A stretch of DNA of 64,000 nt, from assembly GCA_937981575.1 (NCBI GenBank), contig CALJNR010000012.1:1-64000 (forward strand). The letters are read 5' to 3'. Positions within the stretch are counted from its first letter, which is position 1. Each line of letters begins with the position of its first letter. The stretch is from an uncultured Clostridia bacterium. GTDB taxonomy: Bacteria > Bacillota > Clostridia > Lachnospirales > Cellulosilyticaceae. The position numbers and the translations under genes were made by a program. The notes beneath the pieces are model-generated. The model did no database searches, was not told the DNA's origin, and was given only the letters and a program-made list of their open reading frames with translations. This document shows, piece by piece, positions 1 to 64,000 of the stretch.

Positions 1-270
1 ACAAACCTTATAGATGAATACGAAAATAAGAATAAAAACTTAAAGGATAAAAAACAACGACTATTAAAAATTCAAAATATAGCTCAAATGCAATTAACAG
101 ATAAAAACGAGATTACCGATGAAATGATTAGAGATTCCGTAAGCAAAATTATCATAAATAACAATGAGGAGATTACCGTAATTCTAAACGGTAATTTCCA
201 AATTCAATCACAATATATAATAAATGATAAACATACATATGCAGATGTGACCGATACTAGATCGTATTGA
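1..270 (+). CDS. Large serine recombinase, C-terminal end only (5' end outside window)
   Basis: The reading frame is open from base 1 to the TGA at 268-270, so only the last 89 residues are visible. They begin with a lysine- and asparagine-rich helix that suggests a coiled coil. The stretch ITDEMIRDSVSKIIINNNEE follows, and it resembles the strand-helix segment that closes many large serine recombinases of phages and integrative elements. The catalytic domain and zinc ribbon would lie to the left of the window. The last few codons and the stop appear to be supplied by the comM-like gene that follows, so this gene probably abuts its own attachment site. The family call rests on the tail alone, so it is moderate. 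Confidence 0.6.
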   Translation, partial: TNLIDEYENKNKNLKDKKQRLLKIQNIAQMQLTDKNEITDEMIRDSVSKIIINNNEEITVILNGNFQIQSQYIINDKHTYADVTDTRSY

Positions 271-640
271 TATTCATCTTGAAACCCACTGTCCTACAGT
301 AAATGACCTGAACACGCCTCATTCTATCTCATCTGAAGAATTGTACAGCAAAGTTAAAACAGCACTAGCTATACAAAGTGAACGCTATAAAGATACTCCG
401 ATAAACTTTAACAGTCAAATTCCATCTAGCAAACTTAAAAAGTATTGTCATTTAACTTCAGATGCCCATGATCTATTAAACAGTTGGTTTGCAAACTCTT
501 CATCCAGTGTCCGCGCTTATGATAAAATCCTACGTTTGGCACTTACTATTTCAGATTTAGCCGAAGCCTCTCGTATTGATACCTCTCATATCTCTCAAGC
601 TATACAGTTTAGACTCCTAGATCATAAATTTTGGGCATAA
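251..640 (+). pseudogene. comM: comM/yifB-type Mg-chelatase-like ATPase, 3' fragment
   Basis: This frame opens after a TGA at 248-250 and starts with ILDRIDIHLE, which matches the LDRIDIH segment in the AAA+ part of ComM/YifB. It continues through the C-terminal helical domain (SSVRAYDKILRLALTISDLA, then AIQFRLLDHKFWA), the normal end of the family. Only about 129 of roughly 500 residues remain. There is no start codon at the break, and the first ATG-like possibility (TTG at 341) has no ribosome site. The upstream part is replaced by the tail of a serine recombinase. I infer that an element integrated inside the gene. Full-length ComM is a helicase-like protein linked to natural transformation and branch migration. 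Confidence 0.75.
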
Positions 641-641
641 A

Positions 642-679
642 AAAACTATATTAAATGGATTTTCATTTAATATAGTTTT
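642..679. terminator. Bidirectional terminator between comM fragment and nrdR
   Basis: A perfect 16-bp inverted repeat (642-657 with 664-679) with a 6-base loop lies between two convergent genes. The A-run on one side and T-run on the other let it act on both strands. It overlaps the last bases of nrdR. Confidence 0.75.
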
Positions 680-1136
680 ATTGTTTTAGCTTTCTAATAA
701 CTTCAAGTTCAGTAATAAATTCTTCAATACTCGTAAACTGTTTGTAAACTGAAGCAAAACGTATATAGGATACTTCATCTAAAGCTTTTAAACTCTCCAT
801 TGCCATCTCTCCAAGAATAGTCGAAGAAAGCTCTTTTGTTTCCATCCCGCTTATCTGGTTTTCAATTTCATCAACTAATAATTCTATTTGTTCTAAAGTA
901 ATGCTTCTTTTATTACAGGAACGTAATATACCCTTTAGCAACTTGTCTCTGTCAAAGGGTTCCCTAGTTAAGTTCTTTTTAACAATCATAACAGGAACTG
1001 TTTCTATTTTTTCATATGTAGTAAATCTCCTGTCACATTTTTCACATTGTCTTCTTCGTCGTATGGATTCATTATCATTTAAGGGTCTAGAATTAAGTAC
1101 TTTTGAGGCACTATACCCACAATAAGGGCATTTCAT
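678..1136 (-). CDS. nrdR: Transcriptional repressor NrdR
   Basis: The 152-aa protein matches the usual NrdR length. An N-terminal zinc ribbon is formed by C3, C6, C31 and C34 (CPYC and CEKC). An ATP-cone domain follows from about residue 46 to 136, with the typical VPVMIVKKNLTREPFDRDKL start. NrdR senses ATP/dATP levels and represses ribonucleotide reductase genes by binding NrdR boxes. No reductase genes lie in this window. It is the last gene before the comM junction and sits downstream of the sporulation sigma operon, as in many Clostridia. Confidence 0.95.
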   Translation of the reverse strand: MKCPYCGYSASKVLNSRPLNDNESIRRRRQCEKCDRRFTTYEKIETVPVMIVKKNLTREPFDRDKLLKGILRSCNKRSITLEQIELLVDEIENQISGMETKELSSTILGEMAMESLKALDEVSYIRFASVYKQFTSIEEFITELEVIRKLKQ

Positions 1137-1193
1137 TTATAATATCCTCCTAATTGTTATATACACAAAGATATCATATATTCAAAATAAAAG

Positions 1194-1460
1194 TCAATAC
1201 TCACTCTCTTTTAAATACTCGTCAATATCTATTTCAATAAGTATAATGTCTTCTCCAATTTTTTTGATCTTTTCCCACGGAATAGCGTATTCTAAATTTT
1301 TTCCGAAAAGTCCCATTATTTTACTGGGGCCTGGAATAATGACCTTATTAATCTTTCCTTCTTTTAAATCCAGTTCAATATCACAAATATACCCCAGTCT
1401 TGACCCATCTAAAGTATTTATAACTTCTTTGTGTTTCATATCCGCAATTCTCATCATCAC
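1194..1460 (-). CDS. YlmC/YmxH family PRC-barrel sporulation protein
   Basis: An 88-aa PRC-barrel protein of the YlmC/YmxH type, with the LDGSRLGYICDIELDLKEG and YAIPWEKIKKIGEDIILIE segments typical of the family. A G-rich ribosome site (GGGGGGAG) stands before a GTG-ATG-ATG run, so any of three adjacent start codons could be used. The family is found in spore formers and is often next to sigG. Its biochemical role is not known. It follows sigG with a gap of only 24 bases and probably belongs to the same transcript. Confidence 0.85.
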   Translation of the reverse strand: MMMRIADMKHKEVINTLDGSRLGYICDIELDLKEGKINKVIIPGPSKIMGLFGKNLEYAIPWEKIKKIGEDIILIEIDIDEYLKESEY

Positions 1461-1484
1461 TAACTCCCCCCACCATTAAACACT

Positions 1485-2258
1485 CTATATATATTTTTTC
1501 ATATGTTTAAGTGCCGTTTTTTCCAACCTGGACACTTGAGCTTGAGAAATTCCTATTTCATTGGCTACTTCCATCTGTGTTTTCCCCGAAAAAAAGCGTA
1601 GCATTAATATTTGTTTTTCTCTGTCATTTAACCTTTTCATTGCTTCTTTCAACGCAATATTTTCAAGCCAAATATCATCTTGACTTTTCTCATCACTTAC
1701 TTGATCCATAATATAAAGCGTGTCACTTTCATCATGATATACAGGCTCAAATAAAGATATAGGATCCTGAATAGCATCAAGTGCAAAAACGATATCTTCT
1801 TTTTTAATGCCTATTTGTTCTGCTATCTCTTGAATATTAGGCTCTTTGGAATTTTTTCTAATAAGCTGTTCTTTCGCTTGAAGTGCTTTGTAAGCAATAT
1901 CTCTTAAAGATCTACTAACCCGAATAGAATTATTGTCTCTAAGATAGCGTCTTATTTCTCCGATAATCATTGGTACTGCATAAGTCGAAAATTTAACATT
2001 TTGTGTGACATCAAAATTATCAATCGCTTTTATAAGCCCAATACATCCTACTTGGAATAAATCATCAACATGTTCGCCTCTGTTGTTGAATCTTTGAATA
2101 ACGCTGAGCACTAATCTAAGATTTCCTCTGATATATTCTTCTCTAGCCGCGTTATCACCTTCTTGGATAAGCTTAAATAATATTTCCTTTTGCTCTGTTG
2201 TTAATATAGGTAACTTAGCGGTATTTACTCCACAAATTTCTACTTTATTTATAGCCAT
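1485..2258 (-). CDS. sigG: Sporulation sigma factor SigG
   Basis: A 257-aa sigma-70 family protein whose start (MAINKVEICGVNTAKLP) and core (LRLVLSVIQRFNNRGEHVDD, then FQVGCIGLIKAIDNFD) closely match SigG of Bacillus. Region 4 ends in a helix-turn-helix (TQMEVANEIGISQAQVSRLE). SigG directs late gene expression in the forespore. It lies just downstream of sigE, as in Bacillus subtilis. In that species sigG is read through from spoIIG but is also transcribed from its own forespore promoter. The 85-base gap here leaves room for one, though I could not identify it with confidence. Confidence 0.95.
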   Translation of the reverse strand: MAINKVEICGVNTAKLPILTTEQKEILFKLIQEGDNAAREEYIRGNLRLVLSVIQRFNNRGEHVDDLFQVGCIGLIKAIDNFDVTQNVKFSTYAVPMIIGEIRRYLRDNNSIRVSRSLRDIAYKALQAKEQLIRKNSKEPNIQEIAEQIGIKKEDIVFALDAIQDPISLFEPVYHDESDTLYIMDQVSDEKSQDDIWLENIALKEAMKRLNDREKQILMLRFFSGKTQMEVANEIGISQAQVSRLEKTALKHMKKYI

Positions 2259-2343
2259 ATCACATGCCTCCTAGTTATACTACTCCAGCACAGGTTAAGT
2301 CTATAGATAATATTTTCCATAATCGTCTTATTTATTCAAATCA

Positions 2344-3096
2344 CTAACTCATTCTATTAATTTCCTTTTTTAATCTCAATATAATCTTTTTTTCCAGCCT
2401 TGAAATATAGGATTGCGAAATGCCAAGTAAATCTGCAACTTCTTTTTGTGTTTTTTCTTTTCCATGTGTACTAAATCCAAACCTTAATTCGACAATTTCT
2501 CGTTCTCTGTCTGATAACTTGAGAAGTGCTTGCTGCAGCAAATTTTTATCAACTTCTTCTTCAATATTCCTATAAATAATATCTGGTTCTGTCCCTAAAA
2601 TATCTGAAAGCAGAAGTTCATTTCCGTCCCAGTCAACATTTAAGGGTTCATCAATAGAAACCTCTGTTTTAAGTTTATTGGTACGCCTTAAAAACATCAG
2701 AATTTCGTTTTCAATACACCTGGATGCATATGTAGCTAATTTAATTTTTTTGCTAGGTTTAAAGGTATTAATTGATTTAATAAGTCCTATTGTTCCAATA
2801 GATATAAGATCTTCCATATGAATTCCAGTATTCTCAAACTTCCGTGCAATATAAACAACAAGCCTTAAGTTTCTTTCAATAAGTATTGTTTTAATCTGTT
2901 TGACTTCTTCTTCATATTCTTCCAGTTCTGAGAGTTTTAGAATTAATGCTTCTTCTTCCTCCCTTGTTAAAGGAGGTGGAAGCACCTCATTTCCTCCAAT
3001 ATAGTGAAGTGCACTTGGAAACTTGCATATTATTTTTATAAGTGCCCTTTGTACCTTTTTTCTGATTTCTTTTATCCACCATTCTACTAATCTCAT
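2344..3096 (-). CDS. sigE: Sporulation sigma factor SigE (pro-sigma-E)
   Basis: A 250-aa sigma factor with the SigE core ([40 protein letters not shown]) and a region 4 helix-turn-helix ([20 protein letters not shown]). About 30 basic and hydrophobic residues precede [14 protein letters not shown]. By comparison with Bacillus this is the pro-sequence, and processing by SpoIIGA occurs at the YIGG region. Active SigE runs early mother-cell gene expression. The gene follows spoIIGA by 11 bases, the classic protease-substrate operon. Confidence 0.95.
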
Positions 3097-3107
3097 GTTT
3101 GTGCCTC

Positions 3108-3974
3108 CTAATTTAATATAAATTCTGGATGAAGAAGTGCATGATATGATTTGTCATGAAATATATTATTAAAAGATATCCCAATAATACATCTGTCAAC
3201 ACTCTTCTTGAAATGACTCCGATGAATAGCAACCTCATCCACTTCAACTCCTAAAAGCATCCCTAAACTGCATCCAACACTATTAAAAGGAATAATATAA
3301 GAAGGAATAAATTCACCGTGACATACAAGTTCTAAAATATCGTTTTTATATTTATTAATAAGCTCTGCCTGTTTAGGTGTAAACAAATCCTTTAAAGCAT
3401 CATATGTAACAACAATTACTGGTTTATGTTCTATAGAAGTATACAGACAGTTTCCCGTATCTAAAATAGATTTAACCAAGATAACCTTGTTGGTATGCTT
3501 TATTGTAATGTCGTATTCAAATGCCGGAAAGATAAGCCTTCTTCTTATTTGATTAAAAGCCATGTAAAACGCTGCGGTGACGACAAATGCAATCATAACA
3601 AGCCAAATCATGCTGATTTCATTAACCTGAGCTTGATATCCACATATAAACCATAAACTAAAGGTCGTGCCTCCTATCAAACAAGCCGTTCCCATACATA
3701 AAATGTAGAGTTTTAGAAATGCTTTGAGAGACAGCGGTTTATAAAGATATAGGATAGGAAGTACTGGAACAATAAGTGCAAATATTAAGTAAGGGATGTT
3801 CTGCAGATGTGGTAGATAAAGAATAATACAATAAATTGCTGCAGCGATTGCACTTGCACCAAACAGTCTTAACTTCTTAACAGGCTTATTAAGTATCATG
3901 CTTACAATATAAAAAATCATCATATCCATGACAAGATTAATTAAAAAGAGTATGTCAATATAAACAACATACAC
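3108..3974 (-). CDS. spoIIGA: Sporulation sigma-E processing aspartic protease SpoIIGA
   Basis: A 288-aa protein with about five membrane segments in the first 140 residues and a cytoplasmic C-terminal half. That half carries the aspartic-protease-like motif LDTG with catalytic D172. SpoIIGA sits in the sporulation septum and cuts the pro-sequence from SigE in the mother cell. The start is a GTG at 3974 preceded by GGGGTG. An overlapping ATG is out of frame. It is first in an operon with sigE and sigG. Confidence 0.93.
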
Positions 3975-4009
3975 ATTATCACCCCAAGTAAATTTATTTT
4001 TGCTGAATA

Positions 4010-4047
4010 ACTATATTCTACAAGAAGTTATTTACAAATTTTGTAAA
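4010..4047 (-). promoter_or_regulatory. Candidate spoIIGA promoter with overlapping palindrome
   Basis: On the minus strand TTGTAA (4032-4037) and TATAGT (4010-4015) are 16 bases apart, a reasonable sigma-A-type promoter about 40 bases before spoIIGA. A 17-bp palindrome TTTACAAAATTTGTAAA (4031-4047) covers the -35 element. A TGTAGAA at 4016-4022 differs by one base from the Spo0A box TGTCGAA. The known spoIIG promoter is Spo0A-activated. Assignment of that role here is inference. Confidence 0.4.
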
Positions 4048-4062
4048 ATCGGTAGAGCAGAT

Positions 4063-4097
4063 AAAAAAAAAGATACGACAATATCGTATCTTTTTTG
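4063..4097 (-). terminator. Terminator downstream of ftsZ
   Basis: Stem AGATACGA/TCGTATCT (4071-4078 with 4084-4091) extended by flanking A and T runs, 12 bases after the ftsZ stop. On the minus strand it ends in a long U-run, separating the division cluster from the sporulation operon. Confidence 0.75.
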
Positions 4098-4108
4098 CTT
4101 AACTTTAT

Positions 4109-5218
4109 TTATCTGTTTCTTCTTAAAAACTGTGGTATTTCTACTTGAATATCTTTAATAGGTGTAAATTTCTCTTCCTTAGGCATACTTGGAATTTTTG
4201 GTGCTTTTACCTGCGCTTCAGCTTTTACTTTCTGGATAGGCTGAAAACTTTGTATGTTTACATCTTCATTTTGGAAATCTGTTGCAATAACAGTAATAAT
4301 AATCTCATCACCTAATTCATCATTAATAGAAGTACCGAAGATAATTTCAGCATCAGGATCAACAGCTTCTCTTATTAAGCTCATCCCCACATTAGCTTCC
4401 ATAAGTCCTAGGGTTTCTCCACCACACATGTTGACTAAAACACATCTTGCGCCATCAATGCTTGTATCTAAAAGCGGACTACTGATTGCGTATTTCACGG
4501 CTTCTTCAGCGCGGTTTTCACCAGTAGCCTTTCCAATACCCATGTGTGCAACACCTTTACTATTCATAATGGTTCTTACATCAGCAAAATCCAGGTTAAT
4601 GATTCCAGGATTAGAAATAAGATCCGTTATTCCCTGTACCCCTTGCTGCAAAATATCATCAGCTTTTCGGAATGCATCAACCATAGTTGTCTTTTTATCA
4701 ATAACTTGCAGGATTTTATCATTTGGTATAACAACTAAAGTATCTACACTCTGTTTGAGCTCAGCAATCCCTTTCTCTGCATTAATCATTCTTTTTCTGC
4801 CTTCAAAGCTAAAAGGTTTAGTTACCACCCCTACAGTAAGTATGCCTTGATCTTTGGCAATAGATGCAATAACTGGTGCAGCTCCGGTTCCAGTCCCACC
4901 GCCCATGCCTGCTGTAATAAACAGCATATCTGCACCTTTAATAGCTTGTATAATTTCTTCTCTGCTTTCTTCAGCGGATTTAGTTCCTATTTCAGGATTT
5001 GCTCCAGCCCCTAATCCTCTTGTTATTTTTTCACCTATCTGTATTTTAGTCGGTGCTCCTGATCTTGCTAAAGCTTGGTGATCAGTATTAACTGTAATAA
5101 ATTCAACGCCATTAAGTCCCTTTTCAATCATTCGGTCAACAGCATTATTACCTCCGCCGCCAACTCCTATTACTTTTATTTGAGCACCTTGTAATTCATT
5201 TTCCCATATTTCGAGCAA
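4109..5218 (-). CDS. ftsZ: Cell division protein FtsZ
   Basis: Tubulin-like GTPase that forms the division ring. The GTP-binding loop [10 protein letters not shown], the T7 segment ([15 protein letters not shown]) and a C-terminal tail ending IPQFLRRNR are all present. An ATG at 5236 is in frame, but AAGGGGGAG lies inside that extension, 6 bases before a TTG. The TTG at 5218 then gives [20 protein letters not shown], which aligns with other clostridial FtsZ starts, so I chose it (369 aa). It is the last gene of the division cluster and also has a promoter of its own. ftsA is not beside it. Confidence 0.95.
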
Positions 5219-5240
5219 AACAAACTCCCCCTTCATCAGA

Positions 5241-5269
5241 AGTATAATATTTTCAATTTATAATGTCAC
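5241..5269 (-). promoter_or_regulatory. Candidate ftsZ promoter
   Basis: GTGACA (5264-5269) and TATACT (5241-5246) on the minus strand with 17-base spacing, in the gap between ftsQ and ftsZ. This would allow ftsZ to be transcribed apart from the long upstream operon. Confidence 0.45.
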
Positions 5270-5280
5270 TGCTATAGTTT

Positions 5281-5997
5281 TTATGTAATTGGACTAAGTA
5301 TTGCTTGTCCATTTTTAATATTGGATAAATCTAAAACTCCCATATCATACACATCTTGTGCCTCAATGAGCCACTGGAGTTTTTTGTCAAAATCCCCTAT
5401 ATTCCCAATTATAACATCTAAGTTATCAACATACAAGTGAATTTGTTCAACGTTATAAACATCTATTTTTTTCACTTTATTTTCAAATTTATGCTTTTTT
5501 AGAATACGGATTATTTCTAAACCAGTTAATAAAGTATCTTCATTTTCAACTGGCAAATATTCGCCTATCTTAAATTTACTAAACCTAACCCCTTTTATAA
5601 TAGGAAGAGCAACATTATCTTTGTGCGTTTGCTCGATAACTTGTCCTTGTTCATCCAAACAAAGATATGTCCCCATAAAAGGAACATATCCCAAAGGTTC
5701 TCTTTCAGATACTCTAATAATCATTTTTCCTGGAAAAACATACTTCACTGAAACATCTCTGATATACGGAAGCCTCTGCAGCTGTTTTTTAACTTCCTTA
5801 GGCATCGTATTAAGAATATGATTATTATCCGCCATAGAAATTTTAATAATTTCCTCATCAGTATACCAATTATTATCTTGAACTTCAATATGTGTGATGG
5901 TCCACATAGGCAATGTCAAAATAATAACAGCTGACAGGATAAGCATAGCGACTATATATACTTTTTTCTTAAGTAATTTTCTATTATATTGTTTCAA
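5281..5997 (-). CDS. ftsQ: Cell division protein FtsQ/DivIB
   Basis: A 238-aa bitopic membrane protein. A short basic cytoplasmic tail and one membrane anchor (about residues 13-33) are followed by a POTRA domain (ITHIEVQDNNWYTDEEIIKI, then LQRLPYIRDVSVKYVFPGKM) and the FtsQ/DivIB beta domain. The protein links early and late division proteins at the septum through FtsL and FtsB/DivIC. It sits 6 bases after murA, in the normal cluster order murA-ftsQ-ftsZ. Confidence 0.9.
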   Translation of the reverse strand: MKQYNRKLLKKKVYIVAMLILSAVIILTLPMWTITHIEVQDNNWYTDEEIIKISMADNNHILNTMPKEVKKQLQRLPYIRDVSVKYVFPGKMIIRVSEREPLGYVPFMGTYLCLDEQGQVIEQTHKDNVALPIIKGVRFSKFKIGEYLPVENEDTLLTGLEIIRILKKHKFENKVKKIDVYNVEQIHLYVDNLDVIIGNIGDFDKKLQWLIEAQDVYDMGVLDLSNIKNGQAILSPIT

Positions 5998-6003
5998 ATA
6001 TAA

Positions 6004-7254
6004 CTACTCCTCTTCTTGTATATCTGCTCCTATTTTTCTAAGGTCAGAGGCAATATCCTGATAACCTCTTTTTATATGATGAATATTTTCCACAATTGTA
6101 GTTCCTTGGGCGCCTAATCCAGCTAGAAGCAAAGCAGCGCCGCCTCTTAAATCTTCTGTATAAACACTTGTTCCCATTAAAAACGGCGTAGGTTTTATAA
6201 TGGCTATTCTTCCTTCGATATTAATATTCGCACCCATTCTTATAAGTTCATAAGCCGGCTTAAATCTTGCCTCGAATAAGTTTTCCTTAATAATACTCAT
6301 TTCATTACATGTACATAGAAGGGCCATCATTTGAGACTGCATATCCGTTGGATACCCTGGATAAGGCTCCGTTGTAATATTTACGCCCTTTAATTGTTTT
6401 GGAGAAATGAGCGTTATCTGATCCGCATCTTCAATAATAGTGCACCCTGTTTCTTCAAGTTTAGATAATGTAGCTCTTAAGTGCCCAGGGTTAACATCTT
6501 TTAATGTAACAGACCCTCTCGTAATTGCAGCTGCAACCAAATAGGTTCCAGCAATAATACGGTCTGGTATAGCTTTATAGGCTACTGCATGTAACTTTTT
6601 TACCCCTTGAATGTATATGATTTCTGTACCTGCTCCAGATATTTTAGCTCCACAGGCATTTAAATAATTTTGCAAATCGATAATTTCCGGCTCCCTGGCC
6701 GGATTATAAATGATAGTATCTCCTGCTGCTAATGTAGCTGCTAACATAATATTTTCTGTTGCACCTACACTGGGAAAGTCAAGATGAATTTTAGCGCCTT
6801 GAAGGTGTGAACTCTTACAAATAATAAAACCATGCTCTTCAGTAACAGTAATACCCATTTTTTTAAACGCTGCCAAGTGCAGGTCTATAGGCCTTGCACC
6901 TAATGGGCATCCTCCCGGATAGCTAATTTTAGCTTTTCCAAACCTCCCTATTATAGCTCCTAGAAGTATAATAGAAGAGCGCATTTTCCTTACTAGTTGT
7001 TCTGATATGTCATAGCTTTGTATCGAACTAGTATCTATAATTAGTGTTTTATTATCCCACTTAATATTGCAACCTAATTGCTGAAGGATTTCTATCATAC
7101 TCTCTACATCCAATATTTTTGGGCAATTATAAAGGTATGTTGTATTTCCACTTAATATGGTTGCCGCTATAATTGGCAGAACTGCATTCTTGCTTGCATC
7201 CACATGCAATTCACCTTCTAGACGCTTACCTCCATGAATAATATATTTACTCAT
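6004..7254 (-). CDS. murA: UDP-N-acetylglucosamine 1-carboxyvinyltransferase MurA
   Basis: A 416-aa EPSP-synthase-fold enzyme that transfers enolpyruvate from PEP to UDP-GlcNAc, the first committed step of peptidoglycan synthesis. The catalytic cysteine is C116 in YPGGCPLGARPIDLH, so fosfomycin sensitivity would be expected. K22-N23 of the substrate site are in SKNAVLP. In many clusters murG lies between ftsW and murA, but here only 72 bases separate them. Confidence 0.95.
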   Translation of the reverse strand: MSKYIIHGGKRLEGELHVDASKNAVLPIIAATILSGNTTYLYNCPKILDVESMIEILQQLGCNIKWDNKTLIIDTSSIQSYDISEQLVRKMRSSIILLGAIIGRFGKAKISYPGGCPLGARPIDLHLAAFKKMGITVTEEHGFIICKSSHLQGAKIHLDFPSVGATENIMLAATLAAGDTIIYNPAREPEIIDLQNYLNACGAKISGAGTEIIYIQGVKKLHAVAYKAIPDRIIAGTYLVAAAITRGSVTLKDVNPGHLRATLSKLEETGCTIIEDADQITLISPKQLKGVNITTEPYPGYPTDMQSQMMALLCTCNEMSIIKENLFEARFKPAYELIRMGANINIEGRIAIIKPTPFLMGTSVYTEDLRGGAALLLAGLGAQGTTIVENIHHIKRGYQDIASDLRKIGADIQEEE

Positions 7255-7326
7255 TTAGAGCACCTCCTGAAATAGGTAAGCTTCTATAAAACCATTTTAT
7301 TCCTTCCAGTGGAAATATGTTACAGA

Positions 7327-8562
7327 TTACTTCTGTACCTTTTGAATATTAGCAGATGTAGATATGTTTAAAAGGATTCCAAGCGTTCCTAAGAGTACCG
7401 CAAGAGCTGTCCCACCATAGCTTACAAGGGGAAGCTGCATCCCTGTTGTAGGTATACTATTAGTATTTACAGCAACATTAATAAGCACTTGTATTCCCAC
7501 CATGGTTGATATGCCAACAGCAACTAACGTTCCAAAATAATCCGAGGCTCTTATGGCTACCACAAGCCCCCTTATGACCAAAATAGTATAACCTAAAAGT
7601 AATACAATAGCGCCAACAAGCCCCAGTTCTTCACAGATTACTGCAAAAATAATGTCATTATGGGGTTCTGGCAAAAACCCTAGTTTTTGTATCCCTTTCC
7701 CAAGGCCTACACCAAAAACACCTCCTGAACCAACAGCATATAAGGACTGTATAGGCTGATAGCCTTTATCCTTCGGGTCAATCCATGGATCTTTCCATAC
7801 GCGTATACGGTCTAAACGATATCCTTTTAAGAATTTATTGACAATCGGAATATTAGGGTCTGTTCCCGGCTCCGTAGACATCGCTAAGTAATAAACCCCT
7901 CCAGCTAATACAAATGCAATGATCCCAAACAAAATATAGTACCATACTTTTGTACTTGTAATAAATATAATCATCGTTCCTATAAAGAAAATAACAATGG
8001 CTGAGCTTAAATTCTCAATTGCAACAATCCCCGTTGGCAAAAGAACTATAAGCCATGCCCTAATAATATATTTTAGTTTGTTCATCTCTTTCCTGTGACT
8101 TATAATATAGGCAGAAAGCATAAGAACTACACTAATCTTAGCAATCTCTGAGGGTTGAAATTGCGTAAACCCTAGGTTGATCCAACGTTTTGCACCATTA
8201 ATTGTTTCCCCTATAAACATAACACTGATAGATAACAAAAGACTAGTAACGTACAAACCTCCAGCTAATATGCGATTTGACAGTATACGATAATTAAACT
8301 TAAAAGTTACAGCCAGCATAATGATAATTCCTACAGATCCTATAACAAGCTGCTTCATAGCAAATGCTGATGGTGCACTTCCTTTTACTGTTGCATAATA
8401 AAAACTAGCACTGTATACCATAATAATCCCAAATCCAACGATTAATAAAATAATAGCGAGCAAAATAATATCTGGTGTATTTTTTGTTGTCTTTTTCGTC
8501 TGCTTTGTAAGGTTAGCTGCTGCCGCCCTTTGAACAGTCATTCTCTTCACCCTTCCAAACAA
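7327..8562 (-). CDS. ftsW: SEDS-family peptidoglycan polymerase FtsW
   Basis: A 411-aa polytopic membrane protein of the FtsW/RodA/SpoVE family with about ten membrane segments. The conserved loop near residues 245-310 (DRIRVWKDPWIDPKDKGYQP, then GLGKGIQKLGFLPEPHNDII) is present. FtsW polymerises glycan strands with its partner PBP. The gene overlaps murD by 16 bases, and an internal ATG (MTVQ) seven codons in is an alternative start. Membership of the mur-fts cluster favours FtsW or SpoVE over RodA. Sequence alone does not separate those two. Confidence 0.9.
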   Translation of the reverse strand: MFGRVKRMTVQRAAAANLTKQTKKTTKNTPDIILLAIILLIVGFGIIMVYSASFYYATVKGSAPSAFAMKQLVIGSVGIIIMLAVTFKFNYRILSNRILAGGLYVTSLLLSISVMFIGETINGAKRWINLGFTQFQPSEIAKISVVLMLSAYIISHRKEMNKLKYIIRAWLIVLLPTGIVAIENLSSAIVIFFIGTMIIFITSTKVWYYILFGIIAFVLAGGVYYLAMSTEPGTDPNIPIVNKFLKGYRLDRIRVWKDPWIDPKDKGYQPIQSLYAVGSGGVFGVGLGKGIQKLGFLPEPHNDIIFAVICEELGLVGAIVLLLGYTILVIRGLVVAIRASDYFGTLVAVGISTMVGIQVLINVAVNTNSIPTTGMQLPLVSYGGTALAVLLGTLGILLNISTSANIQKVQK

Positions 8563-9920
8563 TTTACAATTTCTTTAAACAAATCTCCTCTTTGCTCGTA
8601 GCTTTCAAACATATCCCAGCTTGCACAAGCAGGCGATAGGAAAATACATTCCCCTTCTGTACTTTCTTTATAAGCCGTTATAATCGCTTCTTCAAATGCA
8701 TTAAAAGTCTGTGTCGCCAAATACCCTTCTTCAACACACTCTTTTACAATTTGTTCTTTAGTTTCTCCAATGATATACACCTTTTTAACTCTTTCTGGGA
8801 AAAATTTAATCCAATCTTTAAAAGTGGTATGCTTATCCATTCCTCCAGCAATAAGCCTTATAGGTTTTCCAAGGCTTCCAAGCCCTACAAGTCCTGCTAT
8901 GGCTGCGTCAGTATTAGTCGCTTTCGAGTCATTAAAAAAGTCCACACCTTTCTTGGTTGTTACATATTCTGTACGATGAGCTACCCCTTTGAAATGGATT
9001 AAAATATTTCGAATAATATGTACAGGTACACCAAATGCAGCTGTTATCGCGATGGCAGCTAAAGCATTTTCGACATTATGTGTCCCTTTAATTTTAAGTT
9101 CATCTATGTGGCATATTCTATTTTCTTTGCCATTTATATTCTCATAAAGACTGTTTTGAATAACATAAGCACCTTTTCCAGGCATATGTGTAAGAGAAAA
9201 CTCAATGCATTCTCCTTTGGCCTTTGCTTTAGCTTTTTCAAAATAAGCATCTCTTGTATTAAGGATGCAGAAGTCTTCTGCAGTTTGATTCATTAATATA
9301 TTGTGCTTGCATCTTGAATAATTCTCCATCGTATGGTGCCTGTTAAGGTGATCAGGGGTAATATTAAGTATTGCACTTACTTTTGGATGAAAGGTCTCAA
9401 TCGTCTCCAGCTGAAAACTGCTGACTTCTGCCACTACAGCCCCTGACGCCGGAATACTACAGACCTCTTCACTAAAGGCTCTCCCTATATTCCCAACAAC
9501 ATAAGTTTCAGCATTATAGGCTTTAACAATCTCGCCTACTAGAGTCGTTGTTGTCGTTTTTCCATTTGTGCCAGTAATTGCTATTATAGGCGCTTTACAA
9601 AATAGTGATGCAAATTCTAGTTCTCCTATTACCTTAATGCTTCGCCTTTTAACTTCTTGAATCACATCAATCTCCAATGGTACTCCAGGACTGACTATAA
9701 CAAGCTCATACTGATAATCCAGCAGCTCTTCACCTAAAAAAAAATGAATCCCTCTATCTTGCATTTGCGCAATCTCTTGCTGCATATGTGTATCCCATTT
9801 GTCATACGGCTTACTATCATAAACAGCAACCTTCGCCTCTTTACTGAGTGCCAGTTTTGCTGCTCCTATGCCGCTTCTTGCGTTACCTACGACTAGAATC
9901 TTTTTATCCTTAATATCCAT
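8547..9920 (-). CDS. murD: UDP-N-acetylmuramoyl-L-alanine:D-glutamate ligase MurD
   Basis: A 457-aa Mur ligase that adds D-glutamate to UDP-MurNAc-L-Ala in the cytoplasm. An N-terminal Rossmann-like domain (ILVVGNARSGIGAAKLAL) precedes the ATP-binding motif GTNGKTTT at about 117-124. The central ligase signature (LNITPDHLNRH) and the C-terminal domain with NDSKATNTDA follow. It lies 15 bases after mraY and its 3' end overlaps ftsW. Confidence 0.95.
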   Translation of the reverse strand: MDIKDKKILVVGNARSGIGAAKLALSKEAKVAVYDSKPYDKWDTHMQQEIAQMQDRGIHFFLGEELLDYQYELVIVSPGVPLEIDVIQEVKRRSIKVIGELEFASLFCKAPIIAITGTNGKTTTTTLVGEIVKAYNAETYVVGNIGRAFSEEVCSIPASGAVVAEVSSFQLETIETFHPKVSAILNITPDHLNRHHTMENYSRCKHNILMNQTAEDFCILNTRDAYFEKAKAKAKGECIEFSLTHMPGKGAYVIQNSLYENINGKENRICHIDELKIKGTHNVENALAAIAITAAFGVPVHIIRNILIHFKGVAHRTEYVTTKKGVDFFNDSKATNTDAAIAGLVGLGSLGKPIRLIAGGMDKHTTFKDWIKFFPERVKKVYIIGETKEQIVKECVEEGYLATQTFNAFEEAIITAYKESTEGECIFLSPACASWDMFESYEQRGDLFKEIVNCLEG

Positions 9921-9935
9921 TGATTTACCCTCCAG

Positions 9936-10892
9936 TTATAAAGCAATAAGCCCTATCAAACACATAATAGCTGTAATAATACAAAATACTGTTACAACTT
10001 TCGTTTCAGGCCATCCGCTAAGTTCAAAATGATGATGTATAGGTGCCATTTTAAAGAGTCTTTTACGTGTCTTTTTAAAGTAAGCTACCTGCAAAATAAC
10101 AGATATATTTTCAATAACATAAATAATGCCGACAATCAATATAAATAACGGCATTTTCATAACAAATGCAGTAGATATAACAAATCCTCCTAATGCAAGT
10201 GATCCAGTATCTCCCATAAATACCTTGGCTGGATAACTGTTAAATAACAAAAATCCAAGCAGACTCCCGACAGCTGCAGCCGCTATTGGAAGAACATTTG
10301 TATTAACTGCCCAAGCAATAGCAGCAAAGTAAGTAGCTACTAAAACAGTGACTCCCGAAGCCAGACCGTCAAGCCCGTCTGTTAAGTTGACAGCATTTAC
10401 AACGCCAAGCACAGCAACAACCAAAAATGGCCAGAACAAAAGATTTAAGTCATACTCTCTTCCTCCGCTAAACGGCAGGATAATACTTGTACCTAAGCCT
10501 ATATAATACTTTAGGGCATAGGCAAACAGGCATGTTACGATAACCTGTGCTATAATTTTCTGCCCCGCGGTAAGCCCCAACGATCGTTTTTTTACGATTT
10601 TTATATAATCATCTATAAAGCCTATCAGACCAAAAGCTACTGTAACAAAAAGTATAACTTGCAGTTCCCTGTTCCTGATAATAAACAGCAAACTTGTTAA
10701 AACAATGCTTATTAAAATAATAATGCCCCCCATTGTAGGGGTCCCTGATTTTTTCAAATGACTGTTGGGCCCATCATGCCTGATATTCTGGCCAAATTTT
10801 AACCGCTGTAATAATGGAATGACAAAGGGGCTTATTACTATATTAAGAAAAAAAGCTATTAAAACTGCGTATAACGCCTCATTATTCATCAC
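9936..10892 (-). CDS. mraY: Phospho-N-acetylmuramoyl-pentapeptide transferase MraY
   Basis: A 318-aa integral membrane enzyme that makes lipid I from UDP-MurNAc-pentapeptide and undecaprenyl phosphate. Visible signatures are GFIDDYIKI, NLTDGLDGLA, and the histidine motif PIHHHFELSGWPE near the C-terminus. About ten membrane segments can be traced. Its start overlaps the end of murF by 11 bases, so translation is probably coupled. Confidence 0.95.
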   Translation of the reverse strand: MMNNEALYAVLIAFFLNIVISPFVIPLLQRLKFGQNIRHDGPNSHLKKSGTPTMGGIIILISIVLTSLLFIIRNRELQVILFVTVAFGLIGFIDDYIKIVKKRSLGLTAGQKIIAQVIVTCLFAYALKYYIGLGTSIILPFSGGREYDLNLLFWPFLVVAVLGVVNAVNLTDGLDGLASGVTVLVATYFAAIAWAVNTNVLPIAAAAVGSLLGFLLFNSYPAKVFMGDTGSLALGGFVISTAFVMKMPLFILIVGIIYVIENISVILQVAYFKKTRKRLFKMAPIHHHFELSGWPETKVVTVFCIITAIMCLIGLIAL

Positions 10893-12267
10893 ACTTCACC
10901 TTTCCTACCGCTTCTACCAGTTCTTCAAAATGCATACCCCTGGAGGCTTTAAACAATACAGTATCCTCCGAACGTATAAGGCTATCAACATTTTTCAAAA
11001 ATTCCTCTTTTGTGTGAAAGTACATAACCTTTAATACTGAAGATGTATCCACTGCACCTTCATAAATGTGTCTTGCCAATGTTCCGACCGCATATAAAAT
11101 ATCGATTTCAGCTTCACACGCATATCTGCCGACTTCTTGATGAAGTGATACGGCATAGTCTCCCATCTCCAGCATATCCCCAAGCACTGCTATTATACGC
11201 TTGGCTCCTGGATAATTTTTAAGCACTTTAAGCGCTGCGTGCATGGAATCTGGACTGGCATTATAGGTATCATCCATAACAGTTACTCGATTGCTAAATG
11301 TTTGAATATGCATTCTCATCTTACTTGGCACATACGAAGCAAGTCCATTTACAATCTCATCTTTCGTAAGGCCCAAGTGTTCCGCAATAGCCACAGCTGC
11401 CAAGGAATTGTAAACCATGTGCTCCCCTAATGCATTGATTTTGATCGAATATTTTTCATTAGGCGTAAAAATATCTGCCACCGTCGATTCTTTATCACTT
11501 TTAATATTTTCAGCATAATAAGCACTATGATGAGACATTCCATAATAGATTGTTTTATAAGGCATACCTTTAACTGTTTTAAGCATATCATTATCACCAT
11601 TAATAACCAAAAGCCCTTTGTCATCTAGCCCATCTAGTATCTCTAATTTTGCTTTAAGTATCCCTTCTCTGCTGCCTAGATTTTCAATATGTGATGTCCC
11701 AATATTTGTAATAACTGCTATTTGTGGATGTGCAGTCATGCTAAGATTATGAATCTCTCCAAAGTGGTTCATCCCCATTTCTAATACAGCTACTTGATGT
11801 GTTTTGTTGAGCTTAAAAAGAGTAAGAGGGAGTCCAATTTCATTGTTATAGTTTCCTTCAGTCTTGTGTACGTTGAATTTTGCACTGAGCACAGCAGCAA
11901 TAATTTCTTTAGTACTTGTTTTTCCAACACTACCTGTTACAGCAATAACAGGTATTTCGAAAAGACTTCTATAATAGGCAGCCAGCTTTAAAAGGGCTTC
12001 CTTTGTGTCTTTTACCCAAATAGTACATAGTCTGTCATCTTGCACGATGCATTCCTCAGTTAATGTTGCAGCTGCTCCCTGGTCAAATACTTGAGATATA
12101 AATTTATGCCCATCAAATCTATCCCCTTTTAATGGGACAAATAAGCTAAACTTATCAATCTGCCGCGAATCAGTATTAATATGCCGAATGATATGACCTC
12201 CCAAACGGTCAGGATTTAAACACCTGCCTCCTACAGCTTGAATAACAGCTTGCAATTCTAACTCCAT
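10882..12267 (-). CDS. murF: UDP-N-acetylmuramoyl-tripeptide:D-alanyl-D-alanine ligase MurF
   Basis: A 461-aa Mur ligase that attaches D-Ala-D-Ala to complete the pentapeptide precursor. The N-terminal substrate domain contains INTDSRQI. The P-loop TGSVGKTSTKE is at about 111-121 and the central motif NAVLEMGMN-like stretch (VAVLEMGMNHFGEI) is clear. The C-terminal domain has DDTYNASPDSM. Its ATG shares a base with the murE stop codon (TAATG), indicating tight coupling. Confidence 0.95.
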   Translation of the reverse strand: MELELQAVIQAVGGRCLNPDRLGGHIIRHINTDSRQIDKFSLFVPLKGDRFDGHKFISQVFDQGAAATLTEECIVQDDRLCTIWVKDTKEALLKLAAYYRSLFEIPVIAVTGSVGKTSTKEIIAAVLSAKFNVHKTEGNYNNEIGLPLTLFKLNKTHQVAVLEMGMNHFGEIHNLSMTAHPQIAVITNIGTSHIENLGSREGILKAKLEILDGLDDKGLLVINGDNDMLKTVKGMPYKTIYYGMSHHSAYYAENIKSDKESTVADIFTPNEKYSIKINALGEHMVYNSLAAVAIAEHLGLTKDEIVNGLASYVPSKMRMHIQTFSNRVTVMDDTYNASPDSMHAALKVLKNYPGAKRIIAVLGDMLEMGDYAVSLHQEVGRYACEAEIDILYAVGTLARHIYEGAVDTSSVLKVMYFHTKEEFLKNVDSLIRSEDTVLFKASRGMHFEELVEAVGKVKCDE

Positions 12268-13718
12268 TACTCTTCCCCCTGTAAATAATCATTCACAATC
12301 TCACTATCATCAAAATGAATAATTCTGTCTTTTAATATTTGATAATTTTCATGGCCCTTCCCAGCGATAAGAATCACATCTCCTGCCTCAGCTTCGTTAA
12401 GGGCCAAGAGTATTGCCTCTTTTCTATCTTCTTTCATAATATAATTAGCATTCCATGCTTTTACCCCAACCTCAATTTCACAAATAATCTGATCTGGCGA
12501 TTCTGTTCTAGGATTATCAGAGGTAATGATAACCTTATCTGAATATTTAGCAGCTATTTCTCCCATAATAGGTCTTTTGGTCTTATCTCTGTCTCCGCCG
12601 CATCCAAATACTGTAATAATATTCTTTTTTGCAAATTGCTTAATCGTTGACAATACATTTTCCAGCCCATCTGGAGTATGTGCATAATCTACAAGTACAC
12701 TAAATCCTTTTTGAGATGTAAAAGACTGTACACGGCCTGGCACGCCTTTTACATTAGCAAGGGCACTTATTGTATGTTCGTGAGGAATATTAAGATAAGC
12801 AGCGGCGATAATAACTGCTAGTGTATTATAGACTGTAAATTTCCCTGGAATCGGCACTTTTACTTGATATTCACCCTCTGTACACACTAAAGTATATTCA
12901 ACACCTGCTGCAGTTATTATAATATTTGATGCTCTGTAATCTGCATCCTGGTCAATGCCATAGGTCAAAAGTTTACACGTTGCTCCATTTATTATTTGCT
13001 CTTTATAATCACTGTCACTATTTATAATGCCTATGTCACACAGCTTAAACAGCTTAGACTTAGCTTTTGCGTAATTCTCCATAGTATGATGAAAATCTAA
13101 ATGATCTTGAGTCAGATTAGTAAAAATACCAATTTTAAAATCACATCCATCTACTCTATTAAGTTCTAAAGCATGAGAAGATACCTCCATAAGAGCATAT
13201 TCAACTTGGTGCTCCAGCATTTTATGAAAAATAGCCTGAAGGTCTATAGATTCCGGAGTCGTGCGTTCTGCTTTTAAAACAATATTGCCGATCCTGTTTT
13301 CTATTGTTCCTATTGATCCGACCTTTTTATTGTAACTTTCTAAGATCTGTCCCAAGAGATAAACAATACTTGTTTTTCCGTTCGTTCCTGTAACGCCTAC
13401 TAAATTCATCTTGTGCGATGGGCAGGCAAACATATTATTCGCCAAAACAGCCATACTGCTTCTAGTGTTTTCAACTTTAATTATTGTTATATTTGAATGC
13501 TCAACTTGCACATCTTTTTGAACAACTAATGTTTTGGCACCATTTTCAATAGCAGTCTCAATAAATTGATGCCCATCTGTTTTGAATCCTTCTATTGCAA
13601 TAAACAATCCACATTTTGTTTTAACACGTGAATCATAGATAATATGATCAACTTCTTGCTCTAAGTCTCCACAAATACACTGATACTGTAATCCAACTAC
13701 CAAGTCTTTAAGCTTCAT
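12267..13718 (-). CDS. murE: UDP-N-acetylmuramoyl-tripeptide synthetase MurE (meso-DAP type)
   Basis: A 483-aa Mur ligase adding the third stem residue. The P-loop GTNGKTS is at 111-117. The amino-acid selectivity motif DNPR is at 401-404. In characterised MurE enzymes DNPR goes with meso-diaminopimelate, while lysine enzymes differ there, so an A1-gamma-type wall is inferred. The ribosome site AGGAGGG is strong. The gene follows spoVD by 63 bases. Confidence 0.94.
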   Translation of the reverse strand: MKLKDLVVGLQYQCICGDLEQEVDHIIYDSRVKTKCGLFIAIEGFKTDGHQFIETAIENGAKTLVVQKDVQVEHSNITIIKVENTRSSMAVLANNMFACPSHKMNLVGVTGTNGKTSIVYLLGQILESYNKKVGSIGTIENRIGNIVLKAERTTPESIDLQAIFHKMLEHQVEYALMEVSSHALELNRVDGCDFKIGIFTNLTQDHLDFHHTMENYAKAKSKLFKLCDIGIINSDSDYKEQIINGATCKLLTYGIDQDADYRASNIIITAAGVEYTLVCTEGEYQVKVPIPGKFTVYNTLAVIIAAAYLNIPHEHTISALANVKGVPGRVQSFTSQKGFSVLVDYAHTPDGLENVLSTIKQFAKKNIITVFGCGGDRDKTKRPIMGEIAAKYSDKVIITSDNPRTESPDQIICEIEVGVKAWNANYIMKEDRKEAILLALNEAEAGDVILIAGKGHENYQILKDRIIHFDDSEIVNDYLQGEE

Positions 13719-13781
13719 GGTAACCCTCCTATTTATATTTCCTAGTTATTATATCATGAGTTATTCATATTAAAAAGCCAT

Positions 13782-15731
13782 CTATTCTGTATAGAGGATA
13801 ATTTTGCTTGTTTTATTGATACTTTCATTAGGTAATGGAAATTGAGATACAACATACTCTCCGCTCCCTTCTATTTGGAGCATAATGTTTTGTTTGCTGG
13901 CGAGTTCTTTAGCTTCTTTAACTTTCATTCCTGCAAAGTTTGGAACATCTACTTTTTTGATTTCATCAAGTTCCAATTCCTTCTCATTATAAATAGGTTC
14001 AACCTTTAAATAAGGCAAAGCATTCTCAAATACTTCTTTCATGACCGGCCCTGCAATTGCCCCCCCATAGTAAACGCCTTGTGGTTCGTCCACAATAACA
14101 AGTCCCATAATCACAGGGTTTTCAGAAGGTGCAAAAGCCAAAAAGGATGCAATATATTTGCCTGATCCCCTAGGCAGCTTCTGGGATGTAGCAGTCTTCC
14201 CACCTATCCTGTATCCTGGAATATAACTTTTATTCCCTGTCCCCTCAGAAACAACACTCTCTAATATTTTCTTCAGTCTTTCACTTGTTCCAGGCGTAAT
14301 GATTTGTCTTCCTTTTTCATAGTTAAATACCTCTATAACATTGCCCGTATCATCGATGATTTCCTTGCCAAAATGCGGCGTAATCATATATCCTCCGTTA
14401 ACAAGCGCTGAAGCACCTGTAAGCAGCTGCATAGGTGTAATTTGAAATGACTGTCCAAATGACATTGTGGCAAGCTCAACAGGTCCAATTTTATTTTTAT
14501 TATGTAAAATCCCTATTGCCTCTCCAGGCAGATCTATGTTTGTTTTGGATTTAAATCCGAACTTTATCATATAGTCATAGAACTTGCCAGCCCCCAGACG
14601 CTCAGCTACTTCCATAAACACCGGATTACAAGAGTTCTGAACGCCTTGTACAAAATTTTGGTTTCCATGAGAACGAGGACTTCGCCAGCATTTTATCGTT
14701 CTTCCTGCTACAACTCTGCTTCCTCCGCAATTAAATGAACTTTCTTCAGATACTACCTTTTCTTCAAGTCCAGCTGCTGATGTAAATATTTTAAATGTAG
14801 ACCCTGGCTCATAAGTATCATTTAACGTAAAGTTTCTCCACATTTGATTTAAAAATTCTTGCTGCTCTTTTTCAGTATACATACTCCAACTATTTAGAAG
14901 CTCTTCATTATTAATTGTAAAAGGCTCATTAAGATTAAAATCAGGCTTATTAGCCAGCGCATAAATTTCTCCATTTTGTGGGTTAAGTAAAATAATAGCT
15001 CCTCTTTTAGCGCCTTTCATCTGTACCACTTTTTCTAAAGCCTGTTCTGCATATTGCTGAAGTGTAACATCAATAGTCGTTACCAAATGATTACCATTAA
15101 TAGGATTCGTCCGCATTTCAGCCACTTCATTTCTTCTTTCTCCTTTGCCATTTGTCTCCATAAGGATTTTTCCCGGACTCCCCTTAAGGTAAGCATCATA
15201 TTTAACTTCTAATCCTATAATGCCTTGATTATCTTTCCCAACAAACCCTAATGTGTGTGAAGCAAGATTACTATAGGGATAAAATCTCTTTGAATCCTCG
15301 TCAACTTTGACCCCTGGCAGATTAAGATTACGTATTTCATCAGCTACTTCTTTATCAACCTTTGTAACGATTCTTTCAAAAGCTACTCTTTTTGTCACTT
15401 TCTTATAAACAGTATTGTAATCAAGATCGAGTCTTTCTGATAAAATCTTTGAAACCATTTCAGCATCTTTTATCTGTGCATTTACAACACCTATCGCTGA
15501 CACCGAACCACTTTGCGCCATTATCTCTAAGTTTCTGTCATAAATTTTCCCTCGTGTAGGGGCAATAAGTCTGTCTCTTGTATGCTGTTCCAGTGCTCTA
15601 TCCTGCAGTATTTTCCCTTCAATTATTTGAACATAACCTAGCCTAATGGATACGCCTACAATGGCTACAAAAAAACAGATCATCACGATAAGAATTCTCC
15701 TCTTTATACTAATAGAGACTTCTTTTTGCAT
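13782..15731 (-). CDS. spoVD: SpoVD-like penicillin-binding protein with one PASTA domain
   Basis: A 649-aa class B transpeptidase with one N-terminal membrane anchor (about 11-32), a dimerisation domain, and a transpeptidase domain with STFK at 311-314 and SCN at 367-369. The third motif reads KTA at 512-514 (GGKTATSQK) instead of KTG. One PASTA domain closes the protein (about 589-649). Its place beside murE and the single PASTA domain match SpoVD, which makes spore cortex peptidoglycan. Its ribosome site AAAGGAGGAG lies inside a perfect hairpin (see separate entry), so its translation may be specially controlled. Confidence 0.88.
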   Translation of the reverse strand: MQKEVSISIKRRILIVMICFFVAIVGVSIRLGYVQIIEGKILQDRALEQHTRDRLIAPTRGKIYDRNLEIMAQSGSVSAIGVVNAQIKDAEMVSKILSERLDLDYNTVYKKVTKRVAFERIVTKVDKEVADEIRNLNLPGVKVDEDSKRFYPYSNLASHTLGFVGKDNQGIIGLEVKYDAYLKGSPGKILMETNGKGERRNEVAEMRTNPINGNHLVTTIDVTLQQYAEQALEKVVQMKGAKRGAIILLNPQNGEIYALANKPDFNLNEPFTINNEELLNSWSMYTEKEQQEFLNQMWRNFTLNDTYEPGSTFKIFTSAAGLEEKVVSEESSFNCGGSRVVAGRTIKCWRSPRSHGNQNFVQGVQNSCNPVFMEVAERLGAGKFYDYMIKFGFKSKTNIDLPGEAIGILHNKNKIGPVELATMSFGQSFQITPMQLLTGASALVNGGYMITPHFGKEIIDDTGNVIEVFNYEKGRQIITPGTSERLKKILESVVSEGTGNKSYIPGYRIGGKTATSQKLPRGSGKYIASFLAFAPSENPVIMGLVIVDEPQGVYYGGAIAGPVMKEVFENALPYLKVEPIYNEKELELDEIKKVDVPNFAGMKVKEAKELASKQNIMLQIEGSGEYVVSQFPLPNESINKTSKIILYTE

Positions 15732-15738
15732 CCAAAAT

Positions 15739-15785
15739 CTCCTCCTTTAAAAGTTGTCTTACCTAATTGTATTTTAAAGGAGGAG
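15739..15785 (-). promoter_or_regulatory. Hairpin that sequesters the spoVD ribosome binding site
   Basis: In the minus-strand mRNA CTCCTCCTTTAAAA (from 15785 to 15772) pairs perfectly with TTTTAAAGGAGGAG (from 15752 to 15739), with a 19-base loop. The second arm is the spoVD Shine-Dalgarno sequence, 7 bases before its ATG. The first arm starts 12 bases after the stop codon of the upstream PBP gene. A ribosome finishing that gene could disturb the stem. There is no U-run after it, so it is not an ordinary terminator. Confidence 0.7.
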
Positions 15786-15797
15786 TCATTATTCACA

Positions 15798-17948
15798 TTA
15801 TTCTGATGTTCGTACAATTATTTGGCTGTTTTTCTCAACTTTATGTCCTGCTTTAGGAATTTGTCCAATAATTATTCCTCGCTCAGCTTGGCTTATGTCA
15901 AATTCCGTTCCTACTAACTGTTTAGCCTCTTGTACTGATAATCCAATAAGATTTGGTATTTGAACAATATTTTCAGGGACTTCTGACTGAACATATAGTT
16001 TAACAGTAGACTGTTTCGGTAATGCGGTTCCCGCATTGGGGTACTGGGATACTATCTTTTTCCCTACTCCTATTATCTCATAATCAAGAGCCTCATTTTC
16101 AAGAAGTACGCTTGCTGCATAGATATCCGAATCCTTAAGATCAGGCACTTTACTCATCTGTTCTCCTTCCTCTTGATTATCAGCATCCAGCTCTATTTCT
16201 AAGTAAGGCAGAATATTAATCATCATTTCTTTAAAGGCTCTGGCTGGCGCCCCTGTTCCTTCTGGTATTTCATCAAATAGGATAAGTCCAACTACTTGAG
16301 GATTATTAATTGGAGCATAGCCTAGAAATGATAAAATATGTTTTTCATCTTCCCTTGCACCTTTTTGGGCTGTTCCAGTTTTCCCACCTATTGTGTAGCC
16401 ATTTATACTGGCATGAGCCCCTGTTCCTGCATCAACCACTTTTTTAAGGTAATTGACTAAAATTTTTGAGGTTTCCTGTGAAATAACCTGTCGCCGTTCA
16501 GTAGGTCTCATCTGATACATAATTTCTTTTTTTTCATTAATGACTTGTGAAACCACATAAGGCTGCATAAGATAACCGCCATTAATAATGGAAGAAAAGG
16601 CTGTTATCAATTGAATAGGCGTACAAGTAAAAGTCTGTCCTATTGAGTAAGTTGCTTTCTCAATAGGCCCTAGCTTGTGATGAAGCTGTCCTTTTTCTTC
16701 TCCTGGCGGACCAAGATTAGTAGGCTGGCCAAATCCATATCGGTCTATATATTTCAAGAAAGTTTCAGACTTCATTTTATGTACAATGTCCATCATACCA
16801 ACATTGCATGAATTAGCCAGGACTTGTTCCAGCGTTTGTTCACCATGCCCTTCCCTTTTCCAACATCTAATAGGTTTAACCCCTTCTACAACAACTTTTG
16901 CTCCATGACATACATACTTATCTTCTGTACTTATAATGTTCTCATCTAAAGCTGCTGCTACTACCAGAGGCTTAAAAGTTGAGCCTGGTTCATAACTATT
17001 TTGAAGGTTATAGTTTTTCCATGCACTATTAAGACGCAAAGCTTTCTCACTATCTGTAAGGTCTGACCAAACTTCTTTGCCTAACTGTTTTTCAAGTACA
17101 TTATATTGGCTGGGATCAAACCCTGGATAAGAAAACATGCTGTATATTTCTCCGGTGTTAGGGTTCATGATAATAGCAGATGCGTTAACAGGTTTATACT
17201 CTGCAATATACTTCCTCATCGTCGTTTCTACATATTGTTGAATGACCTCATCAAGTGTAAGCACAATCGTAGCCCCATTTTCAGCGGGTTTTATTTCCGT
17301 TGTAATAATTTGTTCATCCTGAAGCTGAGAAAAAACCCTTCCCATTTTTCCTACAAGATAGTGATTATATTGCTGTTCAATACCATATTGACCATCCCCG
17401 TTTTTATTATAAAAACCAATAAGCTGAGAAGCAAATTCTCCTTTAGGGTACTTTCGAATAAAACTTTCTTCAAACCAAACGCCTTTTAAAGCCTTTTTCT
17501 TTAGTTCTTCAATTTCTGTATTAGCTACATTTTTCACCAAAACACTGTATCTTGATTTCGGCCTCGCCTCTACAAACTTTTTAACCGTATCGGCAGATTT
17601 ATTGACTTGTTTTGAAAGGGTTTCATAGATAGTACTTTTTTCATCTTCCGGAAGCTCAAGAATACCTTTTGGATCTAAAATAATATGATAGGCTAACACA
17701 CTAGTAGCGATTGTCTTGTTATTTCTATCTACAATAGATCCTCTTTGGGGATTGATCTGCCCCTCTTTACTCATCATCCGGTTTAAAACTTGCTTTTGAT
17801 AGGATTCCCCATTATTGAGTTTAATCATAGCTACTTGATAACCTAAATAGCCTATGATCATAATAAAAAATAGCCCTACAAAAAATATACGCCCGTGAAG
17901 GCGTTTTCTAGACAATACGAAACAAGTTTTTTTCTCTCTCTCTTTCAT
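15798..17948 (-). CDS. Division-type penicillin-binding protein (FtsI/PbpB-like) with two PASTA domains
   Basis: A 716-aa class B transpeptidase. It has a basic cytoplasmic tail, a membrane anchor at about 20-42, a dimerisation domain, and a transpeptidase domain with STFK at 323-326, SCN at 380-382 and KTG at 523-525. Two PASTA repeats follow at about 593-655 and 657-716. By position directly after ftsL it corresponds to the essential division PBP (PBP2B of Bacillus, FtsI/PBP3 of E. coli), which cross-links septal peptidoglycan with FtsW. Tandem division PBP and SpoVD genes are usual in Bacillus and many Clostridia. Confidence 0.88.
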   Translation of the reverse strand: MKEREKKTCFVLSRKRLHGRIFFVGLFFIMIIGYLGYQVAMIKLNNGESYQKQVLNRMMSKEGQINPQRGSIVDRNNKTIATSVLAYHIILDPKGILELPEDEKSTIYETLSKQVNKSADTVKKFVEARPKSRYSVLVKNVANTEIEELKKKALKGVWFEESFIRKYPKGEFASQLIGFYNKNGDGQYGIEQQYNHYLVGKMGRVFSQLQDEQIITTEIKPAENGATIVLTLDEVIQQYVETTMRKYIAEYKPVNASAIIMNPNTGEIYSMFSYPGFDPSQYNVLEKQLGKEVWSDLTDSEKALRLNSAWKNYNLQNSYEPGSTFKPLVVAAALDENIISTEDKYVCHGAKVVVEGVKPIRCWKREGHGEQTLEQVLANSCNVGMMDIVHKMKSETFLKYIDRYGFGQPTNLGPPGEEKGQLHHKLGPIEKATYSIGQTFTCTPIQLITAFSSIINGGYLMQPYVVSQVINEKKEIMYQMRPTERRQVISQETSKILVNYLKKVVDAGTGAHASINGYTIGGKTGTAQKGAREDEKHILSFLGYAPINNPQVVGLILFDEIPEGTGAPARAFKEMMINILPYLEIELDADNQEEGEQMSKVPDLKDSDIYAASVLLENEALDYEIIGVGKKIVSQYPNAGTALPKQSTVKLYVQSEVPENIVQIPNLIGLSVQEAKQLVGTEFDISQAERGIIIGQIPKAGHKVEKNSQIIVRTSE

Positions 17949-17962
17949 ATAGGGTCCCCACT

Positions 17963-18391
17963 TTAATTTTCATATATCGTATAGCTCTGTTTAGGTAACT
18001 GTATATAAACAATTTGATGCGGCAAAGGTTCGCTCATCCCAAACTCTTTTGAAGCTCTATCTCTTATATAGTCTAAATTGAGCCTCTCAGAAATTTTAGA
18101 TTCTGTAAAACTTAATTCACTTTTTAATTCCCTAATCTCACTTTTTACGGCTTGTAATTCTCCCTGTTTTGTAATGAGGAGAGAGTACATATTAATATAT
18201 CCAAAAGCACATATAAATACCATCATCCCACACAAACTGAGCTTAAACCCAAAAACGAAATCTATTTTTCTATGCGGTTTAGCAGATGGTCTATGTTCAG
18301 GTTCTATCCTTGGGTTCGGCAACGTCTGATAATAATTTTCAGCTTCACTACCATATTGATAAAGATATTTTCTTTGTGTACTTTGTGGCAT
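17963..18391 (-). CDS. ftsL: FtsL-like cell division protein
   Basis: A 142-aa bitopic protein with a cytoplasmic part of about 48 residues (AEHRP-like basic linker), one membrane segment at about 50-70, and an extracellular helix that looks like a leucine-zipper coiled coil (ELQAVKSEIRELKSELSFTE). The call depends on this layout and on position between rsmH and the division PBP, since FtsL sequences diverge strongly. FtsL forms a complex with FtsQ and DivIC/FtsB at the septum. Confidence 0.75.
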   Translation of the reverse strand: MPQSTQRKYLYQYGSEAENYYQTLPNPRIEPEHRPSAKPHRKIDFVFGFKLSLCGMMVFICAFGYINMYSLLITKQGELQAVKSEIRELKSELSFTESKISERLNLDYIRDRASKEFGMSEPLPHQIVYIQLPKQSYTIYEN

Positions 18392-18406
18392 TATCTATTC
18401 CCCCTA

Positions 18407-19342
18407 TTATAGTTTCTCTATGATTCTCAGCTTAGCACTTCTTGAGCGCGGATTACCTGATACTTCTTCTTCTGATGGCAAAATTGGCTTTTTAGTCAAA
18501 ACTTTAACTTGTTTCACTTTTTTACAAACACAAATCGGAAAGTTCTTTGAGCATGTACAAGGATCATCAAGCTTTTTAAATACATGTTTGACAAGCCTAT
18601 CCTCCAAGGAATGGAAAGTAATAACACAGAGCCTTCCTCCTTTATCTAGCTTCTCAACAATTCTAAGAAGTGTAGGTTCAATAATTTCTAGTTCACGGTT
18701 AACAGCAATTCTTATAGCTTGAAAAGTCCTTTTGGCTGGATGAGGTCCATCTTTTCTGGCTCCTTGCGGAACAGCATTTTTAATCACCTCTACCAGTTCA
18801 TAGGTTGTTTGAATCGGTTCTGTTTTTCTCCGATTTGCTATAAAGCTTGCTATACGCTTCGCCCACTTTTCTTCCCCATATTCTTTAATAATTTGATACA
18901 AATCATCTTCTGGCATTTCATTAACAACGTGATAGGCTGTATACTTATTTTCTTGATTCATTCTCATATCAAGCGGTGCATCATGCATATAGGAAAATCC
19001 TCTTAAGGGTTCGTCTAATTGATGAGAAGATACACCTAAATCAATGAGCATGCCGTCGATCTTATGAATCCCTAAGTTTTCTAAAATAGTATCTATATGT
19101 TCAAAGTTACTACTGACGATTGAAACTTTAGGCAAAACATCTTTAAGTCTCTCAGCAGAAACTGCCAAAGCATTTTTATCTTGATCAATCCCAATAAAAT
19201 GCCCTTGTGTTGAAAGATGCCTGCAGATTTCACTGGCATGTCCGGCACCACCCAATGTGCCATCTACGTATATCCCATCAGGTTTAATATTCAATCCTTC
19301 GATACACTCTCTGAATAGTACAGGTATATGTTCAAATTTCAT
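18407..19342 (-). CDS. rsmH: 16S rRNA (cytosine(1402)-N(4))-methyltransferase RsmH
   Basis: A 311-aa SAM-dependent methyltransferase (formerly MraW). The start HIPVLFRECIEGLNIKPDG, the SAM loop DGTLGGAGHA, and the later VITFHSLEDRLVK signature are all typical. It methylates N4 of C1402 in the decoding centre of 16S rRNA. It is second in the division cluster, 11 bases after mraZ. Confidence 0.96.
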   Translation of the reverse strand: MKFEHIPVLFRECIEGLNIKPDGIYVDGTLGGAGHASEICRHLSTQGHFIGIDQDKNALAVSAERLKDVLPKVSIVSSNFEHIDTILENLGIHKIDGMLIDLGVSSHQLDEPLRGFSYMHDAPLDMRMNQENKYTAYHVVNEMPEDDLYQIIKEYGEEKWAKRIASFIANRRKTEPIQTTYELVEVIKNAVPQGARKDGPHPAKRTFQAIRIAVNRELEIIEPTLLRIVEKLDKGGRLCVITFHSLEDRLVKHVFKKLDDPCTCSKNFPICVCKKVKQVKVLTKKPILPSEEEVSGNPRSRSAKLRIIEKL

Positions 19343-19353
19343 GGTTATCCCCT

Positions 19354-19782
19354 TTATATTCCTAATTCTTCCATCTGTTCAGCAATTAATTCAGCACTAA
19401 ATTCTTCTTCATTATAACTATTCCACTTATTGATACTCCAAACTTCTATTCTATTACTCATTCCTATAAATACTATGTCTTTTTCAATCTCAGAATATAC
19501 CCTTAAATGGTTAGGAATAAGTATTCTTCCCTGCTTATCTGTATTACATTCTGTCGCTCCTGATAAGAAAAAGCGGACAAACTTTCTTGCATTTGTATTA
19601 GTGAGAGGAAGTTGTTTGAGCTTTTGTTCAAAAAGGTTCCATTCGGACAAAGGATAAATGAATAGGCATCCATCTAATCCCTTCGTCAAAATAAAAATCT
19701 CCCCTAATTTTTCTCTGTATTTAGAAGGGACTATGACTCTTCCTTTTTCATCTAAGCTATGTTTATATTCCCCAATAAACAC
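19354..19782 (-). CDS. mraZ: Transcriptional regulator MraZ
   Basis: A 142-aa protein with two SpoVT/AbrB-like MraZ repeats ([20 protein letters not shown] and [20 protein letters not shown]). MraZ is known to regulate its own operon by binding short tandem repeats upstream. The start is a GTG at 19782 that is the last triplet of such a repeat. The preceding repeat supplies GGAGTG as ribosome site. It heads the mur-fts cluster. Confidence 0.95.
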
Positions 19783-19819
19783 TCCACTTCACTCCACTTC
19801 TACCCACTTATCACCATTT
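19780..19819 (-). promoter_or_regulatory. MraZ-type tandem 10-bp repeats (probable autoregulatory operator)
   Basis: On the minus strand AAGTGGAGTG occurs twice (19790-19799 and 19780-19789). AAGTGGGTAG precedes them at 19800-19809 and a weaker AAATGGTGAT stands at 19810-19819. All four are in a strict 10-bp register. MraZ in other bacteria binds several GTGGG or GTGGAG-like repeats with this kind of period. The array lies just downstream of the promoter. The last copy contains the mraZ GTG start. Confidence 0.65.
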
Positions 19820-19825
19820 TCTTTT

Positions 19826-19854
19826 ATTTTATGCCTTTTCCACATAAAATTCAA
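19826..19854 (-). promoter_or_regulatory. Promoter of the mraZ/dcw operon
   Basis: TTGAAT (19849-19854) and TAAAAT (19826-19831) on the minus strand with exactly 17 bases between them, a good sigma-A promoter. The expected start of transcription falls at about 19819, the first base of the MraZ repeat array. Confidence 0.65.
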
Positions 19855-19902
19855 GTGAAATTTAAATAAATATTAAATAATTATTAAGTTCTGATTTCAG
19901 AG

Positions 19903-19940
19903 CAAAAAAAAGAACCAGCTTATACTTTGCTGGTTCTTTC
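19903..19940 (-). terminator. Terminator after the Spo0E-like gene
   Basis: Stem of 10 bp (19910-19919 with 19929-19938, AAGAACCAGC and its complement), followed on the minus strand by a run of eight U. It lies 15 bases after the stop of the small gene and separates it from the division cluster. Confidence 0.8.
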
Positions 19941-19952
19941 AATGGTTTTAGA

Positions 19953-20114
19953 TTAATTGCCGTTAAGGCTTCTATAATATTTAACTATTTCTTTATCTAA
20001 CTTTAAGCTTAATGTATAGATAGGTTTAGTATTATATCTCGATGAACCGGTTGTCCCTAGAAGTCTGTTTAAATTTTCCTGCATAAATAAGATATTCTTT
20101 TTCATCTCTTTCAT
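19953..20114 (-). CDS. Small Spo0E-like protein (53 aa)
   Basis: A 53-codon frame starting ATG AAA GAG ATG, preceded by AAGGGGG with a 7-base gap and followed by its own terminator. The second half reads YTLSLKLDKEIVKYYRSL, which fits the LSxxLDxxIxxYYR signature of the Spo0E family, with a first helix MQENLNRLL before it. Spo0E-like peptides remove phosphate from Spo0A~P and so restrain sporulation. The protein is short enough to be easily missed. The family call is by motif. A phosphatase function has not been shown and would need the aspartate of the LD pair. Confidence 0.7.
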   Translation of the reverse strand: MKEMKKNILFMQENLNRLLGTTGSSRYNTKPIYTLSLKLDKEIVKYYRSLNGN

Positions 20115-20224
20115 ATCATATCCCCCTTAAAAAATAAAGCAAAAACAAATATATTATCTCTATATTCAGTATTATAATATCTTATTTGGAAAAAATCAAC
20201 AATTATTCTCATTTTTTGGATAAA

Positions 20225-21076
20225 TTATTCTTGATTATTAGGCTTTCGACATATAAAAATACCAATTATTCCCAAGATTATCGATAAAATGGCAACAACT
20301 TGTGATATAGGAATCTGTGTACTGCCTAATAATAGTTGATCGGTTCTTAATCCTTCAATCCAAAAACGTCCGATTCCATAACCTATGAGATAAAGCATAA
20401 AGATTTCTCCGGAAAACTTACGACGTTTTCTATAAACAAGCAATAAAACTAATAAAACAGCATTCCATAGAGATTCATAAAAAAATGTTGGGTGAACCTG
20501 TATATATTCTGCCCCAAAAGCAGTCTGTACATGTTCTAATATATTCTGCGATAATGGCCATTTGGCTTCACTTTTTAGAATTCTCATAGCAAATAAATTA
20601 TTTGTATAGTCCCCGAAGGCTTCTTTATTGACAAAATTGCCATAACGGCCAATAGCCTGTCCTAATAAAAGGCCATAGGAGGCGATATCAGCAAAAGACC
20701 AAAAATCAACTTTTTTCTTTTTAGTATAAATGAGTGCTACAATAGCCGATGCAATAACTGCACCATATATAGCGATTCCCCCTTCTCTGATATTAAAAAT
20801 ATGAGCTGGATTCTCTCTATAATAATCGAAGTTAAAAACAACATAATAAAGTCTTGCTCCTAACAGAGCAAAAATAATATCATATAAGATAAAATCAATA
20901 AAAATATCAGGATGCAGTCCTTCTTTTTTCGCAATATAACTTGCAAGAACCGTTCCAAGTATAATCCCTGTCGTCAGTATAATCCCATACCAGTAAACAG
21001 AAATTCCAAAGATCTGGAAAGCAACAGAATTAATATTAAAAAATAGATTGAGATTTGGAAAATATATATTTGGCAT
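20225..21076 (-). CDS. lgt: Phosphatidylglycerol:prolipoprotein diacylglyceryl transferase Lgt
   Basis: A 283-aa membrane protein with about seven membrane segments. The Lgt signature (GQAIGRYGNFVNKEAFG) is at about 142-158, and further conserved parts are EGGIAIYGA and GRFWIEGLRTD. Lgt puts diacylglycerol on the lipobox cysteine of prelipoproteins. It is a single gene here, between a small sporulation peptide and a divergent small membrane peptide. Confidence 0.93.
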   Translation of the reverse strand: MPNIYFPNLNLFFNINSVAFQIFGISVYWYGIILTTGIILGTVLASYIAKKEGLHPDIFIDFILYDIIFALLGARLYYVVFNFDYYRENPAHIFNIREGGIAIYGAVIASAIVALIYTKKKKVDFWSFADIASYGLLLGQAIGRYGNFVNKEAFGDYTNNLFAMRILKSEAKWPLSQNILEHVQTAFGAEYIQVHPTFFYESLWNAVLLVLLLVYRKRRKFSGEIFMLYLIGYGIGRFWIEGLRTDQLLLGSTQIPISQVVAILSIILGIIGIFICRKPNNQE

Positions 21077-21223
21077 AAAACTCCTCCTTTTATCCTAATA
21101 TTATATTGTATTTATCCGGAGATGTAAATGTCTGCATAACTAAAGGATCTTCATAAATAAAGAATAAATACATCATGTTTTATTTATAATAATGGTGTAG
21201 CATTCACCTAAGGAGGTTAGATA

Positions 21224-21391
21224 ATGATCCCAAAATACAGACACTACCGCGTTGTATCAAGAAATAAAAATGATTCTGTAAAACCTATTTTATCTATTCA
21301 TGAAGAAAATATCATGATGCTCTCATCTTTGGCCTTTATGATTTGGATTTTTGGTATGCTTGTCGGCTATATATTATCGCATAATAAATAA
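21224..21391 (+). CDS. Small single-pass membrane protein, unknown function (55 aa)
   Basis: A 55-codon frame from ATG at 21224 to TAA at 21391, preceded by a perfect AGGAGG at 21211-21216 with a 7-base gap. The N-terminal half is basic and polar (MIPKYRHYRVVSRNKND). The C-terminal half is one hydrophobic helix (MMLSSLAFMIWIFGMLVGYI). I do not recognise the family. The strong ribosome site and the coding-like composition support a real gene. Its last eight codons form one arm of a perfect 31-bp palindrome. Confidence 0.65.
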   Translation: MIPKYRHYRVVSRNKNDSVKPILSIHEENIMMLSSLAFMIWIFGMLVGYILSHNK

Positions 21392-21435
21392 AACTGCATT
21401 TTATTGCAGTTTTATTTATTATGCGATAATATATA
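21368..21435. repeat. Perfect 31-bp inverted repeat overlapping the end of the small membrane gene
   Basis: Bases 21368-21398 are the exact reverse complement of 21405-21435, with a 6-base loop. The inner part (AAAACTGCA, loop, TGCAGTTTT) looks like a terminator core. The outer part is far longer than terminators need and reaches into the coding sequence. It may be a bidirectional terminator for this gene, or the trace of an inverted duplication. Confidence 0.85.
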
Positions 21436-21484
21436 TAATGTATGAATTAATGATGAAATCATACATACAATTACTGATGATATA

Positions 21485-21587
21485 GATTTCACAGTTTAAA
21501 TTTCAACTTATTCACAAGTTATTTACTGTGAAATCATTTGGAGAAACAACACTAAGTAAATGAATAAGTTAAAATTTATTGTTTCTC
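21485..21587. repeat. Two adjacent hairpins with complementary loops, upstream of ychF
   Basis: Hairpin one pairs 21485-21495 with 21525-21535 (GATTTCACAGT, perfect). Hairpin two pairs 21541-21549 with 21579-21587 (GAGAAACAA, perfect). The loop of the first contains 21497-21514 and the loop of the second contains 21561-21578. These two loop segments are complementary at 17 of 18 positions. The order is A-B-A'-C-B'-C'. Another 8-bp stem lies at 21438-21445/21459-21466. The function is unknown. Confidence 0.7.
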
Positions 21588-21628
21588 TATAATACTATGC
21601 AGTATAGATTTAAGGAAGGATGAATTAT

Positions 21629-22723
21629 ATGAAACTTGGAATCGTTGGGCTTCCTAACGTTGGAAAAAGTACTTTATTTAATGCACTTACAAAAGCAGGT
21701 GCTGAATCTGCTAACTACCCCTTCTGTACTATCGAACCAAATGTGGGCGTAGTGGCTGTTCCGGATGAAAGACTCGGAGTACTCGAAAAAATGTATAACT
21801 CTCAAAAAGTAGTTCCCGCTATCGTAGAATTTGTTGATATAGCAGGTCTTATCAAAGGTGCAAGTAAAGGAGAAGGATTGGGTAATCAATTTTTGTCTCA
21901 TATTCGAGAGGTTGATGCTATTGTTCAGGTCGTAAGATGTTTTGAAAACGAAAATATTGTTCATGTCGACAAAACAGTTGATCCTATTCGTGATATCGAA
22001 ACTATAAATCTAGAACTTATATTTGCGGATATGGAAGTGCTCGAACGCAGGATTGCCAAAACAGCCAAAACAGCTAAATCTGATAAAACTGCAGCCCAGG
22101 AACTTGAAATTCTGCAAAATATCTATAAAGTTCTAGAAGAAGGGAATCCTGCAAGAGTTCTTGTGGGCTCTGATGCTGACTCAGATTTATTTATTCAATC
22201 ATTAGGCCTTATTACAACTAAACCCGTTTTATATGCTGCAAACATTTCTGAAGAAGATCTTATCGGTCAAGTTGAAAATGAGTATGTAAAAAAAGTTCGT
22301 GAATTTGCTGCGAGCGAAGGTGCTGAAGCTTTTGTTATATGTGCACAGATTGAGCAGGAACTGTCCGAGCTTCCGGATGATGAAAAAGAACTTTTCCTGC
22401 AGGACTTAAATATTTCTTCCACAGGTTTTGACAGACTTATTGCTGCAAGTTATAAGCTTTTAGGACTGATCAGCTATTTAACAGCCGGCCCACAAGAAGT
22501 AAGAGCTTGGACGATTACCGTTGGTACAAAAGCACCGGAAGCAGCTGGTAAAATTCATTCAGATTTCGAAAGAGGTTTTATTCGTGCTGAAATTGTTAAC
22601 TTTGATGACTTAGTTCATTCTGGTTCTTATTCCGCCGCTAAAGAAAAAGGCCTTGTACGCTTAGAAGGTAAAGAATATGTTGTAAAAGATGGAGATATTA
22701 TTCTTTTTAGATTTAATGTTTAG
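21629..22723 (+). CDS. ychF: Redox-regulated ATPase/GTPase YchF
   Basis: A 364-aa Obg-related P-loop protein. G1 is GLPNVGKST at 7-15, followed by an N-terminal nucleotide domain, a coiled-coil insert and a C-terminal TGS domain (TAGPQEVRAWTITVGTKAPE, then YVVKDGDIILFRFNV). YchF binds ribosomes and prefers ATP in characterised cases. An ATG at 21620 is also in frame but directly touches the AAGGAAGG ribosome site. The ATG at 21629 has proper spacing and gives the usual MKLGIVGLPNVG start. Confidence 0.95.
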   Translation: MKLGIVGLPNVGKSTLFNALTKAGAESANYPFCTIEPNVGVVAVPDERLGVLEKMYNSQKVVPAIVEFVDIAGLIKGASKGEGLGNQFLSHIREVDAIVQVVRCFENENIVHVDKTVDPIRDIETINLELIFADMEVLERRIAKTAKTAKSDKTAAQELEILQNIYKVLEEGNPARVLVGSDADSDLFIQSLGLITTKPVLYAANISEEDLIGQVENEYVKKVREFAASEGAEAFVICAQIEQELSELPDDEKELFLQDLNISSTGFDRLIAASYKLLGLISYLTAGPQEVRAWTITVGTKAPEAAGKIHSDFERGFIRAEIVNFDDLVHSGSYSAAKEKGLVRLEGKEYVVKDGDIILFRFNV

Positions 22724-22751
22724 TCTGTCTGATTTGAATAGGAATACAATT

Positions 22752-22803
22752 GCTATAAAAAAACCTTTAAACCCAGACGGCTTAAAGGTTTTTTTTTATA
22801 GCA
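22752..22803 (+). terminator. Terminator after ychF
   Basis: Long stem: an A-rich arm ending AACCTTTAA and its complement TTAAAGGTT around a short loop, continued by A- and T-runs and by GCTATA/TATAGC at the base. A run of nine T follows the core on the plus strand. Confidence 0.85.
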
Positions 22804-22919
22804 GCTTATTTTAACCACTCCCCCAAGTATCTATCGTTTTAATTGAAAAAATTACATAGCATAAAACTTGTTCTAATAAACAAAAATAAGATTAGCACAT
22901 CAAAAAGGAGGCATTTAAA

Positions 22920-23111
22920 ATGCATTTAGAGACTAGAGATACCCTTATGAAAAAAATGCTCGACGCACAAGAAAATGTTCGAGACTTTGAATCCATTTCT
23001 AAACGTATTGATGATGAAGAGGTTATCAGTGCATTTAAAGAATTTGCGGAACAATCTGGACACCAAGCGAGAAGATTAAAAGAACTTCTTAGTAAATACG
23101 AGCATAAATAA
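22920..23111 (+). CDS. Small helical protein of unknown function (63 aa)
   Basis: A 63-aa charged protein with a good AGGAGG site 7 bases before its ATG. It appears to form two long helices (TRDTLMKKMLDAQENVRDFE and AFKEFAEQSGHQARRLKELL). The spacing of E, H and E residues recalls a half-size ferritin-like or rubrerythrin-like bundle, but this is only a resemblance and no metal site is proven. It is a single-gene unit with its own terminator, convergent with gerW. Confidence 0.7.
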   Translation: MHLETRDTLMKKMLDAQENVRDFESISKRIDDEEVISAFKEFAEQSGHQARRLKELLSKYEHK

Positions 23112-23112
23112 A

Positions 23113-23146
23113 AAAATACGAGCATGGATAACCATGCTCGTATTTT
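23113..23146. terminator. Bidirectional terminator between the 63-aa gene and gerW
   Basis: Perfect 15-bp inverted repeat (23113-23127 with 23132-23146) and a 4-base loop, flanked by A and T runs, between convergent genes. One arm repeats the ATACGAGCAT that ends the upstream gene. Confidence 0.8.
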
Positions 23147-23149
23147 ACG

Positions 23150-23608
23150 TTATTCTTCCATTTTATGATATTCGCTTGCTGTTTCTTTCTTTTCTTTATC
23201 TTTAGATTCACTTGAATCATTAGTAAACTTTGCTACAAAATCTGGAACCTTTGAAATAAGCCCTGGAATCATATCTATAAGCTTAGTAATACTGTCTTGT
23301 CCTTTTATACTAATAAGCTGAGTTGTTCCATTTTGAATGACTAATATAGCACTAGGTGTAATCTTAGCACCAAGTCCGCCTGCCCCTGCATCGGTTTCTC
23401 CATCTACTCTTTTTTCTTTCTCTTTATTTCTTTCTGTAAACTTTGAACTGATTGTTGTTCCGCTTGCCACCCCAAAGCTGACATCTACTAGCGGTACTAG
23501 AATTGTATTATCAATATGGATCGGCTCGCCTACAACGGTTTTAGTCGTGATAAAATTTTCTAATTTCCCAATTAATGAATCAAAGTTTTGGTTAAGATTT
23601 CCATTCAT
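23150..23608 (-). CDS. GerW/YtfJ family sporulation protein
   Basis: A 152-aa protein with the family core: an N-terminal helix (FDSLIGKLENFITTKTVVGE), VDVSFGVASG, then GAGGLGAKITPSAILVIQNG. YtfJ (GerW) of Bacillus is made in the forespore and is needed for normal germination. The C-terminal tail is charged and variable. It is followed upstream in the operon by a DUF2953 gene, the same pairing as ytfI-ytfJ in Bacillus. Confidence 0.9.
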   Translation of the reverse strand: MNGNLNQNFDSLIGKLENFITTKTVVGEPIHIDNTILVPLVDVSFGVASGTTISSKFTERNKEKEKRVDGETDAGAGGLGAKITPSAILVIQNGTTQLISIKGQDSITKLIDMIPGLISKVPDFVAKFTNDSSESKDKEKKETASEYHKMEE

Positions 23609-23609
23609 A

Positions 23610-24356
23610 TCAATTTTCCTTTCTCCTTTTAAGTAGTATGTTAATATACTCTCTTGTTTCTTTATTCATTATAAAAATCACAGCAATTTTAATCAATGTG
23701 ACAAGATTAAACTTCCCTCTTGCATAAATATCTCCCCACACACCACTTCTGCTAAAATCTCCTTTTATCATACCATATCTGTAATACCAAGGATATAAAA
23801 GCGTCAGCTGAGCAACTAATTCTCCTGTATCTGAGGGATCTTCTTTCCCAATAATCAATGTAAAAAAAACTTTATACGGCTTAATTCTCTGAAAAACTTC
23901 TTTTAACGCCTTAAGTGTACTTTTAATAAAATGTTTAAACCCTTCATCTGCCAAAAGATCTTTTATAGTATTCCATTTTTTTTCTATAGCATGTCTCGTT
24001 ATTTTTCTGTGCGTCTTATCCTCAACGACTTCCTTAGATAAGTGTTTTATACTTTGCTCCTTGGCTTCTATTTTTTCCTCTGCCTTTTCTTTAAACCCAT
24101 CTGTATACTGGCGATAAACATTAAAGCCTAAAATTTTTATTTTATTATCTTGTTTTTCATCTTTATAAATAAACTGAGCATCTATTATTTTAAGCAAATG
24201 AATTTTAAAGTGATAATATTCTTTTTCATATTTTTCATAAAAGCAATCATATTTAATAGGGGCTAAAACCAATACCAAAAGCGTAAAAACTAGACATAAA
24301 AATATAAGCAGTATAATTAGTAGGCTTACCTTTATTATTAGCCATAAAATACTCAT
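23610..24356 (-). CDS. DUF2953 domain-containing membrane protein
   Basis: A 248-aa protein with one strong N-terminal membrane segment (about 8-32) and a mostly cytoplasmic or external domain ending FTLIIGKEDPSDTGELVAQL. That segment plus the pairing with gerW (1-base gap) fits DUF2953/YtfI. The middle (about 85-125) is highly charged. The molecular function is not known. Co-occurrence with gerW suggests a sporulation or germination role. Confidence 0.8.
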   Translation of the reverse strand: MSILWLIIKVSLLIILLIFLCLVFTLLVLVLAPIKYDCFYEKYEKEYYHFKIHLLKIIDAQFIYKDEKQDNKIKILGFNVYRQYTDGFKEKAEEKIEAKEQSIKHLSKEVVEDKTHRKITRHAIEKKWNTIKDLLADEGFKHFIKSTLKALKEVFQRIKPYKVFFTLIIGKEDPSDTGELVAQLTLLYPWYYRYGMIKGDFSRSGVWGDIYARGKFNLVTLIKIAVIFIMNKETREYINILLKRRKEN

Positions 24357-24371
24357 TATGCACCTCTTTTA

Positions 24372-24665
24372 TCAGGTTTTTATAGCATCATAACTTATCG
24401 TACGCAAATTATAAAGCTGATTGATTAAAACACCTACGTGTTTGATTGCTGCTTCTTTAGATTGTGTTACTGCAACTAAATAACAGGCATTATACTGTGA
24501 AGTTAAATATTGGCTCTCAATAATGTCAAACAGATTAGGATGCTGCGAAGATGTACAGACTAGATAAACTTGATCTTTACACTTATTTTGCATCTTAAGC
24601 TGCATTTTTTTAAGTCGATTAAACTTTGTTCCTTTTTCAATCCATAAATATTTTGATATTTTCAT
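24372..24665 (-). CDS. Unknown protein (97 aa)
   Basis: A 97-aa protein starting at the ATG at 24665 (MKISKYLWIEKG). An upstream in-frame TTG touches the AAGGG site, so I rejected it. The N-terminal third is very basic. The rest has a hydrophobic core (QVYLVCTSSQHPNLFDIIES, AAIKHVGVLINQLYNL) and is probably a small alpha/beta domain. I do not recognise a family. It lies 15 bases before the DUF2953 gene, is probably the first gene of the gerW transcript, and is divergent from mscS. Confidence 0.6.
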   Translation of the reverse strand: MKISKYLWIEKGTKFNRLKKMQLKMQNKCKDQVYLVCTSSQHPNLFDIIESQYLTSQYNACYLVAVTQSKEAAIKHVGVLINQLYNLRTISYDAIKT

Positions 24666-24821
24666 TAGAAACAACCCTTATATGTTTACTTTTTTATAAT
24701 ATTTACTTTAACTTTCTATATTATACCATATATTTTGTATTTTTGACTATAAATACCTTTAAAATATGGTCCAACCTCATTATAATAATAAGAGCCGAAA
24801 CTTATATTCTGGAGGTACCTT

Positions 24822-25943
24822 ATGCATGCTATTTATTATATCGCCAAAAGCTCCTTTTACATGAGAATACTCGCAGCTTTTGCATTAATCATTTTATTTT
24901 ATATTCTTAAAAAAACAATTATAAAACTTATTCTTCGCTTATTTTCAAAAATAAAATTCAAAAATTATAGCTTGGACTATAAACTAACTGACGCACTGGG
25001 GAAACCGCTGGATTACTTTTGGACCTATACAGGCTTATACCTTGCCATTTGTATTTCTCCATTTGTAACCTACACCTTTATCCCTAATTCTATGTTATGG
25101 TTTATAGATAGTTATGTTTCTTTGGCTGTTATTCCTTTTTCTTCTTTAACTAAACTTTATACCGTTTTTGCTGTTATTATCTGCACTTGGGGAATATACA
25201 ATTTAGAATTTGTTTATGAAGAATTCTTCACCCAGCTTAACACCAATTTTTCATTAACTGATAATACCCTGCTTATACGATTCAGTGCAAAAATTATAAG
25301 ATTTTTTACAGTTATAGTTGGCATTTTTATTGTATTATCTCTTTTTATTAAAGATATCGCAGGTATTGTAACGGGAGTAGGGCTTGGCAGTGTTGCTTTT
25401 GCTTTTGTCACGAAAGATGCCCTATCAAATATTTTATCCGGGGCATTGCTTATGATTGATAAACCATTTGTTATCGGCGATTGGATACAGGTTGATGACT
25501 TAGAAGGGACTGTAGAAGATATTAGTTTCCGCAGCACACGTATCAGGACCTTTACACAAGGCGTTGTCATGATTCCTAATTCTAAAGTAAGCAGTGAAAA
25601 CATTATCAATTGGTCAAAAATGCAGAAAAGACGTGTCAAATTTGATTTGTTATTAGATTATCATACCCCGATCTCTAAAATTCATACTTGCATGGATAAA
25701 ATAAAATGCCTGTTAGCGAGCCATCCATCTATCGAAGATGGAAGCTTTATTGTCAGATTAGAAAGCATAGGAATCTATGCTTTACAGATCCAAATTATCT
25801 ATTTTTCCCTTGAAGTCGAATACAGCAGATTCCTTGAAATCAAAGAATCTGCAAATCTTCAAATGCTTGACATGTTCGCACAAGAAGAAGTTAAATTTGC
25901 ATTTCCAACTCAAACAGTTATTACACATCAAGCTAACCTATAA
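24822..25943 (+). CDS. MscS-family mechanosensitive ion channel
   Basis: A 373-aa membrane protein with about five membrane segments and the MscS pore and beta domain: GVGLGSVAFAFVTKDALSNI, then SGALLMIDKPFVIGDWIQVD and VVMIPNSKVSSENIINWS. MscS-type channels release solutes after osmotic downshock. The start at 24822 follows GGAGG with a 6-base gap. It is a single gene, with a terminator after it. Confidence 0.93.
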   Translation: MHAIYYIAKSSFYMRILAAFALIILFYILKKTIIKLILRLFSKIKFKNYSLDYKLTDALGKPLDYFWTYTGLYLAICISPFVTYTFIPNSMLWFIDSYVSLAVIPFSSLTKLYTVFAVIICTWGIYNLEFVYEEFFTQLNTNFSLTDNTLLIRFSAKIIRFFTVIVGIFIVLSLFIKDIAGIVTGVGLGSVAFAFVTKDALSNILSGALLMIDKPFVIGDWIQVDDLEGTVEDISFRSTRIRTFTQGVVMIPNSKVSSENIINWSKMQKRRVKFDLLLDYHTPISKIHTCMDKIKCLLASHPSIEDGSFIVRLESIGIYALQIQIIYFSLEVEYSRFLEIKESANLQMLDMFAQEEVKFAFPTQTVITHQANL

Positions 25944-25951
25944 TATATGCT

Positions 25952-25993
25952 AAGAAGTGCCGCATTTTCTGCAAACTGCAGGCGGCACTTCTT
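25952..25993 (+). terminator. Terminator after mscS
   Basis: 12-bp stem AAGAAGTGCCGC (25952-25963) with its complement (25982-25993). The loop holds a nested CTGCA/TGCAG. The T-tract is short (TTCTTTCT), so efficiency is uncertain. Confidence 0.65.
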
Positions 25994-26037
25994 TCTATCA
26001 AACCCTTCTCACTTTTTACTATTAAAACATTATAAAA

Positions 26038-26289
26038 CTACAAAGACCGAAAAAATAATTTTAGTTCTTCTTTGACCACAGGGTTTAAATCATGCCACCT
26101 AACACCTTGTACTGCTCCTTCTAAAGCATATAACATATTAATACACGCTGAAGAGTCTAGAGCTTTTATGCGGACAAATGCGCCCCTACTGCCTGTTTCT
26201 ACAAGTTTATTTTTAGATGTAATTTCAACTTCTATTAACTTCGTCTCTAAAACCTTACCAATATTAGGAAGCTTATTTAATTGGTTCAT
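26038..26289 (-). CDS. TfoX/Sxy C-terminal domain protein (83 aa)
   Basis: An 83-aa protein starting MNQLNKLPNIGKVLETKLIE and ending GVRWHDLNPVVKEELKLFFR, the helix-hairpin-helix C-terminal domain of TfoX/Sxy without the N-terminal domain. Such stand-alone copies are common in Firmicutes and their role is unknown. In gamma-proteobacteria full-length TfoX activates competence genes, which should not be assumed here. Confidence 0.82.
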   Translation of the reverse strand: MNQLNKLPNIGKVLETKLIEVEITSKNKLVETGSRGAFVRIKALDSSACINMLYALEGAVQGVRWHDLNPVVKEELKLFFRSL

Positions 26290-26372
26290 TTGATTCTATC
26301 CTCATATTATTTTAATAGATTACTCTTTATGTATCTATCCATAATTTAAAATATTCAGTCACGGAATACGAT

Positions 26373-26400
26373 AAAAAAAACAGAGCTTTTACCCTGTTTG
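26373..26400 (-). terminator. Terminator of RNase P RNA
   Basis: On the minus strand AAACAG...CTGTTT with an 8-base U-run, directly after the 3' end of the RNA. Confidence 0.75.
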
Positions 26401-26405
26401 TTTAT

Positions 26406-26763
26406 GTTGTTAACCAAATCTTTACGCCGAGTTCTGTATTTGACAGTCATCTATCTACGCATTTAGTTACCTAAATGCTCTAGCGACCTACCCAAAGACA
26501 TAACGAGCAGCTACATATGCCTTTCTATACGGTCTTGCTCCAGGTGGGGTTTACATAGCTCCTTTAGTCACCTAAAGGACGGTGAGCTCTTACCTCACCT
26601 TTCCATCCTTTCCTATCTTATGACAGGTGGTTTATTTCTGTTGCACTTTCCTTAGAGTTGCCTCCACTGGGTGTTATCCAGCACCTTGCTCTATGGAGCT
26701 CGGACGTTCCTCAAGTACTTCCTTTCAGAATTGTACTTGCGACTGTCTGATTTACTTAACAAC
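26406..26763 (-). ncRNA. rnpB: RNase P RNA
   Basis: About 358 nt. The 5' end GTTGTTAAG pairs with the 3' end TTAACAAC to form helix P1. The conserved elements run in order on the minus strand: GAGGAACGTCCGAGCTCC, GGATAACACCCAGTG, TAAGGAAAGTGCAACAGAAA, and the 3' ACAGAACTCGGC. This is the ribozyme that removes 5' leaders from pre-tRNA. I infer class A from the GGATAAC/ACAGAAA arrangement. The ends are set by P1 pairing. Confidence 0.92.
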
Positions 26764-26769
26764 TTATAT

Positions 26770-26798
26770 ACGATATCATGTTTTTTTAATTTTGTCAA
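26770..26798 (-). promoter_or_regulatory. Promoter of rnpB
   Basis: TTGACA (26793-26798) and TATCGT (26770-26775) on the minus strand with 17-base spacing. The RNA start at 26763 fits. The -35 element begins directly after the stop codon of the nucleoside kinase gene. Confidence 0.6.
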
Positions 26799-28457
26799 CT
26801 AGCTAAACGAACTGCCTCCAAGAAACTCACGCAATATAGAATTTGTTGGAATACTTGCAGTATCTAACGTTAAAAAATACTCTAAAAATTTAAGCATTCT
26901 TTTGGCTTCAGCATAATAAGGTGAAGTCCTATCTACACTGAATAATAAAGGCTCTGCCTTTTGTTTAAGCACTGCAAGCTCATAAATAAGAACTGAATTA
27001 AACATAACATCTGCTTCCTCTTGAAATGGAAAAATATTCTTGTTCTCTCCTCTTCTTACTGAAGCCCATAATTCCATAGTTCGTTCAGGAGAAATACCAC
27101 GATATTGATTATCTCTAATCATCCTTCTCATGAACCTAGTGTCTGTAGTTGGTATTCTGTTATGATAATCAATATTCAACTGCGTAAGTGAGCTGATGTA
27201 AACTTTAAATTTATTTTCTTTTGGCACAGCATAGCTTAATTTTTCATTTAGTCCATGAATACCTTCTACAACCAGAATATCCTCTTCGTTAAGTTTTATT
27301 TTGTGTCCTTTATACTGTCTTTCCCCGGTAATAAAATTAAAACTTGGTATCTGAACTTCTTCTCCATTTATAAGCTGGTTCATATGATCATTAAACAGAT
27401 TGATATCAATAGCTTCTAATGCTTCAAAATCATAATCGCCATTTTCATCTTTAGGTGTTAATTCTCTGTTTACAAAATAATCATCAATCGAAATAACATG
27501 AGGTTTCATGCCATTAACACGCAGTTGTACACAAAGCCTTTGTGCAAAGGTTGTTTTGCCAGAGGAGGATGGTCCTGCAATTAAAACAAGCTTAACTTTA
27601 TCTTTATCCAGGATTTTATCCGCTATATCAGCAATCTTTTTTTCATGCAAAGCCTCAGATATTCGAATCAGATCCTCTGCTTTTCCTTGTGAAATACAGT
27701 CATTAAGTGCCCCTACGATATCTACCCCCATAATTCTAGCCCAGTTTTCTGATTCTCTAAAGATTTCAGAAAGTTTAGGCTGCGGAACAAACTCAGCGGT
27801 GTGTTTTGGATTTTTTTCATTGGGGAACTGAAGTGCAAAACCATGGGCATAAGGTATAAGTTTAAATAATGTAATATGTTTAGTATTAGTCAGCATATAG
27901 CCATAGAAATAATCTTTAACTTGATCTAAGCAGTAAATATTGACAGTTGAAGTTCTTCTATATTTAAATAAACTCTTTTTATCCCATCTTTTTTCGCTTT
28001 CAAAAAGTGCCAGAGCATCTTCAATTGTTAGTGTCTGTTTAGTAATTGGCAGAGCCTCTTTAACCATTTGGTGCATTTGCTTTTCTATTTCTGCAATATT
28101 TTCTGGTGTACACTCATTTTGATCTTGAAACTCGCAAAAATAGCCACCTGCAATATGATGATTAACAATGATATTTCCTGCCGGGAGCACCCGTTTTGCT
28201 GCTGCAATGAGTAAAAAAGTAGCACTTCTTTGGTATACTCTTATCCCGTCTTTCTGACTAAGGTCGAAAAACTCTAAGCCCTCTGTACTATGATCAAGTG
28301 TCATACAAAGTTCCTTAAAACTATTTCCTATCTTTGCAAGCATGATAGGAAACTGATAATCTTCTTTTACAAGTTCTGCCACTTCATAAAGTGTTATGCC
28401 CTTATTTACACGAAGTTCTTTGCCATTCTTAAGTGTCACTTTAATCTGATCATTCAT
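26799..28457 (-). CDS. Nucleoside kinase with N-terminal TGS-like domain (uridine kinase family)
   Basis: A 552-aa protein. Residues 1-65 resemble a TGS/ThrRS N-terminal domain, the middle resembles the ThrRS second additional domain (NHHIAGGYFCEF), and the C-terminal part is a uridine-kinase-like domain with P-loop GPSSSGKT at 295-302 and SIDDYFVNRE after it. This fusion is common in Clostridia and Bacteroidetes and is annotated as a nucleoside kinase. Substrate specificity cannot be read from the sequence. Confidence 0.87.
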   Translation of the reverse strand: MNDQIKVTLKNGKELRVNKGITLYEVAELVKEDYQFPIMLAKIGNSFKELCMTLDHSTEGLEFFDLSQKDGIRVYQRSATFLLIAAAKRVLPAGNIIVNHHIAGGYFCEFQDQNECTPENIAEIEKQMHQMVKEALPITKQTLTIEDALALFESEKRWDKKSLFKYRRTSTVNIYCLDQVKDYFYGYMLTNTKHITLFKLIPYAHGFALQFPNEKNPKHTAEFVPQPKLSEIFRESENWARIMGVDIVGALNDCISQGKAEDLIRISEALHEKKIADIADKILDKDKVKLVLIAGPSSSGKTTFAQRLCVQLRVNGMKPHVISIDDYFVNRELTPKDENGDYDFEALEAIDINLFNDHMNQLINGEEVQIPSFNFITGERQYKGHKIKLNEEDILVVEGIHGLNEKLSYAVPKENKFKVYISSLTQLNIDYHNRIPTTDTRFMRRMIRDNQYRGISPERTMELWASVRRGENKNIFPFQEEADVMFNSVLIYELAVLKQKAEPLLFSVDRTSPYYAEAKRMLKFLEYFLTLDTASIPTNSILREFLGGSSFS

Positions 28458-28471
28458 CGAAATTCCCCTTT

Positions 28472-29572
28472 TTATTTAATGTGTATTGCCTCACCATTAA
28501 CTTTCGACGAACTCACCCATAAGTCTTTAAATAGTCCGCTAAGTTTTGAAACAATATATTCAACAGATAAGTTTTCTGAGGCATAATGCCCTATGTCAAT
28601 CACACATAGCCCTAAATCCTTGGCCTCCTGTGCTTCATGAAACTTAATGTCACTGGTAACATAAACGTCTGCAATTTCACTTGCTCTTTTTATATACCCC
28701 GCTCCGCTGCCCGAACAGACTGCTACGTGCTTAACCCATGCCACTTCAGAATCTGTCATCCTCAGATAAGGGATGTTAAAAACTTCTTTTAAAGTTACAA
28801 TAAACTGCTCCATCGTGACTTCACACGCTAATTGACCATATCTTCCAATCCCGTCGTAGCTTTGCATATTATTTAGTGCAAGTACATCTATAGCAGGCTC
28901 TTCATAAGGATGAACTTTCTTAACCGCCCCTAATATTTTATTTATATTAGCTGAAGAAGCAATAAATTCAATTTTTCTTTCTGCCGCTTTTTCAAGCTTG
29001 CCATGGGTACCAATATAAGGATTACTTCCAGTCATTGGAATAAATGTTCCTTCTCCCTCTGCTGTAAAGGTACATCCTTTATAGTTGCCAATATCACATA
29101 TATCCTCATTTATAATAGCATTTCTAACATTTTCATAACTTTTCTCCGGCACATAAACGGCTGCCTTATAAAACTGTTCTTCCTTGGATATATGTAAAAC
29201 TTCTGGCTCTTTAATGCCAAGCTTATCACATAAAATATCATTGATTCCGCCTTTAACAACATCATAATTAGTGTGCATGGTATAAACTGAAATGTTATGG
29301 GTAATAAGCTGCTTAATAATTTTCCCCTTTGGCGTATCATAATCAATTTTACTCAACGGCTTGAATATAAGCGGATGGTGCGTAATGATACAATCTGCTT
29401 TGTGATGTTTTGCTTCCTCTACAACCTCTTCATTAATATCTAATGCGCATAATATCCTGCTAACTTTCTGCTGTCTGCTGCCAATGATAAGCCCAATATT
29501 ATCCCAGCTCTCAGCAAGCCTAGGCGGAGCCACCTTTTCAAGCTCTTTTATAATATCATTTAAAAGATACAT
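28472..29572 (-). CDS. Nif3-like dinuclear metal centre protein (YqfO type)
   Basis: A 366-aa NIF3/YqfO protein. The N-terminal half has AESWDNIGLIIG and ITHHPLIFKPL, the C-terminal half has SDIKFHEAQ and IDIGHYASE, and these supply the metal ligands. A PII-like insert lies between them (about 130-235), giving the longer Firmicutes form. It forms a hexameric toroid in solved structures, possibly a GTP cyclohydrolase I type 2 family member. Its start overlaps trmK by 13 bases, the same pair as yqfN-yqfO next to sigA in Bacillus. Confidence 0.92.
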   Translation of the reverse strand: MYLLNDIIKELEKVAPPRLAESWDNIGLIIGSRQQKVSRILCALDINEEVVEEAKHHKADCIITHHPLIFKPLSKIDYDTPKGKIIKQLITHNISVYTMHTNYDVVKGGINDILCDKLGIKEPEVLHISKEEQFYKAAVYVPEKSYENVRNAIINEDICDIGNYKGCTFTAEGEGTFIPMTGSNPYIGTHGKLEKAAERKIEFIASSANINKILGAVKKVHPYEEPAIDVLALNNMQSYDGIGRYGQLACEVTMEQFIVTLKEVFNIPYLRMTDSEVAWVKHVAVCSGSGAGYIKRASEIADVYVTSDIKFHEAQEAKDLGLCVIDIGHYASENLSVEYIVSKLSGLFKDLWVSSSKVNGEAIHIK

Positions 29573-30249
29573 CGTATAACCTCTCTATGCATTTTTAATT
29601 CTTCAGCCAACTCCATCTTTCTTTTAATTGAAAAATCTGAGTTGTTCTGACTGACATTATCATATACCTCCAAGAGTCTTTTTTCCTTTTCTAACATGTA
29701 ACGTTTAAAAACATCAGACTTCTTCTCGATCAAAATTTTCCCGTATTTATAATCGTACGGTTTTTCATAAATCTCATTTCCTAAAACCGCTTCAATGACT
29801 GTGTAATATTTGCCATCTTCCTCAATAAACTCTTCATTATCTATTATAAATCCTATATGATGTAAGTATTCCCTAACACGCCATATATCCTGCTGTGGCT
29901 GTAAAATAAGTTTATCGGCAGCTTTTATAACTTCTAAGCCTCTTTTCAAAATATCAATAATCAGATAGCCTCCCATACCTGCCATAATAATGACATTGCC
30001 TTCCCCTGGCTGAACGCCTTCAATACCATTTGTCAGTCTTAAATCTATATTTTTAATTTGGTAAAATCTCATATTAAGTTCAGCTTTCTGTAGTGGGCCT
30101 TTATGAATATCTGTTGCAATACAGTAAGGGACAATATGATTTTTTATAAGGTAAATAGGGATATAAGCATGGTCAGTTCCTACATCTATAACAGTGCTGC
30201 CTTGTGGAACACCGCTAGCTATCGTAAATAACCTGTGAGATAATTGCAC
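29560..30249 (-). CDS. trmK: tRNA (adenine(22)-N(1))-methyltransferase TrmK
   Basis: A 229-aa SAM-dependent methyltransferase of the YqfN/TrmK family: a Rossmann motif (GSTVIDVGTDHAYIPIYLI), NGIEGVQPGE, and IIMAGMGGYLIIDIL. A charged C-terminal helical part follows. It methylates N1 of A22 in tRNA. It lies between rpoD and nif3, matching the conserved Firmicutes order. Confidence 0.93.
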   Translation of the reverse strand: MQLSHRLFTIASGVPQGSTVIDVGTDHAYIPIYLIKNHIVPYCIATDIHKGPLQKAELNMRFYQIKNIDLRLTNGIEGVQPGEGNVIIMAGMGGYLIIDILKRGLEVIKAADKLILQPQQDIWRVREYLHHIGFIIDNEEFIEEDGKYYTVIEAVLGNEIYEKPYDYKYGKILIEKKSDVFKRYMLEKEKRLLEVYDNVSQNNSDFSIKRKMELAEELKMHREVIRCIF

Positions 30250-30322
30250 ATGAACACCTCTTAACTAAATTTTATTCTAGTAGTTGCTCCATTATATAAA
30301 ATAGAAGTTGATGAATCAACTT

Positions 30323-31414
30323 CTATTCCAGATAATCTTTTAGTTTTTTACTTCTGCTAGGGTGTCTTAATTTACGCAGTGCCTTTGCCTCAATCTGTCT
30401 GATACGTTCTCTTGTAACATTAAATTCCTTGCCCACTTCTTCAAGCGTCCTTGCCCTTCCGTCATCTAAACCAAATCTAAGCCTAAGCACCTTTTGTTCT
30501 CTTTCTGTCAAGGTATCCAAAACTTCTATAAGTTGTTCCTTTAAAAGTGTAAAAGCTGCAGCTTCTGCTGGAACTGGAATATCTTCATCTGGAATAAAGT
30601 CTCCTAAATGGCTGTCTTCTTCTTCTCCAATGGGTGTTTCAAGTGAAACAGGCTCCTGTGAAATTTTCATAATTTCACGCACCTTTGAAACACTCATCTC
30701 CATTTCCTTTGCAATCTCTTCTGGTTGAGGATCTCTGCCTAACTCTTGAAGAAGCTGCCTGGATACACGCATAAGCTTGTTAATAGTCTCTACCATGTGT
30801 ACAGGAATACGTATTGTACGTGCTTGGTCAGCAATAGCCCGAGTAATAGCTTGTCTAATCCACCAGGTTGCATAAGTACTGAATTTAAAGCCTTTTGAGT
30901 AGTCAAATTTTTCTACAGCTTTAATAAGCCCTAAGTTACCTTCTTGAATAAGATCCAGAAAGAGCATCCCTCGGCCCACGTACCTCTTAGCAATACTTAC
31001 TACCAGTCTAAGGTTGGCTTCAGCTAGTTTTTTCTTAGCTTCCTGATCTCCTTCCTCCATTCTCAGTGCCAGCTTAATTTCTTCATCTGCTGATAAAAGC
31101 GGCACTTTACCAATTTCTTTAAGATACATGCGTACAGGGTCATCAATACTTATGCCATCTGGCAAGTTACTAAAATCTATCTCTGTGTCATCAACTTCAA
31201 TATCTGAAATATTACCTATTATATCAATATTTTGAGCTTCTAAATATTCATAAATTTGTTCAATCTTACTCGGTTCTAATTCCATATCCGAAAATACATC
31301 ATTAATATCATCCTGCTCAAGAATACCTTTCTTATCTTTAGCAATATTAATAAGCTGATCAAGTTTTGCCTTAAATGCTAGTTTCTGTTCTGCCACATCT
31401 TTCACTGTTATCAA
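30323..31414 (-). CDS. rpoD: Primary sigma factor RpoD/SigA
   Basis: A 363-aa vegetative sigma factor. Region 1.1 is short, region 1.2 begins at [16 protein letters not shown], region 2 has [20 protein letters not shown], and region 4 ends [20 protein letters not shown]. It gives RNA polymerase its main promoter specificity. It lies 21 bases after dnaG, the conserved macromolecular-synthesis pair. Confidence 0.97.
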
Positions 31415-31435
31415 TCCTTTCTCCTGTCTACTATT

Positions 31436-33196
31436 CTAACCATTTATAAAATCAATATACAATTTGTCAAGCTCCTTTTTTTGAAATAGTAGTTTTTGCT
31501 TTTCATTTGCATCTTTAGAGTCATTCATTTTCTTCCCCAAATAGTTTCCTTTGAGCCGTTTTATATTTTCAGTAATCATCTTAAATAAAATTGTCTGTTC
31601 TTCGTAGCGTTTATCTTTATTCATAATGATATGTGAAATAATATTCTGATCTGCCTCATCAGGGTAATGGGCAGTAAAGTAATTCATATCTATATCTTCA
31701 CCCTGTTCTGCCGCTTGAAAGATTGCCCTGGATAAATCACAAAGCAGAGGGCTTTCAAACATCTCTGGCTCTACATGTTTTCTAACATGTCTAATGATAT
31801 TAGGATAATGATAAAGTGTTGATAAGAAAATAACCTCCGTGCTGACAGACTGACGCCTGCTTTTCGCACCCCCTTCATTTTCCTTTGCTTTATAGACATG
31901 TTTTAGTTTTTTATAATTATTATTAACCTCGGCCTTAAATGCACTGTTTTCAATATGGTAAGCTGCACATATTTCATCGATATAAATAGCCTGCTCTATA
32001 CTGCTGGGTATTTCGCTGATTCTATTGGCAACTTCCTGAAGAAACATCACCTTTTGCTCAGCTATTTGTATATCATATTTTTGTTCAATCCTTGAAATTT
32101 CAAACATAATATCTGGCTGCGCTTCTTCTAGGAGCTTGAATAGATGTTCCTTACCATATTTTCTAAGATACTCGTCTGGATCCTTCCCATCTTTTAGTAG
32201 TAACACTCTGGCTTTGATTCCTTGGCTCCTTAATATCGGAAGGGCACGAAGTGTAGCATTTACCCCGGCATTATCACTATCATACATAATAACTACTTCT
32301 TTAGTATACCGTTTCAAAAGCTTTGCGTGAGAGGCAGTAAAAGCAGTTCCTAATGATGCAACCGTCTGAGTAAATCCTGCTTGGTGCATAGCAATAACGT
32401 CCATATAACCTTCTACAAGTATATAGCATTCACTATTTGCTGTTTTTGCAAAGTTTAACCCATAAAGTACATTACTTTTATTAAACAGTATATTCTCTGG
32501 AGAATTAAGATATTTTGGCATCCCTCCATCGATAACCCTGCCACCGAATCCAATAACCTTTTTGCTCACGTCGAAGATCGGAAACATAATACGTGATGCA
32601 AACCTGTCATAAATAAATCCTCCGTTTTTGCTTGTTAAAAACAATCCGCTTTCCAAAAGGGTTTGATCTGAATAACCTTTTGCACTCAAGTGTTTATAAA
32701 GGGTATTATATTCTGCTGGAGAGTATCCAAGTCCAAACTGCTTAAGACTATCTGTCAAAACCCCCCTTGTTATCAAATACTCCAATACCTGATTATGCCT
32801 CTCATCTCTGAGGCTTAAGTAAAAAAACTTAGCAGCATCTTTTATTACCTCAAACAAAAGCTGCTTTTTTTGATTCCTATGCATTTCTTCTTCTGACTGA
32901 TAATGATCTTCCAGCTGTATATTCTCTCGTTCAGCCAAATACTTGATCGCTTCTGGAAAGGTCATGTTTTCTTTTTGCATTAAAAAGGTAATTGTATTTC
33001 CTCCAGCACCGCATCCAAAGCAATAATAAAGCTGTTTATCTTCGCTTACAGAAAAAGAAGGGGTTTTCTCATTATGGAACGGACATAATCCTGTATAAGA
33101 GCTTCCTTTTCGGGTAAGCGTTGTATATTCGGAGATGAGCGCTACGATATCACTTCTTTCCCTAATGGTTTCAATTATATGCTCTGGGTAATACAT
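31436..33196 (-). CDS. dnaG: DNA primase DnaG
   Basis: A 586-aa primase. The zinc-binding domain has C38, H41, C59 and C62 (LCPFH and YYCFGCGAGG). The TOPRIM core follows with VEGYMDVIAMHQAGF and VIMYDSDNAGVNATLRAL, and a C-terminal helicase-interacting domain closes it. It makes RNA primers for replication. It is upstream of rpoD in the same orientation. Confidence 0.96.
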   Translation of the reverse strand: MYYPEHIIETIRERSDIVALISEYTTLTRKGSSYTGLCPFHNEKTPSFSVSEDKQLYYCFGCGAGGNTITFLMQKENMTFPEAIKYLAERENIQLEDHYQSEEEMHRNQKKQLLFEVIKDAAKFFYLSLRDERHNQVLEYLITRGVLTDSLKQFGLGYSPAEYNTLYKHLSAKGYSDQTLLESGLFLTSKNGGFIYDRFASRIMFPIFDVSKKVIGFGGRVIDGGMPKYLNSPENILFNKSNVLYGLNFAKTANSECYILVEGYMDVIAMHQAGFTQTVASLGTAFTASHAKLLKRYTKEVVIMYDSDNAGVNATLRALPILRSQGIKARVLLLKDGKDPDEYLRKYGKEHLFKLLEEAQPDIMFEISRIEQKYDIQIAEQKVMFLQEVANRISEIPSSIEQAIYIDEICAAYHIENSAFKAEVNNNYKKLKHVYKAKENEGGAKSRRQSVSTEVIFLSTLYHYPNIIRHVRKHVEPEMFESPLLCDLSRAIFQAAEQGEDIDMNYFTAHYPDEADQNIISHIIMNKDKRYEEQTILFKMITENIKRLKGNYLGKKMNDSKDANEKQKLLFQKKELDKLYIDFING

Positions 33197-33224
33197 CTAC
33201 TCTCCTTCTTTCTTTATTAGCCGC

Positions 33225-34232
33225 CTAATAAATATTCCATGAAGCCGGAAAAAACAAATCACAATAAGTATGAATAGCATACCTGTCTGTCATCCCAGCA
33301 ATATAGTCGCATACGATCTGCTTTTCTGAGTCACCAAGGTCCAGTCTGTCAATATACTCTTTAGGCAGCTTATTAACTTTATCAATATAATAATCATAAA
33401 GCTGTTTGATAACCTGTTTGGCTTTATCTTCCTGCTCTTTAGCTAGGGACCCTACATATACTTTCTCAAACAAAAATGCACGCATTTTATAGAAAGCATG
33501 AGACACTTCCTCACTCATGTTAATTTCATTTTTCCCATAACTTTCTTTAATTATGTCTGTAATCAACCGATGTATTCTGTCACTCGAGGATTCGCCCAAA
33601 ATAAATGTGCTCTCTTTTGGCAGGTCACTAGGTGATAATACTCTTCCTCTTATGGCATCATCAATATCATGATTAATGTAAGCTATTTTATCCGATATCT
33701 GAACAATTCTCCCCTCTAAAGTACAAGGTTTGCCGCGAGTCGGATGATTAAGGATGCCATCTTTGACTTCATATGTAAGATTAAGTCCTTTTCCTTTGTT
33801 TTCCAATGCTTCAACTACTCTTAGACTATGCTGGTTATGTGAAAAGTCATTTCCTGTTAGCTCATGCAGAATATGTTCTCCCGTATGTCCAAATGGGGTA
33901 TGGCCTAGATCATGCCCTAATGCAATAGCTTCAGTTAAATCTTCATTCAGCCTTAGTGTTCTTGCAATGGTTCTCGCAATTTGTGATACTTCTAAAGTAT
34001 GTGTGAGTCTTGTTCTGTAATGGTCTCCCTCAGGGGAAATAAAAACTTGTGTTTTATGAGCTAATCTTCTGAATGCTTTTGAATGCAATATCCTGTCACG
34101 GTCTCTTTGAAATGCTGTTCTTATAGCACATTCTTCTTCAAAGCGTGTCCGGCCTTTTGAATAGACTGATTTAGCCGCATATGTATTTAAAGAAGATATT
34201 TCAAATCTTTCTTGTTCTTTTCGATAACACAT
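33225..34232 (-). CDS. dgt: dGTP triphosphohydrolase (HD superfamily)
   Basis: A 335-aa HD-domain protein with HSKAFRRLAHKTQVF, LTHTLEVSQIARTIARTL and the core ALGHDLGHTPFGHTGE, typical of dGTPase-like enzymes that split dNTPs into nucleoside and triphosphate. An in-frame GTG at 34241 overlaps the GGGGTG ribosome site, so the ATG at 34232 is the better start. It lies 28 bases before dnaG, which would link dNTP control to replication and transcription genes. Confidence 0.9.
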   Translation of the reverse strand: MCYRKEQERFEISSLNTYAAKSVYSKGRTRFEEECAIRTAFQRDRDRILHSKAFRRLAHKTQVFISPEGDHYRTRLTHTLEVSQIARTIARTLRLNEDLTEAIALGHDLGHTPFGHTGEHILHELTGNDFSHNQHSLRVVEALENKGKGLNLTYEVKDGILNHPTRGKPCTLEGRIVQISDKIAYINHDIDDAIRGRVLSPSDLPKESTFILGESSSDRIHRLITDIIKESYGKNEINMSEEVSHAFYKMRAFLFEKVYVGSLAKEQEDKAKQVIKQLYDYYIDKVNKLPKEYIDRLDLGDSEKQIVCDYIAGMTDRYAIHTYCDLFFPASWNIY

Positions 34233-34314
34233 ACAAATCACCCCACATACTAATATAAATACTACATAATACCTCTATTTCCTTTTTTTAATGACATTTT
34301 TATAAAAAAAATAA

Positions 34315-34337
34315 AAACCCATATTAAATATGGGCTT
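34315..34337 (-). terminator. Terminator after ppdK
   Basis: Stem CCCATAT/ATATGGG (34318-34334) with A/T runs on both sides, about 50 bases after the ppdK stop on the minus strand. The T-tract on that strand is long. Confidence 0.65.
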
Positions 34338-34383
34338 TTATCACTCTCATTAAGGACAATATTTATATCCTCATGTAGATATA

Positions 34384-37008
34384 TTATCTGTTTTTAATTG
34401 CTGCTTGAGCTGCTGCTAAACGTGCAATTGGTACACGGAATGGTGAGCAAGATACATAATTTAATCCTACTTTATGGCAGAATTCAATTGATGAAGGATC
34501 TCCACCATGTTCACCACAAATACCTAATTTGATATTTGGACGAGTTTTTCTTCCTTTTTCAGCTGCAATTTGTACAAGCTGACCAACACCAGTTTGGTCA
34601 AGTCTTGCAAATGGATCTACTTCATAAATTTCTTTAGTGTAGTAATCTTCTAAGAATTTACCAGCATCATCACGAGAGAATCCGAATGTCATTTGTGTAA
34701 GGTCATTTGTTCCGAACGAGAAGAATTCTGCATCTTCTGCAATAGCATCTGCTGTAAGTGCTGCACGAGGTATTTCAATCATTGTACCTACATGGTACTC
34801 GAGCTCAATACCAGCAGCTTTGATTGCTTCATCAGCAGTTTTCACAACGATATCTTTTACAAATTGAAGTTCTTTCTTTTCTCCAACAAGTGGAATCATG
34901 ATTTCTGGAATAATGTTAAATCCTTTTTCTTTTTTCACTTGGATAGCTGCTTCGATGATTGCACGTGCTTGCATTTCAGCAATTTCTGGATAAGAAACTG
35001 CAAGACGGCATCCACGATGACCCATCATTGGGTTGAATTCATGTAGAGATTCAACAGTGGCTTTTAATTCTTCAAATGAAATACCCATTGCTTTTGCAAG
35101 TTCTGCGATATCTTCATCACTATGTGGTAAGAATTCATGAAGTGGTGGGTCAAGAAGACGAATAGTTACAGGTCTTGATTCCATAGCTTCGTAAATACCT
35201 GCAAAGTCAGCTTTTTGGAATGGAAGAAGTTCTGCAAGTGCTGCTCTTCTTTCTGCTTCTTCTTTAGCAACAATCATTTTACGTACTTTCATAATACGAT
35301 CTTCTTCAAAGAACATATGCTCTGTACGGCAAAGACCAATACCTTCTGCTCCGAATCTAACAGCATTCGCTGCATCTTTTGGAGTATCTGCATTTGTACG
35401 AACTTTTAATGTACGCACTTTATCAGCCCATACCATTAATGTTTCGAAGTCACCAGTGATTTCTGGTTCAATAGTTGCAACATCTTCTCCATAGATATTC
35501 CCTGTAGAACCATCTAATGAAATGTAGTCACCTTCTTTGTATACATTTCCAGCAAGTTCAAATGTTTTTGCTTCTTCATTGATTTTAACTTCTCCACAAC
35601 CAGATACGCAGCATGTTCCCATACCACGAGCAACTACAGCTGCATGTGATGTCATACCACCACGTACTGTTAAAATCCCTTTAGCAGCTGCCATACCTTC
35701 AATATCTTCTGGAGATGTTTCAAGACGTACTAAGATAACTCTTTCACCTGCTGCTGCTGCATTTTTAGCATCTTCAGCTGTGAAATATACTTTACCAGCT
35801 GCTGCTCCTGGTGATGCTGGAAGCGCGCTTCCGATCACTTTAGCTGCCTTAAGCGCTTTTGGATCAAACATTGGGTGAAGTAATTGGTCAAGTTGTTTTG
35901 GATCTACACGAAGAACTGCTTCTTCTTCTGTAATTTTGCCTTCTGCAACTAAATCAACTGCTATTTTAAGAGCTGCTGCTGCAGTTCTCTTACCATTACG
36001 AGTTTGTAAGAAGTATAATTTCTTATCTTCTACAGTAAATTCCATATCTTGCATATCACGGTAATGGTTTTCAAGTTTAGTATAAATACGTTCAAATTCA
36101 GCGTAAACTTCTGGCATATCTTCAGCAAGCTGAGAGATTGGGTTTGGCGTACGAATACCTGCAACAACGTCTTCACCTTGTGCATTAATTAAGTATTCTC
36201 CATAAATTTTATTTTCACCAGTAGATGGGTTTCTTGTAAAGGCAACACCTGTACCTGATGTATCTCCCATGTTACCAAATACCATCATTTGTACGTTTAC
36301 AGCAGTACCCCAGCTTGCTGGATAGTCATGCATTCTTCTATAAACGATCGCACGTGGATTCATCCAAGAACGGAAAACAGCTTTGATTGATTCCATAAGC
36401 TGAAGTTCTGGATCTTGTGGGAAGTCTTCCCCTTTTTCTTGTTTGTAAAGAGCTTTATATCTAACGATCATTTCTTTTAAATCTTCAGCAGTAAGTTCTG
36501 TATCTAATTTAACGCCTTTTTCTTCTTTAAGTTCGTCTATGATTTTTTCAAAACGAGGTTTTGGAATTTCCATAACTACGTCAGAGAACATTTGAATAAA
36601 ACGACGGTAAGAATCATATGCAAATCTTTCGTTGTCTGTCTTCTTTGCAAGACCTTCTACTGCAGCATCAGTAAGACCTAAGTTTAATACTGTATCCATC
36701 ATCCCTGGCATAGATACTCTTGCCCCTGAACGAACTGATACAAGTAATGGATTTTCGCTGTCACCAAATTTTTTGCCTGAAATAGCCTCTAACTCAGTAA
36801 GGCTTGCTTTAATTTGGTCTTCCATATCTTTAGAAAGTTTTTTACCATTGTCATAGTACCCTGTACACGCTTCAGTTGTTACTATGAATCCTTGAGGAAT
36901 TGGTAAACCTAATTGTGTCATGTCTGCAAGGTTAGCACCTTTTCCACCAAGCAGATTTTTGTTTTTTGGATCTCCTTCTTTAAACATATAAACCCATTTT
37001 TGGCTCAT
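34384..37008 (-). CDS. ppdK: Pyruvate, phosphate dikinase
   Basis: An 874-aa enzyme interconverting pyruvate, ATP and phosphate with PEP, AMP and pyrophosphate. The ATP-grasp nucleotide domain begins KNLLGGKGANLADM. The phosphohistidine domain has H455 in GGMTSHAAVVARG. The C-terminal PEP/pyruvate TIM barrel ends with the GICGEHGGDP cysteine motif. Many anaerobes use it in glycolysis or gluconeogenesis instead of, or beside, pyruvate kinase. The codon use is that of a highly expressed gene. It has its own promoter and terminator. Confidence 0.97.
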   Translation of the reverse strand: MSQKWVYMFKEGDPKNKNLLGGKGANLADMTQLGLPIPQGFIVTTEACTGYYDNGKKLSKDMEDQIKASLTELEAISGKKFGDSENPLLVSVRSGARVSMPGMMDTVLNLGLTDAAVEGLAKKTDNERFAYDSYRRFIQMFSDVVMEIPKPRFEKIIDELKEEKGVKLDTELTAEDLKEMIVRYKALYKQEKGEDFPQDPELQLMESIKAVFRSWMNPRAIVYRRMHDYPASWGTAVNVQMMVFGNMGDTSGTGVAFTRNPSTGENKIYGEYLINAQGEDVVAGIRTPNPISQLAEDMPEVYAEFERIYTKLENHYRDMQDMEFTVEDKKLYFLQTRNGKRTAAAALKIAVDLVAEGKITEEEAVLRVDPKQLDQLLHPMFDPKALKAAKVIGSALPASPGAAAGKVYFTAEDAKNAAAAGERVILVRLETSPEDIEGMAAAKGILTVRGGMTSHAAVVARGMGTCCVSGCGEVKINEEAKTFELAGNVYKEGDYISLDGSTGNIYGEDVATIEPEITGDFETLMVWADKVRTLKVRTNADTPKDAANAVRFGAEGIGLCRTEHMFFEEDRIMKVRKMIVAKEEAERRAALAELLPFQKADFAGIYEAMESRPVTIRLLDPPLHEFLPHSDEDIAELAKAMGISFEELKATVESLHEFNPMMGHRGCRLAVSYPEIAEMQARAIIEAAIQVKKEKGFNIIPEIMIPLVGEKKELQFVKDIVVKTADEAIKAAGIELEYHVGTMIEIPRAALTADAIAEDAEFFSFGTNDLTQMTFGFSRDDAGKFLEDYYTKEIYEVDPFARLDQTGVGQLVQIAAEKGRKTRPNIKLGICGEHGGDPSSIEFCHKVGLNYVSCSPFRVPIARLAAAQAAIKNR

Positions 37009-37078
37009 GTTTTTCCCTCCTGTTTTTTCTTCATTGCTTGAAATAGTGTTTAATCCTTAGTGATGTTTGGCGACGAAT

Positions 37079-37126
37079 ACTAAGTACACTTAGTTACTAT
37101 TTCCATTTCTCATACATTATACCACA
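37079..37126 (-). promoter_or_regulatory. Candidate ppdK promoter with palindromic operator
   Basis: An extended -10 element TGGTATAAT is on the minus strand (TATAAT at 37116-37121). The -35 is weak. A palindrome CTAAGTACACTTAG lies at 37080-37093, inside the expected 5' leader, about 70 bases before the ATG, and could be a repressor site. Confidence 0.4.
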
Positions 37127-37197
37127 AAATTTGAGATTGAATAGACTGTTTTATCATTTTTAAGTGGTATTACATATTTTTTTGATATATTTACCAA

Positions 37198-38583
37198 CTA
37201 AAACTCCATTTTGCTTTGAATATATGCTACTAAATGCTCAATAGCCACACGTTCCTGAACCATTGTGTCTCTGTCACGAACGGTTACTTTTTTATCATCT
37301 TTTGTATCAAAATCAACGGTTATGCAAAGCGGTGTCCCTATTTCATCTTGACGTCTGTAGCGTTTTCCTATAGAACCGCTTTCATCGTATTCAGCATTGA
37401 AATGTTTTGAAAGCATATGGTAAATCTCCGTTGCTTCCTCAGACAGTTTTTTAGATAATGGGAAAACAGCTGCTTTAACAGGTGCCAGTGCTGGATGAAA
37501 TCTGAAAATGGTTCTTGTATCTCCATCTTCTAACGTTTCTTCATCATAAGCCTCACATAAAAAGGCTAAAGTTACTCGGTCTGCACCTAAAGAAGGTTCA
37601 ATACAATATGGAATATATTTTTCATTTGTTGTTGGATCAAAGTAGCTCATATCTTCCCCAGAGTGTTCCTGGTGCTGCTTCAGGTCAAAATCTGTACGGT
37701 CTGCAATTCCCCAAAGTTCACCCCATCCAAATGGAAATAAGAATTCAATATCTGAAGTTGCATTACTGTAATGAGAAAGTTCCTCTGCAGAGTGATCTCT
37801 AATTCTCATATGATCTTCCTGCATGCCCAGGTTTAATAACCAGTTTTTGCAGTAATCCTTCCAATAGCTGAACCATTCCAAATCTGTTCCTGGACTGCAG
37901 AAAAATTCAAGTTCCATTTGTTCAAACTCTCTTATTCTAAAAATAAAGTTTCCTGGAGTGATTTCGTTTCTAAAGGACTTTCCGATCTGCCCGATTCCAA
38001 AAGGCACTTTTTTTCGGCTTGTACGCTGAACATTTTTGAAGTTTACAAAGATTCCCTGTGCAGTCTCAGGACGCAGATAAACACCATTTTTAGAGTCTTC
38101 TGTTACCCCTTGAAATGTTTTGAACATCAGGTTAAATTGTCTGATATCTGTATAATTGTGCTTACCGCAGGTTGGACACGGAATTTGATTTTCCCCAATG
38201 AATTTTTGCATTTCTTCATTGCTCCAGCCATCAATAACCTGTGGTGTTCCCTTCTCAGCTAAGAAATCTTCAATAATTTTATCTGCTCTAAAGCGTTCTT
38301 TACATTCTTTACAGTCCATAAGCGGATCATTGAATCCCCCAACATGTCCTGAAGCCACCCATACTTTAGGATTCATAAGTATGGCACAGTCAACGCCTAC
38401 ATTATATGGGCTTTCTTGAATGAATTTTTTCCACCAGGCTTTTTTGACATTATTTTTAAACTCAACTCCTAGTGGGCCGTAGTCCCAAGAATTTGCAAGA
38501 CCCCCGTATATCTCAGATCCTGGATATACAAATCCTCGTGACTTCGCAACTGCTACAATCTGCTGCATGCTCTTTTCTTGCAT
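37198..38583 (-). CDS. glyS: Glycine-tRNA ligase (dimeric type)
   Basis: A 461-aa class II synthetase of the alpha-2 type (eukaryote/Gram-positive style). Motif 2 is in the [20 protein letters not shown] region, motif 3 has [14 protein letters not shown], and the C-terminal anticodon domain follows. Zinc ligands may be CPTCGKH and DCKECKERF. It charges tRNA-Gly and is controlled by the T-box leader just upstream. Confidence 0.96.
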
Positions 38584-38683
38584 CGGTCTTCCTCCTTAAT
38601 ATGATAAGTAATAAAGTGTGCATATACGCTGCACGTGATGAAATAAAAAAGTATGTGAAATCTATAAACACTTTTTATTTCAA

Positions 38684-38892
38684 AATAAAAAAACCTTCCA
38701 TCCCTGGTAAGGGACGAAAGGTATCTTCCGCGGTTCCACCCTTATTGAATGCCCTAAAGCACTCCTCTTTCTAAGGTATTTACTCCAAAGTGCCTTTCAT
38801 AAACAATCAGTAATTGGCTCACACTCACCCAATCTCGCTTAAACCTCTTAGTTTATTACTCCTCTTTTTCATCGTAAAATGTATTTATCTAC
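38684..38892 (-). promoter_or_regulatory. Glycine T-box leader of glyS
   Basis: The T-box sequence AAGGGTGGAACCGCGG lies at 38728-38743 (minus strand). It is followed by a terminator hairpin with arms CCTTTCGTCCC and GGGATGGAAGG and a U-run (38684-38722). The stem I region upstream contains AAAGGCACT with GGC at 38792-38794, a fitting glycine specifier. Uncharged tRNA-Gly would pair with it and block the terminator so that glyS is read. Confidence 0.9.
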
Positions 38893-38898
38893 GCATAT

Positions 38899-38927
38899 AA
38901 TTTAACAAAAACCTATACTGCTGTCAA
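38899..38927 (-). promoter_or_regulatory. Promoter of the glyS T-box transcript
   Basis: TTGACA (38922-38927) and TAAATT (38899-38904) on the minus strand, exactly 17 bases apart, just after the anti-sigma factor gene. Confidence 0.65.
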
Positions 38928-38949
38928 GTATTGTATTTATCTTATTCGA

Positions 38950-39702
38950 TTATTTTATAATTATTTTTAAATTTTCTCCTTCTGCCTCTTTTTTCTCTAT
39001 TTTTACTGCATTAGTTATTTCCATTAATCGAGTATATAATTCATCTCTATTTGGAAATTCATAAAGCATAATACTCTCAGGATTAAGTTCATCCGGAAGG
39101 TATTCTGCCTTTATTTCATTATTAATAACATAGGCTCTCAGCACCTCAAGCAACTTAAATTTATCAGGTGCTGTAATTTCCCACTCTTCTATTAACGCTT
39201 CGTTTACCATTCTGGACTCTGATTTTGCAAAAGGCACTGCCTCTACTGCATTTTCTGCCTCTTTCTTCACAGCTTCCGAAGCCATTATGCCCTGATCTCT
39301 AAAAAGTGTACTTTCTTCACTTGGAGCTTCCAGCATCATTTCAGCTTTAGCCGTATCCGAAGCTGTCTTAGGCATCATTAAAGGGTTTTCAAAAAAGAAT
39401 ATAACAATAAGTAAAATAGCTGCTGTACTGGTAACATAAGTCATCCATGGCCTAAACCATACCATTTTTTGTGGCATGTTCTGTTCTTCTTGAATACGCC
39501 TCATAATTTCCTCATGCAGTGATGTCGGAACAGGCATATCCTTTAATCCATTTACCTGGTGTACAATAGCTTCTAAAATTTCCAGTTCTTCCTGGCAAGA
39601 TGAACAACCTGCTAGATGCTGCTCAACTTCTTGACGTTCTTCTTGTGTTAACATATTATCTAGATAGGCTGATAGCTGATTTATACATTCATGGCATTTC
39701 AT
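38950..39702 (-). CDS. Membrane-bound anti-sigma factor (zinc-finger type)
   Basis: A 250-aa protein with an N-terminal zinc-binding anti-sigma domain (H29-x3-C33-x2-C36, CHEC before it). One membrane segment lies at about 86-106, and there is an extracytoplasmic domain of about 140 residues. It would hold the ECF sigma factor encoded just upstream until an envelope signal arrives. The two genes overlap by 4 bases (ATGA). I do not recognise the external domain, so the signal is unknown. Confidence 0.82.
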   Translation of the reverse strand: MKCHECINQLSAYLDNMLTQEERQEVEQHLAGCSSCQEELEILEAIVHQVNGLKDMPVPTSLHEEIMRRIQEEQNMPQKMVWFRPWMTYVTSTAAILLIVIFFFENPLMMPKTASDTAKAEMMLEAPSEESTLFRDQGIMASEAVKKEAENAVEAVPFAKSESRMVNEALIEEWEITAPDKFKLLEVLRAYVINNEIKAEYLPDELNPESIMLYEFPNRDELYTRLMEITNAVKIEKKEAEGENLKIIIK

Positions 39703-40322
39703 TGTTCACCCTCCTTGCTACTTTTTTTGACGAAAAAAGATTTATAAGGTTCCTTATTTTGCTGAAGAATTTTTTTAAATGCCAAACGAGCTCTGGCTAT
39801 CCTTGATTTGACGGTTCCAAGTGAAATATTTAAAATATCAGCAATTTCATCATAAGCATACTCCCTAATATCTCTAAGTACAATCATTGTCCGGTGTTCT
39901 TCCTTCAATTCTTCGAGAGCCTGCTTCAAAATCTCTTGCATGGCTTTATTTTCAATAATTTTTTCAGTATTTTGATTCTCTGAGGGTTTATCAATTATCC
40001 ATTCCTGGTTATCATCTTCATTGTTTTGGTAAATTGAGATCTCCTGTTTCTTTTTGATTTTACGCAGTCTATCTAAACATTCATTGGTTGCAATTCTGTA
40101 AATCCATGTACTAAGTTTAGATTCTCCTTTAAAATGCCGAAGCTGCTTCCATATTTTCACAAACACTTCCTGCGTTGCATCATAGGCTTCCTGTTCATTT
40201 GCAAGCATTCTTAAACAAATATTATAGATCGTTTTTTCATACACAGTCACAAGTTGTTCAAAGGCATTGGCCTCTCCACGTTTTGCACCTTCCAACCATT
40301 GTTCTTCTTCATTTTGATGCAT
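39699..40322 (-). CDS. ECF-type RNA polymerase sigma factor
   Basis: A 207-aa sigma-70 family protein with only regions 2 and 4. Region 2 has YDATQEVFVKIWKQLRHFKG and STWIYRIATNECLDRLRK. Region 4 has YDEIADILNISLGTVKSRIA. A charged linker joins them. The length and style resemble SigW/RpoE-like factors. The partner anti-sigma factor follows at once, so stress-type regulation of unknown targets is inferred. Confidence 0.9.
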   Translation of the reverse strand: MHQNEEEQWLEGAKRGEANAFEQLVTVYEKTIYNICLRMLANEQEAYDATQEVFVKIWKQLRHFKGESKLSTWIYRIATNECLDRLRKIKKKQEISIYQNNEDDNQEWIIDKPSENQNTEKIIENKAMQEILKQALEELKEEHRTMIVLRDIREYAYDEIADILNISLGTVKSRIARARLAFKKILQQNKEPYKSFFVKKSSKEGEQ

Positions 40323-40455
40323 TTTTTAATCCCCTCCCTCTTCACCTTATGTATTAAATGATCATACGCTTTTTATAGTTTAAATCATTCTATAAGCAGA
40401 TACAATCTTTATTCACCTTTGCAAACTGCCTACTGATTAAAATAAAAAGTATGTA

Positions 40456-40484
40456 TTGATATTTTTCAGTAACTGTGCTAAGAT
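40456..40484 (+). promoter_or_regulatory. Promoter of tRNA-Leu
   Basis: TTGATA (40456-40461) and TAAGAT (40479-40484) with a 17-base spacer, about 20 bases before the tRNA. Confidence 0.65.
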
Positions 40485-40503
40485 ATATCTTGTTCTATTC
40501 CTT

Positions 40504-40584
40504 GCCGCTGTGGCGGAATGGCAGACGCACCTGACTCAAAATCAGGCGTAGCAATACGTGCCGGTTCGAGTCCGGCCAGCGGTA
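40504..40584 (+). tRNA. tRNA-Leu(CAA)
   Basis: Complete cloverleaf: acceptor GCCGCTG with CAGCGGT, D stem GCG/CGC, anticodon stem CCTGA/TCAGG with loop CTCAAAA (anticodon CAA at 40537-40539), a 13-base variable arm, T stem GCCGG/CCGGC with loop TTCGAGT, discriminator A. The long variable arm fits a class II leucine tRNA reading UUG. The CCA end is not encoded. Confidence 0.95.
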
Positions 40585-40591
40585 CTCTTGG

Positions 40592-40626
40592 AGCTGTTAC
40601 TTAATCGTGACAGCTTTTTTATTTTT
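40592..40626 (+). terminator. Terminator after tRNA-Leu
   Basis: Stem AGCTGTTAC/GTGACAGCT (40592-40600 with 40607-40615, one G-U pair), followed by a run of T. Confidence 0.85.
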
Positions 40627-40694
40627 TTACTACTGCTTCTTCCCAAAACTTTATAAAGTATTATTCGTAAAATGAAGGGCATTATATACAATAA

Positions 40695-40737
40695 AAAACA
40701 AAAACCCTCAGTACCATTTTACTGAGAGTTTTTATTT
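40695..40737. terminator. Terminator after the Nudix gene
   Basis: Stem AAAACCCTCAGTA (40701-40713) with TACTGAGAGTTTT (40720-40732), one mismatch, overlapping the stop of the minus-strand Nudix gene. On that strand it ends in a long U-run. Confidence 0.75.
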
Positions 40738-41199
40738 AAGCCTAATATTTTTTTCATCAGGCTCTCTGCCTGTTTTTATCCGCCTAAGTTCATTATATAA
40801 ATCATAGGCCTTTTTTAAGATATGTTTTTCATCATTAAATTTCAATAGATGGTAGGCTTCATAGTACTTATAATACCCTGCATCAATGAAATACTCTTCT
40901 CTTTGAGGCTTACAATAAAAACTGTCTGCTGTCATTAAATACCAATGTACGGTCTTATTAATAATATCTTCGCGCCCTTTAAAAGTATATTGGCTTGAAT
41001 CGATATATTTTACAATGCGGGCTTCTACACCTGTTTCTTCTTTTACTTCTCTAAGGGCTGTCATCTGATGGTTCTCGCCTATTTCAACTGTTCCCTTCGG
41101 GAGGACCCATCCCACATATTTTTGTTTATAATCTTTATATAAAAGAAGCATTTTCCCCTTGCAGATTACTACGCCTCCGCAACTTACAGTTTTTATCAT
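40732..41199 (-). CDS. Nudix hydrolase
   Basis: A 155-aa protein with a complete Nudix box (GTVEIGENHQMTALREVKEE then TGVEA), the metal site that hydrolyses nucleoside diphosphates linked to other groups. The start VSCGGVVICKGKMLLLYKDY suggests a diadenosine- or MutT-like member. The substrate cannot be told from sequence. It lies 47 bases after the PBP gene and may be in the same operon. Confidence 0.88.
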   Translation of the reverse strand: MIKTVSCGGVVICKGKMLLLYKDYKQKYVGWVLPKGTVEIGENHQMTALREVKEETGVEARIVKYIDSSQYTFKGREDIINKTVHWYLMTADSFYCKPQREEYFIDAGYYKYYEAYHLLKFNDEKHILKKAYDLYNELRRIKTGREPDEKNIRLK

Positions 41200-41246
41200 C
41201 TGAATTCCCTCTTTATCTCACTATTTCATATTAAAACATTCGTTGT

Positions 41247-42644
41247 TTATTCCATGTTTTTATAGACATCAAGAATTTTTTGTGTTACAGCTAAAGCCTC
41301 GGCCCCTTTTCCACCATTCTCAACAATAACAGCAAAAGCGATCTGATTTTTATCATCCTCTTTTTGTTTTGCAAATCCTGCGAACCAAGAATGATCTTTA
41401 TCTGTCTCATTTTGGGCTGTACCTGTTTTTCCCCCGATGATCAAGCTCTTATTTTTTATTTTAGCGCCAGTTCCTTGTTGAACTACATCTATCATCATAT
41501 CCTGCAGCCTTTTAGCAGAGACTTCACTCATCGCAGCCTTTTGATACTGCGGGAGGTATTTTACTTTAACATATCCTTTTTTATTCATAGAATAATCCAG
41601 TACATAAGGCTTCATCATAACCCCATCATTGGCAATAGCTGAAATAATCATAGCCATGTGAAGTGGTGAAACAAGGGTTTTCCCTTGCCCAATATAAGTT
41701 GCAGCTCTTTCGAAATTTGAGTCTGCTTCTGTAAGCTGAAACTTGCTTTTTGCATAGCTCATATCAAAAGGCAAAGTATCATTGAACCCTGCCTGTTCAG
41801 CAGCATTTCTTAAATCTTTTGAAGATATCTTTTCACTTAACTTAATGAAATAAGCGTTACAAGACTTATAAAAAGCTTCCTTAAGACCAACTACCCCATG
41901 TGCAGTTTTATTATAACACTGAATAGTATAATCAGCACCTGTTATTTTTCCCTGACAGTCATATGTCAAATCCATGCCACCAGCTTTATCTTGAGTCATA
42001 TAAGCCAGCGCTGTAATAATCTTAAAAGTCGAGCCAGGCGGATAAAGCCCGTGGGTTACACGATTTACCAAGGGAGAATTTTTTGTGTCTTTAGTTAAGG
42101 TTTCCCAATCTTGATTAATATTATTAGGGTCAAACCCTGGGCTTCCATACATAGCTCTAATTTTACCAGTAGCCGGCTCAATGACAATTACACCGCCCTT
42201 TTTACCCTTCATTGCCTTGGCAATAGCACTTTGATAACGATCATCTAAAGTCAGCACAACATCTCTTCCTTGAAATTTTTCATTTAAAAACGCATTTCTA
42301 AATAGAGAGGGTATATTATAATCTGGGTATAAAAGTTCTGTATTTGCCAGCGCTTCAACCCCTGTTTTTCCCCTCTGCGAATATCCAATCACATGTGCGT
42401 ATAAGCTTCCCTTAGGATACTTCCTTGTATCATTAACTGTTGTAGCTAAAACCTTCATATTCGTATCATAAATATCGCCTCTTATGACTTCCTGCTCAAG
42501 ATTATTCAGCCTTGTATTCTGCGGATGAACCGATATTTGTTTTTGCTTAACAGCTGTAAAATAAACCATGTAAAAAACTAGTATAGTAAACAAACTAATA
42601 TAGATGGTTGAAATAATGTAAATAAATTTTTTCTTTTTATCCAC
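41247..42644 (-). CDS. Class B penicillin-binding protein without PASTA domain
   Basis: A 465-aa transpeptidase with one N-terminal anchor (about 8-30), a short dimerisation domain, and the active-site motifs STFK at 205-208, SCN at 261-263 and KTG at 406-408. It is much shorter than the two PBPs of the division cluster. Its partner is the SEDS protein encoded just upstream, with a 1-base gap. SEDS-PBP pairs polymerise and cross-link glycan together. This one might serve elongation or sporulation. Confidence 0.88.
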   Translation of the reverse strand: MDKKKKFIYIISTIYISLFTILVFYMVYFTAVKQKQISVHPQNTRLNNLEQEVIRGDIYDTNMKVLATTVNDTRKYPKGSLYAHVIGYSQRGKTGVEALANTELLYPDYNIPSLFRNAFLNEKFQGRDVVLTLDDRYQSAIAKAMKGKKGGVIVIEPATGKIRAMYGSPGFDPNNINQDWETLTKDTKNSPLVNRVTHGLYPPGSTFKIITALAYMTQDKAGGMDLTYDCQGKITGADYTIQCYNKTAHGVVGLKEAFYKSCNAYFIKLSEKISSKDLRNAAEQAGFNDTLPFDMSYAKSKFQLTEADSNFERAATYIGQGKTLVSPLHMAMIISAIANDGVMMKPYVLDYSMNKKGYVKVKYLPQYQKAAMSEVSAKRLQDMMIDVVQQGTGAKIKNKSLIIGGKTGTAQNETDKDHSWFAGFAKQKEDDKNQIAFAVIVENGGKGAEALAVTQKILDVYKNME

Positions 42645-42645
42645 T

Positions 42646-44001
42646 TTAATCCCCTTCCCTTATCAGTTCATCTTTATGTTGATGTGAAAAATAAGTAATA
42701 AGTCCAATCATTCCTATACTTACAACAACGGACGAACCGCCTGCACTTAAAAAAGGTGCAGTGATTCCTGTTAACGGAATAAGTTTCAGAACCCCGCCAA
42801 TGATAATGAATATCTGAATGGCAAAAAGCGTTGCAATTCCTACCGCAACGAACATAAAAAATTCATTTTTCTGCTTTAGAGCAACCTTAATACATTGAAA
42901 AATAACCGCCAGATAGCAGAGCAAAATAATAATTCCCATGAGATTGCCAAATTCTTCACATATAGCAGCAAAAATGTAATCATTCGCCGAGAAAGGAATC
43001 TTATGCGGTATCCCTCTTGTCAATCCGCTTCCAAACCATCCCCATGTTCCTATTGCAAACAATCCTTGTACAACTTGATATCCTGTTCCTGAAATATCCT
43101 GCCAAGGATTAACGAAGGCCTGCACCCTAACTCTGACATGCCTAAACAGCATATGTCCCATAACGGAACCGAATGCTCCCGCCAGCATACCCAAGAAAGG
43201 CAGAATATAGTTTTGGGTAGCCATAAATAACATAATAAGAAAAGTGAGGTAATAAAGAAGCGCAGCTCCTAAATCCCGCTGCAGGACTAAACATCCAAGT
43301 GTAGCAGCTACAGTGCCTATTGCAAAAATAATAGTCTTCTTCTTATTGCAACTTTGCCCAAGATCATAAAAGATTGACGCTAAAAAAAGTACTAACGCAA
43401 CTTTACCGATTTCAGATGGCTGCAAACTCACCCCTGCAATCTCAATCCAGTTAATGGCTCCTAATACCCTGCCTCCAAAAGTGAATGGTAAAAGCATCAT
43501 AATGATTAATACTGATAAATAGAGGTATTTATATTTAGGTTTTATAAGTCTGGCTAAAATATTGGGGAAAACTAGCGCAGCAGCTACTCCAACAACATAG
43601 GCAGCTACCTGCTTTGTAGCCATCTTATGATTAAGGCGTTCAAGCATAATATAACCTATATCCATTAAAAAAAACATAATATTCCACATAATCAGTTCGT
43701 CGTGCCTTTTCCATATCCGAAGAAGCCAAAGGGTTATTGAAATAAGTGCGAAGACAATTATTCCGTTTACAACAATAGCCATACGAATCGGCAAATCCTC
43801 CTGTTTACCTGCAATAATAGCAACGCCCCCTAGGTGAAAAAAGGCTATACAAAGATGCAGAAATTTATTCCTTTCAATAACCCCGCCTAGAGGATAACTT
43901 ATAAAAGGATCCATAAAACTATAGGATACTAGAACAAATAAAACACCAAATCCTGCAAAAATATATCTGCTTAGTAAAATCATCAAGTTAAAATATGCCA
44001 C
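42646..44001 (-). CDS. FtsW/RodA/SpoVE-family SEDS protein
   Basis: A 451-aa polytopic protein. The first 110 residues carry extra membrane segments. The SEDS core then has GRVLGAINWIEIAGVSLQPS, QRDLGAALLYYLTF and VQAFVNPWQDISGTGYQVVQ. It is the second SEDS gene in the window. The longer N-terminus is seen in clostridial homologues often coupled with a PBP. Whether it acts as RodA or as a sporulation enzyme is open. Confidence 0.87.
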   Translation of the reverse strand: MAYFNLMILLSRYIFAGFGVLFVLVSYSFMDPFISYPLGGVIERNKFLHLCIAFFHLGGVAIIAGKQEDLPIRMAIVVNGIIVFALISITLWLLRIWKRHDELIMWNIMFFLMDIGYIMLERLNHKMATKQVAAYVVGVAAALVFPNILARLIKPKYKYLYLSVLIIMMLLPFTFGGRVLGAINWIEIAGVSLQPSEIGKVALVLFLASIFYDLGQSCNKKKTIIFAIGTVAATLGCLVLQRDLGAALLYYLTFLIMLFMATQNYILPFLGMLAGAFGSVMGHMLFRHVRVRVQAFVNPWQDISGTGYQVVQGLFAIGTWGWFGSGLTRGIPHKIPFSANDYIFAAICEEFGNLMGIIILLCYLAVIFQCIKVALKQKNEFFMFVAVGIATLFAIQIFIIIGGVLKLIPLTGITAPFLSAGGSSVVVSIGMIGLITYFSHQHKDELIREGD

Positions 44002-44016
44002 TTATTTTCACCTGCT

Positions 44017-45132
44017 TTATTCAATAGACTTGTAACTCACACTGCTTATTTTCTTAATAGCAGCTATATCTCCTTTGAGATAGGCCCCTAATATGCTTTC
44101 AACATCTTTTGTAGATTCATGGCTAAAGTTTAGCCTAAGCATATTAATATGATTATATCTAGCATCATTTAAAACTTTTAATGCCATAGGCTGACCTGGC
44201 ATAATCTGCATCATACAGGCTTCACAATCTGTCTCGATCTGCCATATCATCTCTTTACGGTCTTCGAGAGCAAAAACCTTTTTACAAGTATCATTTTTAC
44301 TACACTTGTTATGATGCTTAAGGAGACATTGCTGAGATGTCATAACAGGTATATACCCGTATACTATTTTTTCTAAGTTTCCTTTTAGGGTTTGATGTTC
44401 AGCTTCATTAACTTCCATAGAAAGCGTGAGACTATCTGCTCCCAATTCATTCCAAAAGTGTATAGATTCATTATTCATTATATTTAGCGTATAGTCAATA
44501 TTCATATGTTTAGAAGTATGATTTAAAAAATAGAAACACCCATAATTTCTAATTAAATAACCTTGTATTTTGGTAGTTTCCCAATACAGCAGCGCATCAG
44601 AAAATTTTTTATAGCTATTACTTTTCATGATATAAGGCAATGCAAGATAAAACGATTTATTATACTGCTGGCAAAGTTCATACGCCATCATACTAAGCTC
44701 ATTATTATACTGCCATTCCCAATAAATACTTTCAAGTGCATCATATGCTAAACAAGCTTCAAGCTGTTCTAAAGTTTTTACTAAAACACTCCAGGATCTC
44801 TTATTATCACTGCCCCTAACCACTGGAGCCTTATAACCTGGATAATCTCTTGAAGGCTTCTCCAAGAGCTTCTCTTCCAACATTTGAATGGCTATGCGTC
44901 TTATTTCATTCAGTTTGCTGACAGCAGCATAGCCGCCTTCATCCCATTCAACCTTGAGGTTTGCTATGCTAAATGATGAACTGCCGAACTTAGTAAGCTG
45001 CTTAACTGCGTTTTCCTTTGTAATCGGTGCATTTTCAGCCCTTACTAATGGCTCTCCCCTATAAATAATATGAGAGGTACGATGCATAAGCTCAATTGTA
45101 ATGGGTTCTCCTATTTTAGCTGTAACAATCAC
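44017..45132 (-). CDS. C-terminal part of U32-family protein, cut off by an in-frame stop
   Basis: This 371-aa frame lies in the same reading frame as the U32 gene upstream. Bases 45267-45133 between them also translate without a stop as a fitting linker (KGECITIDFDKYIDSG then SEVYLTKNHHLLKRLKSSYV). The part holds the region that follows the U32 domain in long family members, with cysteines (CLLKHHNKCSKNDTCKK, DCEACMMQIM) typical of the C-terminal end. No proper start is visible: the GTG at 45132 has no ribosome site. It is most likely the disconnected tail of one gene of about 780 codons. Confidence 0.7.
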   Translation of the reverse strand: MIVTAKIGEPITIELMHRTSHIIYRGEPLVRAENAPITKENAVKQLTKFGSSSFSIANLKVEWDEGGYAAVSKLNEIRRIAIQMLEEKLLEKPSRDYPGYKAPVVRGSDNKRSWSVLVKTLEQLEACLAYDALESIYWEWQYNNELSMMAYELCQQYNKSFYLALPYIMKSNSYKKFSDALLYWETTKIQGYLIRNYGCFYFLNHTSKHMNIDYTLNIMNNESIHFWNELGADSLTLSMEVNEAEHQTLKGNLEKIVYGYIPVMTSQQCLLKHHNKCSKNDTCKKVFALEDRKEMIWQIETDCEACMMQIMPGQPMALKVLNDARYNHINMLRLNFSHESTKDVESILGAYLKGDIAAIKKISSVSYKSIE

Positions 45133-45267
45133 ATCAACCGGAAGTTTTCTGTTAGCTTTTACGTAACTGCTTTTTAACCTTTTTAATAAATGGTGATTTT
45201 TTGTTAAATAAACCTCACTGCCACTATCAATATATTTATCGAAATCAATTGTTATACATTCTCCCTT

Positions 45268-46359
45268 TTAGTAAGGTTTTGAAATGCCTGCTCCGATGCT
45301 TTCACGGCCCTTGCGGATAACTTCTATGCCATCTCCTGGATTTAAGTCCTCCTCAAGCAAAATAGTTGCTCTATGGTTCTTAGGGGAAAAGTGTGTTACC
45401 GTCCCTGCCCTAACGCCTATATGTTTAGGACTGTCTGCAGTTATCATATGTTTTCCTGAGTGCTCAAAATAATAACCCTTTGAAAATCCCCCTCTGTTAA
45501 ATATTTTCTTTAGTTCTTCAACATCTTTAGGATCCACTTCATACTCAGAACCGCTTTTTGCAAGATCAAGGTATTTTCTATACACACTTACAACCGAAGC
45601 AACATATTCAGGAGATTTCATCCTTCCTTCAATTTTAAAGGAGTGAATCCCTGCATCAATAAGCTTGGGCAGAAACTCTATTGTGCACATATCCTTTAAG
45701 CTGAGCAGATAACTTTTATCTTGTATCGGATGATCAGCTTCTAAAAGCGTGTATTTCATTCTGCAAGGCTGAGCACACCTGCCTCTGTTTCCGCTTCTGC
45801 CTCCTATTAAGCTGCTCATCAGACACTGACCTGAGTAGCTAAAACATAAGGCCCCATGTACAAAAGTTTCTATCTCTACTCCGCAAGTCTTCGTAATCGC
45901 ACTTATTTCATTGAGATGAAGTTCTCTTGCCAGCACAACTCTTTTAAATCCAATGCTTTTCAGCAAAAGAACATCTTCTAAGCTATGGGCTGTCATTTGC
46001 GTACTGGCATGCAAAGTTAAATGTGGAAAATAGTTTTTAACGAGTGAAACGACTGCTAAATCCTGACTAATCACAGCATCTATTCCTAAGTCACTTAAAT
46101 AGTTAAGATAATGAAATAATCTTTCAATCTCACTTTGCTTAATGAGTATATTGACAGTAACATAGATTTTTATACCCCTAAGCTTTGAATATTTAACAAT
46201 TGATTCAAGCTCATCGTCTGCGAAATTATCCGCGTACTGTCTAGCGTTAAATAATTTCCCTCCGACAAAAAGCGCATCTGCTCCGTTCTCGATAGCTGCA
46301 TAGGCATTTTCAATTTTTCCAACCGGAGCTAATAATTCAACTGTTTTCACCTTTTTCAC
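45268..46359 (-). CDS. U32-family peptidase/hydroxylase, N-terminal catalytic part, interrupted
   Basis: A 363-aa U32-family protein. The signature (FVHGALCFSYSGQCLMSSLI, then GGRSGNRGRCAQPCRMKY) gives the conserved cysteines. U32 members include collagenase-like proteins and the RlhA/TrhP RNA-hydroxylation enzymes. The frame ends at TAA 45268-45270 right after GISKPY, where longer relatives continue. The next codons in the same frame continue into the C-terminal part, so a single base change probably broke the gene. The catalytic part may still be made. Confidence 0.85.
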   Translation of the reverse strand: MKKVKTVELLAPVGKIENAYAAIENGADALFVGGKLFNARQYADNFADDELESIVKYSKLRGIKIYVTVNILIKQSEIERLFHYLNYLSDLGIDAVISQDLAVVSLVKNYFPHLTLHASTQMTAHSLEDVLLLKSIGFKRVVLARELHLNEISAITKTCGVEIETFVHGALCFSYSGQCLMSSLIGGRSGNRGRCAQPCRMKYTLLEADHPIQDKSYLLSLKDMCTIEFLPKLIDAGIHSFKIEGRMKSPEYVASVVSVYRKYLDLAKSGSEYEVDPKDVEELKKIFNRGGFSKGYYFEHSGKHMITADSPKHIGVRAGTVTHFSPKNHRATILLEEDLNPGDGIEVIRKGRESIGAGISKPY

Positions 46360-46391
46360 CTTTTTCTCTAATATAGTTAACAGGGGAAGTA

Positions 46392-46769
46392 TTATCTTCC
46401 CCTGTTTGTATGATCGTTTTTCTTATGAGATGCTTTTGCGGCAGCTAATTGGTTTTTTATTTCTGTAATCTCTAAAGTCATTTCGCGTATTTTATCTTTA
46501 AGCGCTAAATTCTCGGCACTGCACTTTTGAAGTTCGTTAGTATAAGCTTCTAACTCTTCCTCAATTTTTATATATTCACTGGCTACATTAAGGGCTGTGA
46601 GCATGTATACTTTTGAAGTATTAAGGCTTGTTCTGACATTGGCCTTTTGAATACTATTAAGCTGTTTATTAATCAAAGCTGCAACTTTTTGAATATGCTC
46701 TTGGGATTCATCTCCCTGCAGATAATAAATATTACCCCCAATAATAACCTCCACCTTATTTTTTGACAT
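46392..46769 (-). CDS. zapA: Cell division protein ZapA
   Basis: A 125-aa protein. A small N-terminal domain (NKVEVIIGGNIYYLQGDESQ) is followed by a long coiled coil (EEELEAYTNELQKCSAENLA, MTLEITEIKNQLAAAKAS). ZapA bundles FtsZ filaments. The gene sits just upstream of the U32 gene, a common Firmicutes pairing. Confidence 0.88.
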   Translation of the reverse strand: MSKNKVEVIIGGNIYYLQGDESQEHIQKVAALINKQLNSIQKANVRTSLNTSKVYMLTALNVASEYIKIEEELEAYTNELQKCSAENLALKDKIREMTLEITEIKNQLAAAKASHKKNDHTNRGR

Positions 46770-46892
46770 TTAATAACACCCCATCACTATCATTATGTTA
46801 CTTTTTCTTCTTTTTTGTAATTATAGCATACCTTCCTTTAAAATGCCACTTATTAGCAGTATTTAATAATCAGGGATCTTTTATACAAATAG

Positions 46893-47891
46893 CTATTTTG
46901 GGGGATCAAGCTTAAACTGTTCATACGCAGCAGGGGTAAGCATTCTGCCCCTAGGTGTTCTCTGCAGTAAACCTTGCTGAATAAGATAAGGCTCATAAAC
47001 ATCTTCCAGTGTGTCCTTTTCTTCTCCTATTGCAGCAGCCAGCGTTTCAAGACCAACAGGACCTCCTTTAAACTGGAGTGCAATGGACTTTATAATACGT
47101 CGGTCAATTTCATCCAATCCGTTCTCATCAATATTAAGCAGTTTAAGTGCTTGTAAACATACTTTTTCATCAACAAAACCATCAAATTTGATGAGCGCAA
47201 TATCCCGCACCCGCTTAAGCAGACGGTTTGCAACCCTCGGTGTGCCTCGGCTGCATTTAGCAATTTCTCTTGCAGCTTCTTGTGTAATAGTTGTATCAAG
47301 AATCCTAGCTGTTCTCATAATAATTGTTCCCAATTCTTCTACTGAATAGTACTCCAGCCGGTGCATAATACCAAATCGATCTCTTAGCGGAGAACTGAGC
47401 ATACCTGCCCGTGTTGTTGCTCCAATAAGCGTAAATTTTGGCAGAGACAGTCTGATAGACTTTGCTGCCGGCCCTTTACCAACTACAATATCAATACAGT
47501 AGTCTTCCATAGCTGAGTAAAGAACTTCCTCAACATGTCTGCTCATTCGATGTATTTCATCAATAAACAAAATATCTCTTGGCTGTAAGTTATTAAGAAT
47601 GGCAGCAATATCTCCAGGCTTCTCAATTGCGGGGCCCGAAGTCACTTTAAACTTCACATTCATTTCATGAGCGATAACCCCTGCAAGCGTTGTTTTCCCC
47701 AGTCCAGGCGGCCCATATAGCAGCACATGATCTAATGGTTCTTCTCTCATTTGAGCTGCTTGAATAAAAATCTTTATATTTTCTTTAATGGCACTTTGCC
47801 CAATATACTCTTCTAAGGAGAGGGGTCTTATATTGCTTTCTATTTCATTATCTTCTAATTGTAAATCTGAAGACATCATTCGTTTTGTCAT
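46893..47891 (-). CDS. ruvB: Holliday junction branch migration helicase RuvB
   Basis: A 332-aa AAA+ ATPase. Walker A is [12 protein letters not shown], Walker B is FIDEIHRM, sensor 1 is [10 protein letters not shown]. The C-terminal winged helix ends [17 protein letters not shown]. Hexameric RuvB drives branch migration with RuvA. It follows ruvA by 11 bases. ruvC is absent, as in other Firmicutes. Confidence 0.97.
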
Positions 47892-47902
47892 CCTTTTCCC
47901 CC

Positions 47903-48499
47903 TTACTCACTTAGTAAACTTAAGGCTTTTCGAATAAGTCCCTCACTGCTGTCTCTCTCATCAAATATCACCTGAACAGCCTTCGAAGCCTCAGACTCCG
48001 TATAGCCAAGCGTTACTAAAGCTTCTATCGCTTCATTTTTACTTTCACTTGCAGTTTCATACCCACTCGTTTTTTCACCAAGTCCATCTGGATTTAATTT
48101 AGATAAGCTGTCTTTAAGCTCAAGTATGATTCTTTGGGCTGTCTTAGTTCCAATACCGCTAACCTTAGTTAAAGCCTTGCTGTCTCCTGATAAAATAATG
48201 CTTACAATTTCATGGCTGGTATAAGTATTTAGAACCTGCATACCGCCTTTAGGGCCTATTCCATTAACGCTGGTAAGTCTTTTGAAAAGTTCCCGTTCTT
48301 CTTTGGATTTAAAGCCATATAAATCATGGGCATCTTCCCTTATGTGTTCATAAATATACACCTTTACAAACACATCTGCAGCCATTTCATCATAAAACTG
48401 ATGAGACACGCAAAATACCTCATAACCTACTCCATAGGTTTCTATAATAATCGAAGTTTCTTCAATATCTGTAACCTTACCATTTAAATAAGTAATCAT
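47903..48499 (-). CDS. ruvA: Holliday junction branch migration protein RuvA
   Basis: A 198-aa protein with an N-terminal OB fold ([20 protein letters not shown]), two helix-hairpin-helix motifs ([16 protein letters not shown] and [20 protein letters not shown]) and a C-terminal UBA-like domain that binds RuvB. It recognises the four-way junction. It forms an operon with ruvB. Confidence 0.96.
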
Positions 48500-48545
48500 A
48501 GCTGACTCCCTGCCTTAGAACATTTGTTCTTATTTTATACGATTT

Positions 48546-49127
48546 TTATTCAGATGGCAAATAATATTGGTGATTCGTGATAATACAGTCCATCTTTACA
48601 TCAAACGACTCTGAAGGAATAAGTGGGTAAAGCTGAAAATCCATACAGACGCCTATCTTGTATAAATCGGGATATCTTTGAAGGTATCTGTCATAAAATC
48701 CTCCGCCATAGCCTATACGGCTTCCATGCATATCAAATGCAAGCCCCGGAGCAATAATCAAATCTCCTAAAGAGGGCTCAGCTTTTTTATGTATAAGCAG
48801 GTTAGGTTCATAAATAGACATAGATCCAAACATTTGGATTTCCAATTCCTGCAAGACATTAACATAATAAAATATCATTTCCCCTGAACTTTCACTTATT
48901 TTAGGATAAGCAACTTTTTTCCCCTGCTTTACTGCATATTCATGAAGATATTTGGTTTGTACTTCTGTATGAAATGCCGCATACAAATAAAGCGTCCCAG
49001 CTTCTTCAAAACATTTAAGACTTTTTATTGAACTGGTAATCTGTTTTGAACTTTCTTCAATTTCATCATAAGTAAGCCGATACCTCTCATCTTTTATCAA
49101 GTCTCTAATATGCTTTTTAGTTATCAT
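48546..49127 (-). CDS. 5-formyltetrahydrofolate cyclo-ligase
   Basis: A 193-aa protein that makes 5,10-methenyl-THF from 5-formyl-THF with ATP. The signature GYGGGFYDRYL and IAPGLAFD are typical. The frame is open further upstream, but that extension overlaps the YnzC-like gene and looks non-coding, so I set the start at ATG 49127 (MITKKHIRDLIKDERYRLT), which overlaps that gene's stop by 11 bases. Confidence 0.92.
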   Translation of the reverse strand: MITKKHIRDLIKDERYRLTYDEIEESSKQITSSIKSLKCFEEAGTLYLYAAFHTEVQTKYLHEYAVKQGKKVAYPKISESSGEMIFYYVNVLQELEIQMFGSMSIYEPNLLIHKKAEPSLGDLIIAPGLAFDMHGSRIGYGGGFYDRYLQRYPDLYKIGVCMDFQLYPLIPSESFDVKMDCIITNHQYYLPSE

Positions 49128-49332
49128 TTGGCATGTATTTAAGGGGATGAAGTTTGCCATCAGGAGTTTTAATCTTGGTGTGTTCCAACTGATTTTTAAA
49201 GTTAGACCTAAATACTTTAAGATAAGTCTGTCTAAGTTCTGCTTGTTCTTTTTTTTCTTCTGCTGAAAGTCCTGTTGTTTTTTGTTTATGCGCAAGTTCA
49301 TTAATTTTTTTGATAAGCTGTTCCATTTCCAT
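49117..49332 (-). CDS. DUF896 (YnzC-like) protein
   Basis: A 71-aa protein of the UPF0291/YnzC family: two helices (LIKKINELAHKQKTTGLSAE, EKKEQAELRQTYLKVFRSNF) and a C-terminal KTPDGKLHPLKYMPND tail. In Bacillus YnzC is an SOS-related small protein, but its function is not settled. Translation is coupled to the cyclo-ligase gene by overlap. Confidence 0.9.
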   Translation of the reverse strand: MEMEQLIKKINELAHKQKTTGLSAEEKKEQAELRQTYLKVFRSNFKNQLEHTKIKTPDGKLHPLKYMPNDN

Positions 49333-49350
49333 TGTTATAAATCCTTTCTA

Positions 49351-50145
49351 TTAAGCTATAAACCAAGTCCCAATTTCTTTTCCTTCCAAAAGTTCAGTGA
49401 GGATTTCAATGTTTTCACCTGACGCCACAATCGTATCTGCTCCCCATTCTTTTGCAATTTTTGCTGCAATAATTTTAGTAGCCATCCCTCCTGTACCAAA
49501 CTTTGAACCTGAACCTCCAGCTAAAGCTTCGATCTCAGAAGTGATTTCTCTAACCTCTTGAATAAGAACAGCATCACTATTTTCCTTTGGATTATCTGTA
49601 TAAAGACCATCTATATCTGTAAGTAAAATAAGTACATCTGCTTCAACCAGCTGAGCTACTGTTGCTGAGAGGGTATCATTGTCACCGAATCGGTAGCCCT
49701 CAATCTGTGTTGTAGAAATGCAGTCATTTTCATTAATAATAGGAATAACACCTAAATCTAATAAGGTCTTAAAAGTATTTTTAGCATTAACTTTTTTAAT
49801 TTCATCTTCAACCACGTCTTTTGTAAGTAGTATTTGTGCAATAACTTGATTGTATTCACCAAAAAATTTCTGATACATCTGCATCAGTATAGCTTGTCCT
49901 ATAGCTGCCGTTGCTTGTTTGAGCGGCAGCTCTTCTGGTCTTTTATTTCTGCCGATTCGCTGCATGCCAGCTCCGATAGCTCCTGAAGACACCAGAATAA
50001 CTTCTCTTCCTGAATTGTTAATATCGGTAAGTACGCGGGCTAATTTTTCCATTTTGTTAAGATTAACTTTACCATTGTCGTGAGTTAATGAAGAGGTTCC
50101 TATTTTCACAATAATTCTCTTGGCATTTTTTATTTTTTCTCTCAT
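49351..50145 (-). CDS. proB: Glutamate 5-kinase, short form without PUA domain
   Basis: A 264-aa amino-acid kinase. IIVKIGTSSLTHDNGKVN is at the start, ILVSSGAIGAGMQ next, then NENDCISTTQIEGYRFGDND and LTDIDGLYTDNP. It phosphorylates glutamate in proline synthesis. The E. coli enzyme has about 100 more residues with a PUA domain, which is absent here and is often missing in Clostridia. proA is not adjacent. Confidence 0.92.
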   Translation of the reverse strand: MREKIKNAKRIIVKIGTSSLTHDNGKVNLNKMEKLARVLTDINNSGREVILVSSGAIGAGMQRIGRNKRPEELPLKQATAAIGQAILMQMYQKFFGEYNQVIAQILLTKDVVEDEIKKVNAKNTFKTLLDLGVIPIINENDCISTTQIEGYRFGDNDTLSATVAQLVEADVLILLTDIDGLYTDNPKENSDAVLIQEVREITSEIEALAGGSGSKFGTGGMATKIIAAKIAKEWGADTIVASGENIEILTELLEGKEIGTWFIA

Positions 50146-50169
50146 AAGTATTCTCCTTGATCAGTTTAT

Positions 50170-52305
50170 CTAAACTTGTTTGCCTGCAGTAGGTATACTT
50201 TTAGCTAGAATTTTGCTGTTTTCCTCTGCTATTTCATATACTTTTTCCATTTTAAACATGCCTATTTTTTTCGTAATGTTAAGGACTTGAATACCACTTG
50301 AATCTCTTTTCAGCTTTTCAGATATCATACCGATTTGCACGAGGGCTGCTTTGCCATCTTCTCTTATCAGTTTGATATAATCTTCTTCACTGCCATACAC
50401 GATCCCCACACATTTTGATTTACTATAATAGGCTTTAATAAGCTTTTTTCGATTTGTTTTAGTTTCATAGGATAAAAGAGGAATTTTTGCAACTTTCCCT
50501 GTATCAAATCCAAATAAAATATATCCACTATAGTCTGTTGTCGTATGAATGGCAATAATTTGTTCGTTTTCTTCCAGGTCCACTATGTTCGGCAGATAAA
50601 CACCAAACTGACTAGCTTTTGAATCTTCTATTTCATGCAGCTTAAGTTTATAAACATTGCATTTATTACTGAATAAAAGCAGATCACTTTTATTAGTACT
50701 GTCAAACTCCTGCAAAATAATATCATCGTCTTTGATCTTTTGTTCACCACTGCTTCTTAAGGATACAAGCGTAATCTTTTTAAGGTATTGATGATCCGTA
50801 AAGAACAACCTTACGTTGTAGTCTTCGATGAAAACTTCCGGCGACTGCATAGCTACTTCTGTATGCTTCAAAATACTTGTATGACGCTCTGTGAAATATT
50901 TTTTCTGCGTCTGCTTAAGTTCATCAATAATTACTTTTTTAATCTTTTCAGGACTTGCTATAAGATCTTTAAGTTTTGCAATAGCTTCCTCTAAACTTTC
51001 TAATTCCTTAAGCATATTTAAAATATACTGCTTGTTCAAGTGCCTCAGCTTAATTTCAGCAACATATTCAGCCTGCATTTCACTAATATCAAATGTAAGC
51101 ATTAAATTAGGCACGACTTCCTTTTCTTTTTCTGTATTTCGGACAATTTCAATAGCTTTATCTATATCTAAAAGGATTTTTTTAAGCCCTAAAAGCAAAT
51201 GGTGTTTCTTCTCCATCTTATCAATATTATAATTGTATTTTCTAACGAGACACTTTTGTCTAAATCTGCACCATTCACTCAAAATTTCCCTAACACCCAT
51301 AACCTTAGGCATGCCATCAATAAGGATATTAAAATTACAGCTGAAACTATCTTGAAGTGTTGTAAGTTTAAAAAGTTTTTCCATTAAGACATCTGGGTCT
51401 GTATTTCGCTTAAGGTCTATCGTTATTTTAAGTCCTTGGAGGTCTGTTTCATCTCTTACGTCCGAAATTTCTTTTATCTTCCCTGTTTTAACAAGCTCCT
51501 CGATTTTATCAATGATGGATTCTATCGTTGTTGTATAAGGAATTTCCGTAATTTCAATACAGTTTTCTTTTTTATCATAAATATATTTTGAACGTACTTT
51601 AAAGCTTCCTCTCCCTGTATTAAGAATTTCACGCATTTCTTCTTCATGATACAAAAAGATACCGCCAGTCGGAAAATCCGGTGCCAATATATAGTGATGC
51701 AGATCTGCCTTCTCATTTTTCAGATAAGCTATCGTTGCCTCACATATTTCTTTTAGATTGAAACTGCATATATTATTGGCCATACCTACAGCTATTCCCT
51801 GATTAGGATTCACTAAAATATTCGGAAATGTCACCGGAAGGAGAACAGGCTCTTTCATTGTGCTGTCATAGTTATCTATATAATCAACTGCATCTTCTTC
51901 AATTTCTTTAAACAGTTCTGTGCAAATATCACTTAACTTAGCTTCTGTATATCTAGATGCGGCATAAGCCATATCCCTTGAGTAAACTTTCCCAAAGTTA
52001 CCCTTAGAATCGATAAACGGTGTATTGAGCGCCCCATTACCTTTTGTAAGCCTTACCATTGTTTCATAGATCGCCCCATCTCCATGGGGATTAAGCTTCA
52101 TCGTTTGTCCGACAATATTAGCTGACTTTGTACGTGCTGATTTTAAAAGATTCATCTTATACATCGTATAAAGCAGCTTTCTATGTGAAGGTTTAAACCC
52201 ATCTATTTCAGGCAAAGCCCTTGAGACAATGACACTCATTGCATAGGGCATATAGTTACTTTCAAGTGTTTCCGTGATATTTTGTCTTATCACATTATCT
52301 TCCAT
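50170..52305 (-). CDS. parC: Type IIA DNA topoisomerase subunit A (ParC-like)
   Basis: A 711-aa protein. The catalytic tyrosine lies in YAASRYTEAKL (about Y119), and the breakage-reunion domain has GFKPSHRKLLYTMYKMNL and NPHGDGAIYETMVRLT. A coiled-coil gate and a reduced C-terminal domain follow. A TTG at 52326 is in frame, but the ATG at 52305, with AAAGGA 9 bases before it, is the better start. The sequence deviates from canonical GyrA (AASRYTE instead of AAMRYTE), so I name it ParC-like rather than gyrase. Confidence 0.85.
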   Translation of the reverse strand: MEDNVIRQNITETLESNYMPYAMSVIVSRALPEIDGFKPSHRKLLYTMYKMNLLKSARTKSANIVGQTMKLNPHGDGAIYETMVRLTKGNGALNTPFIDSKGNFGKVYSRDMAYAASRYTEAKLSDICTELFKEIEEDAVDYIDNYDSTMKEPVLLPVTFPNILVNPNQGIAVGMANNICSFNLKEICEATIAYLKNEKADLHHYILAPDFPTGGIFLYHEEEMREILNTGRGSFKVRSKYIYDKKENCIEITEIPYTTTIESIIDKIEELVKTGKIKEISDVRDETDLQGLKITIDLKRNTDPDVLMEKLFKLTTLQDSFSCNFNILIDGMPKVMGVREILSEWCRFRQKCLVRKYNYNIDKMEKKHHLLLGLKKILLDIDKAIEIVRNTEKEKEVVPNLMLTFDISEMQAEYVAEIKLRHLNKQYILNMLKELESLEEAIAKLKDLIASPEKIKKVIIDELKQTQKKYFTERHTSILKHTEVAMQSPEVFIEDYNVRLFFTDHQYLKKITLVSLRSSGEQKIKDDDIILQEFDSTNKSDLLLFSNKCNVYKLKLHEIEDSKASQFGVYLPNIVDLEENEQIIAIHTTTDYSGYILFGFDTGKVAKIPLLSYETKTNRKKLIKAYYSKSKCVGIVYGSEEDYIKLIREDGKAALVQIGMISEKLKRDSSGIQVLNITKKIGMFKMEKVYEIAEENSKILAKSIPTAGKQV

Positions 52306-52332
52306 TAACCCAGTTCCTTTCTGCAAATATTT

Positions 52333-54300
52333 TTAGCTCATATCTGCTAAGTCTAAATATCTATGTCCTTCTTCAGCAATAAACTGTTTTCTTGCATTCA
52401 AATTATCTCCTAGCAGCATATCAAACATCCCTTTTGTTGTTTCGTAATCCTCCGGAAGGACTTCTATAAGTCTCCTGCTTTCTGGATTCATCGTTGTCTT
52501 CCACATCATCTTTGGATCATTTTCTCCTAGTCCTTTTGAACGCTGCAGCGTATATTTGGTTTTAACTTTACTTAGTAATGTCGTTTTTTCATATTCTGAA
52601 TAAGCAAAATACGTCTCATCCTTTGTTGTTATCTCATACAAAGGGGTCTCTGCAATAAATACTTTTCCCGCTTTAATTAAAGTGGGCACGAGCGTATAGA
52701 GCATAGTAAGGATAAGGGTCCTTATCTGATAACCATCCACATCTGCATCTGTACATATAATGATTTTCTGCCATCTTAAATTATCGATATTAAAGGTATG
52801 TAAATCTTTATTGTGCTTTGAAGTAATCTCTACGCCGCATCCTAATACCTTTAATAAATCTACGATAATATCATTTTTAAAAATTTTATTATAATCTGAT
52901 TTTAAGCAATTAAGAATCTTACCTCTTACTGGCATAATCCCCTGAAACTCTGCATTTCGTCCTAACTTACAAGATCCAAGAGCCGAATCTCCCTCCACAA
53001 TATATAATTCTCTGACCTTTACATCTTTTGACCTGCAGTCTACAAATTTTTTCACTCTGTTGGTAATATCAATCGATCCGCTGAGCTGCTTTTTGATGTT
53101 GATGCGGGTACGCTCTGCTTTTTCTCTGCTTCTTTTATTAACAATTATCTGCTTAGCAATTTTGTCTGCTTCATCTTTATTCTCTGTAAAGTAGATAAAA
53201 AGATATTCTTTTAAATAATCCTGTATAGCTTCTTGAATAAATTTGTTAGTAATAGCCTTTTTAGTTTGATTTTCGTAGCTTGTTATCGTAGAAAAAGAGT
53301 TTGAAACTAGAATTAAACTATCTTGTATATCTACAAAGGTAATCTTCTTTTCATCTTTGTTATAGATATTTTCATTCTTAAGATATTGATCCACGGCATA
53401 AACCAGCGCATTTTTGACGGCTTTATCTGGGGCTCCCCCATACTCAAGATAACTCGAGTTATGGTAATACTCTAGTATGTTATTATCGTTGCTGAAGCAA
53501 AAAACGACTTGAAATTTCAGCTTATATTCAGGTCTATCCGGACTGTCTTGTCCTTTTGTGGTCTGCTCTACAGATATAATGTTTGTAAAGTTCTTACCAG
53601 AAGCAAGCTCCTCTACATAACCGTAAACACCATTTTCGTAAAGATAGACTGTTTCTTCCTGATTAACTTTATCCCTAAAAATAAACTTAATGCCTTTATT
53701 AACTACGGCCTGTCTTTTGATAACATCATGAAAATAAGCCGGCTGAATATTAACCTCTGTAAATACCTCTTGATCCGGCTTCCAATGTATCAGCGTTCCA
53801 GTATGCTTATCTTCAATCTTATTTTTTCTAAGACCACCTATATTCTCACCTTTTTCAAAACGCAGTTCGTAGCAATAACCATCCCTTTTAACTTTAACAT
53901 TCATAAATTCTGAGCTGTACTGCGTTGCACATGATCCTAGTCCATTAAGGCCTAAACTAAACTCATAATTATCTCCATCATTATTGTTGTATTTCCCCCC
54001 TGCGTAGAGTTCACAAAACACCAGTTCCCAGTTATATCTATCTTCTGATACGTTGTAATCCAGTGGAATGCCCCGCCCGTAATCTTCAATTGTAATCGAA
54101 TGATCCGGATGCAGCGTAATATCGATTTGGCTACCGTATCCTTCTTTTGCTTCATCTATAGCATTAGCTAGTATTTCAAATACGGAATGCTGACATCCTT
54201 CTATCCCATCCGAACCAAATATAACTCCTGGTCGAAGTCTAACGCGCTCTGCCCCTTTAAGTGCAGATATGCTTTGATTATCATATGTTTTTTGTTTCAT
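52333..54300 (-). CDS. parE: Type IIA DNA topoisomerase subunit B (ParE-like)
   Basis: A 655-aa GHKL ATPase subunit. The N box is EILANAIDEAKEG, the G1 box is EDYGRGIPLD, and the Toprim part has YIVEGDSALGSC, PVRGKILNC and CTDADVDGYQI. It pairs with the ParC-like gene 27 bases downstream. The protein is ParE-sized, lacking the insert of proteobacterial GyrB. It presumably decatenates chromosomes. The usual gyrAB would be elsewhere. Confidence 0.86.
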   Translation of the reverse strand: MKQKTYDNQSISALKGAERVRLRPGVIFGSDGIEGCQHSVFEILANAIDEAKEGYGSQIDITLHPDHSITIEDYGRGIPLDYNVSEDRYNWELVFCELYAGGKYNNNDGDNYEFSLGLNGLGSCATQYSSEFMNVKVKRDGYCYELRFEKGENIGGLRKNKIEDKHTGTLIHWKPDQEVFTEVNIQPAYFHDVIKRQAVVNKGIKFIFRDKVNQEETVYLYENGVYGYVEELASGKNFTNIISVEQTTKGQDSPDRPEYKLKFQVVFCFSNDNNILEYYHNSSYLEYGGAPDKAVKNALVYAVDQYLKNENIYNKDEKKITFVDIQDSLILVSNSFSTITSYENQTKKAITNKFIQEAIQDYLKEYLFIYFTENKDEADKIAKQIIVNKRSREKAERTRINIKKQLSGSIDITNRVKKFVDCRSKDVKVRELYIVEGDSALGSCKLGRNAEFQGIMPVRGKILNCLKSDYNKIFKNDIIVDLLKVLGCGVEITSKHNKDLHTFNIDNLRWQKIIICTDADVDGYQIRTLILTMLYTLVPTLIKAGKVFIAETPLYEITTKDETYFAYSEYEKTTLLSKVKTKYTLQRSKGLGENDPKMMWKTTMNPESRRLIEVLPEDYETTKGMFDMLLGDNLNARKQFIAEEGHRYLDLADMS

Positions 54301-54381
54301 ATATTACCACCTATATAAATTGTCTCATCTTATTACTGTAAATAAATAGTTCCCTATTGTCAAGTTTTAAATTAAGGCAAA

Positions 54382-54415
54382 AAATTAAGAACAGACACGT
54401 CTGCTCTTAATTTTT
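54382..54415. terminator. Terminator after the extracytoplasmic cyclophilin gene
   Basis: Stem AATTAAGAACAGAC with GTCTGCTCTTAATT-like complement (one mismatch, 3-base loop), followed by a U-run on the minus strand. It lies directly after the stop at 54416. The A-run on the other side would let it act in both directions. Confidence 0.75.
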
Positions 54416-55057
54416 TTATGAATCTCTGTGTTCAAATATTGAAATAACCTGTGGCTCACTATATAATACCCCAAATGTGTCGACTGTAATGGACTGAATC
54501 TTTATATCTTCCACTAAGCTGTTATCTGTATCCGCTGCCATCTGCCCTATCTCTTTTAATTTGCTAAGCCCTTCGACCACTTTGCCAAAAGCTGTGTATT
54601 GTCCATTTAATCCTGAATCATCTTCAAGAAGTATAAAAAACTGCGATCCCTCCGTATTATACTTTCTGGCCCTGGCCATACACAGTGTGCCCACTTCACA
54701 CTTTAGCTTGTTTTTAAATCCATTTTGCTTGCATTCACTTTTTATAAAATATCCTGGAAACCCTGTGCCATCCCCAATCGGATCGCCTGTTTGAAGTAGA
54801 TAGTTCGGTACAACTTTTGAAAATGTCATACCGTCATAGAACTTTTTATTCACTAGATCTATGAAATTATTAACCGTATTTGGCGCATGTTCTGGATAAA
54901 GCTCTACCTTTATAACTGCCTTATTGCTTAGTACTACTGTTGCTATCGGATTGGGCGTTTCAGCCTCGGGCCTTTTTCCACTAGACGCTTCATTAACTGA
55001 ATAAAATAATAACATACTTACAATGATCACAGCGAAAACCATGCCTATTTTTTTCAC
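54416..55057 (-). CDS. Extracytoplasmic cyclophilin-type peptidyl-prolyl isomerase
   Basis: A 213-aa protein with a hydrophobic N-terminal segment (GMVFAVIIVSMLLFYSV), either a signal peptide or an anchor, without a lipobox. A cyclophilin domain follows: HAPNTVNNFIDLVNKKFYDG, GTGFPGYFIKSEC, NTEGSQFFILLEDD. The usual catalytic arginine position near the FHRVI segment reads FSKVV here, so activity may be altered. It probably folds exported proteins. Confidence 0.85.
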   Translation of the reverse strand: MKKIGMVFAVIIVSMLLFYSVNEASSGKRPEAETPNPIATVVLSNKAVIKVELYPEHAPNTVNNFIDLVNKKFYDGMTFSKVVPNYLLQTGDPIGDGTGFPGYFIKSECKQNGFKNKLKCEVGTLCMARARKYNTEGSQFFILLEDDSGLNGQYTAFGKVVEGLSKLKEIGQMAADTDNSLVEDIKIQSITVDTFGVLYSEPQVISIFEHRDS

Positions 55058-55358
55058 AGCTTTACATCCTTTTCATTCATTTTTTTATAAGTATGTATGA
55101 TTTATGCTTATTTTATTCTTATTCTTCTTTAAAAACCCCTTTAAAATAAAATGTATTAATGGCACAGTATCAAATAATCTGAGATTTATTTTTGATTTAT
55201 ATTTGCAAATAAGTTGGGCCACTTACTAGCAAGACGCACTTTTCTATCTCATAAAAAATATCGCCGCTCACACATTATGATTGGCGATACAAGTTTTTAT
55301 TTTTCATGATCTAGCACAAAGAAAGCATATTACTATACCCTTCCTTTACTCTTTAAAC
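55058..55358 (-). terminator. Gene-free gap containing the DUF1292 gene terminator
   Basis: About 300 bases without a supported gene. Stem TATCGCC/GGCGATA (55259-55265 with 55283-55289) and a U-run on the minus strand form a terminator for the DUF1292 gene. The rest is AT-rich and probably carries the promoter of the cyclophilin gene. I see nothing else in it. Confidence 0.65.
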
Positions 55359-55688
55359 TTATTGTTCTTCCTCTTCTTCTAATTCTGAGAAAAACATTTC
55401 ATCAAATTCTGCTGCTACTTTATCATACTCTTCATCTGTTTCAATTTCATCAAGTTTGATGTCATCTCCAACTTCAGAATAACGATAAATTAATACCTCT
55501 TCTTCATCTTGCGGTGCAAGTGCAATATATTCTACATCATCTACTTCAAAGATGCCAAGTACATCACAAGCTACTTCTTTATCTTCATCTTCAAATGTTA
55601 CATATATTACTGCATCTTCATGTCCTTCTCCACTGCAGCCACAACCTTGTTCTTCGTTTTCACAACCACATTTTTTATTATCTTCCAT
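55359..55688 (-). CDS. DUF1292 protein
   Basis: A 109-aa acidic protein of the DUF1292/YrzB family (VIYVTFEDEDKEVACDVLGI, YIALAPQDEEEVLIYRYSEV). The N-terminal extension is cysteine-rich (CGCENEEQGCGCSGEGH) and might bind metal. The function is unknown. YrzB-like genes are usually near alaS and yrrK, which are not here. Confidence 0.88.
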   Translation of the reverse strand: MEDNKKCGCENEEQGCGCSGEGHEDAVIYVTFEDEDKEVACDVLGIFEVDDVEYIALAPQDEEEVLIYRYSEVGDDIKLDEIETDEEYDKVAAEFDEMFFSELEEEEEQ

Positions 55689-55759
55689 TATAAATTTCCT
55701 CCTTAGGAATGAATTCTTCGTTATTATAGCATATTGTGTGAAAATTTACCAATCATTCA

Positions 55760-56680
55760 TTATAAGTTTTCACGAATTATTCTTTCAGCATTTTTATAGG
55801 TCAGCTTATCAATAAAGCTTTGAGGGTATAATTGAACTAATACATCTATAAGTTTACCCATTTCTCCTGCATTGCATACTTCTAATTCACAATTCATGCC
55901 ATCAAAATCTGTACCTAACGCGATAACATCTTCTCCGCCTATTTTATAAATATGGTGAATATGCTCTGTAAGCGCCTTTAAACTGCTTTTTTCTGACCCA
56001 TCTAAAAACAGACCATAAAAGTTGATGCCGATAATCCCTCCTGAATCTGCAACAGTGTGAATTGTATCATCTGATAAGTTCCGAGTATGGCTATAGATTC
56101 CCCTGGCGTTACAGTGGGAAGCAATTATAGGTTTTTTATAAATGCCTGCCAGTTCTTTTACGGCTGCTTCTGACAAATGCGAAATATCTGCTAATATTGG
56201 TGTATTATTTAGATAAGCTGCCGCTTCTTTTCCAAACCTGGTAAGCCCCTTTGTACTAGAATGCGAAGCCCCTAAGTCATTATCATAATTCCACGTTAGT
56301 GTCATCATTCTAATGCCCAAATCAGAAAGTTTTTGAATGTTATCCAGCTGCCCTTCAATAACCTGCCCTTCCTCAATTGATAAAAAAGCTGCTATTTTCC
56401 CCATTGACTTGGCCTTCATATACGCATCATAGCTTGCAGTAAAGACTATATCCTCACTATGCAGGCTGATTTGAGCCATTAGGTAATCATACATTGCTCT
56501 AACGCTTGCCATTAACGGCCTTTTTACTGATTCGGTATCTATAAAAAGTGCAAACCATTGTGCCAGATAGTTCCCTTTTTTAAGTTTATTTAAATCAATA
56601 TGATAATCATTCATTAGTAGGTTTGACTTTTCATTAAAAAGCCTGTCTGCTGTATCACAATGCAGATCAATAACCGGCAC
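55760..56680 (-). CDS. Membrane dipeptidase-family peptidase (M19)
   Basis: A 306-aa TIM-barrel metallopeptidase of the renal dipeptidase family: IDLHCDTADRL at the start, LSIEEGQ, ASHCNARGIYSHTRNLSDD and GTDFDGM carry the metal ligands. It probably splits dipeptides. No signal peptide is present. The GTG start shares its first base with the TAG stop of the cyclophilin gene upstream and has GGGTGAG before it. Confidence 0.9.
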   Translation of the reverse strand: MPVIDLHCDTADRLFNEKSNLLMNDYHIDLNKLKKGNYLAQWFALFIDTESVKRPLMASVRAMYDYLMAQISLHSEDIVFTASYDAYMKAKSMGKIAAFLSIEEGQVIEGQLDNIQKLSDLGIRMMTLTWNYDNDLGASHSSTKGLTRFGKEAAAYLNNTPILADISHLSEAAVKELAGIYKKPIIASHCNARGIYSHTRNLSDDTIHTVADSGGIIGINFYGLFLDGSEKSSLKALTEHIHHIYKIGGEDVIALGTDFDGMNCELEVCNAGEMGKLIDVLVQLYPQSFIDKLTYKNAERIIRENL

Positions 56681-57213
56681 TAAAACTCACCCACTTTTTC
56701 CACCTCTTCATATGTTTTTCCTTTTGTATCTACTTCAACTGATTTGATAACAACTGGAGTTGTTGGTTTATCTCTAAAATCGGTAGGTGAAGCTGCGATA
56801 TAATCAACAACGTCCAGGCCTTCAATAACTTTTCCAAAAGCAGCATACTGTCCGTCGAGGTGCGGTGAATCCTGATGCATAATAAAAAACTGAGAGCCTG
56901 CTGAGTTAGGATTCATTGCCCTCGCCATTGAAAGCACTCCGCGGGTATGCTTAATCGGATTATCAAATCCATTTCCCGTGAACTCTCCTTTGATGTGATA
57001 ACCTGGTCCGCCTGTTCCAGTTCCTTCCGGGCATCCCCCTTGAAGCATAAACCCCCTAATCACCCTGTGGAAAGTAAGCCCATTATAAAAGCCTTTTTGA
57101 ATTAAAGAAATAAAGTTTCTCACCGTGTTCGGAGCAATGTCTGGATAAAGCTCTGCAATAATTTTGCTGTTATCCTCCATAGTCATTGTAACAATTGGGT
57201 TAGTGTTTTCCAT
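56680..57213 (-). CDS. Cytoplasmic cyclophilin-type peptidyl-prolyl isomerase
   Basis: A 177-aa cyclophilin with the active-site segment YNGLTFHRVIRGFMLQGGCP and the later NSAGSQFFIMHQD and GQYAAFGKVIEGLDVVD. No signal peptide is present. It forms an operon with the dipeptidase and is preceded by the M18 peptidase (14-base gap), a set dealing with proteins and peptides. The related 213-aa copy at 54416-55057 is the exported counterpart. Confidence 0.92.
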   Translation of the reverse strand: MENTNPIVTMTMEDNSKIIAELYPDIAPNTVRNFISLIQKGFYNGLTFHRVIRGFMLQGGCPEGTGTGGPGYHIKGEFTGNGFDNPIKHTRGVLSMARAMNPNSAGSQFFIMHQDSPHLDGQYAAFGKVIEGLDVVDYIAASPTDFRDKPTTPVVIKSVEVDTKGKTYEEVEKVGEF

Positions 57214-57227
57214 TATATATCCTCCTA

Positions 57228-58625
57228 TTATAGTTCACTGTTTAAAAATGCTGTATATGCTTTTCTCATTTCGTAAATATCTGCTTTGCTTGTAACTTCC
57301 CAAGGAGCATGCATACTATGCACGGCAACGCCGCAGTCAATGACTTCCATGCCATAGTTGGCAAGAATGTAGGCAATCGTGCCGCCTCCGCCAAGATCCA
57401 GCCTGCCAAGCTCTGAAGTCTGCCAAACAATGTGATAATCCTCCATGAGCTTTCTTAGAGCGGCCACATATTCTGCATTGGCCTCGTTTGACCCTGATTT
57501 CCCTCTTGAACCTGTATATTTATTAAAAACAACACCTTTTCCGAAATAAGCAGCATTATTCTTTTCAAGTACGGTTGGATGGTTAGGATCATAGCCTGCA
57601 GTTACATCTGATGAAAGCATTTTAGATCTTGCAAGCATACGCCTTAGTTTTAAGCTTGAATAGCTGCCGATTAAATTAAGTATTTCTGCCATCGTGTTTT
57701 CAAAAAATTTAGAATGCATGCTAGAAGCGCCTACACTGCCGATTTCTTCTTTGTCAACCAAAACGGTTACAGTCGTTCTTTGAGGGTTTTTAACTTCAAG
57801 CTGTGCTTCAAAAGAAGCATAACTGCATACCCTGTCATCCTGTCCATAACCTATAATCATACTTCGATCGAGTCCATAATCCCTGGCTTTGCCAGCGGGA
57901 ACAATCTCAAGCTCCGAAGAAACTAGGTCTTCTTCTATAATACCATACTTATCATATAATAATTTCAAAACATTCGCCTTAACCTTATTCTTTTCTTCTC
58001 CTTGAAGTGGTATTGTGCCTAGGCAGATATTAAGGTCTTCTCCTGCTATTGCTTCGCCTAATTTTTTTTCCATTTGTTCTTTGGCTAAGTGAATAAGAAG
58101 GTCTGATATTCCTACTACAGGATCATTTTCATCTTCTCCTATTGTAATATTTACAACTTCCCCATCTTTTTTAGCAACCACCCCATGTATAGCCAGTGGA
58201 ATCGCTACCCAATGATACTTCTTAACTCCCCCATAGTAATGGGTTTTGAATAATGCAATCTCTGTATCTTCATACAAAGGATTAGGTTTTAAGTCTAGTC
58301 TTGGGGAATCAATATGGGCTCCTAATAGATTAACGCCGTCCTCTATAGACTTTTGCCCAATACAGCATAGGATTAAAGACTTATCCTTATAGTTAGCATA
58401 AACTTTATCTCCTGCGGCCAGCTTTTTATTCTCTGAAATAAGTGTTTCTAAATTACGGTAGCCTGCTGCCTCAGCTTCTTTAACCATCGTGCGGACACAT
58501 TCCCTCTCCGTCTTGTTGTTGGAAAGAAAATTTTTATACCTGTCAGCATATGCATATAACGCCTTAAGTTCTTCCTCTTTATAAGTAGTCCATGCATTTT
58601 TATATTCTTTTTGGTGTTCTGACAT
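57228..58625 (-). CDS. M18-family aminopeptidase
   Basis: A 465-aa zinc peptidase of the M18 family (aspartyl aminopeptidase/aminopeptidase I). Metal ligands are in LLGAHIDSPRLDLKP, the catalytic glutamate in LVDKEEIGSVGASSM, and the late histidine in GVAVHSMHAPWEVTSKADIY. It removes N-terminal residues from peptides in the cytosol. It is first in the peptidase-cyclophilin-dipeptidase run. Confidence 0.93.
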   Translation of the reverse strand: MSEHQKEYKNAWTTYKEEELKALYAYADRYKNFLSNNKTERECVRTMVKEAEAAGYRNLETLISENKKLAAGDKVYANYKDKSLILCCIGQKSIEDGVNLLGAHIDSPRLDLKPNPLYEDTEIALFKTHYYGGVKKYHWVAIPLAIHGVVAKKDGEVVNITIGEDENDPVVGISDLLIHLAKEQMEKKLGEAIAGEDLNICLGTIPLQGEEKNKVKANVLKLLYDKYGIIEEDLVSSELEIVPAGKARDYGLDRSMIIGYGQDDRVCSYASFEAQLEVKNPQRTTVTVLVDKEEIGSVGASSMHSKFFENTMAEILNLIGSYSSLKLRRMLARSKMLSSDVTAGYDPNHPTVLEKNNAAYFGKGVVFNKYTGSRGKSGSNEANAEYVAALRKLMEDYHIVWQTSELGRLDLGGGGTIAYILANYGMEVIDCGVAVHSMHAPWEVTSKADIYEMRKAYTAFLNSEL

Positions 58626-58765
58626 ATTATTCCTCCTTCATTAATCATAAAATATTATATCACAATATAATATTTTATTCCAAACGTTATAACTATTTAT
58701 ATTATGGATGTGTCCTATACATATTATTCTAAAAAAGGGTCCTAAAGTATAGAATGCCTTTCATA

Positions 58766-60667
58766 TTAATTAATCCATACTCTTGTCCCAGACTTCATTG
58801 TATTATAAAACCACAAACTGTCTGATTCTGAAAACCTGATGCACCCTTGAGATGCCCTTTGTCCTAAAACCCCTTTACCTTCCAGCAGCCTTGTTCCAGT
58901 AACATCAAAGATAATTGAATGGTAGAGATAGTCTCCGAATATTTGGAAAGCATACTTGCACCTGTATCCTTTATCAACTCCAAAGTAAGCGACTTTGTTT
59001 GTAAGTTCAAATGTTCCTCTAGGCGTTGGTGTTGTATTTTTGCCCGTTGAGCAAACGAGTGTTTTAATAAGCTTCCACTCATTTTTCTTTCCTTCAAATA
59101 TGTAAGTCTGTTGTCTATATAAATCTGTCCAGACCAAATACTGTGTCTGGCTATTTATATCTTTTGAATTGATAAAAGCTTCTATCTGTTCTTTGGCAGG
59201 CTTATCTTTTGCTGTTGGAGGGTTTTTAGGAATGCTTACGCTGTTCCATGGCACTTTAATAGTCTTACTTTTATCATCCTTTACCCAATAACTTATCCCA
59301 TCCTCAGCTCTCCAAACTTCTACCTTTTTCCCTTTTACTAATCCGCCTGCAGAGTATTTCATCGTTCCCATGATGATAGATGCCGGAAACATTTCTTTTT
59401 TTTCTTGCTCTTGCTTATCTCCATGTTTAGGGGTGTCTCCTGCTGCTACTTTCTGATTGATTGTCTCATTATACTTTTTGAATAGTTCAGCCGCATCTTG
59501 CCCTAGTCTGCTGCTTGATTCCAAAACCATACTATCCGTTTCAATGAACTGAATAAGTGTCGTCAAATACTGCATATTTCTGAGTTTATATAGTTTGTTG
59601 TTTTTAGCAGCCTTTCCATAGCTCCCAATCTCTTCAAATCCAAAAGAATGTTCTATTATATTTTTCCCATCCCAATATAGATCAGTATACATAATTTGCA
59701 GTGTCTGATCTGTTTGATTTATAATGTTCTCTTCACTACATAATATATATTCACTCATTACACGATTTTTAGGTGTTATGGCAATCTTGTTCTCCGAAAT
59801 GCTAAGATCAAAATAGACCTGCAAAGCCCGCACAGGGATAAGTATTTCTGTGTCCGTTCCTAAAGAATAAGTTTTTAATTCTCCAATGTACACCGGATCA
59901 AAACTAAGATAGAAAGCTTTTTGAGCAAGGTTGTCTTGTTTTGCATCACTAAATAAACTTCCCTGCCAAATCAGCTGAGTCTGGGCCCCCATCTGCATTT
60001 TTTTAAATCCTATATTTTCTAGATCTTTTATAGTAATATAGTTGACTCCTAAATACTCGTATAGCAAATAATTTTTTTCATATAAGCTAATCTCTAATGA
60101 ACTTTTATTTAGTTTTCCCAGGCTAACTTTTGAAAAAGCTTGAGGCTTATTTAATATCTCGTGATAATCATTGATCTTTCGCCTCACATCTCCTGAACTT
60201 GTTTCTAGTATCTGAGTTAGAAAATTTTTATTCTCTTTATACATAGTAGCTCTCACAAACAAAGTGTCCCATATCTGCAGATCAATAAGAGCTGTTTCTT
60301 CGTATGAACTTTGCCCCCAAATCCCCTCTATAACTAATCTACCAATAAAGGGGCTGTTGCACCCTTCTTTTTCCGGAAGATAAATAGGCCCTCTATCTAT
60401 ATAATGACACAGCAGCTTTGCAATATCTCCTTGGGAAACAGTATTTTCATTAACAAGATATTTTCTAAATACGTCTCGATCTTTTTCCTCTTTAAAATAA
60501 GCGAGTATTTGCTCCTTTAATGAACGTACGTCATAGACAGAATCATTTTCTATTTCTGTCTGCGTAAACTCATAGGACGTTTTATTTAATGCAACAGTAT
60601 TTCCATAAAGCGCATTGCAGCCTATAGCCAGTCCACATATTATTCCTAGTGTCTTTCTCACCCTCAA
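58766..60667 (-). CDS. Secreted L,D-transpeptidase (YkuD domain)
   Basis: A 633-aa protein with a signal peptide (about 1-27). The long N-terminal region has no clear family, though part of it (VPVRALQVYFDLS-like IPVRALQVYFDLSISENKIA) recalls a copper-amine-oxidase-like wall domain. The C-terminal YkuD domain has the catalytic SQGCIRFSESD motif with the upstream YHSIIF histidine. The enzyme probably forms 3-3 cross-links or attaches proteins in the wall, and may act in the spore coat or cortex. It is a single gene. Confidence 0.85.
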   Translation of the reverse strand: MRVRKTLGIICGLAIGCNALYGNTVALNKTSYEFTQTEIENDSVYDVRSLKEQILAYFKEEKDRDVFRKYLVNENTVSQGDIAKLLCHYIDRGPIYLPEKEGCNSPFIGRLVIEGIWGQSSYEETALIDLQIWDTLFVRATMYKENKNFLTQILETSSGDVRRKINDYHEILNKPQAFSKVSLGKLNKSSLEISLYEKNYLLYEYLGVNYITIKDLENIGFKKMQMGAQTQLIWQGSLFSDAKQDNLAQKAFYLSFDPVYIGELKTYSLGTDTEILIPVRALQVYFDLSISENKIAITPKNRVMSEYILCSEENIINQTDQTLQIMYTDLYWDGKNIIEHSFGFEEIGSYGKAAKNNKLYKLRNMQYLTTLIQFIETDSMVLESSSRLGQDAAELFKKYNETINQKVAAGDTPKHGDKQEQEKKEMFPASIIMGTMKYSAGGLVKGKKVEVWRAEDGISYWVKDDKSKTIKVPWNSVSIPKNPPTAKDKPAKEQIEAFINSKDINSQTQYLVWTDLYRQQTYIFEGKKNEWKLIKTLVCSTGKNTTPTPRGTFELTNKVAYFGVDKGYRCKYAFQIFGDYLYHSIIFDVTGTRLLEGKGVLGQRASQGCIRFSESDSLWFYNTMKSGTRVWIN

Positions 60668-61014
60668 TCCCCCTCATAATTTCCATTTTTTACCTTTTGT
60701 ATTGTATTATAGCAAAGGGATTTATAAATAGCAATTCCTATTTTGGGCTTATCTTAAAAAGAAGTTGAAATATAGTAATTATCAAAATAAATTTGTTATT
60801 TTCGTCTTGATTGTTACATTATTAACTAGAATTTTTCTGACTCCTTCTTACTCATTTTCTGCTGAATGATGTCAAAAGAATCATTCCTCTTTAGGATGTC
60901 AACCGCTAGATTATCTTATAATTAATTGTTAAATTTTAATACATAGAAAAGAAAAACGCTCTTAAGCGGCATTTTTTGTTAACAAAATAACACTTGATTT
61001 TGTACAATGAGAAG
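60668..61014. other. Gene-free AT-rich gap between the L,D-transpeptidase and a candidate RNA
   Basis: No supported reading frame. It holds a small hairpin GAATGAT/ATCATTC (60864-60870 with 60880-60886) and another weak stem CGCT/AGCG followed by a T-run (60957-60977). The promoter of the L,D-transpeptidase gene should lie at the left end, but I could not fix it. Confidence 0.4.
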
Positions 61015-61141
61015 CATTCATTAAGATAAGAGCATCCTGAAATCCAGTCCAGGACATCTATACATGACAGGGTAAATACCCCTGAAGCAGGAAGTCCATT
61101 CTTTATCATCAAAAAAAAGGTGCAGTATCTGCACCTTTTTT
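61015..61141 (+). ncRNA. Candidate small RNA (unconfirmed)
   Basis: A possible plus-strand promoter, TTAACA (60979-60984) with TACAAT (61003-61008), 18 bases apart, leads into a strongly self-complementary stretch: outer pair GATAA/TTATC (61025-61029 with 61103-61107), GGAC/GTCC (61052-61055 with 61094-61097), and hairpin CAGGG/CCCTG (61068-61072 with 61080-61084). It ends in a strong terminator. No reading frame with a ribosome site is present. I do not recognise a known RNA family, and the stretch could instead be just the hydA 3' region. Confidence 0.3.
61111..61141. terminator. Bidirectional terminator after hydA
   Basis: Stem AAAAAGGTGCAG with its complement (core 61119-61125 with 61129-61135), 3-base loop, long A and T runs on both sides. 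It ends hydA on the minus strand and would end the candidate RNA on the plus strand. Confidence 0.85.
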
Positions 61142-61150
61142 ACTTTATTA

Positions 61151-62905
61151 TTATACTCTATCTTTTGCTTCGTAATGTGTATGAAGAAGATCATGCGCTT
61201 TATGACTCATTGGTTTTCCAAAGTAGTTTGCATAAAGTTCTTTTACAAATGGATTTTCATGAGACTTACGAATTGGCTTATTTCTATCTTCAGTATAAAT
61301 AGCAGCCTGACGTTTCTTAAGAATCTCTGAATCTCCATGATGGTATGGCTGACCGCCGCCGCCAATACATCCTCCTGGACATGCCATAATCTCAATAGCA
61401 TGGAAGTTTCTCGGATTGCCATTTTGAATTTCTTCAAGAAGTTCTCTTGCATTACCAAGTCCGTGAGCAATCCCTATATTAAGATCCATGTCACCAACTT
61501 TTACTGTTGCACTTCTTACACCATCAAATCCTCTCAGTGCTTCAAAGTCAACTTTTTCAAGTGTTTCTCCTGTAAGAATTTCATAAGCTGTACGAGTAGC
61601 AGCTTCAATAACTCCGCCTGTTGTTCCGAAGATAACAGATGCTCCTGTTGATTCACCTAATGGATTATCAAAATCTTCTTCTGGAAGGTTATTAAAGTCA
61701 ATATTCGCCCTCTTAATTAAGTGAGCAAGCTCCCTAGTAGAAATTGAAAGATCTACATCATTGTTAAATTCAGGCCTTGAAGCCTCATATTTTTTAGCTA
61801 AACATGGCATAATAGATACAACAACCATTTTTTCTCTTGGTATGTTATATTTTTCTGCAAAATAATTTTTAGCGATAGCACCAAACATTTGTTGAGGTGA
61901 TCTTGCTGTTGAAGGTATATCTAATAAATCTGGGAATTGACTTTCAATAAAGTTTACCCATGCAGGACAGCAGCTTGTAAGAATAGGAAGACGTACTGAT
62001 GTATCTCCAGTTTGGAATCTTGTAAGGCGGTCGATAAGTTCTGCGCCTTCTTCCATAATCGTTACATCAGCTGCAAAGTCTGTATCAAACACGTAGTTAA
62101 AACCAAGTGCTCTAAGTGCAGCAACCATTTTACCAGTAACAAGCGTTCCAGCTTCCATGCCAAATTCTTCACCAAGGGCAGCTCTTACCGCTGGTGCAGT
62201 TTGAACAACAACAACTTTATCTGGATCTGCAAGGTGTCTTACAACATCCCATGCATGTTCTTTTTCACAAAGTGCACCCGTTGGACAAACAGCAACACAT
62301 TGTCCGCAGTGTGTACAAACAGAATCTAAAAGATCTGCTTCAAAAGCAGTTGATACTACCGCATTGAATCCTCTGTTAATACCTGATAATGCGCCAACTG
62401 TCTGTACTTTGTTACACATAGTTTCACAGCGTCTGCACATAATACATTTATCCATATCTCTTACAATAGCTTTGCTTTCATCAACTGGATAAGTAGATTG
62501 TGCACCATCTTTACCAATTCTTATTTCTCTTACCCCGAATTTAACAGCAACATCCTGAAGTTCACAACGGCCTGATTTTTCGCATACAAGGCAATCTTTT
62601 GGATGGTCTGAAAGTAAGAGTTCAAGGACTACTTTTCTCGCATTAAGAACTTTTACTGAACGGGTATTGACTACCATTCCGTCTGTAACAGGCGTTGCAC
62701 AAGCTGGTGCTAAGTTTCTGCGTCCATCAACTTCTACAACACAGATTCTGCAAGATGCAGCTTGATTAACCATTTTTGTATCATGTAAATCTAAATGACA
62801 AAGAGTTGGAATATGAACGCCTACTGCTTTTGCTGCTTCTAAAATAGTTGCACCTTTGGCAACCATCGTCTCTTTGCCATCAATAGTAATTTTAAGTTCT
62901 GACAT
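61151..62905 (-). CDS. hydA: [FeFe] hydrogenase large subunit, electron-bifurcating or NAD(P)-linked type
   Basis: A 584-aa hydrogenase. The N-terminal 2Fe-2S domain has C36, C52, C55 and C69, then comes a His-ligated cluster site (H101, C105, C108, C114) and two 4Fe-4S sites (C154/157/160/164 and C197/200/203/207). The H-cluster motifs are TSCCPAW from 310, IMPCLAKKYE from 365 and ACPGGCIGGGGQ from 508. It makes or takes up hydrogen. With the NuoF-like partner just upstream it forms a HydABC/Hnd-type complex using NAD(P)H and ferredoxin. Confidence 0.95.
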   Translation of the reverse strand: MSELKITIDGKETMVAKGATILEAAKAVGVHIPTLCHLDLHDTKMVNQAASCRICVVEVDGRRNLAPACATPVTDGMVVNTRSVKVLNARKVVLELLLSDHPKDCLVCEKSGRCELQDVAVKFGVREIRIGKDGAQSTYPVDESKAIVRDMDKCIMCRRCETMCNKVQTVGALSGINRGFNAVVSTAFEADLLDSVCTHCGQCVAVCPTGALCEKEHAWDVVRHLADPDKVVVVQTAPAVRAALGEEFGMEAGTLVTGKMVAALRALGFNYVFDTDFAADVTIMEEGAELIDRLTRFQTGDTSVRLPILTSCCPAWVNFIESQFPDLLDIPSTARSPQQMFGAIAKNYFAEKYNIPREKMVVVSIMPCLAKKYEASRPEFNNDVDLSISTRELAHLIKRANIDFNNLPEEDFDNPLGESTGASVIFGTTGGVIEAATRTAYEILTGETLEKVDFEALRGFDGVRSATVKVGDMDLNIGIAHGLGNARELLEEIQNGNPRNFHAIEIMACPGGCIGGGGQPYHHGDSEILKKRQAAIYTEDRNKPIRKSHENPFVKELYANYFGKPMSHKAHDLLHTHYEAKDRV

Positions 62906-62923
62906 TGCTTTCTCACTCCTTCT

Positions 62924-64000
62924 CTACTGTTTGATAATCGCTTTAAACTTACATTTATCCATACATGCACCACATTTGATACATTTTTCTTGATCTACTA
63001 CATGCATTTGCTTAACAGTTCCTGTAATACAATTTACTGGACATACTCTTGCACATGCTGTACAGCCAATACACTTATCATTAATAATGTATTGAAGTAA
63101 TGCACTACATTCGCCCGCTGGACATTTTTTATCCTTAATATGGGCAATATATTCATCATAAAATACATCTAATGTAGAAAGAATAGGGTTTGGAGCAGTT
63201 TGTCCTAAGCCACAAAGTGCTGTATCTTTGATAACTTGACTAAGTTCTCTTAATACATCAACGTCTTCCATTGTTCCTTTACCATGGGTAATCTTTTCGA
63301 GCAATTCTAAAAGACGTTTTGTTCCAACACGGCATGGTGTACATTTACCACAAGACTCTTCTTCTGTAAACTCCAAATAAAATTTTGCAACTGCTGGCAT
63401 ACAGTTATCTTCATCCATAACAATCATTCCGCCTGAACCCATCATAGAGCCTTTTGCAAGAAGGTTGTCAAAGTCAATTGGTGTATCAAGATCTTTTTCT
63501 GTTAAACATCCGCCTGATGGGCCCCCTGTTTGTACAGCTTTAAATTTCTTACCATCTTTAATACCCCCGCCGATATCATAAATAACTTCTCTTAATGTAA
63601 TACCCATTGGTACTTCAATAAGACCTACGTTATTAATTTTTCCAGCAAGAGCAAATACTTTTGTTCCTTTTGATTTCTCTGTTCCAATTGAAGCAAACCA
63701 ATCTGCTCCTTTTAAGAAAATAACTGGAATATTTGCAAATGTTTCAACGTTATTTACGTTTGTTGGTTTTTCCCAATAACCACTTTCAGCTGGGAATGGT
63801 GGTTTTGTAGTAGGCTCACCACGCATACCTTCCATGGAGTGAATAAGTGCAGTTTCTTCCCCACATACGAAAGCCCCTGCTCCAAATTTGATTTCAATAT
63901 CAAATTCTAGACCACTTCCTAAAATATCTTTCCCAAGTAATCCATATTCTCTTGCATCATTAATTGCTTTTTCAAGTCGCTTAATAGCAAGCGGATATTC
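62924..64000 (-). CDS. hydB: NuoF-like hydrogenase subunit HydB (5' end outside window)
   Basis: The frame is open to the right edge, so the start is not visible. The visible 358 codons begin [16 protein letters not shown] and include the flavin/NAD-binding [19 protein letters not shown] and the NuoF 4Fe-4S site [16 protein letters not shown] with a late cysteine in ALCGLGQ. The tail has two extra 4Fe-4S clusters ([15 protein letters not shown] and [13 protein letters not shown]), as in HydB/HndC. The protein passes electrons between NAD(H), flavin and HydA. It lies 18 bases before hydA. The thioredoxin-like subunit HydC would be to the right. Confidence 0.93.

Follow-up and report, generated by a model that had tools for sequence, protein, structure and literature searches.

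The comM-type Mg chelatase/ATP-dependent protease gene is the most notable target of large serine recombinases (LSRs), accounting for 12.4% of the predicted site-specific LSRs, and competence genes are enriched among LSR targets (Durrant et al. 2022, PMC10083194). The Wolbachia sr1WO prophages encode a serine recombinase and sit between two Mg chelatase gene halves (PMC9203015), and the LSR prophage of Listeria phage A118 is integrated in comK, with att sites that are partly palindromic (PMC3556126). In Acinetobacter, disruption of comM lowers transformation; AbaR inserts there by Tn7-like transposition, and some other interruptions are caused by IS and defence islands (PMC11472951). According to a review, archaea are the only known source of integrases that disrupt the gene encoding them (PMC8371274).

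The locus analyzed here shares with the elements of PMC10083194 the LSR, the target (a comM-type Mg chelatase-like ATPase gene) and the splitting of this gene by integration. It represents, however, one particular LSR lineage and host genus, and the likeness is drawn at the level of the gene. The likeness to Wolbachia sr1WO, whose host is unrelated, is likewise drawn at the level of the gene. The A118 prophage also splits a competence-linked gene by means of an LSR and also has partly palindromic att sites, but the gene is comK instead of comM, whereas the Acinetobacter interruptions likewise disrupt comM by mobile DNA and differ in the Tn7-like transposition of AbaR. The original prediction had implied that insertion of a serine integrase element into comM was novel; such insertions are in fact already documented as very common (PMC10083194; sr1WO, PMC9203015).

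The window, i.e. the whole stretch of DNA that was analyzed, comprises bases 1 to 64,000 of contig C12 of the source genome (G000; 143 contigs, 3.56 Mb, 92.7% complete). The sequence to its left is not readable because C12 begins at window position 1. We consider it very probable that the window opens with the right-hand end, attR, of the genome of a temperate phage that its own LSR has inserted at a specific site in comM. The features on which this reading is based are the following:

1–270, + strand: 3′ end of the LSR (integrase) gene, sharing 83% identity across 87 aa with the LSR of the same-genus genome G004; the rest of the gene is cut off by the contig end
within 1–270, + strand: codons from 259–261 onward (R, S, Y and TGA), made up mostly or entirely of comM sequence
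247–252, + strand: GTGACC in the phage arm of attR, forming an inverted repeat with GGTCAC in the phage arm on C104
260–261, + strand: crossover dinucleotide GA of attR, from the comparison of attL and attR
268–270, + strand: TGA, stop of the integrated recombinase frame in the window sequence, provided by comM out of frame
260–640, + strand: 3′ part of comM (YifB/ComM-type Mg chelatase-like ATPase), from DRIDIH to the stop, matching PF13335 and rejoining the 5′ part on C104
678–1136, − strand: nrdR, the usual right neighbour of comM (order dprA-comM-nrdR in G001 and G002)

The open frame at 1–270 encodes 89 aa, and this tail alone gave no significant Pfam match. Its G004 relative is a protein of 525 aa that matches Resolvase (PF00239), Recombinase (PF07508) and Zn_ribbon_recom (PF13408), and its predicted fold contains long helices at residues 351–467, as in the coiled-coil of the phage-type LSRs. 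Because this relative is a full-length LSR, the window frame was assigned to the tail of an LSR. A second frame on the same strand, at 251–640, reads PILDRIDIHLETH... and matches Mg_chelatase_C (PF13335) with an E-value of 1.3e-25. A hairpin at 639–682, self-matching on the other strand, lies between the ends of comM and nrdR and is probably a shared terminator.

The other half of the gene was found by a Mg_chelatase search on contig C104 of the same genome, beside dprA. It encodes 380 residues, is normal up to GPLL, and is then followed by foreign DNA with a terminator hairpin, beyond which the element end carries genes on the opposite strand, one of them encoding an ArdA relative. In the uninterrupted relatives the gene order is dprA-comM-nrdR-ylmC; in the source genome it is divided between C104 (dprA and the 5′ part of comM) and C12 (the 3′ part of comM, nrdR and ylmC). 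When the left side of attL was joined to the right side of attR, the comM frame was restored and the attB coding sequence reads LSGPLLDRIDIHLETH. The element is thus bordered by the two comM halves, whose joining restores the frame, as for an LSR element inserted in comM.

Comparison of the two junctions located the crossover. The source attL reads GGACCCCTGCTG-GA-CAGAAAGGGTCACG on C104 (CTG-GA-CAG at the junction, with GA at 12135–12136), and attR reads CTA-GA-TCG in the window. Since GA represents the sole bases common at the junction, with differences on both flanks, we assigned it as the crossover dinucleotide. The attP site rebuilt by joining the element ends is GTGACCGATACTA-GA-CAGAAAGGGTCAC, in which the GTGACC/GGTCAC inverted repeat is centred on the GA core with 9 of 16 positions complementary. 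A short identical core, here of 2 bp, non-identical attP and attB, and an inverted repeat around the attP core are the features of LSR att sites. The attachment-site range previously predicted at 251–262 includes the exact crossover. The original prediction also stated that the recombinase tail runs directly into comM and seems to take its stop and last residues from it; both frames are indeed present, and most of the R codon, S, Y and the TGA come from comM. The proposed start of comM at LDRIDIH is correct only from the GA of the D codon (260) onward. The preceding P-I-L codons (251–259) are phage-derived comM look-alikes, because the crossover takes place at 260–261 and the 5′ part of comM on C104 keeps its own GPLL.

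The same attR junction was found in three lysogens: the source genome, G004 and L086, a public MAG whose integrase is 85% identical. The reciprocal junction, attL, was found in two genomes, on contig C104 of the source and on contig C23 of G004, where the two junctions are 53,329 bp apart on the same contig. This recurrence, three times for attR and twice for the reciprocal junction, excludes a chance join. Conversely, the site is unbroken in three genomes of the same genus, G001, G002 and G003 (a partial contig, at the attachment point), and a recombinase search gave no match in any of the three. The original prediction thus proved right in expecting an integrated element left of the window (its attL is on C104, and its prophage type is judged from G004), another element end adjoining the 5′ part of comM (C104 of the source, C23 of G004), and relatives with comM intact across the site (G001, G002 and the partial G003).

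The integrase tails of the source and G004 are 85% identical in DNA, and the adjoining 3′ parts of comM about 70%; judged from these sequences, the higher identity of the integrase tails is consistent with movement between hosts. L086 and G001, whose site is empty, have comM 3′ parts that are 96.6% identical. A search for attL in the bin of L086 gave no match; the L086 contig is probably mis-binned, because the sole comM of the bin is uninterrupted and only about 51% identical. In a survey for split comM among 392 genomes of the order, short-frame matches were mostly contig ends, and two real interruptions were found, at other codons. One, L076 (G056:C2, about 486.7 kb), lies next to SALTGGG and is due to a different LSR; the other, L074 (G182:C2, about 278.5 kb), is due to an AT-rich element beside NPCPCGYY.

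We propose that the integrase would recognise the comM codons GPLLDRID as attB, and that strand exchange at GA would split comM into the 5′ part on C104 and the 3′ part at window 260–640. Integration would concomitantly remove the native end of the integrase, and comM would supply a few codons and a stop in its place. The C-terminus is swapped because attP sits within the 3′ end of the integrase frame. The source integrase is presumably active, and RDF-dependent excision would return comM to its exact original form.

In all three lysogens, the integrase stop lies in comM, out of the comM frame. It is preceded by R-S-Y in the source and by R-S-N-R-R-S-S in L086, while in G004 the R is followed at once by TAG. 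In the rebuilt circle, the frame continues 30 residues past GA (QKGSRTEIILDWFNYNDNKKTYRVNTYLAI in the source, QKGAQTEIILDRFEYNDNKKSYKVNTYLTI in G004); integration exchanges these roughly 30 C-terminal residues for a few encoded by comM. When the extension was searched in other genomes, significant matches were obtained only in the source and G004.

Read-through of this kind was also observed in related LSRs. The L087 frame reads through its att site into a further gene, and the LSR frames of L144 (about 5570–5690) and L151 (about 5570–5611) enter ABC-transporter ATPase genes out of frame at the Walker A codons (G-x-NGAGKTT), which suggests, at the sequence level, that these LSRs may target this highly conserved motif. 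The L096 frame reads into an ABC permease gene, and the integrase frame of Acetoanaerobium phage ANDSL2_ph1 into a comM fragment. The L096 element itself (about 305–5640, Mobilitalea sibirica) is about 5.3 kb long, contains the LSR and two frames of 327 and 797 codons, and splits the permease gene; its attL and attR have TAAACACCTGA in common. Two phage records contain comM sequence: L187 (PP197248.1, 15550–16110) corresponds to comM residues of about 189–354, ending at NPCPC and overlapping the integrase end, and L188 (PV036445.1, 58270–59169) to residues of about 1–301. Integration of these two phages might rebuild part of comM.

The exchange of the tail could represent a functional switch, in which a long integrase with the attP-encoded tail of about 30 residues, made from the circle, and a short comM-ended form, made from the prophage, would bias the reaction towards integration or excision. 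The extension indeed ends at the same position in the source and G004, directly before the terminator hairpin, and independent LSRs likewise read through attP or attR. We nevertheless find the switch improbable. Substitutions between the source and G004 are distributed over the three codon positions as 5/4/6 in the extension, few sites in all, as against 11/5/23 in the upstream tail, so that the third-position excess is lacking and this small sample gives no sign of selection on the extension at the protein level. The integrases of L096 and of L166, the latter apparently unintegrated, are 62% identical, and yet their post-core tails look unrelated. Furthermore, the final 22 residues of the G004 integrase (504–525) have AlphaFold pLDDT values under 50, and so does the post-core tail of L166, where most values are under 30. 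A conserved terminal strand past attP was also considered and rejected, given that the L096 and L166 tails do not resemble each other and the L166 tail is predicted to be disordered. We judged the tail swap to be a tolerated by-product and not a switch because the tail lacks conservation and lies beyond the part of the enzyme whose fold is predicted with confidence. The simplest reading of these models is that attP overlaps a predicted disordered end of the integrase frame where any tail would be tolerated; replacement of the C-terminus is presumably without functional cost.

If the switch were true, it would provide a bacterial serine-integrase counterpart of those archaeal integrases whose own gene contains attP. 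The SSV-type suicidal integrases also have attP inside the integrase gene; they are, however, tyrosine recombinases that are cut in two, whereas here a serine integrase exchanges its disordered tail alone and keeps its catalytic, zinc and coiled-coil regions in one frame. The likeness is only loose because the enzyme core is unbroken here. Phrase searches of the literature for LSR frames crossing attP found nothing specific, which is weak evidence of absence; read-through of attP by the integrase is a small, less described detail.

A full element of this type is seen in G004, where it is a 53.3-kb siphovirus-like prophage on one contig. Between attL and attR it carries a temperate tailed-phage gene set: large terminase, portal, major head protein, tape measure, tail-tip protein and amidase endolysin, together with a DNA polymerase, a DnaB-like helicase, a ribonucleotide reductase, the LSR, an ArdA relative and a Hin-like invertase. 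Adjoining genes in this prophage (L014; G004:C23, 62.1–66.2 kb) encode a C5 methylase, an NgoFVII-like endonuclease and a Z1-domain protein, a cluster that probably forms a restriction island; the ArdA relative is encoded by this phage as well. Tandem AT-rich repeat units (..ATATTATTATAGAAGAAACACCATCTAAATAGTTTT..) follow attL inside the prophage (G004:C23, about 20930–21150). By protein comparison, the closest phage and plasmid records are only about 25–35% identical.

In the source genome, only the element ends are assembled. Neither a terminase nor a recombinase body fitting the 1–270 tail was found in its assembly. A second, unrelated LSR of 550 aa is encoded at G000:C19, 71.8–73.5 kb, near a dUTPase-like gene. 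With its body missing and the visible end encoding an ArdA relative, a family that is common on conjugative elements too, the source element might be an ICE, an IME or a degraded island that uses the same integrase. We regard this as very unlikely. The first genes of the C104 element end are those of the left end of the G004 prophage, i.e. the ArdA relative and two further homologues over about 1.9 kb of shared sequence, and this phage-like genome, which carries the same integrase, is also listed as viral in IMG/VR (L048, 52,623 bp). Since the body is unassembled, we infer the phage nature of the source element from the shared end genes and the integrase instead of reading it directly; by this sequence comparison, it probably has the same phage gene content as the G004 prophage.

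Finally, although the recombinase-comM join is located 260 bp from a contig end in a fragmented assembly, a chimeric contig is refuted with near certainty, because independent assemblies show the same join (two others, in one of them within a 485-kb contig), with the reciprocal join on C104.

For comM, the locus thus provides an exactly mapped set of integrase, attP and attB from a Clostridia lineage, with GA as its core, together with a sister genome in which the full prophage is on one contig. Serine-integrase frames read through attP in several lineages, and therefore the C-terminus annotated for a prophage integrase can come from the host. When such integrases are cloned as tools, their annotated C-termini should not be trusted blindly.
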